Source of the DNA: a virus
Direction: 5' to 3' (one strand)
Virus record (IMG/VR): IMGVR_UViG_3300020469_000145
Span: 1 to 33,311 of that record
Length of the DNA: 33,311 nucleotides
In this document: one piece after another, positions 1 to 33,311 of the stretch
Layout: each line of letters begins with the position of its first letter
Position numbering within the stretch: position 1 is the stretch's first letter
The notes under the pieces: model-generated
The model's input: only the letters and a program-made list of their open reading frames with translations
Database searches by the model: none
What the model was told of the DNA's origin: nothing
Position numbers and translations under genes: made by a program

Positions 1-2
1 CA

Positions 3-506
3 CTTGGTTTAATGGCAACAAGGTTTTTATCTGGTATATCTTCTGAGCTTGGTGCAGTAGTAGATTTATCAAGCGGTAATGTACCAAACCCTCATGCTGC
101 ACTTTTGTTTAATGGAGTGAATTTAAGAAGTCATTCATTCAATTGGAGACTTTCACCAACCAGTTCTGGAGACGAAAAAAAATTACATACAATTTTTAAT
201 ACATTTAAAAGACATATGCTCCCAACTACTAAAGGTATAACAACGAGTGGTAAAGGAGATGTATTGATGACATATCCTGATGAAGTGGATATCACATTTC
301 ATGGTTCTGATAGCAAGTTATATAAAATGAAAAGATGTGTTGTTGCTGATATGACTATCAATCAAGCTCCTGAGGGCCCTGCTTTTCATGCAGGAACTGG
401 AAATCCGGTTTTTTATGGATTGTCATTAAATTTACGTGAAGTTGAAATAATGACTAGAGAAGATTTTGATGAACCAGCTGAAGCTGTGGATTATGGAGCA
501 ACATAA
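3..506 (+). CDS. Baseplate tail-tube cap protein (gp48/gp54-like), C-terminal part
   Basis: This is the C-terminal part of a baseplate protein resembling the T4 gp48/gp54 tail-tube initiator family, which joins the baseplate hub to the first ring of the tail tube. The frame is open to the left edge (codons from base 3), and no ribosome binding site precedes the ATG at 12, so the true start probably lies outside the window. About 167 residues are visible against roughly 320-360 in T4 gp48/gp54. The region 'YPDEVDITFHG', then 'CVVADMTINQAPEGPAFH', then 'LSLNLREVEIMTREDF' matches the tube-protein-like fold whose last strands carry the E-x-E/L pattern and a late Asp-Phe. The stop overlaps the start of the gp53 gene (TAATG). 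Choosing between gp48 and gp54 needs the N-terminus; the family call is by motif and context. Confidence 0.7.
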   Translation, partial: LGLMATRFLSGISSELGAVVDLSSGNVPNPHAALLFNGVNLRSHSFNWRLSPTSSGDEKKLHTIFNTFKRHMLPTTKGITTSGKGDVLMTYPDEVDITFHGSDSKLYKMKRCVVADMTINQAPEGPAFHAGTGNPVFYGLSLNLREVEIMTREDFDEPAEAVDYGAT

Positions 507-1021
507 TGAGCTATTTCAACAATTTTAAAGATATAGTATATAAAAATTATACTGTAAAGAATATATTGGAAAGTGTAAAAATTAGAGATTTAATTGATGA
601 TGATGTAAGAGCATACTTACCTTACACTATAAAAGATGGAGATACAATTGAATCAATAGCCTATCATTATTATGGTGGTGTTGATTATTTTTGGTTAGTA
701 TGTCTTTCAAATAATATTGTTGATCCATATTATAATTGGCCAATGAGTATAAGTAATTTTAACAAACATATAATTAAAAAGTACGGTAGTTCTGATATTG
801 CTAAATCCACAATAAAACATTATAAAGATGGGGATGGTATGTTGTATTCCCCTGATAGTTATATTTATTCGCCACATGGAGTAGGAAGTTGGGTTGCTGT
901 TGATGCTTACACAGCTGAAGATGAATTAAATGAACAAAACAGAAACATTTTATTATTGGATAAAGCATATTTAGGGAAGGCCCAAGAAAACTTGAAAGAA
1001 TTGTTAGATGGCAACAAATGA
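506..1021 (+). CDS. 53: Baseplate wedge subunit gp53
   Basis: This is a 171-residue protein like T4 gp53, which clamps neighbouring baseplate wedges together around the hub. Residues about 40-95 form a LysM-like module: 'YTIKDGDTIESIAYHYYGG' followed by 'YFWLVCLSNNIVDPYYNWP', the characteristic gp53 signature in which the LysM fold acts in assembly rather than in peptidoglycan binding. Length is close to that of T4 gp53. The C-terminal part (about 100-171) is charged and less conserved. Its ATG overlaps the stop of the upstream cap gene, and its last 14 bases overlap the hub gene, as expected for translationally coupled structural genes. Confidence 0.85.
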   Translation: MSYFNNFKDIVYKNYTVKNILESVKIRDLIDDDVRAYLPYTIKDGDTIESIAYHYYGGVDYFWLVCLSNNIVDPYYNWPMSISNFNKHIIKKYGSSDIAKSTIKHYKDGDGMLYSPDSYIYSPHGVGSWVAVDAYTAEDELNEQNRNILLLDKAYLGKAQENLKELLDGNK

Positions 1022-2294
1022 ATATAATCCAGCTGGCTCAGGCGGATTAAAAGAATTAAGGATTCAAAGTGGATCTCAAAAAATAAATTTAATACCTTTA
1101 TTAGAATCAATTCAAATTAATGAGAATTTGATGGGTCCTTCATTTACAGGTATGATTTACATAATTGATGCTCTAGATATAATAAATTCGTTACCAATAA
1201 TTGGCGAAGAGATTGTAACTTGCGTTTTAAATACACCACCTCTTGGAGATAGAAAATATACATTTATGGTAACAGCTGTAGATAATATTGTTTCAACTGC
1301 ATCTTCTACTGCTAGTAGATATATATTGACTTTAGCTACTTTGGAAGAAGTTGAAAATGCACTAGTTAGTGTAGATACATATTTAAACAATATGATAGCA
1401 ATAGATGCTTTTAAAGTGTATCAAGATACATTAGAAAATATAGATAATACTCCTTTTAACTATCACTCAACTGGAAATAGGTCTGATTATCTTTCGAATG
1501 GTTTATTACCATTTGAAGTTATGGATCATTTATGTGGCAAAGCGTACAGTCAAGATAGTTCAGCTTCTTATTTTACATTTTATAGAAATATAGATGGATT
1601 TAATTTCCATGATTTGGAATTACTAATACAAAATGGCAGAGATAATCCAGTCGCAGAATATTCATATGCTGAATCGATACGAACTAGTGGTGATGATAAA
1701 AACAAATGGATTAACGATTTTTATAATATTAAAGATTATGTTATTGATAAAAGATCAAATATTGGAGATAGAATATATAATGGGGGGTTATCATCTAGTG
1801 TTGAAGAGGTTGATGTTATATCAAAAAAAATTACATATCATGATTATGTGTCTCATGCTTTTTTCAACAATACTAAAAAATTTGCAACAGATGAAACAGC
1901 TGTTAATCCAAATTCCGATTCATTTCTTGAAAAATACGCCTATAAAATAAACAATCAAACAACATATATTACTGATGCAACCAGATCGGATGTATATGCT
2001 ACTTCTATAATTCCAAGAAGATTGTCATATAGTTTATTAACGCAGAATATGAAAATGAGTGTGACAGTACAAGGAAATGTGGAATTATCAGTCGGCAAAA
2101 TAGTAAAATTAAATATTCCAACAGTTCATGGATTTACTGTTCCTAAACTTTCTGATGAACTGGTATCTGGTAACTGGTTAATAACTAATTTAGATCATGT
2201 TACTAATGGCCAAAATTTTGAATCAATATTCAAATGTATAAAGGTTGGGTTTAAAAAAGGTTTTAGAAATGAAGAACACTACAAAAAGCAATAA
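1008..2294 (+). CDS. Baseplate central hub protein (gp27-like)
   Basis: This 428-residue protein is the probable trimeric hub (T4 gp27, about 391 residues) that links the spike gp5 to the tail tube. The N-terminus, after a short Gly-rich leader, contains 'INLIPLLESIQINENLMG' and 'FTGMIYIIDALDIINSLP', the tube-protein-like barrel seen in gp27/gpD-type hubs, followed by 'GEEIVTCVLNTPP'. The last 90 residues ('MSVTVQGNVELSVGKIVKLNIP', read as two pieces, then 'LSDELVSGNWLITNLDHV') look like the second barrel of such hubs. It starts inside the end of gp53 and overlaps the start of gp5. Identification rests on these motifs and on its place directly before gp5. No transmembrane segment or enzymatic motif is evident. 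Confidence 0.75.
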   Translation: MATNEYNPAGSGGLKELRIQSGSQKINLIPLLESIQINENLMGPSFTGMIYIIDALDIINSLPIIGEEIVTCVLNTPPLGDRKYTFMVTAVDNIVSTASSTASRYILTLATLEEVENALVSVDTYLNNMIAIDAFKVYQDTLENIDNTPFNYHSTGNRSDYLSNGLLPFEVMDHLCGKAYSQDSSASYFTFYRNIDGFNFHDLELLIQNGRDNPVAEYSYAESIRTSGDDKNKWINDFYNIKDYVIDKRSNIGDRIYNGGLSSSVEEVDVISKKITYHDYVSHAFFNNTKKFATDETAVNPNSDSFLEKYAYKINNQTTYITDATRSDVYATSIIPRRLSYSLLTQNMKMSVTVQGNVELSVGKIVKLNIPTVHGFTVPKLSDELVSGNWLITNLDHVTNGQNFESIFKCIKVGFKKGFRNEEHYKKQ

Positions 2295-3612
2295 TATATA
2301 TGTTGGCGTTGTTGAAGATCGTAATGATCCAATGCAAATGGGTAGAGTTAAAGTAAGATACACTGGAGTCCATACTGAACTTAAATCCCAAGTTCCTACG
2401 CATGATTTACCTTGGTCTCAAGTTGTACAAGATGTAACATCAGCTGCAATTTCAGGAGTAGGAAAATCTCCTACTGGTATTGTTGAGGGAACATGGGTCA
2501 TAGGTATGTTTTTAGATCCAGCATACAATCAAAAACCTATTGTTTTAGGAACATTAGCTGGATATCCTGTAGAAGCCTCAAATCCTAAATTAGGATTTAA
2601 TGATCCTAACGGTAAATATCCATTATCTATAGAACAATCCGATATTCCTGTACTAGCTAGAGAAGAGGCTGAAAGTAGTATTAATTTAGCAACTAAACGA
2701 GAAACAAGACTGCAAGATATTCCAACAGCTATTGCTCCTCATGTATTTTCAGTTATGCCAGATAAAAATGATCGATCTTTATACAACAGATCTTCATGGA
2801 GTGAACCTAATCCAAGGTATGGAGGAGAAAGTTCGGATCAATATCCTGATGGAGTAACAGAATCAACATATCCTTTTAACCATGTACATGCAAGTGAGTC
2901 TGGACATGTTCATGAAGTAGATGACACTCCAGGAGCAGAAAGAATTCATGAATATCATACAGCTGGAACTTTTAGAGAAATACAACCTGATGGCAATCGT
3001 ATAACAAAAATTAATGGTGAAGATTATGAAATAGTAGTAGATAACAAAAATTGTTATATAAGGGGATCATTGAATGTTACTGTTGCAGGAAATGCAAGAT
3101 TGTATGTTCAAGGAGATATGATTACTGAAGTTGATAAAGATTATTATTTGACTGTTAAAGGGGATATGGTTACTAAAGTTCAAGGTAATAGAGTCACAGA
3201 AATAGTATCTGATTCAAGCACACAAATAAATGGAAATAATAGTGTGCGTATAACTCAAAATCATACTGAAACTATAAACGAAAATTTTACTTCCTCAATT
3301 GGTATAAATAGTAAAACAACTATAGGTGGTAATAGTAATATTTCAGTTACAGGTAATCATTTTCATATGAATACAGGTGATTACAGTGTAGTTGTTGTTA
3401 ATAATATTAATGTTGGGGCAGCTAATACTATTGGATTTGCTGCAGATAATACAATGGCTATAAAATCAACAAATAGTATGACAATTGAAACGGATTCAAC
3501 AATGGATGTAAGTTCAGTAGATAATATGACTACTACATCAGGCAATAATATGAATATAACTGCTAGTGCTGATTTAACCGAAGTAGCCAATACAATTAAC
3601 ATGAACCCATAG
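2269..3612 (+). CDS. 5: Baseplate spike protein gp5 (OB-fold plus beta-helix, no lysozyme domain)
   Basis: This is the membrane-piercing spike under the hub. I chose the ATG at 2269 because AAAAGG lies about 8 bases upstream; a TTG at 2245 would add eight residues. The resulting protein has 447 residues. The N-terminal OB domain (about 1-130) contains 'YVGVVEDRNDPMQMGRVKVR' and 'PWSQVVQDVT', then 'GIVEGTWVIGMFLDPAYNQK', typical of gp5/VgrG. After a linker with a His-rich 'NHVHASESGHVHEVDD', residues about 230-447 are a run of degenerate octad V-x-G-type repeats ('VQGNRVTEI', 'INGNNSVRI', 'IGGNSNISVTGNH') expected to form the triple-stranded beta-helix needle. The T4 lysozyme insertion (about 170 residues) is absent, as in other marine T4-like phages. 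Confidence 0.85.
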   Translation: MKNTTKSNNIYVGVVEDRNDPMQMGRVKVRYTGVHTELKSQVPTHDLPWSQVVQDVTSAAISGVGKSPTGIVEGTWVIGMFLDPAYNQKPIVLGTLAGYPVEASNPKLGFNDPNGKYPLSIEQSDIPVLAREEAESSINLATKRETRLQDIPTAIAPHVFSVMPDKNDRSLYNRSSWSEPNPRYGGESSDQYPDGVTESTYPFNHVHASESGHVHEVDDTPGAERIHEYHTAGTFREIQPDGNRITKINGEDYEIVVDNKNCYIRGSLNVTVAGNARLYVQGDMITEVDKDYYLTVKGDMVTKVQGNRVTEIVSDSSTQINGNNSVRITQNHTETINENFTSSIGINSKTTIGGNSNISVTGNHFHMNTGDYSVVVVNNINVGAANTIGFAADNTMAIKSTNSMTIETDSTMDVSSVDNMTTTSGNNMNITASADLTEVANTINMNP

Positions 3613-3620
3613 GATATAAT

Positions 3621-5702
3621 ATGCCAGTTCAAGAAGTGAAAGACACAAAAATAGTATCATTATTTGAAGAACCTGTAGTTATAGATACAGTTCAAGGTAA
3701 GAATTATGGATCCAATTTTTTTGCTACAGCTGCATATGAGCAAGATGGTAAAACATTATTTTTAACAAAGAAATATTCTGTCGTAAAGGTTGAGTATACA
3801 ACTGCTAATGAACAAAACGCTCCTAAAAAAAGTGATGGAACGGCATATCTTCCTCCATTAACATGTGGTCCTGATGGTAAATTACAAAATCTAGATGAAG
3901 TAATAGGTCTAGCAACTGACAAAGCATTGGAAGCAATTAATGATCCCACTAAAGGTATTGCTGCTAACATTGGAAAAATAAAATCTGAAATTTCTGGTGC
4001 ATTGGATGAAGTTAATAGTAAAATATCAGACTTAGCTAAACCAGAATCTGAGCCAGCTAAGAATATGCAAAAAGAGTTTGAAAAACTTTCAGCAAAGTTG
4101 AACGATCCTGAATTCGGTAATGAATTGAGTGGAAAAATATCTGGAGCTGCTGATAAAATGAGTAAATTTTTAGGAGGGGCTTTGAGTGGATCGATGCCTG
4201 CTGGTGATAGTTTGACAAATTCCATTAATAGTGCAATTGGAGGAATGAATATTGATAGTGGTGCTATCCAATCTGGTTTGAATGCAGATATGGCAAAAGC
4301 TCAAAATTTTTTATCTGGTGAGGGGGATGGTTCTTTATCAGGAGAACTTTCTAAAGCATTTGGTGGTAATTTAGGGTCATTAGGTGCTGGTGGTGATATA
4401 AGTGGTGCGCTTAGTGGAGCTACTGGAAATTTAACAGGAGGATCGATACCAAGTGTTAGCAGTACAGAAATATTAAGTAAGTATAATGCATCAAAACAAA
4501 AAGCAATCGCTGAATTTGAAAAATCCTTTGGCCCAGCATTGGGTAAAACTGGAACAAGTGTACAATCTCTTATGGGAAAATTAAATGATCCAAATAACAA
4601 ATTAGATATATGTAAATTCTGTCCTAATGTTGATTTGGTTGAATCTGGAAAAGATTCTACTGGTGCACCTATATTTAAAGATATAATAAAAGGTACACCT
4701 TTAACTGTTCCTGAGACCGATGCTGTAAAAGAAAAAACTCAAGTTGATGTTATACCAAAAGAAGCTATAAAGGTTATTCCTCAAAATAAACCTGATGTTG
4801 GATCACCAGGATCTATTATAAAAAAAGAAAGTACAGCTGAAGTATTGAACAACTCAACAACTGCTAATAAAATTGTGGTACCACAAGCTCCTGTTGTAAC
4901 AACACCAAAGGCAGATAAGAAAGAAAAAATAGTTTTTAATAAAAGAGTATACCAAGTTAGAGATGAGTTGTATGGAAATTTAGTATCTTTTACTTTAACA
5001 ATAAGCAAAGTAACGGGTAGTTTTATATGGTATGGTAGTATGGTAGGTATCAGAGGAGTTGCTGATGGAGGTGGTATAACTGATGAAGGTTTTCTTAAAC
5101 CAGATGTAGGATTGCCTGAAACTGCTCCAAAATTTTGGGAATTGTATACAAAGAAATGGAAAGAACAACAAAAAGCTAAGATTGATCCAATACAAAGTGA
5201 GATAGATGATTTAAAAGCCTCTAAAATATCAGAAGTTAAAAAATCTCCTAGTTTGTCTAAAAACGCAAGAGTAGCTAAACTCCAAGGTGAATTGGCTCTA
5301 TTTAAAGAGGATGAAAATCGGTTGTTTGAAGGTCTGCAAATGAAAAATCAAATAACAAAAACAAAAATTTATAGACAATATAGATCATCAAGTTCAAAAT
5401 TACAAGTCAGACAAAATCAATTATCTTTAAATCCGGTAGTTGTATTTAAGCCAGTTTTATTAAGTGAGAGTCAGTTTTACCAAGAAGCAATTGAAGATGA
5501 TACAGATGTTATGAATGCATTAGCAGATTTAATTGAAACATATGAAAGAAGAATAAGATTCGTTAGAAAATTGAGTGGATTAAAAGGTGAAATAACAAAT
5601 GAAGATGATGTTGAAAATGAAATAAAAGAATTGAAAAATCAAATAAGACGAATAAAAGAAATGACTCCAAATTATCCATTTGGAGACCAACTACAACAAT
5701 GA
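3621..5702 (+). CDS. Hypothetical structural protein between gp5 and gp25 (693 aa)
   Basis: I do not recognise this family. Residues 1-90 form a compact region containing 'VIDTVQGKNYGSNFFATAAY' and 'LPPLTCGPDGKL'. Residues about 90-190 are helical and charged ('EISGALDEVNSKISDLAKP'). Residues about 190-280 are Gly/Ser/Ala-rich and low in complexity. A C-x-x-C pair (C331, C334 in 'DICKFCPN') sits near the middle. Residues about 440-510 contain a beta-rich segment ('VRDELYGNLVSFTLTISKVTG'), and the last 180 residues are predicted coiled coil rich in Lys/Glu/Gln. The gene lies 8 bases after gp5 and 36 bases before gp25, so a role at the spike tip, hub interior or baseplate periphery is plausible. 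Unlike PAAR proteins it is long, and no PAAR repeat is visible. Function is unknown. Confidence 0.6.
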   Translation: MPVQEVKDTKIVSLFEEPVVIDTVQGKNYGSNFFATAAYEQDGKTLFLTKKYSVVKVEYTTANEQNAPKKSDGTAYLPPLTCGPDGKLQNLDEVIGLATDKALEAINDPTKGIAANIGKIKSEISGALDEVNSKISDLAKPESEPAKNMQKEFEKLSAKLNDPEFGNELSGKISGAADKMSKFLGGALSGSMPAGDSLTNSINSAIGGMNIDSGAIQSGLNADMAKAQNFLSGEGDGSLSGELSKAFGGNLGSLGAGGDISGALSGATGNLTGGSIPSVSSTEILSKYNASKQKAIAEFEKSFGPALGKTGTSVQSLMGKLNDPNNKLDICKFCPNVDLVESGKDSTGAPIFKDIIKGTPLTVPETDAVKEKTQVDVIPKEAIKVIPQNKPDVGSPGSIIKKESTAEVLNNSTTANKIVVPQAPVVTTPKADKKEKIVFNKRVYQVRDELYGNLVSFTLTISKVTGSFIWYGSMVGIRGVADGGGITDEGFLKPDVGLPETAPKFWELYTKKWKEQQKAKIDPIQSEIDDLKASKISEVKKSPSLSKNARVAKLQGELALFKEDENRLFEGLQMKNQITKTKIYRQYRSSSSKLQVRQNQLSLNPVVVFKPVLLSESQFYQEAIEDDTDVMNALADLIETYERRIRFVRKLSGLKGEITNEDDVENEIKELKNQIRRIKEMTPNYPFGDQLQQ

Positions 5703-5712
5703 TCTAATTTGT

Positions 5713-5720
5713 ACTAAATA
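5713..5720 (+). promoter_or_regulatory. Candidate late promoter (ACTAAATA) before the gp25 operon
   Basis: ACTAAATA lies in the 36-base gap between the 693-residue gene and gp25, about 18 bases before the ATG. It resembles the T4-type late promoter (TATAAATA) and its CTAAATA variant known in marine T4-like phages. It is followed by a short ATAG tandem repeat that runs into the AGAGG ribosome binding site at 5728-5732. It probably drives the wedge operon gp25-gp6-gp7 position-gp8. Confidence 0.5.
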
Positions 5721-5738
5721 GATAGATAGAGGTAAACC

Positions 5739-6137
5739 ATGTCTACAAAAGTAAATAGAGAAGTATATAGTGACTTTAGAAATGATTTTGCATTTCATCC
5801 TATTAAAAAAGATATTGTTAAAGTAACTAATGAAGAAGCAATCAAGCAAAGTGTTCTTAATTTGTTACAAACTAATCAAGGAGAAAGATTGTTTCAACCT
5901 ACACTTGGTGGTGATTTGAGTGCATATCTTTTTGAAAATGTCACTCCATTTACTGAAAAAGCAATACAGAATGCAATTGTTGCAACAATAGAAAACTATG
6001 AACCAAGAGCTGGTTTATTAGATGTAATTGTTTCTGCTAATCCAGACATGAATAGATATTCTGTGACAGTTTCATTTTATGTAATAAATAAAGAAGAGCC
6101 TGTACAATTAGATTTTATTTTAGATAGGGTAAGATAA
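5739..6137 (+). CDS. 25: Baseplate wedge subunit gp25
   Basis: This is a 132-residue protein, the same length as T4 gp25. Gp25 forms the inner baseplate wedge with gp6 and nucleates the first sheath ring through a handshake-like strand. The family signature is clear: 'QGERLFQPTLGGDLSAYLFE' at about 47-66 and the conserved E-P-R triad at 88-90 in 'YEPRAG', followed by the C-terminal beta strands ('YSVTVSFYVINKEEPVQLDF'). Such E-P-R wedge proteins are universal in contractile injection systems. An AGAGG ribosome binding site lies 6 bases before the ATG. The stop overlaps the gp6 start by one base, consistent with stoichiometric coupled expression. Confidence 0.93.
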   Translation: MSTKVNREVYSDFRNDFAFHPIKKDIVKVTNEEAIKQSVLNLLQTNQGERLFQPTLGGDLSAYLFENVTPFTEKAIQNAIVATIENYEPRAGLLDVIVSANPDMNRYSVTVSFYVINKEEPVQLDFILDRVR

Positions 6138-7933
6138 TGCCAGCAAATTCCAGTTTAGATATATCAAGTTTAGATTTTGATCAAATAAAAACAAACTTAA
6201 AAACGTTTATGCGTAATCAAGGGTCCTTCCAAGATCTTGATTTTGAAGGATCTAATTTAAATGTATTGGTAGATGTTTTGGCGTATAATAGTTTTTACAA
6301 TAACTTTTATACAAATATGTTAGCAAGTGAAATGTTTATTGATAGTGCTATTACTCGTGATGCTATAATATCTCATGCAAAAGAATTAAATTATAATCCT
6401 CGAAGTTCAAGATCAGCTGTGGCTCATATAGATGTAACTATTACTCCTACAGATGATCCTGCAACAATTACTATACCAAAACATTATCCAATTACAACAA
6501 CTATTGAGGGAAGATCATTTACATTTAGAACTGATTCTGCCCATGTAATAAAACCTGATAGTTTAGGTGACTACATAGCTTCAAATGTTGCATTCTTTGA
6601 AGGTAGACAAATTTCTGAATATTATACTGTAACAGCAAACACATCTCAAAGATTTAAACTTAACAATAAAGATATTGACACAAGAAGTATTGAATTGAGA
6701 ATAAGAGAGTCCAATACTGTTACAACAAATACATCATGGAGAAAAGCCACTAGTTTATTTGGCGAAGGTGCATCTTCTAATATATTTTTTGTAGCTCCAT
6801 GTGATAATGAAAAATGGGAAATCCAATTTGGTGATAATATTGTTGGTAGACGACCTGTAGCGGGTAATATTGTTGAAGTTGATTATAGAGTTTCTTCTAA
6901 AGACATTGCTAACAAAGCAACAACATTTAATTCTACGACAAGTATAGATACATATGGGGATATTACTTTAAGCACACAAATAGAATCAACAGGGGGTGCA
7001 AATATTGAATCGATTGAATCAATAAGATTTAATGCACCAAAAACTTTTCAAATACAAGATAGGGCAGTTACACCAAATGATTATAAAATAATTATCCAAT
7101 CAGAGTTCCCTGAAGTACAGTCAATTGCTGTTTATGGAGGAGAAGAATCTAATCCTCCAAAATACGGAAGAGTTATAGTATCAGTTGATTTAACTGATGC
7201 AGATGGTATTCCAGAATCAAAAAAAACATTAATTAAATCATTTCTAGAACAAAGAACACCTGTTGCTATTAATGTAGATGTAATAAATCCAGACTTCTTA
7301 TATTTAGATGTTACAACTGATGTTAATTATAATATTAATACAACTAATGCTACACCTTCACAAATTACAAGTACAGTTTCTAATGCAATAGTAAATTATG
7401 CAAATGTAAATATTAATACATTTGAAAAACCATTGAGAAAATCAAAATTAATATCTGTAATAGATAGTTCTGATCCAAACATATTAAGCAATAAAACTAC
7501 AATATTACCATATAAAAAAATAAATCCTTCATTAAATACATCTTATGCCTCAACGTGTAATTTTCATAATAGTCTAATAGTTGATGATAAGATAAATGCA
7601 AATACTAGAATAGAAACTCATTTACCAGCAATTCAAAGTAGTAGTTTTACTTACAATAACATTAGCTCGTTTATTATTGATGACTCACTAGGTGCGTTAA
7701 ATATAGTAACTAATGCGAATGGTGTTTATCAAACATTGAAAAGTAATATAGGTACTGTTGATTATAATAGTGGAGTTGTGTCAATACAAGGATTAAATGT
7801 AAGTACGTACTTAGGTGATTCAATACGATTGAAAGCAAGAGTTTCTAGCACAGATATATTAACTAATCAAAATACAATATTACAATTGAATGGTGATGAT
7901 ATTACCGTTAATGTGACTCAAGAGCGAGTATAA
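6137..7933 (+). CDS. 6: Baseplate wedge subunit gp6 (baseplate J-like)
   Basis: This 598-residue protein resembles T4 gp6 (660 residues), the wedge protein whose dimers form the continuous inner ring around the hub. The N-terminal segment contains 'LKTFMRNQGSFQDLDFEGSN' followed by 'VLVDVLAYNSFYNNFYTNML' and 'AKELNYNPRSSRSA', the standard start of baseplate J-like proteins. Around residues 230-330 come 'WEIQFGDNIVGRRP' and 'RAVTPNDYKIIIQSEFPEVQ', also a gp6/J signature (loss of the first strand, then the A-V-T-x-x-D-Y motif). The last 170 residues are Asn/Thr-rich beta structure. It starts in the stop codon of gp25 and ends in the start codon of the next gene, so all three are probably coupled. 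Confidence 0.9.
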   Translation: MPANSSLDISSLDFDQIKTNLKTFMRNQGSFQDLDFEGSNLNVLVDVLAYNSFYNNFYTNMLASEMFIDSAITRDAIISHAKELNYNPRSSRSAVAHIDVTITPTDDPATITIPKHYPITTTIEGRSFTFRTDSAHVIKPDSLGDYIASNVAFFEGRQISEYYTVTANTSQRFKLNNKDIDTRSIELRIRESNTVTTNTSWRKATSLFGEGASSNIFFVAPCDNEKWEIQFGDNIVGRRPVAGNIVEVDYRVSSKDIANKATTFNSTTSIDTYGDITLSTQIESTGGANIESIESIRFNAPKTFQIQDRAVTPNDYKIIIQSEFPEVQSIAVYGGEESNPPKYGRVIVSVDLTDADGIPESKKTLIKSFLEQRTPVAINVDVINPDFLYLDVTTDVNYNINTTNATPSQITSTVSNAIVNYANVNINTFEKPLRKSKLISVIDSSDPNILSNKTTILPYKKINPSLNTSYASTCNFHNSLIVDDKINANTRIETHLPAIQSSSFTYNNISSFIIDDSLGALNIVTNANGVYQTLKSNIGTVDYNSGVVSIQGLNVSTYLGDSIRLKARVSSTDILTNQNTILQLNGDDITVNVTQERV

Positions 7934-10692
7934 TGAACCAAAATAAGAATATATCAAATTTTATTTCTGAACAATTTCCAGAAATATATCAATCTGAAGC
8001 GAGACCTTTTGTTGCTTTTGTAACTGAATATTTTCAATTTTTGGAAAGTAGTAAACAGACAATTGACATTAATAGGTCATTATTAGATAATAGAAACATC
8101 GATGACACCGTTGATGATTTTTTGATACATTTTAAAAATACATATTTACAAAGTTTACCACTTAATACAAAAGTGGATACAAAATTTTTAGTTAAGCATA
8201 TAAAAGACTTATATACTTCAAAAGGTTCGCCAAGATCATTTAAATTACTATTCAGATTATTATTTGATGAGGAAATAGATGTAAAATATCCAAGTGAAAA
8301 TATTTTTAGACTATCTGATTCTGATTTTTTTAAACCTCAATATATTGAAACTTCATATACTGATAAAGTATTGACCTTTCAAGGTAAGGAAATTGTAGGT
8401 TCATCATCGAATTCAAAAGCCTTTGTTGAATCTATCTCAACAAGATTGATCAATGGCAAAGAGGTAATAATATTAACATTATCTAATGTTAGGGGTTTAT
8501 TTCAATTAAATGAATTGGTAACTAGTGATGGAGATACGAGGAATTGTCCAGTAATTACAGGTTCATTGACAAACATTGATTTGACAAATGGTGGCCAGGA
8601 CTTTCAAATTGGGGATACATTTGATGTTGTATCAGCTGATGGTAAGGGTGGTAGAGCTAGGGTAACATCTATTGAAAATGCAACTGGAAGAGTTCTTTTT
8701 GAATTATCATCTCTAACATTCGCTCAATCTGCTATTGATGGAGGAAGTGGATATACACTTACTGATGCAACAAACACAGGAGTAAGTTCTGCTACTATAG
8801 AATATAATAATTTTAATTCAGCTGATCCAAATATTAGTAATTTTTTTAGGTTTGAAACAATAAGACAGCCAAATCAAACAATTAGTTATTTGAGTGGGAG
8901 TGATATAACTAACAGTATTGAAATTGGAGATTATGTGAATGGAGCTAATTCAACAGGTGGAATAATTGCTAATGGAATTGTTGCCTCTGCTACAACTGAG
9001 GGTGCAAATGGCTCTGTTATAATTATTGTAAATACAGGAGATTTTAGCAATTCTTCTGATTTATATCTAAATGGTGTTAGTACAGTAAATGCTATTATTG
9101 ATACAACATCAAATACCCATGTTACTGGTAATTTAGTAAATTCAAATACAACATATTTGGGTATTGCTGCAAATAATTTATCTTATTTTACAACAAATAA
9201 TGCATTTGTAATTGGAGACAGTTCAAATGGAACGGCTTCTATAATATCAGCAGGTACTGGTTCTGGAGCAGATTTCAGCGTTGGGACTATTAGTAATACA
9301 GAAACTATTTCATTATATACCGATTTTATAAGAGAAAAAGGAGTTGCTAATCAGGCATACCTTGATGTAAAATTAGACGGATCTAATTCTGGTATTGGTT
9401 TTTTAGGATCTGTTACTGTGAATGATGGAGGAACAGGATATAGTAATAATGATACTATAGCATTTTCAGGGGGAAACCCAACTACAAATGCATCTGCTAA
9501 TGTTCAAACATATACCAATGGAACAATTAATACAATAACAGTTACTGTTCCTGGAGGTGGATATTATTCAAATGGAACAGCTACAATAACAACATCCACT
9601 GGATCAAGTGCTTCTATCACTTCTAATTTTGATTATGGATATGGGTTTCCTAAAGATCAACACGGAGATCTAACAACAATATTAGATAATGTACTGTCGT
9701 CAAATACATTTACTATAGGATCAATAAACTCCTTGAGTGGTATTAACCCAGGAACTGATTATAATTTAGCTCCTTTGACGTTTGCTTTCAATCCGTACAT
9801 TGCAGGATTTAACAGAAGAGATTTAATCTTAGAATTAAATAATGTATCTGGAGGTTTTATTGTTGGTGAACCAATAACACAAGTAATACAACAGGCTGGT
9901 ATATCTATGGATATTATAGATGTTACAGGATCATTTGTATCTGGAGAAGGAGTAATTCAGTCATCCTCTAATGCAAATGGAATAATTTCATTTGCTAATT
10001 CAACTGTAATTAATATTGCCAATACAAAAGGAACATTTACTGCCACAAATCCTATAACTGGGTTAACTAGTAATGCAACATCTAACGTATCTTCAAATAC
10101 TGCTATAAACAATACATTTAATGCAAAAGGATTAGTAAAGAGTTCAAATGGTACACATATTACTCTAAAGCGTGTTTCATTTAATACATCCTTTGAAAAT
10201 AGTTTTGGTATAACTGGAGTTACGAGTGGGGCAACGGCAGATATTTTAACAGTTATAAATGATGATAGTTCTAAAAGAATGGGAGATAATGCTGTAATAG
10301 GAGCCACAGCACAAACTGCTAATGGTGTAGCAACAGCCGTTGAAGTAGTTGATAGTGGTTTTGGTTATATAAATAAAGAGAGTCTTACTTTAACAAGTAA
10401 TTCTAATTTTATTATTACAGGTACAGCAAACGTAATGCATTTTGGAATTGGAACCGGTCGTTGGAGAACTAAAAATAGTTTTATAAACGATGATGCTAAG
10501 TTACATGATAACTTTTACTACCAAGAATTATCGTATGTAATACAATCTGGCTTATCGTTAGATAAATATTCTAAAGTATTAAAAGATATACTTCATGTGT
10601 CCGGTACAAAATTGTTTGGGGAAGTAATAAAAGTTCAAGAGGCAGTTGGATTAAAAATATCCACTGCTAACAGTGATTTGACAGTGAGTTAA
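7933..10692 (+). CDS. Baseplate wedge structural protein in the gp7 position (919 aa)
   Basis: This protein lies where T4 gp7 (1032 residues) is encoded, between gp6 and gp8, and is probably the outer wedge scaffold. Residues 1-140 are conserved-looking: 'ARPFVAFVTEYFQFLESSKQ', 'LYTSKGSPRSFKLLFRLLFD' and 'YPSENIFRLSDSDFF', a start seen in marine T4-like virion proteins. Residues about 200-840 are long Gly/Asn/Thr-rich beta repeats with recurrent G-G-x-G-Y elements ('VNDGGTGYSNND', 'VPGGGYYSNG', 'VDSGFGYIN'). The C-terminus (about 845-915) contains 'HDNFYYQELSYVIQSGLSLD' and 'LHVSGTKLFGEV', again conserved in such wedge proteins. Similarity to T4 gp7 itself is not evident from sequence, so that equivalence is positional. 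Confidence 0.7.
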   Translation: MNQNKNISNFISEQFPEIYQSEARPFVAFVTEYFQFLESSKQTIDINRSLLDNRNIDDTVDDFLIHFKNTYLQSLPLNTKVDTKFLVKHIKDLYTSKGSPRSFKLLFRLLFDEEIDVKYPSENIFRLSDSDFFKPQYIETSYTDKVLTFQGKEIVGSSSNSKAFVESISTRLINGKEVIILTLSNVRGLFQLNELVTSDGDTRNCPVITGSLTNIDLTNGGQDFQIGDTFDVVSADGKGGRARVTSIENATGRVLFELSSLTFAQSAIDGGSGYTLTDATNTGVSSATIEYNNFNSADPNISNFFRFETIRQPNQTISYLSGSDITNSIEIGDYVNGANSTGGIIANGIVASATTEGANGSVIIIVNTGDFSNSSDLYLNGVSTVNAIIDTTSNTHVTGNLVNSNTTYLGIAANNLSYFTTNNAFVIGDSSNGTASIISAGTGSGADFSVGTISNTETISLYTDFIREKGVANQAYLDVKLDGSNSGIGFLGSVTVNDGGTGYSNNDTIAFSGGNPTTNASANVQTYTNGTINTITVTVPGGGYYSNGTATITTSTGSSASITSNFDYGYGFPKDQHGDLTTILDNVLSSNTFTIGSINSLSGINPGTDYNLAPLTFAFNPYIAGFNRRDLILELNNVSGGFIVGEPITQVIQQAGISMDIIDVTGSFVSGEGVIQSSSNANGIISFANSTVINIANTKGTFTATNPITGLTSNATSNVSSNTAINNTFNAKGLVKSSNGTHITLKRVSFNTSFENSFGITGVTSGATADILTVINDDSSKRMGDNAVIGATAQTANGVATAVEVVDSGFGYINKESLTLTSNSNFIITGTANVMHFGIGTGRWRTKNSFINDDAKLHDNFYYQELSYVIQSGLSLDKYSKVLKDILHVSGTKLFGEVIKVQEAVGLKISTANSDLTVS

Positions 10693-10695
10693 TTG

Positions 10696-12507
10696 ATGGC
10701 AAAAATAATTAGAAAAAATTTCAACATTCATAGTGCAAAGCAATTTATTGAGGCTATAGATGAACCAGCAAATACTATATTGTATATAGGTTATGGTAAA
10801 CATACACCTTTTGCAGATGATGCAGTGCCCGATATACCTGTTGACGCTGAGTCTAATGGCCATTTTGATATATATAGAAACTTAATTGGTGGCAAGCAGT
10901 TAACATCATCTGATTTAAAGTCTATGACAAAAAGATATAATTGGACAGCAAATACAGTTTATACTATGTATGATGATAGAAAAAATATCACAGATACTCA
11001 ATATTTTGTTGTCAATCAAGAAAATACAGAGTATAATGTATTTTTATGTTTAGATAATAATAGTAACTCTGCATCAATATCAGCTCCTCTTTTATCTGAA
11101 ACTACAGCTAATGATTCAATATATGTAAAAACTGTTGATGGTTATCAATGGAAATATTTGTATACAATATCTACATCCAATTTTTCTAAATTTGCAACGG
11201 ATCAATTCATTCCAGTAATTCCTAATGCGGATGTTTCAGGAAATGCAAACCCAGGATCTATTCAAACGATAGTTGTAGATACATCAGGAGAAAATTATAA
11301 TGCTAGAGCAAATGGTAATATTTCTCAAGCATCAATAGGAGGAAATAATTTAATATTTGCTATTGAGAGTCAAACAGATGTATTATCAGCTAATACTGAT
11401 TTTTATAAAGGTTCAGCATTTTATATTAATTCAGGAACAGGAATAGGTCAATTAAGAACTGTCAGTGAATATGTAGTTAGTGGGGATGTTAGAAGAGTAG
11501 TTGTCAATCAACCTTTTAATATAATTCCAGATTTAACTTCTCAATTTGTTATATCTCCATCTGTATCCGTATATGGTGATGGAACAGGGGCAGAAGCTCG
11601 AGCGTTAGTAAATACATCTACAAATGCTGTGAGTAATATTCATATGGTTAATGTTGGTACTAATTATACGTGGGCAAATGCAGTAGTTGTTGGTAATACA
11701 GGTATTGTAAATGCTATATCTAACAGTATAATAACATCAAACACTGCTTCAATACGGCCTATCATTAGTCCAAAAGATGGCCATGGTTCTGATGTTGTGA
11801 AAGAATTGGATGCTCATTTTGTTTGTATAACTACAACACAGTCTAATACTGAAAATGGTATATTATCTACTGAAAATGATTTCAGACAAATATCTTTAAT
11901 AAAAGATCCTAAATTTGCAAATGTAATTATTAATATTACTACATCCGTAGGCACAACAACAGTGGGAGAGACATTATCAGGAGATTCCTCTAATGCTTTT
12001 GGTATTGTTGTTGGATCAAATACAAGTCAAATATCATTAACTAATGCTATAGGGTTTTTTACTTCCTCTGAAACAGTTAGAGGATTAACATCTAATAATA
12101 CAGGAATTGTTACTTCCGTAATTCAACCTACTACTGTTTTCGATCAAAGACATAAATACACTTCAAATGTTATAACTACAGGAAGTGGTAGTGATCATGG
12201 AGGATTTATAATTGATGAAACTGTAACACAAAGTCCTAATACTGCATTAGTTGCTAATGCTGATTTGTTTTCAATAAATTCAACAAGTATATCTGTAACA
12301 AATCAACTAGGGATTGTAAATGTGTCTGATGTAGATGATCTAAATACCTTTGAAGGAATTTCTTCTGGAGCAGTAGCAAGTTTGTCAGCTGTTAGTACTC
12401 CAGATTTAGTTAACGGTTCTGGAGAAATATTATATATAGAAAATGTCGTACCAGTTTCAAGATCTAATACACAAAGTGAAACATTCAAACTTATAATTGA
12501 ATTTTAA
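10696..12507 (+). CDS. 8: Baseplate wedge subunit gp8 (enlarged)
   Basis: I chose the ATG at 10696; a TTG directly before it would add one residue. The protein has 603 residues against 334 in T4 gp8, with which it shares the family core: 'YIGYGKHTPFADD', 'NTVYTMYDDRKNI', 'YNVFLCLDNNSNSASI' and 'VDGYQWKYLYTISTSNFSKF', a run typical of gp8 in marine T4-like phages. Gp8 sits at the periphery of the wedge and contacts gp6, gp7 and gp10. Residues about 220-580 are an Asn/Thr/Ser-rich beta extension lacking in T4 that resembles the repeats of the preceding 919-residue protein. The gene starts four bases after the preceding stop, without a strong ribosome binding site, so translational coupling is likely. 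Confidence 0.85.
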   Translation: MAKIIRKNFNIHSAKQFIEAIDEPANTILYIGYGKHTPFADDAVPDIPVDAESNGHFDIYRNLIGGKQLTSSDLKSMTKRYNWTANTVYTMYDDRKNITDTQYFVVNQENTEYNVFLCLDNNSNSASISAPLLSETTANDSIYVKTVDGYQWKYLYTISTSNFSKFATDQFIPVIPNADVSGNANPGSIQTIVVDTSGENYNARANGNISQASIGGNNLIFAIESQTDVLSANTDFYKGSAFYINSGTGIGQLRTVSEYVVSGDVRRVVVNQPFNIIPDLTSQFVISPSVSVYGDGTGAEARALVNTSTNAVSNIHMVNVGTNYTWANAVVVGNTGIVNAISNSIITSNTASIRPIISPKDGHGSDVVKELDAHFVCITTTQSNTENGILSTENDFRQISLIKDPKFANVIINITTSVGTTTVGETLSGDSSNAFGIVVGSNTSQISLTNAIGFFTSSETVRGLTSNNTGIVTSVIQPTTVFDQRHKYTSNVITTGSGSDHGGFIIDETVTQSPNTALVANADLFSINSTSISVTNQLGIVNVSDVDDLNTFEGISSGAVASLSAVSTPDLVNGSGEILYIENVVPVSRSNTQSETFKLIIEF

Positions 12508-12517
12508 AGGATAGAAG

Positions 12518-15500
12518 ATGCCAATACAAACAGATTTAAATATTAGTCCATACTATGATGATTATGATGAGACTAAAAATTTTCATAGAGTGTTATTTAG
12601 ACCAGGAGTCGCTGTACAAGCTAGAGAATTAACTCAATTACAAACAATATTACAAAACCAAGTAGAAAAATTTGGAGAAAATATTCTTGTAGATGGAACA
12701 ATTGTTAAGGGATGCACTTTCAATTTTACAAAGGGAATAGATTATATTAAATTAAATGACCTTCAAGCTGATGGTCAAGCTGTTCAAGTAAGTATGTATG
12801 CCAATCAAACTCTCGTATCAGCGTCATCTAATTTAACTGCAACAATTATAAACGAAGCAACTGGATTTGAATCACAAACGCCAGATTTAAATACATTGTA
12901 TATTAAATATAGAAATACAGGTACTGGTGGACAAAAATTATTTGCTAATAATGAAGTTTTACAGGTATTGTATGCTAATGGTACCCCTATAGCAAATGTA
13001 ACAATTGCAAACTCAACACACAATGCAATTGGAAAAGGTTATAGATTTAATGTAAATGATGGTGTAGTTTTTCAAAAAGGACATTTTGTCCAAGTTGCAG
13101 CTCAAAATATAATTGTATCAAAATATACAGCTAATGCTCATGATGTTTCAGTAGGTTTTGAAATAACAGAAAGTATTGTCAATAATTCTATTGACACATC
13201 TTTGTTAGACAATGCTCAAGGTTTTAATAATGAAAATGCACCTGGGGCATTTAGATTAAAACTTGAACCTAAATTGATTGTGAAAACAGCATCTGAAAAA
13301 GTTCTTGCTAATAATTTCTTTTCATTAGTGGATTTTGAGAGTGGTCAAACCATTACAAGAAATCAAACAACCCAATATAACAGATTAGGACAAGAGTTAG
13401 CGTCAAGAACAAATGAGGAAAGTGGTGATTATGTAGTAAAACCATTTTCTGTTAGATCAGAAGGAATATCTGGTAACTCAACTCATACAAATCTTGTTAT
13501 TGGTGCTGGAATTGCGTATGTGGATGGCTATAGAGTTCAATTGCATGACGCTAAAAGAGTGCCTGTTGAAAAGGCTACTACCCTAATAGAAAAATCCAAT
13601 CAAACTATAACACCTAACTTTGGTAATTATGTTATTGTTAATGAATTGTTAGGATCTTTAAATTATTCTGTTGGTAGCACAATAACATTACATCCAGTTG
13701 CTTATCAGGGCATTACAAATAATAATGCAGAAGCTCCATCATCTTTACCTAATTCAATAGGAACTGCCAGGGTGAGAGCAATAGAGAATCATGAAGGAAT
13801 TCCTGGGACTCCAAATGGCTCATATAGAATATATTTATTTGATATTGATATGGCTGCGGGAAAACAATTCAGTAATGTTAAAGCATTACATTTTACCTCT
13901 ACATATGATTTTGTTGCTGACTTGAAGTTAGAAAATAATAAAGCTGTATTAAAAGATAGTGGTATTGCTGTTAGTGTTCATCCTCTAGGATCGACTGGTG
14001 TTGCAACAATAAGAAATTTGTTAGGTCAAAATAATACTACATTTATTCATAGAGAGGTAAGTGAATCAACAACTTTTGCAGCAAATGGTTCACTTGAAAT
14101 AAATTTGTCTGGTAATAGCAAATTTCCTTTTACTGATGCCTCAACATTAAATAGTGTGCAAGAGAGACAAATTGTAATTGTAGCATTGACTGGAGCAAAT
14201 ACAGTAGCTAAAACAGGAACCGTTTCAACATATTCAAATACAACTGTAAATGGTCAGGGTACAGATTTTATTACGGAATATAATGTTGGAGATTATATTT
14301 CAGTAACAGGTGAATCATCCTCAAGAAGAATATCCTCTATATCTAATACAACACATTTGATATTAGATACAGCTTTTGCATCGACGCAAACAACAGAAAA
14401 TCACTATAAGAATTTTCCTAAAGATACACCAATTCCTCTTAGAGATAGAAGTGCTAATGTGGCAATCTCAACGTCTCAACAAAAGATGACTATTAATTTG
14501 GATGAGACATTAGCAACAACTATTGATGCGTCAGTTATCTATCCTGTTAAAATAGATAGTGCAGTTCAAGTAAATAAAAATTTAAATGAAGTGTTTACTA
14601 AAATTGATACATCCAATAATGTAAATACAAATGTTGGACCTTGGCCTCTTGGAGTTCCTGATGGCTTAAAATTGATAGCTGTATACAAAGGATCTACATA
14701 TGCAAATACAGAAAGTGATGTTACTTCTCACTTTGAATTAAATAATGGTCAGAGAGATGCATATTATGGTATATCAACATTAGTTAAAAAATCTACGTCC
14801 ACATTGTCAATCTCAACAAGTGATAAATTATTAGTCCATTTTAGTGCGTTCCAAAAAGATAGCACTAGTGGTGGTGCTGGTTTTTTCTCAATAGATTCAT
14901 ATAGTCCTACTGATATAGGAACATTAAATAATAATCAATTTAGAACTGCAGAAATACCATTGTTCAATTCACCTTCTTCCGGAAGACAATATGATTTGAG
15001 GGATTCAATTGATTTTAGACCTATGACAGCTAACACAGGGGTATATGCAAATACTATAGTTAGTGCAACAATAAATCCTGCTAATACAATAAGTTTTTCC
15101 AACGACAAATTTGTTGCTCCTGGTAGAGAATTTATAGGTGATTTTCAACATTATCTAGCAAGAATAGATTTGTTACATATTGAGTCAACTGGACAAATTG
15201 GTATAATAAAAGGCGTAGCCACAGAATCTCCTACTCCACCAAGTAAACCTGACACAGGTATGACTATAGCTACTATATCAATTCCAGTCTTTCCATCTTT
15301 AAGTATAACTGAAGCTATCCAAAATAAAAGACCTTCATATGGAATAAAGACAAGTATAAGACAAACAAGAAGATATACAATGTCTGATATAGGAGATATG
15401 GAAGAAAGATTGTCAAGATTGGAATATTATACATCTTTGAACCTCTTAGAAAAACAAACTACAGATTTGATAATAAAAGATACAAATGGTTTAGATAGAT

Positions 15501-18500
15501 TTAAAAACGGAATACTTGTTGATTCTTTCAAGGATCTTAGTATTGGAAATATTAATAGTCTTGAATATAAAGCAGGTATAGATAAAGCGGCTTCTCAAAT
15601 GATCCCAAAAGCTGAACAAGTTAATGTTGATTTAGTTTTCAATAATTCATTAAGTTCTAATGTTACTAAAACAGGAGATCTTATTACAAACGATTTTTCT
15701 GCTAATGTTATATTAAGTAATCCTTTTGCTACAAAGTCAAGAAATGCAGCAGAGCTTTTCCATCAATATAATGGAACGGTAACATTATTTCCAGATTATG
15801 ATAATTTTTATGATACGACAATAAATCCAGAAAAAGTCACTAATGTTGTTATTGATATGACCTCTGGTTTTGAAAGTTTGATAGGTGAACTTAATAAAAT
15901 AGATGTAATTAATCAAAGAAGATTTGATGTTATTAGTGATATATCTAGAGATACTTTAATTAATTCTACGACTACAGGTTGGAATAATGGTAATTCAGGA
16001 GGAACAGAAACAACAAATACTTTTGAGGTTATTAGAGATAGAACAATAAGAGAAACAAGACAATTGCTTAATGTAGCTGATAATAATACATCTACTGTTC
16101 AAGTTGGTGAATATATGACAGATATGGCATTACAGCCATATATGAGATCTAGAATTGTAAAGTTTGCTATCTTTGGATTAAGACCTTCAACTAGACATTA
16201 TGTATATTTTGATGATGTTTCTGTAGATCAACATTGTAGACCTGCAGTAAATAATTCAGCTGACTCAAATATAACTGAAGATGATTTGGAAGAGATTGGA
16301 GAATTTGGAGGTAATATAACATCTGATGCATCAGGTGCAGTATATGGAAGTTTTAGAATTCCTGCTCAAACGTTTTTTGTTGGGGAAAGAATTTTGACTG
16401 TAGCTGATGAAGTGTTTTCATCATCTCTATCAGATGCGACGTCAATAGCATTAAGATCTTACAATGCATATAATTTTTCAATTGAAAAAGGCAGTTCATC
16501 TATTAGTACAAGACAGCCTGTATTTAATAGAGTAGGTTGGTCCAATACTTCAATTGATACAACTAGATCAGTAGAGACGAGAAGAACACGTCGAACAACA
16601 TGGGTCCAACAAAATGATGATAGTGATGGTGCACCAGGTCCAGATCCATTAGCACAAACATTTTATATTGGTTCTTCGCAAGCAAGAGATGAAGAAGGAA
16701 TATTTGTACCAAAAATGGATTTATTCTTTGCTGAAAAGGATGCTGTTGAGGGAGTAACTATAGAAGTTCGTACAGTTATGAATGGAACTCCAGCTGAGCA
16801 AATATTACCTTTTGGCTTAAAACATATGGAATCTTCTGAAATTAACACTAGTACTGATGGAACAGTCGCAACCACAGTTACATTCGATTCTCCTTTATTT
16901 ATGAGACAAGGTAATGAATATTGTGTAGTTGTTAAGCCTGATGGAAACAATCCTGGTTATAAAGTTTGGGTATCTAAAATAGGACAATCAGATATTGCCA
17001 CTGGTTCAGATAATATAACTCAGGATAACTTTGATGGTGTTTTATTTTTATCAACGAACAACCGCACATGGACTCCTACTCAGGATGAAAATGTTAAGAT
17101 AAATATTTATAGATGTGAATTTGCTTCAACTGCAGGATCAGCTGTATTTAATAATCCTGATATCGAGTTTTTAAAAGTTCAAGATATTAGTGGTACATTC
17201 CTCAATGGAGAAATGGTTTATAAATTAGCTGCCAATGCAACTGCTCAAACAGTTAGTATGTCAGCTTCAAGTAGTAATCTTGTAGGAACAAGTACAAACT
17301 TTACTGCTGATTTTACTGTTGGTGACCGTATAGTCGTAACTGGAGCTGATTCAAATGGTACCGTTAGATCACAGGTATTATCTGTCAATAGCATAGCTAA
17401 TAATACACAGCTTTCAATAAAAGGTCAACCATTATTTTCAAATTCTACATCTAATTATCAAATTACTCCTTCCGGTAAAGTAAATTATTACAATAATAAT
17501 GACGGTGTAATACATTTAGATAAAAGTAATGCATCAAATTCTTCATTTATATTTTCAAATAATGATATATTAATTGCAGCTGATTCCAACTCTAATGCTG
17601 TTATAACTACAGTTGATAATCAAGTAGTGAGTCATTTTCAACCTTTAATGTATAGATTAACATTTGCTGGTAATATAACAAATACAGGTAGAACAACATT
17701 GACTGCTGTTGATAGTGTATCAAATACCACTTCTGTGAATATGAAATTTAATGATAACAATAGAATATTACCATTTGAACCTGCAATTTATAGTAAGAGT
17801 AATGAAATAACACAAAACTCTGGTAACAAAACTCTAACAACAACAATGAATTTGTCAACAGGTAAGTTAACATTAACTCCAGCATTGGATGTACAATCAA
17901 CTAGTTTATTAACTTTTAATGCAGATATTAATAATTCTCTAACTAATGAAGCCTATACGAATGGTGAAGCAAATACAAAATACATTTCTAGAACTGTCAC
18001 TTTAAAAGAAGGCCTAGATGCTGAAGATTTAAAAATATTTGTTTCTGCATATCGACCAGCTGGAACAGATGTAACTGTTTTTATAAAAGGTTTGAATGCT
18101 GCTGATAATGGTGAATTCAATGAAAAGAAATGGACCCAATTAACCAATTTAGGGAATGATGTTTTTAGTTCAACATCTAACGAATTTGATGTCATTGAAT
18201 ATGAATATGATATACCAAATACGCCTAATACAATTCCTTTAGTAGGAGTAGGATCAACAACAAACAATTCAGTTTCAATTAGTGTTTCTGGTAATACACC
18301 AGGATTCTCAAATGGATCTGCTAATTTAGTAGCTACTGGTACATTATTAAAAATAGTTAATTCAGATACCGAAACTGATTATCAAATATCTAGAGTATCT
18401 TCAGTAAATACATCTATAATAACTGTCGACCAGGTAATGAATTTTTCAAAGTCAGGTACTGCAATGGAAATATTATCCTCTGATCATGGTATGTTTAAAG

Positions 18501-18655
18501 ATCCACAAAATGAATCAATAGCAACGTATTTCGATGCAAATGGTACTAAATATGATGAGTACAAATCATTTGCAATAAAAATAGTATTAACAGCAACTAG
18601 CAGTAACATTGTTCCAAAAGTTAATGACTATAGAGCAATTGCACTTTCAGTTTAA
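12518..18655 (+). CDS. Large virion structural protein with DUF4815-like N-terminus (2045 aa)
   Basis: This is a giant structural protein, probably at the baseplate rim where fibres attach. An AAGGA ribosome binding site overlaps the gp8 stop. The N-terminus 'NISPYYDDYDETKNFHRVLF' followed by 'RPGVAVQARELTQLQTILQN' is the typical opening of DUF4815 proteins of marine T4-like phages and prophages. Further conserved-looking stretches are 'YDLRDSIDFRPMTANTG' (about 830), 'MSDIGDMEERLSRLEYYTSL' (about 955) and, near residue 1375, 'DPLAQTFYIGSSQARDEEG' with 'FVPKMDLFFAEKD'. Residues after about 1550 are Asn/Ser/Thr-rich beta repeats. I see no enzymatic motif. It may fill the place of T4 gp10/gp12-type peripheral proteins; that is inference from position. 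Confidence 0.8.
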   Translation: MPIQTDLNISPYYDDYDETKNFHRVLFRPGVAVQARELTQLQTILQNQVEKFGENILVDGTIVKGCTFNFTKGIDYIKLNDLQADGQAVQVSMYANQTLVSASSNLTATIINEATGFESQTPDLNTLYIKYRNTGTGGQKLFANNEVLQVLYANGTPIANVTIANSTHNAIGKGYRFNVNDGVVFQKGHFVQVAAQNIIVSKYTANAHDVSVGFEITESIVNNSIDTSLLDNAQGFNNENAPGAFRLKLEPKLIVKTASEKVLANNFFSLVDFESGQTITRNQTTQYNRLGQELASRTNEESGDYVVKPFSVRSEGISGNSTHTNLVIGAGIAYVDGYRVQLHDAKRVPVEKATTLIEKSNQTITPNFGNYVIVNELLGSLNYSVGSTITLHPVAYQGITNNNAEAPSSLPNSIGTARVRAIENHEGIPGTPNGSYRIYLFDIDMAAGKQFSNVKALHFTSTYDFVADLKLENNKAVLKDSGIAVSVHPLGSTGVATIRNLLGQNNTTFIHREVSESTTFAANGSLEINLSGNSKFPFTDASTLNSVQERQIVIVALTGANTVAKTGTVSTYSNTTVNGQGTDFITEYNVGDYISVTGESSSRRISSISNTTHLILDTAFASTQTTENHYKNFPKDTPIPLRDRSANVAISTSQQKMTINLDETLATTIDASVIYPVKIDSAVQVNKNLNEVFTKIDTSNNVNTNVGPWPLGVPDGLKLIAVYKGSTYANTESDVTSHFELNNGQRDAYYGISTLVKKSTSTLSISTSDKLLVHFSAFQKDSTSGGAGFFSIDSYSPTDIGTLNNNQFRTAEIPLFNSPSSGRQYDLRDSIDFRPMTANTGVYANTIVSATINPANTISFSNDKFVAPGREFIGDFQHYLARIDLLHIESTGQIGIIKGVATESPTPPSKPDTGMTIATISIPVFPSLSITEAIQNKRPSYGIKTSIRQTRRYTMSDIGDMEERLSRLEYYTSLNLLEKQTTDLIIKDTNGLDRFKNGILVDSFKDLSIGNINSLEYKAGIDKAASQMIPKAEQVNVDLVFNNSLSSNVTKTGDLITNDFSANVILSNPFATKSRNAAELFHQYNGTVTLFPDYDNFYDTTINPEKVTNVVIDMTSGFESLIGELNKIDVINQRRFDVISDISRDTLINSTTTGWNNGNSGGTETTNTFEVIRDRTIRETRQLLNVADNNTSTVQVGEYMTDMALQPYMRSRIVKFAIFGLRPSTRHYVYFDDVSVDQHCRPAVNNSADSNITEDDLEEIGEFGGNITSDASGAVYGSFRIPAQTFFVGERILTVADEVFSSSLSDATSIALRSYNAYNFSIEKGSSSISTRQPVFNRVGWSNTSIDTTRSVETRRTRRTTWVQQNDDSDGAPGPDPLAQTFYIGSSQARDEEGIFVPKMDLFFAEKDAVEGVTIEVRTVMNGTPAEQILPFGLKHMESSEINTSTDGTVATTVTFDSPLFMRQGNEYCVVVKPDGNNPGYKVWVSKIGQSDIATGSDNITQDNFDGVLFLSTNNRTWTPTQDENVKINIYRCEFASTAGSAVFNNPDIEFLKVQDISGTFLNGEMVYKLAANATAQTVSMSASSSNLVGTSTNFTADFTVGDRIVVTGADSNGTVRSQVLSVNSIANNTQLSIKGQPLFSNSTSNYQITPSGKVNYYNNNDGVIHLDKSNASNSSFIFSNNDILIAADSNSNAVITTVDNQVVSHFQPLMYRLTFAGNITNTGRTTLTAVDSVSNTTSVNMKFNDNNRILPFEPAIYSKSNEITQNSGNKTLTTTMNLSTGKLTLTPALDVQSTSLLTFNADINNSLTNEAYTNGEANTKYISRTVTLKEGLDAEDLKIFVSAYRPAGTDVTVFIKGLNAADNGEFNEKKWTQLTNLGNDVFSSTSNEFDVIEYEYDIPNTPNTIPLVGVGSTTNNSVSISVSGNTPGFSNGSANLVATGTLLKIVNSDTETDYQISRVSSVNTSIITVDQVMNFSKSGTAMEILSSDHGMFKDPQNESIATYFDANGTKYDEYKSFAIKIVLTATSSNIVPKVNDYRAIALSV

Positions 18656-18669
18656 TAAGGCACTTAATT

Positions 18670-18864
18670 ATGAATAATGATAAATTCCAAAAAGATAACG
18701 ATTCAAAAGCTGTACTAAATACTAATAGGAAATCTTATGAGGAATATAAACAAAAAAGAAGTGAGCAAAAAAAAGTCTGTGCTATAGAAGAAAAAATGGA
18801 ATGTCTTGGTAATGAAATGAAAGAACTGAAAGATTTAATATATAAAATAGTTAAGGGTAAATAA
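18670..18864 (+). CDS. Small coiled-coil protein (64 aa)
   Basis: This is a short, highly charged protein with no recognised family. The C-terminal half ('EEKMECLGNEMKELKDLIYK') has heptad spacing of Met/Leu/Ile and is a probable coiled coil. The N-terminal half is polar and probably disordered. AAGG at 18657-18660 precedes the ATG by about 9 bases, and the stop overlaps the start of the following fibre gene (TAATG). Its length, overlap and position directly before a fibre gene make it a real gene rather than a chance ORF. It might be a fibre-assembly or adaptor factor. Confidence 0.7.
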   Translation: MNNDKFQKDNDSKAVLNTNRKSYEEYKQKRSEQKKVCAIEEKMECLGNEMKELKDLIYKIVKGK

Positions 18865-21221
18865 TGTCAGAGTCAAAATATATCGGTGCTAATGTAGCTA
18901 CCCAAACAGACACTTTCGCTTCATGGATTGAACGTACAAATCAAATGGTATTTGATATGAGTACAGTTGTAATAACTACCTTTGCAAATAGTACTGGAGG
19001 ACAAACAACTGGAAATGCTCATGTTAATGGTCTCTTTAGTGCTAATACTTTAATTGCAAAAGATATAATTAGAGGTGGTACAGTTAACTCATCAGGCTTA
19101 CTTACTGTAGGATCAAATACTATATTTGCAGCCAATTCCACTCTTAATATAAATTCTAATACAATAGTTGGCAATACAGCATTATTTAATAAAAAAGTTA
19201 CAACAACAGATAATACAGTATTTGGTGGTGCTAATACAACTATAACTTCTAATGTGACTATCAATAATACAAATACGAATATTACTGGGGCTCAAATATC
19301 CTCAACATCAAATGTAAGTTTGACAGGGGCAAATATTCATATTGTTTCTACAGCGGTAGATATTACATCTAATACACTTATTTCTGGTGATTTAACAATA
19401 GATTCAGGCAATTTAGTTACAACCAGTAATGTAAGTATGACATCATCTAATGTAGAAATAACAGGTGGTGAGTTAGGAATATCATCAAATGTTACTATTA
19501 CTAATGCAAATGTATCTATAAGTTCTTCAGATGATACTTCAATTTCAGCAACAAAAATATCATTAACATCTGCAAATGTGGCCATAAGTGGTGGAGAATT
19601 AAATGTAACATCTAATGCCTCCCTATCTGGAGACTTATCGGTAGGTGGTAATCTAGATATAACTGGTGTATCAACACTTTCTTCTAATGTATCTATCGGT
19701 GAAAAATTAGCTGTTACTGGCGCTGTCACACTCTCTAACACTGCTAACATTGCTGGAGCCACAACTATTACTAATACTTTAGCAGTAAGTGGAAATACTA
19801 ATATATCCGATCAGTTAACTGTTACAAATAATACTGCATTAAATTCTGCATTATCTGTTTCAGGTGTTACGACAATATCTTCAAATACTATTACAAGACA
19901 AGTTGCCCCAAGTGCTACAAACACATATAACATAGGAGCCACAACTAAAGCATATGCAAATGGTTTTATCAATTATATAACTACACGCCAAATTGCTGCT
20001 AATGGAGTAAATATTAGTGGAGGTAATATTGGAGCAAGTGGTTCATTAAATGCAAATGGAGGAATATCCGTAGCTGCAAACACTACTGCTAATGCATTTC
20101 AAGTTGATACATCAACAGGAAATATAGATACAATTGGAAATTTGGAAGTTGATGGAACAGCTAATATTGGAAGTAATGTTACTATACATGGATCTAATAC
20201 TGTAATTACAGGACATCTTAGAGTAGAAGAGGATATGGAAGTTGTTGGTAATATTATATTCACATCCAACACAAGTGCTACAGACTTTACTATAACAAAT
20301 GATACAGCTATAGGTGCAAACAACGATTCAGTTTTAACAATTAATGCAAGGGTCAATACAAATATTATACCTACGGACACCGATACATACGATTTAGGTA
20401 GTACTGCTAAAAGATGGAAGAATGTACATTCTCAGTCAATTAACTCCTCTAACGCTACTATTGAAAATATTTCAGTTACAGCTGACTTAGCTGTTGCCGG
20501 AAACACAGTTTTAGGGGATAATAGTGGGGATGTCATTGATACGAAAGGATCCTTTGCAAACAATGTAGTACCTACAAGTAATACTCTATCATTAGGATCT
20601 ACAACAAAAAGATGGACAGTGTATGCAAACACTGTGCATCTATCGGGTAATGGTTCTACTCATATAGTAGATACAGATGCAGATTCTACAACACCGATAA
20701 ATGTTAGAGTTGCAAATACAAGTATTGGTAATAGTGGCTTGGTAATAAGTTCAAACAATACACATTCATATCAAGTATGGCATGAAAATAATGATGGAGC
20801 GACTAGTGGATTGGATGCAGATTTATTAGACGGTCAAGAAGGATCATATTATAGGAATGCATCAAATATTTCTTCTGGAACATTAGTAGCTGCCCGATTG
20901 GCTACATCAGGAGTTTCAGCTGGAACATATGGAAGTGCTTCTGCAGTACCACAATTCACTGTAGATAATAAAGGAAGAATAACAAGTGTATCAGATGTAT
21001 CAGTAGCAGGTGTTGATTCGCTTACATGGCAAAATAGTAATAATACATTAGAAGTAGGTTTATCAAGTGGTGCTACACTCAAAGAAACAATAGACACTTT
21101 TGATTCTGTTACAAACTTCAATGCTAATCTTGTTTTAAGTACATCAGCTAGAATCGTTGATAGTACAGGAGCAAAATTAGAAATATTATTTGCAAATGGT
21201 GATGTAGCCTGGCCACAATAA
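18864..21221 (+). CDS. Tail-fibre protein with long beta-repeat shaft (785 aa)
   Basis: This is a probable tail fibre. Residues 1-60 ('MSESKYIGANVATQTDTF', 'WIERTNQMVFDMSTVV') look like a conserved attachment head. Residues about 60-490 are repeats of the type S-N-V-T-I / L-T-V-x-G-N, giving a long beta shaft. Around 340-370 and 498-600 occur three variants of a module 'NTNIIPTDTDTYDLGST' plus 'KRWKNVHSQSI', which also occurs in the 963-residue fibre. Residues about 633-720 contain 'LDADLLDGQEGSYYRNASN' and 'VPQFTVDNKGRITSV', a module widespread in phage tail fibres. The gene overlaps the preceding 64-residue gene and ends 12 bases before the next. The tip ('SARIVDSTGAKLEIL') is not recognised. 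Confidence 0.85.
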   Translation: MSESKYIGANVATQTDTFASWIERTNQMVFDMSTVVITTFANSTGGQTTGNAHVNGLFSANTLIAKDIIRGGTVNSSGLLTVGSNTIFAANSTLNINSNTIVGNTALFNKKVTTTDNTVFGGANTTITSNVTINNTNTNITGAQISSTSNVSLTGANIHIVSTAVDITSNTLISGDLTIDSGNLVTTSNVSMTSSNVEITGGELGISSNVTITNANVSISSSDDTSISATKISLTSANVAISGGELNVTSNASLSGDLSVGGNLDITGVSTLSSNVSIGEKLAVTGAVTLSNTANIAGATTITNTLAVSGNTNISDQLTVTNNTALNSALSVSGVTTISSNTITRQVAPSATNTYNIGATTKAYANGFINYITTRQIAANGVNISGGNIGASGSLNANGGISVAANTTANAFQVDTSTGNIDTIGNLEVDGTANIGSNVTIHGSNTVITGHLRVEEDMEVVGNIIFTSNTSATDFTITNDTAIGANNDSVLTINARVNTNIIPTDTDTYDLGSTAKRWKNVHSQSINSSNATIENISVTADLAVAGNTVLGDNSGDVIDTKGSFANNVVPTSNTLSLGSTTKRWTVYANTVHLSGNGSTHIVDTDADSTTPINVRVANTSIGNSGLVISSNNTHSYQVWHENNDGATSGLDADLLDGQEGSYYRNASNISSGTLVAARLATSGVSAGTYGSASAVPQFTVDNKGRITSVSDVSVAGVDSLTWQNSNNTLEVGLSSGATLKETIDTFDSVTNFNANLVLSTSARIVDSTGAKLEILFANGDVAWPQ

Positions 21222-21233
21222 GGATTTTATATT

Positions 21234-22619
21234 ATGGGCAATCCATTAAAATTAATTAGAACTGGAAATGTATCAGTTGACATTCAGGAAATGTCAAATA
21301 ATGATATGAACTATATTACCCATCTGGTATTAAGAAAAGTTGCATTAGAATCAGATCTAAGTACAGGAGCTTTAAATGTATCAGGTGTTGGTACAACTGT
21401 TGGATTGTTTTCAGATACAGCACAAATTGAAGCAATTGGCCAACGGGAAGCAACAGGAGCATTTGTTACAACTACAACAACGTTATCTCAAAATCTTCAA
21501 TCAGTTTCAGAAACGACCGTATCGCCTTTGGAATTAATAAACAAACAGCCTAAACCTATATCAAGTGCTAATTTAGATAGTAATATTATATCATATATTT
21601 CTTCTAATTTAGCCAACACATCAACACCATCGATAAGTCAATATTATCTTTCAACTTCTAGCCCTGCCTTTTCAGGCACATGGGTACAAGTTGCAACATT
21701 AGAAAATACATTTGGAGGTAATAGTGGAGCTTCTTCTGAAACAATAGGCTTGTGGAAAAAAACAAATGATTCAATACCTACTACAATCAGACCATTAAAA
21801 TTAGGTGCCAATGGTACAATACAAGAAATGAGTGATGTTGAAATAGAAACATTAACAGATAGATATAGAAATAGAATTATACAAACAGGGATTGGTAAAT
21901 ATTCTTTATCAACTACACCACCAGCAACAGGAACATGGGTACAAGCAGGTAGCACATTTATTGATACAAGACAGCAAGTTACAGCAAATTCATATGTCGG
22001 AACATTTGCAGGTACATATAATAGAACATATACAGGTTTATTTACTGGTGTATTTCAAAATTCATTTACTAGGTTGTATACTGGTATGTATTCCAAAAAT
22101 TATACGAGGCTATATACAGGTCAATATACAGGACAATTTACTGGTATGTACCAAGGTTTAGTTCAGAATAATTATGCTCGAAACTTTAGTAGGGTACGAA
22201 ATGCAAACTTTACTCGTGATTATACAGGTGTGGCTAGGACTCAAACTTTTACTAGACATGTCACTTATGCATTTAGAAGGACAGTAGCTTTTCCATATAC
22301 AAGAGCTTATTTCAATAATTTCACAAAAGCATATACAGCTGCATATGCAGGAACATATACTGGGTTATTTACTGGGCTCTATTCAAGAAATTACACAGGA
22401 ATATATAGTAAACAATTTACTGGTCAATTTGCAAGGTCATATTCAAAAGCATATACAGGACAATTTGCTCGATCGTATACAGGTCAGTTTACAGGACAAT
22501 ACTCTAAAAATTTTACAAGACAATATACTGGAAATTATACTGGGAATTATACTAGTGATACAGTATCAAGTTCAACACAAAATATCTCAACAATAGCATT
22601 ATGGTTAAGGGTGGCTTAA
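21234..22619 (+). CDS. Fibre-associated protein with 47 tetrapeptide repeats (461 aa)
   Basis: Residues 1-130 form an N-terminal domain ('MGNPLKLIRTGNVSVDIQEM'), probably for attachment. Residues 137-177 carry a module with 'YYLSTSSPAFSGTWVQVA' and 'ETIGLWKKT'. A second copy starts at residue 223 ('YSLSTTPPATGTWVQAG') and ends at the C-terminus ('STIALWLRVA'). Between these two halves, residues 254-442 are a nearly perfect array of four-residue units with consensus aromatic-Thr-Gly/Arg-x, for example 'YTGQ', 'FTGL', 'YSKN', 'FARS'. By hand, 42 of 47 units begin with Tyr or Phe, 32 have Thr or Ser second, and 38 have Gly, Arg or Lys third. An AAGGA ribosome binding site is present. Location between fibre genes suggests a virion role; function is unknown. 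Confidence 0.8.
   Translation: MGNPLKLIRTGNVSVDIQEMSNNDMNYITHLVLRKVALESDLSTGALNVSGVGTTVGLFSDTAQIEAIGQREATGAFVTTTTTLSQNLQSVSETTVSPLELINKQPKPISSANLDSNIISYISSNLANTSTPSISQYYLSTSSPAFSGTWVQVATLENTFGGNSGASSETIGLWKKTNDSIPTTIRPLKLGANGTIQEMSDVEIETLTDRYRNRIIQTGIGKYSLSTTPPATGTWVQAGSTFIDTRQQVTANSYVGTFAGTYNRTYTGLFTGVFQNSFTRLYTGMYSKNYTRLYTGQYTGQFTGMYQGLVQNNYARNFSRVRNANFTRDYTGVARTQTFTRHVTYAFRRTVAFPYTRAYFNNFTKAYTAAYAGTYTGLFTGLYSRNYTGIYSKQFTGQFARSYSKAYTGQFARSYTGQFTGQYSKNFTRQYTGNYTGNYTSDTVSSSTQNISTIALWLRVA
21993..22559 (+). repeat. In-frame tetrapeptide-coding repeat array (12-base period, about 47 units)
   Basis: This 567-base array encodes 189 residues: 47 units of four codons, with one unit (ARTQT) one residue longer. 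The most regular stretch is after about 22350. Codons vary freely between units (TTT/TTC, TAT/TAC, ACA/ACT, GGT/GGA/GGG), so the period is kept at protein level rather than by recent DNA duplication. The central units around 22180-22330 are the most diverged. Confidence 0.9.
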
Positions 22620-22621
22620 AT

Positions 22622-23038
22622 ATGAAATATATCAATCCAAGATGGTTAATACCAGAAACAAGAAAACAAATAGAAGTCGATTGTTTAAATAATGATGGGA
22701 CAAGACAACGTAGTATTATTCCAAGAGATGAGCGTAATAGTGATTATCAATCTTTATTAATACAACATAGTATTGAAATAATTGAAAAAAACACTCAAGA
22801 ATCTGTGAGAATATGGAGAGAAGAAAAGGCGCGTAGGGATCAGGAGGATAGAGAAAAAGATGAGCGAGCTCACAATGAAGCACTCTTTCTTGCTAAATTA
22901 GAAATATTTGATATGGATGAAGTGAAGAATTCAACCAATAAAGATTTAAAAAGACAAATCAGGAAATCCAAAAATAAAACTGAAGTTTTAATTAATGCTA
23001 TTATTGGTATAATAAATGAACGAAACAAGACCAACTAA
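22622..23038 (+). CDS. Hypothetical protein, charged C-terminal region (138 aa)
   Basis: The likely start is the ATG at 22622, three bases after the preceding stop; an ATG at 22601 would lie inside the upstream gene and add seven residues. The N-terminus 'MKYINPRWLIPETRKQIEVD' is followed by a short beta region. A very charged helix ('RIWREEKARRDQEDREKDER', about 67-86) leads to a C-terminal segment ('AKLEIFDMDEVKNSTNKDLK' then 'RQIRKSKNKTEVL') that resembles tail-linked proteins encoded beside fibres in marine T4-like phages. No enzyme motif is seen. It overlaps the glycosyltransferase gene by 23 bases. It might be a fibre-assembly helper; function is unknown. Confidence 0.65.
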   Translation: MKYINPRWLIPETRKQIEVDCLNNDGTRQRSIIPRDERNSDYQSLLIQHSIEIIEKNTQESVRIWREEKARRDQEDREKDERAHNEALFLAKLEIFDMDEVKNSTNKDLKRQIRKSKNKTEVLINAIIGIINERNKTN

Positions 23039-23756
23039 AGGATTTATGTACTCTGCAACACGCAGAGAACCATATCTTCATAGTGCAATATACTCAGCTG
23101 AAACTCTTAAAGATTATTATCCTGATGCGAATATCATAATATATACTGAAGAAAGATGGAGACATATAGCAGAAAAAGCTGATGTTTTTAACACAATTGT
23201 TACTGATTGTCCATATGATCAACGTACTAAACTTTATATGTTACAACATACTCCATTTAATAAGACATTTTATATTGACGCTGATACAGAAATTATGCAT
23301 GAAGATATTAAAAATATATTTAATGAACTTCCAGATACTTCTGATATATGTATTACTAATATTAGAGATTATTCAGGTGCAGAAGTATATTTAACAAAAG
23401 ATAAAATTCAAAGTCATAAAATGATACATCATTGTGGTGTATTTGGCTATTGGAATAGACCTCATATATTAAAATTTATGAAAAGATGGTATGAGCAATA
23501 TCATTTTCAAAAAACCAAATCCTTTGAAATAGCAAACCCAAAATATTTATATAGTGTTAGACAGTGGGATCAATTTGCATGGTGGTACTTACTAAATGAA
23601 GAAAAATGTAATATTAAAATTAATATAATGAATGATGATGCAAGGTGGAATTTTATACACAATTACAAATCAAATGAAACAAAATCTGATATTGTTATAT
23701 ATCATCATACTTTAGTGGAAGAATGGATGAATGAACAAATTAAAAATAAAAAATAA
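23016..23756 (+). CDS. GT-A type glycosyltransferase (246 aa)
   Basis: This is a putative nucleotide-sugar-dependent glycosyltransferase. The N-terminus has the Rossmann-like start of GT-A enzymes ('KGFMYSATRREPYLHSAIYS', then 'YYPDANIIIYTEERW'), and the metal-binding D-x-D motif is D88-A89-D90 in 'KTFYIDADTEIMHED'. Downstream come 'HHCGVFGYWNRPHILKFMKR' and 'VRQWDQFAWWYLL', which correspond to the acceptor side, where a conserved Asp after W is usual. The start at 23016 keeps the complete first strand; an ATG at 23046 would cut it. No signal peptide or membrane helix is visible, so it acts in the host cytoplasm. It overlaps its neighbours by 23 and 26 bases, so it is coupled with them. Donor and acceptor cannot be predicted. 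Confidence 0.75.
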   Translation: MNETRPTKGFMYSATRREPYLHSAIYSAETLKDYYPDANIIIYTEERWRHIAEKADVFNTIVTDCPYDQRTKLYMLQHTPFNKTFYIDADTEIMHEDIKNIFNELPDTSDICITNIRDYSGAEVYLTKDKIQSHKMIHHCGVFGYWNRPHILKFMKRWYEQYHFQKTKSFEIANPKYLYSVRQWDQFAWWYLLNEEKCNIKINIMNDDARWNFIHNYKSNETKSDIVIYHHTLVEEWMNEQIKNKK

Positions 23757-24396
23757 AAACATAAATGATATTCTTTTAAATATACAAAATTCTATACTAT
23801 CAGTTGATGAGCAACTATTATATGATATTGCATATGAAAATAGGTTGGGAAGAAATGGTAAGAAATTTAACAAAAGTCTTGATATAAAAAGTGGAACAAG
23901 TTGGGATTATCATAAACATTTAATAGTAGAAGATCAAAATGGTAATCATAGTGGATGGCCTGATTGCTCGATGCTTGTTGATTATAAAAATATCTATGAT
24001 GAAAGAATAAATAGAAATGAAACAATACGTCATTGTGAAGACTTAACTTTAGAATTAGGAGCATCTAATAATTCATTAGCATGCTATTATCCTAAAAATG
24101 GTTATATAGGATGGCATCATAATGCAAATGCACATGGTTATAACGTATTATTTACATATAATGATTGTAATGGTGGTTACTTTGAAGAATATGATATTAA
24201 ATCAGATAAATATATAAGACATAAAGATGGAATAGGATGGACAGCAAAGACTGGATATTTTGGATCGCATAGGGAACCAGAAAAAAAAGTTTGGCACTGT
24301 GCAGCTAATCATAAAGGTAGAAGAATAACAATATCTTATATTATTGATCAATATGATATGTGGATGGATATGATAGATGAACTGGATAATAATTGA
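23731..24396 (+). CDS. Probable 2OG-Fe(II) oxygenase-fold protein (221 aa)
   Basis: The C-terminal half resembles phage 2-oxoglutarate/Fe(II)-dependent oxygenases. 'YYPKNGYIGWHHNANAHGYN' (residues 119-138) would hold the first metal ligand (H129) in an H-x-N arrangement, where most family members have H-x-D/E. 'KVWHCAANHKGRRITISYII' (186-205) would supply the distal His (H189) and the 2OG-binding Arg (R197 or R198). 'TAKTGYFGSH' lies between. The N-terminal 100 residues are unrecognised and basic at the start. Such enzymes hydroxylate proteins, nucleic acids or small molecules. The gene overlaps the upstream glycosyltransferase by 26 bases and the opposite-strand one by 56 bases. The missing acidic ligand means activity is uncertain; the fold call is moderate. 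Confidence 0.5.
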   Translation: MNKLKIKNKNINDILLNIQNSILSVDEQLLYDIAYENRLGRNGKKFNKSLDIKSGTSWDYHKHLIVEDQNGNHSGWPDCSMLVDYKNIYDERINRNETIRHCEDLTLELGASNNSLACYYPKNGYIGWHHNANAHGYNVLFTYNDCNGGYFEEYDIKSDKYIRHKDGIGWTAKTGYFGSHREPEKKVWHCAANHKGRRITISYIIDQYDMWMDMIDELDNN

Positions 24397-25036
24397 ATAT
24401 CCAATGATTTTTATCTAAAGATAAAAAAAAGTTTCCACCTGTTTTGTTTAATAAACACACATGCATATCCTTTTGTTCCCTTCTAATTTTTTGTTGGTCT
24501 AGATAAGAATATACCTTTAAGTCATGAAAATATCGAGTACTTTTTTTACCCAATATATTATAAAAAAATCTATCCATTGACCAAAAAGGATACCAATCCC
24601 CTCGTTCTATTGCTTTAGATATTTTTTTGTATTGATTGGATTCTCTATTAATATACATTATTGAAGAATTTATAAATGTAGGTTGAGCAATATCATCCAT
24701 ATTAGAATCATCCCCCCACTCTGGATTTATAAACAATAACGCATTTGATTCTATTTTGTTAAAGCTATATCTACTCTGTATAATAATATCTAAATCCAAG
24801 GCTATAAACTCATTAGGTAATGGAAGAATCGGATTAAAATAATGTAACTTATTCCAAGCCCCTTCATATTCACTTTTTGGCACCATATATTGTTGTATTT
24901 TATTATTAATATTTCTATAGCGATCTGTAATGCATATAAAATGATCTATCTTGTTATATTTAAAAACCATATGATATAAAGCATCAACATAAGCATTATT
25001 ATACTTATCACCAAAATTCACACACACGTATTTCAT
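24341..25036 (-). CDS. Second GT-A type glycosyltransferase (231 aa), opposite strand
   Basis: This is the only convincing minus-strand gene here. The N-terminus 'MKYVCVNFGDKYNNAYVDAL' plus 'DHFICITDRY' matches a glycosyltransferase type common in marine phages. 'GAWNKLHYFNP' (59-69) and the metal-binding D81-L82-D83 in 'FIALDLDIIIQSRY' follow. Later come 'FINSSIMYINRES' and 'WYPFWSMDRFFYNIL' (donor/acceptor site, Asp-Arg), and 'CLLNKTGGNFFLSLDKNHWI' near the end. GTGGA lies just before its ATG on the minus strand. Its last 53 coding bases lie antisense to the end of the oxygenase-like gene. Because it is reversed within a + strand late operon, it may be expressed at another time or have been acquired separately. 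Confidence 0.75.
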   Translation of the reverse strand: MKYVCVNFGDKYNNAYVDALYHMVFKYNKIDHFICITDRYRNINNKIQQYMVPKSEYEGAWNKLHYFNPILPLPNEFIALDLDIIIQSRYSFNKIESNALLFINPEWGDDSNMDDIAQPTFINSSIMYINRESNQYKKISKAIERGDWYPFWSMDRFFYNILGKKSTRYFHDLKVYSYLDQQKIRREQKDMHVCLLNKTGGNFFLSLDKNHWIFNYYPVHLSYPSTYHIDQ

Positions 25037-25055
25037 AATCCACCATTTAATATAA

Positions 25056-25063
25056 GCTAAATA
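25056..25063 (+). promoter_or_regulatory. Candidate late promoter (GCTAAATA) before the second fibre cluster
   Basis: GCTAAATA stands in the 73-base divergent gap between the minus-strand glycosyltransferase and the + strand structural genes, 46 bases before the ATG at 25110. It is the CTAAATA form of the T4-type late promoter. An AAGAGGG ribosome binding site (25096-25102) follows. The transcription restart after the reversed gene makes a promoter here likely. The opposite strand reads ATTATAAATT at 25079-25088, one mismatch from TATAAATA, which could serve the minus-strand gene. Confidence 0.55.
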
Positions 25064-25109
25064 TATATATTATATAGTAATTTATAATAGAAGTCAAGAG
25101 GGTTATACG

Positions 25110-25454
25110 ATGGCAGCAAAAGCTAATCTTATTATAGATCAGGGAAGCAAATTTAATATTGTGGTAAATATTACTGAAATGTCTGGGGATATTTTTAATC
25201 TGACTGATCATACATCAGCATGTCATTTTAGAAGAACATATTCTTCTAGTAATTTTTTTACTATCACAACAAATATAACAAATCCAACTGGAGGTGTTAT
25301 GGAATTAAGTATGACATCATCAGAAACCAATGTTGTTCCAGCTGGAAGATATGTTTATGATGTTGAAGTTTACAACACGTTAAATAGTAACAATGCAACA
25401 CGTGTATTAGAAGGTTTAGTAACTGTAACACCAGGTGTAACAAGAGGAAACTAA
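25110..25454 (+). CDS. Small beta-rich virion structural protein (114 aa)
   Basis: This is a short protein with alternating hydrophobic strands: 'ANLIIDQGSKFNIVVNITEM', 'GGVMELSMTSSETNVVPAGR', 'YVYDVEVYN' and 'RVLEGLVTVTPGVTRGN'. The pattern (dense beta strands, P-A-G-R-Y-V-Y-D turn, terminal G-x-V-x-V-T-P-G-V-T-R) resembles the immunoglobulin-like/BppU-type N-terminal domains that link baseplate and fibre in several phages and that occur as separate small proteins in marine T4-like phages. It is the first gene of the second fibre cluster and has a strong ribosome binding site. The next gene starts two bases after its stop. A role as a baseplate-fibre connector is inferred. Confidence 0.65.
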   Translation: MAAKANLIIDQGSKFNIVVNITEMSGDIFNLTDHTSACHFRRTYSSSNFFTITTNITNPTGGVMELSMTSSETNVVPAGRYVYDVEVYNTLNSNNATRVLEGLVTVTPGVTRGN

Positions 25455-25455
25455 A

Positions 25456-25716
25456 ATGGCAATAGATACAAATCCAGGAATCAACGCAAATACTACCACC
25501 GTATTCAGAAGTGGTAAAACAGCAATTGCTAAAGTTCAAACAGCAACACCAGAACAAGTATCCAGAATTATGTTTGGAAGTGCTGGTATAAAACAACAAG
25601 TTGTTTTTCAAGGCGATGCTACTATTAGCAATGAAGCAGCTACTAGTTTAGTTTATGATGTTGAATCCAATACGTTTTTAGTTCAGAAAGTTAGTGTACA
25701 CGGCGGATTTTTCTAA
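25456..25716 (+). CDS. Small structural protein (86 aa)
   Basis: I do not recognise a named family. The N-terminus is Asn/Thr-rich ('MAIDTNPGINANTTTVFRSG'). The middle ('EQVSRIMFGSAGIKQQVVFQ') and the end ('SLVYDVESNTFLVQKVSVHG' then GFF) are beta-rich. The C-terminal G-G-F-F is similar to the D-G-G-x-F ends of two fibre proteins further on. It lies two bases after the preceding gene and overlaps the next fibre gene by one base (TAATG), so all three are probably made together and assembled into the same structure. Confidence 0.6.
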   Translation: MAIDTNPGINANTTTVFRSGKTAIAKVQTATPEQVSRIMFGSAGIKQQVVFQGDATISNEAATSLVYDVESNTFLVQKVSVHGGFF

Positions 25717-28607
25717 TGTCTGATTATAATGTTATTCAAATAAGAACGAGTAACACAAATGACACACCAGCAAACGGTATACTGTCAAGTGGAGAACTTG
25801 CATATTCCTTTACATCTAATGATTTGTTCATTGGATCCGTATCAGGTAATGTTCCCATATTAGTAGCTCGAAGTAATGATACAGCTAAATTAAACTTTGG
25901 AGAAACAATAGCAAATGTACAAGCTACAGATGTAACAATATCAAATACATTAACTGTAAACGGGGATATACTTCTTAGAGGTAGTGCTTTAACAATTGGA
26001 GATGGCAATGATATCATATCTTTAGGAGCTACAGTAAACACCAATATTATTCCAACTACTAATACAACTTTAAATTTAGGTAGTGATACAAATTATTATT
26101 CAAATCTTTTTGTATCCTCGGTCTATTTAACTGGGGATCCAACAGAAAATTTACAAGCAGCAACTAAACAATATGTAGATACAACTCTATCCACTGCTGT
26201 TTCTAGTATATCATCAATAGCAAATTCAATCCCATTAGGTATTCCTGATGAAGACGGTATATATTCTAATGGAAAATCAACAACAGCTGAAGGTGCTGTA
26301 ACATCATTAACTTCTTCCACCAACGTATCAGATGCGGTAGATAAACTAAATGAAGTTATGTTAAATGTATATAACAATACATATGTAAGAGATGTATCAT
26401 TTACAATTAGTAATACAGCAGGTGGAGCTCCACTAGATACAGAATTAACAATTACAACAACAGGAAATCCAAATAGATTTGATATAAGTTGGGGAGATGG
26501 AACATTTTCTAACAACACAAGTGATTCAACTCCGAATCATACATATACAAATACTTCTGGGGGATCATATAATATATCTGTAGTAGCATTCAATAATAAT
26601 GCCTTAGGAGAAGGTAATAATGCAACTACTACAGTAAATAATGCAATAGTTGTCTTTACTCCTGATCCATCTGCAGCATTTACAATACATGATGCATTGA
26701 CTAACGGAAATACTATTATTGAAGCCAATACAGGAGATCAAATATTTCTTGACAATAATACAACCAATGCTAATGGAGTCGTTGCTACATTTCATATCAA
26801 TTGGGGAGATGGAACATCAGATTCAATATCTAATACATCAGTAGAAGGTGGAACAGAAGGATCTAGAATAGATCACATCTATACATCAGATACAGGTTTT
26901 AGTACTAATACTATAACATTATCAATCAATACTCATTCAACTGCTAATCCAGCCTCTTTACCAGATAGTATAACAAGTGTTATAAAAATATTTGATACAA
27001 GTATTGCTCCTCCTCAAGGCTTAGCAAATAAAACATTTACATTATCTTCAAGTTCTGTTGGTTCCTCACCAAGAGTTGCATCAGGATTTATTGACAACTC
27101 TAGTGGAACGACATTAAATGTTGGAGACACACCTATAAGATATACAACTTCAGGAAACATACAAACATCAGGTTCTGTTACAACCCAATTTACACATGAT
27201 GCGGATAATGGTACACTCACAGCTTTAATAGACAATTCAGCTGACGGAAGTATCACATTTGATTCAAATGATAATTCTGGTACATATGACTCATTAGTTA
27301 TAATTGATGAAAGTGATTTCAATCAATTTAGTAATACAGGAACTAGTGTTTCTAATATTCAGAAGATATATGCCTCAGGATTGTATTCAGGATTTAAAAC
27401 TAGAATAAGTAAAAATAATTTATCTATTGGAGCTCATACATATAAATTATTTCATAGTACAACAGGTAATACAAATCAATTAGATTTTATAAAAGATAAC
27501 TTAACATCAACTCCAAGTATAGATTTTTCAACAACAACAGTTACAGAAAATACAGCTGGGACTTTAGCATATGTTTCAGGTATTCCATATTATACAAATA
27601 ATGCTAAGATTAATGTTATAGGTACAAAAATAACAAACTTAACAGGACAGACATATAGAAATACAACAACTCCTTTTACTTTTGGTAGTGGCCAAATATT
27701 TGAAGGAGAATCTGGGTCAATAATAAATTCTCAAAGTAAAACATATACTATTTTACCATCATCCCAATTAAATTCAAATTATCCAATAGCCAATACAGGA
27801 ATGTCATCTCCTATAACATTAGATACATTTCAATTAAATATTAATGGAGGAGGAAAAAGAGTACAGGGTTTCAATATGAATGTTAAAAATGTTAATGGAA
27901 CGAGTACGTCTGTTAATTTTAGTAATACAAAAATCTCTGTAATGAATGGATCTTCTTCTGGTATAAATGAATTGGCAATTCCTGTGAGTGATTCATTAGG
28001 AGCAACCTTTGATGATGATGCTGTAAGAATAACTGGATTTACAGGAGTCAATCCTACTTTCTCAAGTTCAACAAATTACTATACAGGTTCAACGTGGAGT
28101 GGAGCTCAAACTATTATTGGTACTGATGAAGCTGTAATTAGATACGGATCTCTTCAACACTTTGCTTCAGATTTAAGCACTGGATTCTTACCAGCTGGTC
28201 CTAATCTTAGTTCAGGTCGATCAGGTACACAAAAAATAATAATTGCATTTAGAAGAACCCAAGTAGCTAACTTTAATGTCACATTGAGTGGAAGAGTTTC
28301 TTCTTTTCATATTGCTGCTCCTGGAACAGGTATAGATTCTGCATCAACTTTAAATGGATGGTTAGATGCTGGAGATACCTATGCTGGTAGCGGTATACCT
28401 GGAGGTAATACAGGAAGCGGTGGTAATGGATCAGATGGATGTGCATTTACATCAGGAGATACAATTCTTGCAAATACTACATATAATAACAGAAGTTTCC
28501 AATTGACATTAGGTAGTGAAAATGGCACTAATGCATTTGGAAATCAAATATTAATATCAATTGGTCTTTCATCAGGCCAATCTATATCTGCGTTGAGTAT
28601 ATCATAA
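25716..28607 (+). CDS. Tail-fibre protein with two PKD-like domains (963 aa)
   Basis: This is a probable host-recognition fibre. Residues 1-55 hold the G-E-L-A attachment module ('NGILSSGELAYSFTSNDLFI'). Residues about 108-155 carry the 'NIIPTTNTTLNLGSDTNYYS' module shared with the 785-residue fibre and 'LQAATKQYVDT', shared with the last gene. Residues about 226-316 and 318-428 are two PKD-like immunoglobulin folds, each with the W-G-D-G turn (259-262 and 363-366) and an H-x-Y-T strand ('NHTYTNTSGGSYNISVVAF', 'DHIYTSDTGF'). Such domains often mediate carbohydrate or surface contacts. The tip is Gly-rich ('WLDAGDTYAGSGIPGGNTGS', 'GSDGCAFTSGDTI'), of a kind common at fibre ends. The stop overlaps the next gene by one base. 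Confidence 0.85.
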   Translation: MSDYNVIQIRTSNTNDTPANGILSSGELAYSFTSNDLFIGSVSGNVPILVARSNDTAKLNFGETIANVQATDVTISNTLTVNGDILLRGSALTIGDGNDIISLGATVNTNIIPTTNTTLNLGSDTNYYSNLFVSSVYLTGDPTENLQAATKQYVDTTLSTAVSSISSIANSIPLGIPDEDGIYSNGKSTTAEGAVTSLTSSTNVSDAVDKLNEVMLNVYNNTYVRDVSFTISNTAGGAPLDTELTITTTGNPNRFDISWGDGTFSNNTSDSTPNHTYTNTSGGSYNISVVAFNNNALGEGNNATTTVNNAIVVFTPDPSAAFTIHDALTNGNTIIEANTGDQIFLDNNTTNANGVVATFHINWGDGTSDSISNTSVEGGTEGSRIDHIYTSDTGFSTNTITLSINTHSTANPASLPDSITSVIKIFDTSIAPPQGLANKTFTLSSSSVGSSPRVASGFIDNSSGTTLNVGDTPIRYTTSGNIQTSGSVTTQFTHDADNGTLTALIDNSADGSITFDSNDNSGTYDSLVIIDESDFNQFSNTGTSVSNIQKIYASGLYSGFKTRISKNNLSIGAHTYKLFHSTTGNTNQLDFIKDNLTSTPSIDFSTTTVTENTAGTLAYVSGIPYYTNNAKINVIGTKITNLTGQTYRNTTTPFTFGSGQIFEGESGSIINSQSKTYTILPSSQLNSNYPIANTGMSSPITLDTFQLNINGGGKRVQGFNMNVKNVNGTSTSVNFSNTKISVMNGSSSGINELAIPVSDSLGATFDDDAVRITGFTGVNPTFSSSTNYYTGSTWSGAQTIIGTDEAVIRYGSLQHFASDLSTGFLPAGPNLSSGRSGTQKIIIAFRRTQVANFNVTLSGRVSSFHIAAPGTGIDSASTLNGWLDAGDTYAGSGIPGGNTGSGGNGSDGCAFTSGDTILANTTYNNRSFQLTLGSENGTNAFGNQILISIGLSSGQSISALSIS
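26391..26999 (+). repeat. Tandem PKD-like domain pair in the 963-residue fibre
   Basis: Two successive copies of roughly 90-110 residues are encoded. Both have the sequence order strand - (D/N)-x-S/N-W-G-D-G-T - H-x-Y-T - strand. They are clearly diverged, so the duplication is old. The second copy has a longer loop after W-G-D-G. Confidence 0.7.
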
Positions 28608-29419
28608 TGACAATATCTGATTCGCAAAAAGTTGATCTATTATGGAAAAAGATTGGTTTTGGTAAAGTAAAAACTGATACCAATGATCTTAAAAAAGCTC
28701 CTAACGAAGTATTTGTATCTAAACCTATTATTGATCCTTTAGCTATTTGGAGTGAATCAGCTTCAATACCAAATGTTATACCTACAGCAAATACAACAAT
28801 TGTAAAATTATATACTGGATTTCAAACAACTGAAGATGATACAGCAACAGCTAGAAGAACATGGACTACAAGTATACAAAATTGGATACCTCCAATATTT
28901 GGTTCTACATATCAATTAAAAGTTTATTCAGCTCCTACAGGATCCTCAAATCCAGTATCAACTGGAGTTCAATTATTTGAAACAGGATCAGGAAATAATG
29001 ATGAATGGTATTTTGATTATCAATCAGGAGTACTAAACTTCATAGGAAGTAATTTGCCTTCTTCTGTAACATCAGGAAAAAGTATATTTTTAACAGGAGC
29101 TGCTTATACTGGAAATTTAGGTTTGACAGGAGTAGGTTTATCTGGTTCACTTATTACTAATACAACAATTAGTGATAGTAACATATCTAATACTGATATA
29201 TCCGATGGTACATTGACTAACGTAACAATTAATAGCCTTTCTCAGCCATTAGAAGTAAAAGACGGTGGTACAGGTATTAATACATTCGTAGAAAAAGGTG
29301 TTATGTCAGGAGCAAATACTTCTGCTATTGCATTTACTACAGGTACCGAAGGTCAAGTTTTACAATATGATGCTGATGGAGATCCTATTGCGGATGATAT
29401 AGACGGTGGAAATTTTTAG
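28607..29419 (+). CDS. Short tail-fibre/fibre-tip protein (270 aa)
   Basis: The N-terminus ('MTISDSQKVDLLWKKIGFGK', then 'KTDTNDLKKAPNEVFVS') is a compact attachment region known from marine T4-like structural proteins. A central domain contains 'RRTWTTSIQNWIPPIFGSTY' and 'DEWYFDYQSGVLNFIGSNLP', with a beta-sandwich look. After residue about 175 a short Asn/Ser/Thr shaft follows ('TNTTISDSNISNTDISDGTL'), and then the typical fibre segment 'PLEVKDGGTGINTF' plus 'GTEGQVLQYDADGDPIADDI', ending in D-G-G-N-F. The D-G-G-T-G element is very common in phage fibres. The gene overlaps the 963-residue fibre by one base and precedes a new late-promoter candidate. Confidence 0.75.
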   Translation: MTISDSQKVDLLWKKIGFGKVKTDTNDLKKAPNEVFVSKPIIDPLAIWSESASIPNVIPTANTTIVKLYTGFQTTEDDTATARRTWTTSIQNWIPPIFGSTYQLKVYSAPTGSSNPVSTGVQLFETGSGNNDEWYFDYQSGVLNFIGSNLPSSVTSGKSIFLTGAAYTGNLGLTGVGLSGSLITNTTISDSNISNTDISDGTLTNVTINSLSQPLEVKDGGTGINTFVEKGVMSGANTSAIAFTTGTEGQVLQYDADGDPIADDIDGGNF

Positions 29420-29426
29420 ATAAATA
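29419..29426 (+). promoter_or_regulatory. Candidate late promoter (GATAAATA)
   Basis: GATAAATA overlaps the stop of the 270-residue fibre gene and lies about 31 bases before the ATG at 29457. It differs from the T4 late consensus TATAAATA at one position. AAGAGGTGA (29445-29453) follows as ribosome binding site. The 37-base gap is one of the few larger ones on the + strand, which supports a promoter. Confidence 0.45.
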
Positions 29427-29456
29427 GTAGGTAAGTTTGATTATAAGAGGTGACAT

Positions 29457-30107
29457 ATGATGGCGTCTAAAAAAAGAATAAGAAAACCTTCTGTTAAAAA
29501 GGAAGTTATAAAAAAAGAAATAGTAAAAGATGAACTTCTTGTTGACACTACTCCAAAAGTAGAGTATAGTAATAACTATATAAGTTCTCAAAATTCTGAG
29601 AACACTTTTCCTGGGGATGAAGGTGATAATTTTGATGATGATTTCTGGAGACGTTATATAATAAATCAACAAGAAATAATAAGTGATTTAGTTAAAAAAA
29701 ATATGTTATTAAATACCGAAATGCAAAGATTGCAGGGTATGCTGGAATTACAAGAAACGAAAATTAATATTTCTTCTTCTGCAGCAGAATTTAAAGACCA
29801 AATGGTTAATATAGCAAACAAGCAAGCTGCAGAAACAAAGAAGCAAGCTAAAGAACATGCTGACAGATTAAAAGAAAAAGAAGATAGTCTACAAAAGAAA
29901 GAGCCTGATCCAAACTTTAATAAATATATGTTTAGACCAGATATAAAAAAAAGAATAGCTCAATTGAGAGAAAAACCTAAACAAGAAGAAAATATAAATA
30001 AAGAGAAGAAACCAAAACCAATAATAGCCAAAGAAGAATTATATCATTTTAAGCCAAAGGTGGTAGAGGTTAGAAGACAGGGCCTGTCAAAAAGATCTAA
30101 GGAGTAA
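29457..30107 (+). CDS. Charged coiled-coil protein (216 aa)
   Basis: This is a very hydrophilic protein of unknown family. The N-terminus is strongly basic ('KKRIRKPSVKKEVIKKEIVK'), followed by an acidic stretch ('GDEGDNFDDDFWRRY'). Residues about 75-110 ('ISDLVKKNMLLNTEMQRLQG' onward) and about 115-150 have heptad spacing typical of coiled coil. The C-terminus is again Lys-rich. Two adjacent ATGs (29457 and 29460) are possible starts; the ribosome binding site fits either. The gene ends four bases before the next fibre gene and has no late promoter of its own other than the GATAAATA candidate. Its place directly before a fibre suggests an assembly or scaffolding factor, but this is not shown. 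Confidence 0.7.
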   Translation: MMASKKRIRKPSVKKEVIKKEIVKDELLVDTTPKVEYSNNYISSQNSENTFPGDEGDNFDDDFWRRYIINQQEIISDLVKKNMLLNTEMQRLQGMLELQETKINISSSAAEFKDQMVNIANKQAAETKKQAKEHADRLKEKEDSLQKKEPDPNFNKYMFRPDIKKRIAQLREKPKQEENINKEKKPKPIIAKEELYHFKPKVVEVRRQGLSKRSKE

Positions 30108-30111
30108 ATAA

Positions 30112-31539
30112 ATGGCGTCAATTATTAAACTAAAAAGAAGTACAACCCCAGGTGGTGTACCAGCTAATAGCGCATTAGCTGAAGGTGAATTAGCCATCAA
30201 CATTGTTGACAAGAAATTATTCTCGTCTAACGGTACATCAGTCTTCCCAGTTAGTGGAGATCAATACAATCTGGAACAAAGTGGTAACGCTACTGCAGCC
30301 ACTGTAACATTAACTGTCGACAATACCAATCAGACCAATGATAGTATTGTAATTGCTGGTAGTGGTACAAATATAGTTTCAGGTAACTCATCACAAGTAA
30401 CTGTTACTGGAACAACATACAATGTTGGAACCAGTGGTAATACTACACAAGGTAATATTACATTAACAGGTACCGGTGGAGGAGATTCTGGTGTAGGAAC
30501 CGATGTTTCAAAAATAGTTGGAACGGGTGGAGCAGTAGTTGCTGGTAATAGTTCACAAATAACAGTAGAGACTAGTACATACGAATTAGGAACAACTGGA
30601 AATTCAACAATCGGTCAAGTAACACTAACACCTGCAGGTGGTGGTGATTCATCAACAGAAACAATTGTTTTTGCTGGAGGTGCTGATATAGGTATTTCTG
30701 GTAACAGCACACAAATAACAGCAGTTAACCAATCTACATTAGAAACTGTTACAGGAAGAGGTGCTACTACATCTCAAGCTATTACAATTAATAATACATT
30801 AGCGGCCGGTAATACGACTATTACAGGTAAAGTAGAAGCTACAACAGCTGAATTTGGTAACACAGATATAACAGGAACATTAACAACAACAGGTGGTTTG
30901 GGTATTTCTGGTGCGTTAGAAATAACTGATGCAACTCAATCATCAAGTAATACAACCGGTTCTATTATAACAGCTGGTGGTATTGGTACTAGAAAAAACA
31001 TTACTGTTGGAGAAAACCTTAGCGTAGAAGGAACATCAGGATTTACTGGTAATGTAGTAATGTCAGATGCAGCATCTATTACTAACACTTTAACAGTAGG
31101 TGGTGTTCTTGATATTAATGATACAACAGATGCGTCAAATACGACATCAGGAGCAGTTCAAGTAGCTGGTGGTGTTGGAGTTGCAGGGAACACTCATATT
31201 GGGGGTGAATTGCATGTGGGTAGTCACGCAGTTATAGGTGGAAACCTAACTGTTCAAGGTACTACAACAACAGTGTCATCAACAACAGTAGCTGTTACTG
31301 ATAATATGTTAGCGTTAGCATATGATCAAACAGGAGATAATACAGATGCAGTTGATGTTGGTTTTTATGGAACATATGATGAGTCAGAGGTCGATAAGTA
31401 TAGAGCTTTCTTTTTTGACAAATCCGAAGGTGCATATGTAGCGACAACAGGATTAACACAAGTCCCAGGTGGTGAAGTTGTATATACAGATGCAAATTTA
31501 GCACGATTAGATGCAATCATCGACGGTGGTACATTCTAA
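30112..31539 (+). CDS. Tail-fibre protein with G-E-L-A head and three 50-residue repeats (475 aa)
   Basis: A strong AAGGAG ribosome binding site lies 7 bases before the ATG. Residues 1-50 are the attachment module ('IIKLKRSTTPGGVPANSALA' then 'EGELAINIVDKKLFSSNGTS'), frequent at fibre N-termini. Residues about 51-204 are three repeats, each beginning Y-N/E-L/V-x-x-S/T-G-N and ending G-N-S-S/T-Q-I/V-T. Residues about 215-400 are a G-N-T-x-I / V-x-G-x-L shaft. The C-terminal part contains 'NLTVQGTTTTVSSTTVAVTD' followed by 'NMLALAYDQ' and 'AVDVGFYGTYDE', a fibre domain common in T4-like phages, and ends D-G-G-T-F. A strong terminator follows the stop, so this gene closes a transcription unit. 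Confidence 0.85.
   Translation: MASIIKLKRSTTPGGVPANSALAEGELAINIVDKKLFSSNGTSVFPVSGDQYNLEQSGNATAATVTLTVDNTNQTNDSIVIAGSGTNIVSGNSSQVTVTGTTYNVGTSGNTTQGNITLTGTGGGDSGVGTDVSKIVGTGGAVVAGNSSQITVETSTYELGTTGNSTIGQVTLTPAGGGDSSTETIVFAGGADIGISGNSTQITAVNQSTLETVTGRGATTSQAITINNTLAAGNTTITGKVEATTAEFGNTDITGTLTTTGGLGISGALEITDATQSSSNTTGSIITAGGIGTRKNITVGENLSVEGTSGFTGNVVMSDAASITNTLTVGGVLDINDTTDASNTTSGAVQVAGGVGVAGNTHIGGELHVGSHAVIGGNLTVQGTTTTVSSTTVAVTDNMLALAYDQTGDNTDAVDVGFYGTYDESEVDKYRAFFFDKSEGAYVATTGLTQVPGGEVVYTDANLARLDAIIDGGTF
30262..30723 (+). repeat. Three in-frame ~50-residue repeats in the 475-residue fibre
   Basis: Copies begin near 30262, 30415 and 30577. Each encodes a Y-N/E-L/V start, an S/T-G-N turn, a V/I-T-L-T strand, a Gly/Asp-rich loop and a closing G-N-S-S/T-Q-I/V-T strand. 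The second and third copies are the most similar (both with G-G-G-D-S loops). Confidence 0.75.
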
Positions 31540-31554
31540 GAAAACATTATTTTA

Positions 31555-31584
31555 TAGAAGGGGAAATTCCCCTTCTAATTTTTT
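31555..31584 (+). terminator. Rho-independent terminator after the 475-residue fibre gene
   Basis: TAGAAGGGG pairs with CCCCTTCTA across the loop AAATT (31555-31577), and a run of six T (31579-31584) follows. It lies 15 bases after the stop. It is the only GC-rich stem with a U-tract in the window and therefore the clearest terminator. Confidence 0.9.
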
Positions 31585-31609
31585 ATGATTATTATGAGGT
31601 TATTATATC

Positions 31610-31897
31610 ATGTCATCTTTAGACGAACAATTAAATCAAACATATCTACAATTTCTTACTAATGAAGTACAATCAATGTCACTTGAGCTAATTAAATATA
31701 AAGCACAAGTTACCGTACTACAAAATAGCACAGCTGATACAGCAAAAAATAATGCAACATTGATGGAACAAAATTCTTTGCAAAAGCAAAAAATAATAAC
31801 ACTTGAAAGTCAATTGGAAAAAGCTGAAGCTAGAAAAAATCTATTAAGTACTAAATCAAAATCAAATAGTACGATCAAATCCAAGAAAAAAAAATAA
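31610..31897 (+). CDS. Small coiled-coil protein (95 aa)
   Basis: This is a short helical protein of unknown function. 'EVQSMSLELIKYKAQVTVLQ' and 'NSLQKQKIITLESQLEKAEA' show heptad-like Leu/Ile/Val spacing, and the last 20 residues are a basic tail ending in four Lys. A GAGG ribosome binding site lies about 10 bases before the ATG. It lies after the terminator of the previous unit, without an obvious TATAAATA in between, so it may be read by terminator read-through or from an unrecognised promoter. As with the 64- and 216-residue proteins, it immediately precedes a fibre gene. Confidence 0.7.
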   Translation: MSSLDEQLNQTYLQFLTNEVQSMSLELIKYKAQVTVLQNSTADTAKNNATLMEQNSLQKQKIITLESQLEKAEARKNLLSTKSKSNSTIKSKKKK

Positions 31898-31910
31898 AAA
31901 TTTAATTTAA

Positions 31911-31934
31911 CTAAATAGGTAATAGACTATTTAG
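31911..31934. promoter_or_regulatory. Inverted pair of CTAAATAG motifs (late-promoter-like on both strands)
   Basis: CTAAATAG (31911-31918) and its exact reverse complement CTATTTAG (31927-31934) flank eight bases. The left copy reads as a CTAAATA late-promoter motif on the + strand, 85 bases before the ATG at 32003. The right copy reads the same on the minus strand. The pair can also fold into an 8-bp hairpin, so it may instead end the 95-residue gene's transcript. Confidence 0.45.
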
Positions 31935-31942
31935 TCATTTAC

Positions 31943-31986
31943 GCCTCTATATAGAGGTTATTTATATTTTTCCTCTATATAGAGGC
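31943..31986. repeat. Two identical 14-bp palindromes (CCTCTATATAGAGG) forming a 15-bp inverted repeat
   Basis: CCTCTATATAGAGG occurs at 31944-31957 and again at 31972-31985, 28 bases apart from start to start. With the outer G and C (31943, 31986), the whole element is a 15-bp perfect inverted repeat around a 14-base loop that contains TATTTATA (31959-31966), the reverse complement of the late-promoter consensus TATAAATA. Possible roles are a twin operator, an RNA hairpin (each palindrome can form a 5-bp stem, or both one 15-bp stem) or a terminator, since the first is followed by a T-rich stretch. Confidence 0.7.
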
Positions 31987-32002
31987 TGAATAAGGAACGC
32001 AG

Positions 32003-32989
32003 ATGTCGTCGAAGATTTTTATTAAACGCACGTCCGTTGCTGGACGTACGCCCAATACTACAAATTTAGGTACGGGTGAATTAGCGCTTAACATGATTGA
32101 TGGAATCATGTTTAGTTCTAACGGAACTAATATCTTTGAAGTCGGTGCCAATGTTTCCTTATTAGCAGCCAACTCTATATCAGTAAACAGTCAATACTCA
32201 CTTCCAACTATAGATGGAACTAATGGCCAGACTATTATTACAGATGGTAATGGTGCTCTATCTTTTTCTGATCCTGGCCAACTAGCTGATGATACTGTAG
32301 CCAACAATCTTGTTATTGAAGGTAATCTAACAGTAACAGGTAATATAACTTACATTAATAGTACTGAACTTAATATTGGTACTAATTTTATTAATTTAAA
32401 TACTAGAGTTGATGCTAATACAAATTCACCATTTGATTCTGGTATTAATATTAATAGAGGTGCATTACCCAATACAGCATTGTATTTTGATGAGACTGAT
32501 GATAGTTGGAAATTCACTAATAATGGTTCTGACTACATATCTATTTTTACTGGATTAGAAGATGTATTATCTGCAAATGCAGTAGCACATTCTACAATTG
32601 AAGCTAATAATATTACAGCAAATGACATTACTGCAAACAATGTAGATCTTAATGTTATTAATATAAGCAATAATATAATAAAAACAAGCAATTCTGCTAC
32701 CACATCATCGCTAGCTACAGCAGTTATAGATTCCTATTCCAAGAGCTTATATTCATCCTCTCAATATCTCATTGAAATGAATTCATCATCAGGAAAGCAA
32801 TTTACTCAAATAAATGTTGTATATGATGCAAATAATGTACACATATCAGAATTTGGAAAAGTATCAACAAGTTCAGATCTAGGCAATTTTTCAGCTGAGA
32901 TGTCAGGAACAGATGTTAGATTGATAGTAACGCCCACACTTTCTACATCAATAGATATAAAAGTTTATCGTACATCTGTAACAATATAG
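32003..32989 (+). CDS. Tail-fibre protein with G-E-L-A head (328 aa)
   Basis: AAGGA lies 6 bases before the ATG. Residues 1-50 hold the attachment module ('IFIKRTSVAGRTPNTTNLGT' then 'GELALNMIDGIMFSSNGTNI'), parallel to that of the 475-residue fibre. Residues about 110-180 contain 'NLTVTGNITYINSTELNIG', 'DSGININRGALPNTALYFDE' and 'WKFTNNG', the common T4-like fibre module with an N-x-x-R-G turn. The last 85 residues ('YSSSQYLIEMNSSSGKQFTQ', 'INVVYDANNVHISEFGKV', 'IDIKVYRTSVTI') form a beta-sandwich-like tip of a type often found at fibre ends. The first ~30 codons use CGC, ACG, TCG and GCG unusually often compared with the rest of this AT-rich region. Confidence 0.8.
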   Translation: MSSKIFIKRTSVAGRTPNTTNLGTGELALNMIDGIMFSSNGTNIFEVGANVSLLAANSISVNSQYSLPTIDGTNGQTIITDGNGALSFSDPGQLADDTVANNLVIEGNLTVTGNITYINSTELNIGTNFINLNTRVDANTNSPFDSGININRGALPNTALYFDETDDSWKFTNNGSDYISIFTGLEDVLSANAVAHSTIEANNITANDITANNVDLNVINISNNIIKTSNSATTSSLATAVIDSYSKSLYSSSQYLIEMNSSSGKQFTQINVVYDANNVHISEFGKVSTSSDLGNFSAEMSGTDVRLIVTPTLSTSIDIKVYRTSVTI

Positions 32990-32992
32990 TAT

Positions 32993-33000
32993 TATAAATA
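32993..33000 (+). promoter_or_regulatory. Late-promoter consensus TATAAATA
   Basis: This is a perfect T4-type late motif starting four bases after the stop of the 328-residue fibre gene and 156 bases before the ATG at 33157. The hairpin at 33006-33025 follows closely, so a transcript from here would start within or just before it. Confidence 0.5.
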
Positions 33001-33005
33001 TGCAC

Positions 33006-33025
33006 GTATAACTTTTCTGTTATAC
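33006..33025. repeat. 7-bp inverted repeat (GTATAAC / GTTATAC)
   Basis: GTATAAC and GTTATAC flank a six-base loop TTTTCT and are followed by an A-run rather than a T-run, so this is a weak candidate for a terminator on the + strand. It could be a 5'-leader hairpin of the transcript from the TATAAATA just upstream. Confidence 0.4.
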
Positions 33026-33080
33026 AAAAAAATATTTTTTAAAAATTTTAATAAACCGCGGTATTCATGCGCTTGCTTTT

Positions 33081-33088
33081 TATAAATA
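33081..33088 (+). promoter_or_regulatory. Late-promoter consensus TATAAATA before the last gene
   Basis: This is a second perfect TATAAATA, 68 bases before the ATG at 33157, in a 167-base non-coding gap. Its position relative to the gene is what is expected for a late promoter. The motif is followed by the palindrome TCGTACGA (33090-33097). Confidence 0.65.
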
Positions 33089-33156
33089 ATCGTACGAATG
33101 CATTGATGATTATATTATTCCAAGGTAACCTTAATAACTAATTCTGGAGAAAAATA

Positions 33157-33311
33157 ATGGCGACCATTAGCAAAGAATTTCTCGCCCAGTATGGCGTTAA
33201 CTCAAATAGTAACAAGATTATTAATCTTGCTACACCGACTGCAAATACTGATGCAGCCACAAAGAAATATGTTGATGATCAATTAGTTGCATCTGCTTCT
33301 AACACATCATT
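33157..33311 (+). CDS. Tail-fibre protein, N-terminal part (cut by window end)
   Basis: Only 51 codons are visible; the frame is open at the right edge. A GGAGA ribosome binding site lies 6 bases before the ATG. The translation begins MATISKEFLAQYGVNSNSNK and continues with 'IINLATPTANTDAATKKYVD', the N-x-A-T-P-x-x-x-T-D-A-A-T-K-x-Y-V-D element that recurs at the start of many phage tail fibres and also appears in diverged form in the 963-residue fibre ('LQAATKQYVDT'). It is probably another fibre of the same cluster. The early codons (GCG, ACC, CTC, GCC) are richer in G+C than is usual here. Confidence 0.75.
   Translation, partial: MATISKEFLAQYGVNSNSNKIINLATPTANTDAATKKYVDDQLVASASNTS

Follow-up and report, generated by a model that had tools for sequence, protein, structure and literature searches.

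A family of tetrapeptide-array proteins with mirror-matched arms in uncultured viral genomes, a probable variant of the phage tail fibre

The window (the stretch of DNA that was analyzed) comprises the whole of a 33,311-base IMG/VR record. By ORF reading, an array gene, a putative fibre gene, is located at 21234..22619 (+); it encodes 461 amino acids, arranged as three homologous modules and a tetrapeptide array. Upstream are, in order, gp6, a pair resembling gp7/gp8, a 2045-residue DUF4815 protein occupying the VrlC position, a small protein, and another fibre gene. The array gene comes directly after this run of VrlC-like, small virion, and fibre genes; the order is as in Pelagibacter phage HTVC008M. 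The host recognition cluster described in pelagimyophages matches this region (PMC7029224). The gp6 of the window was closest to those of phages of Caulobacter and Sinorhizobium. An earlier note on this DNA had placed the gene in a virion cluster; the gene context agrees, and suggests that the product is a component of the virion.

Three genes on the same strand follow. The first, d1 (22601..23038, +), encodes a charged protein of about 150 residues that is a possible assembly partner; a protein of its cluster is encoded in 75 of 84 loci. The second, d2 (23016..23756, +; 73 of 84 loci), encodes a predicted GT8-like GT-A glycosyltransferase with the motif D88-x-D90, and the third, d3 (23731..24396, +; 68 of 84 loci), a conserved probable enzyme with an invariant W128 H129 x N131 ... 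H189 ... R198. An opposite-strand ORF in the cluster (24341-25036, -) features an ALDLD stretch that recalls GT-A glycosyltransferases; it had no Pfam match. Farther along, three proteins (25716-28607, 30112-31539, and 32003-32989) share a similar start, IxIKRSxxxxxxP...GELAxN, and look like a paralogous fibre set; the protein of 25716-28607 gave a weak match to Mtd_N (E 0.0024).

The array occupies residues 254-442 of the window protein (21993-22559). With one slip allowed, which is sited at about residue 338, position 1 was aromatic in 42 of the 47 units, as the earlier note had counted. At fixed phase, the halves of the array contained 18 and 24 aromatics. When the same residues were shuffled 2000 times, the best single phase contained 14.4 on average and never more than 22. 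The codons in the array were mixed: Thr was encoded by ACA (17), ACT (15), and ACG (1), Gly by GGT (10), GGA (7), and GGG (3), and Arg by AGA (6), AGG (6), CGA (3), and CGT (1). Such variation among synonymous codons means that the array is no recent tandem repeat at the DNA level. For 23 same-length pairs of relatives, pN/pS was 0.14 for the modules, 0.18-0.22 for the arms, and 0.24 for the tip. The codon variety and the low pN/pS (about 0.2) together argue that the repeat is selected as protein, which bears out the earlier proposal. The tip was only slightly more variable than the arms, which does not mark it out as a receptor site; a hypervariable tip in that role was considered, and the difference in pN/pS gave it no clear support.

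Module homology was computed by pairwise profile comparison. The N-terminal 250 residues were found to be three copies of one module (96.4%, 97.2%, and 99.2%), and control profiles gave no match. All parts of the protein are encoded on the + strand. Module 1 (residues 1-96; 21234..21521) was predicted by AlphaFold2, at a pLDDT of about 90 or more, to have two strands, a helix, and an end hairpin (54-64/77-86) with a short loop; in hhalign it matched module 3 at 97.2% (E 3.5e-11). Module 2 (residues 97-184; 21522..21785) has a predicted end hairpin (149-160/167-178), ends in a strand with LWKKT, and matched module 3 at 99.2% (E 2.2e-19). The first part of module 3 (residues 185-253; 21786..21992), delimited using AlphaFold2 and hhalign, has a strand leading into the array (GTWVQAGSTFIDTRQQ). 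There follow an N-terminal arm of 20 tetrapeptide units (residues 254-333; 21993..22232), a tip (residues 334-354, ARTQTFTRHVTYAFRRTVAFP; 22233..22295) that holds both the slip and the array midpoint at about residue 347, and a C-terminal arm of 22 units (residues 355-442; 22296..22559) that, in the model, runs back. The closing strand of module 3 (residues 443-461, ISTIALWLRVA; 22560..22616), recognized by conservation and hhalign, carries a C-terminal motif that is nearly universal among members; nearly all end in a motif resembling ETVSTIKLWVRTA. In the best module pair (2 versus 3), the alignment spanned the array, and the post-array strand LWLRVA aligned with the closing LWKKT of module 2. 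Since the alignment crosses the array, the insertion site is placed between the final two module 3 strands, and the array is read from the sequence as a giant insertion in that module's end hairpin. All AlphaFold2 runs were of a single chain. In addition to the two hairpins given above, the model of the window protein paired strands 242-262 and 431-459 around the array; the modules had a pLDDT of about 90, and most of the array was below 50.

Sequence searches of Pfam, PHROGs, and the PDB with the window protein yielded no real relative. None of the Pfam repeat models matched it, the PDB contained no match to it at E 1 or below, and the family profile matched no fibre there. A related-locus search with the window protein sequence alone also gave no match. 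Relatives were collected from uncultured viral contigs using a repeat DNA pattern and then a profile; at least 463 were found. From the fetched loci, 173 distinct complete proteins were assembled, and the fold was judged from about 150 relatives. Array size across the family ranged from approximately 12 to more than 280 units, and the nearest relatives of the window protein (L203 and L204) had the same modules and a different array. The four-residue period was kept in the homologues; neither loss of the period nor plain drift occurred. The statement of the earlier note that the repeat could be assigned to no known family stood after searches of Pfam, PHROG, and the PDB and with Foldseek.

Among 50,697 phage records, the only full-length relative was from Phage C48C1 (L001 13983-24026), a protein of 3348 residues encoded in the same gene order as in the window. 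It has inserted segments that look globular, one of them duplicated, and also TRTSTRTS stretches. Four loci (L012, L098, L112, and L119) carried tandem array genes, one longer and one shorter. One Enterococcus phage record was present among 65 matches to the repeat query. In bacterial and archaeal genomes, the repeat DNA pattern retrieved 117 loci, one of which was a family member; the other 116 were rejected as unrelated 12-base DNA repeats and the like. A contig labelled Rhodobacteraceae (L414 2854-5013) carries the fibre, d1, and d2 genes and is probably a binned phage contig; the label is a hint at the host group. A search of one literature library retrieved no paper on such a tetrapeptide array or on phage C48C1.

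The earlier note did not remark that the two halves of the array mirror each other. Mirror symmetry and paired arm changes were computed across the family. The sequences are related, and the counts are not of independent events; one sequence per group or independent pairs were used where possible in the insert, coupling, and arm-change tests, and all distinct proteins were taken into the Phe/Tyr offset test. In 51 of 68 arrays, where 5.0 were expected, a tip motif (e.g. YTLFYGGSVGGNFTG) was located no more than 3 residues from the midpoint; a plain correlation for the tip offset, distorted by motifs that had been misassigned, was r 0.23. Phase-breaking inserts of two residues were equidistant, in units, from both array ends: 76 of 97 exactly, and 94 of 97 within one unit. 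Permutations with random placement reached at most 34 and 63, respectively. Counted from both ends, the inserts fell at 5, 7, 9, and 11 in one member and at 5, 10, 15, 20, 25, 31, and 36 in another. The count of four-residue units was even in 25 of 34 insert-free arrays. Whether a unit of one arm held Phe or Tyr predicted which of the two stood in the facing unit of the other arm, with a mean r of 0.74 at one offset (80 sequences) and perfectly in 34 sequences; at eight other offsets, |r| was ≤0.24, and the permutation maximum was 0.07. Residue couplings between the arms were confined to sums of 0, -2, -4, and -6. All of these are even, which indicates pairing on the same face in an antiparallel sense, as expected if aromatics face glycines. 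In close relatives, changes in arm length were equal in 19 of 38 pairs, and most of the others were within two residues; between L049 and L145, the arms differ by 32 and 32 residues.

The mirror was kept in several arrays of about 980 to 1110 residues (L098, L012, L119, and L253; z 5 to 11) and was not significant in the very long members L112 and C48C1 and in several second paralogues. No mirror signal was given by basic residues at position 3. A gapped mirror alignment was weak in mid-size arrays (median z 1.1), and the offset-specific Phe/Tyr test was therefore relied upon instead. The window array is less regular than those of many members, with units of a more basic character than in most. 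It has a 21-residue irregular stretch (334-354) around its midpoint, with arms of 20 and 22 units; its Phe mirror (r 0.42) peaked at the family offset, and one other offset equalled it. Given this weaker symmetry, the fold was argued from the family. The slip described in the earlier note does exist, and it is no accident: it sits in the tip at the array midpoint.

Because the array starts and ends in one small module and its halves are mirrored, the chain would go out and return. Taken together, sequences and models indicate that the array is not a one-way solenoid but an out-and-back chain in which the arms are held to the same length, unit for unit. For the short homologue L067, AlphaFold2 predicted one long hairpin of strands 235-287 and 290-351 with a turn between them; the pLDDT of the arms was 53-63, and the turn was 1-2 residues off the register given by the couplings. 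Foldseek returned no match at E 0.001 or below for the window model against the PDB or for the L067 model against BFVD. When the L067 model was compared using VIA-align, only T4 gp11 (1EL6), the connector of the baseplate to the short tail fibre, and its KP1 homologue reached a Z of 2 or more. The match was on the module 2 hairpin, and kinship does not follow from a Z of 2.2 across 45 residues; there was no sequence match.

Among known systems, the T4 long tail fibre offers a likeness. In the receptor-binding tip of T4 gp37 (crystal structure 2XGF), each chain extends along a thin rod and comes back to the collar, mid-sequence residues forming the tip; its needle is a homotrimer of six antiparallel strands in which HxH motifs bind iron. 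According to the mirror tests and the L067 model, the array family would likewise run out and back with its tip in mid-sequence. However, no sequence similarity to gp37 was found in the PDB searches, the window array is without HxH metal motifs, and the family has four-residue aromatic units and arms that are variable but length-matched. Pentapeptide and hexapeptide beta-solenoids also have a short regular repeat in beta conformation, but they are one-way coils of period 5 or 6, whereas the array has a period of 4 and appears to go out and back. Aliphatic V/L-T-G-N/D tetrapeptide stretches are present in cyanophage structural proteins; one of these, S-RIM2 SWTG_00067 (L123 4417-10155), has a period of four with Thr-Gly at positions 2-3. 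It was rejected as a relative: it had been matched via the repeat alone, its position 1 is aliphatic (LTGNVTGN), its modules are unrelated, it has no cassette, and no mirrored arms were seen in it. The earlier impression that Y-T-G-N-like stretches occur in other marine T4-like phages drew no support from this match, which is outside the family.

Linkage of the downstream cassette was computed in both directions. All of d1, d2, and d3 were present downstream of the fibre gene in 63 of 84 loci. In the reverse search, which covered the best 80 matches of each profile with d2 and d3 profiles built from fibre loci, the fibre gene was present in all 133 of the 133 d2/d3 loci having at least 1.5 kb upstream, and d2 and d3 occurred together in 151 of 152 loci found by one or the other. 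No Pfam or PHROG family was found for d1. D88 and D90 of the d2 DxD motif were invariant in 22 sequences. The d2 profile matched glycogenin-1 at E 0.005 across the 90 N-terminal residues; Glycos_transf_2 was weakly matched by 11 of 22 d2 members, and Pfam GT2 and Nucleotid_trans were below cut-off. From the DxD motif and these matches, d2 is predicted to be a GT8-like glycosyltransferase. Glycogenin attaches glucose to tyrosine; by analogy, its place as the nearest solved relative of d2 fits a tyrosine-rich substrate and proves nothing. Profile searches found no family for d3. Its identification as a 2OG-Fe(II) dioxygenase, suggested by eye from the motif HxN (H129-x-N131), H189, and R198, was not upheld: Asn replaces the Asp/Glu of the HxD/E...H triad. 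PHROG matches to the 2OG superfamily were weak and limited to two members (E 0.016 and 0.042), a 27-member d3 search gave no 2OG PHROG match, and hhalign to nine phage 2OG oxygenases was no better than controls. Mimivirus collagen comes with its own hydroxylase and glycosyltransferase (PMC9546862). The likeness, a virus-encoded repeat fibre with an enzyme pair that would modify it, is one of analogy only; the array family is without collagen triplets, and d3 is no established hydroxylase.

We consider it likely that the array protein serves as a subunit of a T4-like phage fibre, composed of a base of modules and a long two-arm hairpin, and that the neighboring enzymes most likely modify the fibre. 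The base would be formed by the three small N-terminal modules. Modules 1 and 2 would each close with a short beta hairpin formed by their last two strands, and the corresponding hairpin of module 3 would be drawn out into two long antiparallel arms of Tyr/Phe-Thr/Ser-Gly/Arg-x units, which would meet at the mid-array tip and return to the base. The aromatics of one arm would lie opposite the glycines of the other and diagonal to an aromatic of the same kind, an arrangement under which the arms must match unit by unit. Length would evolve by the gain or loss of units in both arms, and the number of units would set the length of the rod; for the window, with arms of about 80-90 residues and a rise of 0.33 nm for each, the rod would be some 30 nm long. 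Several chains probably bundle their hairpins along the aromatic face, probably as a trimer. The rod would project from the baseplate region, with its tip meeting the host, and the d2 glycosyltransferase and the adjoining d3 most likely modify the fibre. The location in the virion, the oligomer, the receptor role, and the modification are what we infer from the foregoing. More tentatively, with slightly less than even confidence, we propose that these fibres form a new class, found almost only in uncultured aquatic viruses: an antiparallel aromatic beta-hairpin rod of tunable length, whose arms co-evolve unit for unit and which is decorated by two dedicated enzymes.

The earlier note had thought of a four-residue solenoid or a triple-stranded fibre. 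The fibre part of that suggestion is the likely reading, and the solenoid part gave way to the common module at the array ends and the mirrored halves. A one-way solenoid or triple-stranded fibre whose symmetry arose by chance or duplication accords with the regular period and the fibre-like context, yet it is very improbable: the array begins and ends within one module, and such a structure gives no reason for mirrored inserts, a midpoint tip, the Phe/Tyr mirror, or paired length changes. DNA duplication yields no reversed order in the protein, so selection on the fold is required; direct, unmirrored alignment of the halves gave little signal in long arrays. The strict unit phase and equal arms, together with site-specific couplings between the arms, need a defined fold and weigh against an aromatic/Arg-Gly sticker protein of low complexity that would phase-separate or gel instead of folding. 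That account draws on the alternation of aromatic and basic residues, the Arg/Lys-rich window array, and the low AlphaFold2 confidence there, and we regard its chances as slim in the extreme. A stronger competitor, if still somewhat unlikely, is antiparallel pairing between chains, with the N-arm of one subunit against the C-arm of another, either in a domain-swapped dimer or in a six-stranded trimer like the gp37 needle. Domain-swapped pairing would be expected to give the same couplings as pairing within a chain; phage fibres are usually trimers, and bare hairpins would expose their aromatics. Against it, AlphaFold2 draws the hairpin within one chain, having been given one chain only.

The role of the enzymes is a separate matter. 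The glycosyltransferase and d3 may act on host lipopolysaccharide, blocking co-infection, and merely adjoin the fibre gene; GT8 genes in pelagimyophage host-recognition clusters have been so interpreted (PMC7029224). We hold this to be rather unlikely in view of the fibre gene's presence throughout the loci of the reverse search (133 of 133, for the best 80 matches of profiles that came from fibre loci), the nearly constant co-occurrence of d2 and d3, and the keeping of the gene order in the distant member C48C1.

The array proteins constitute a new protein family, most likely of variant phage tail fibres, whose fold rule is unusual and has strong support. If the two-arm hairpin fibre is correct, fibre length would follow a simple sequence rule of equal arms, matched units, and a tip in the middle; fold, register, and length could be read from sequence, and a simple protein material would be offered. 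The family is common in viral metagenomes (more than 460 contigs) versus one named phage genome, so that a frequent part of aquatic T4-like virions would have been left without a name. The close association with a glycosyltransferase would put protein glycosylation, not alteration of host lipopolysaccharide, in the host-recognition island.
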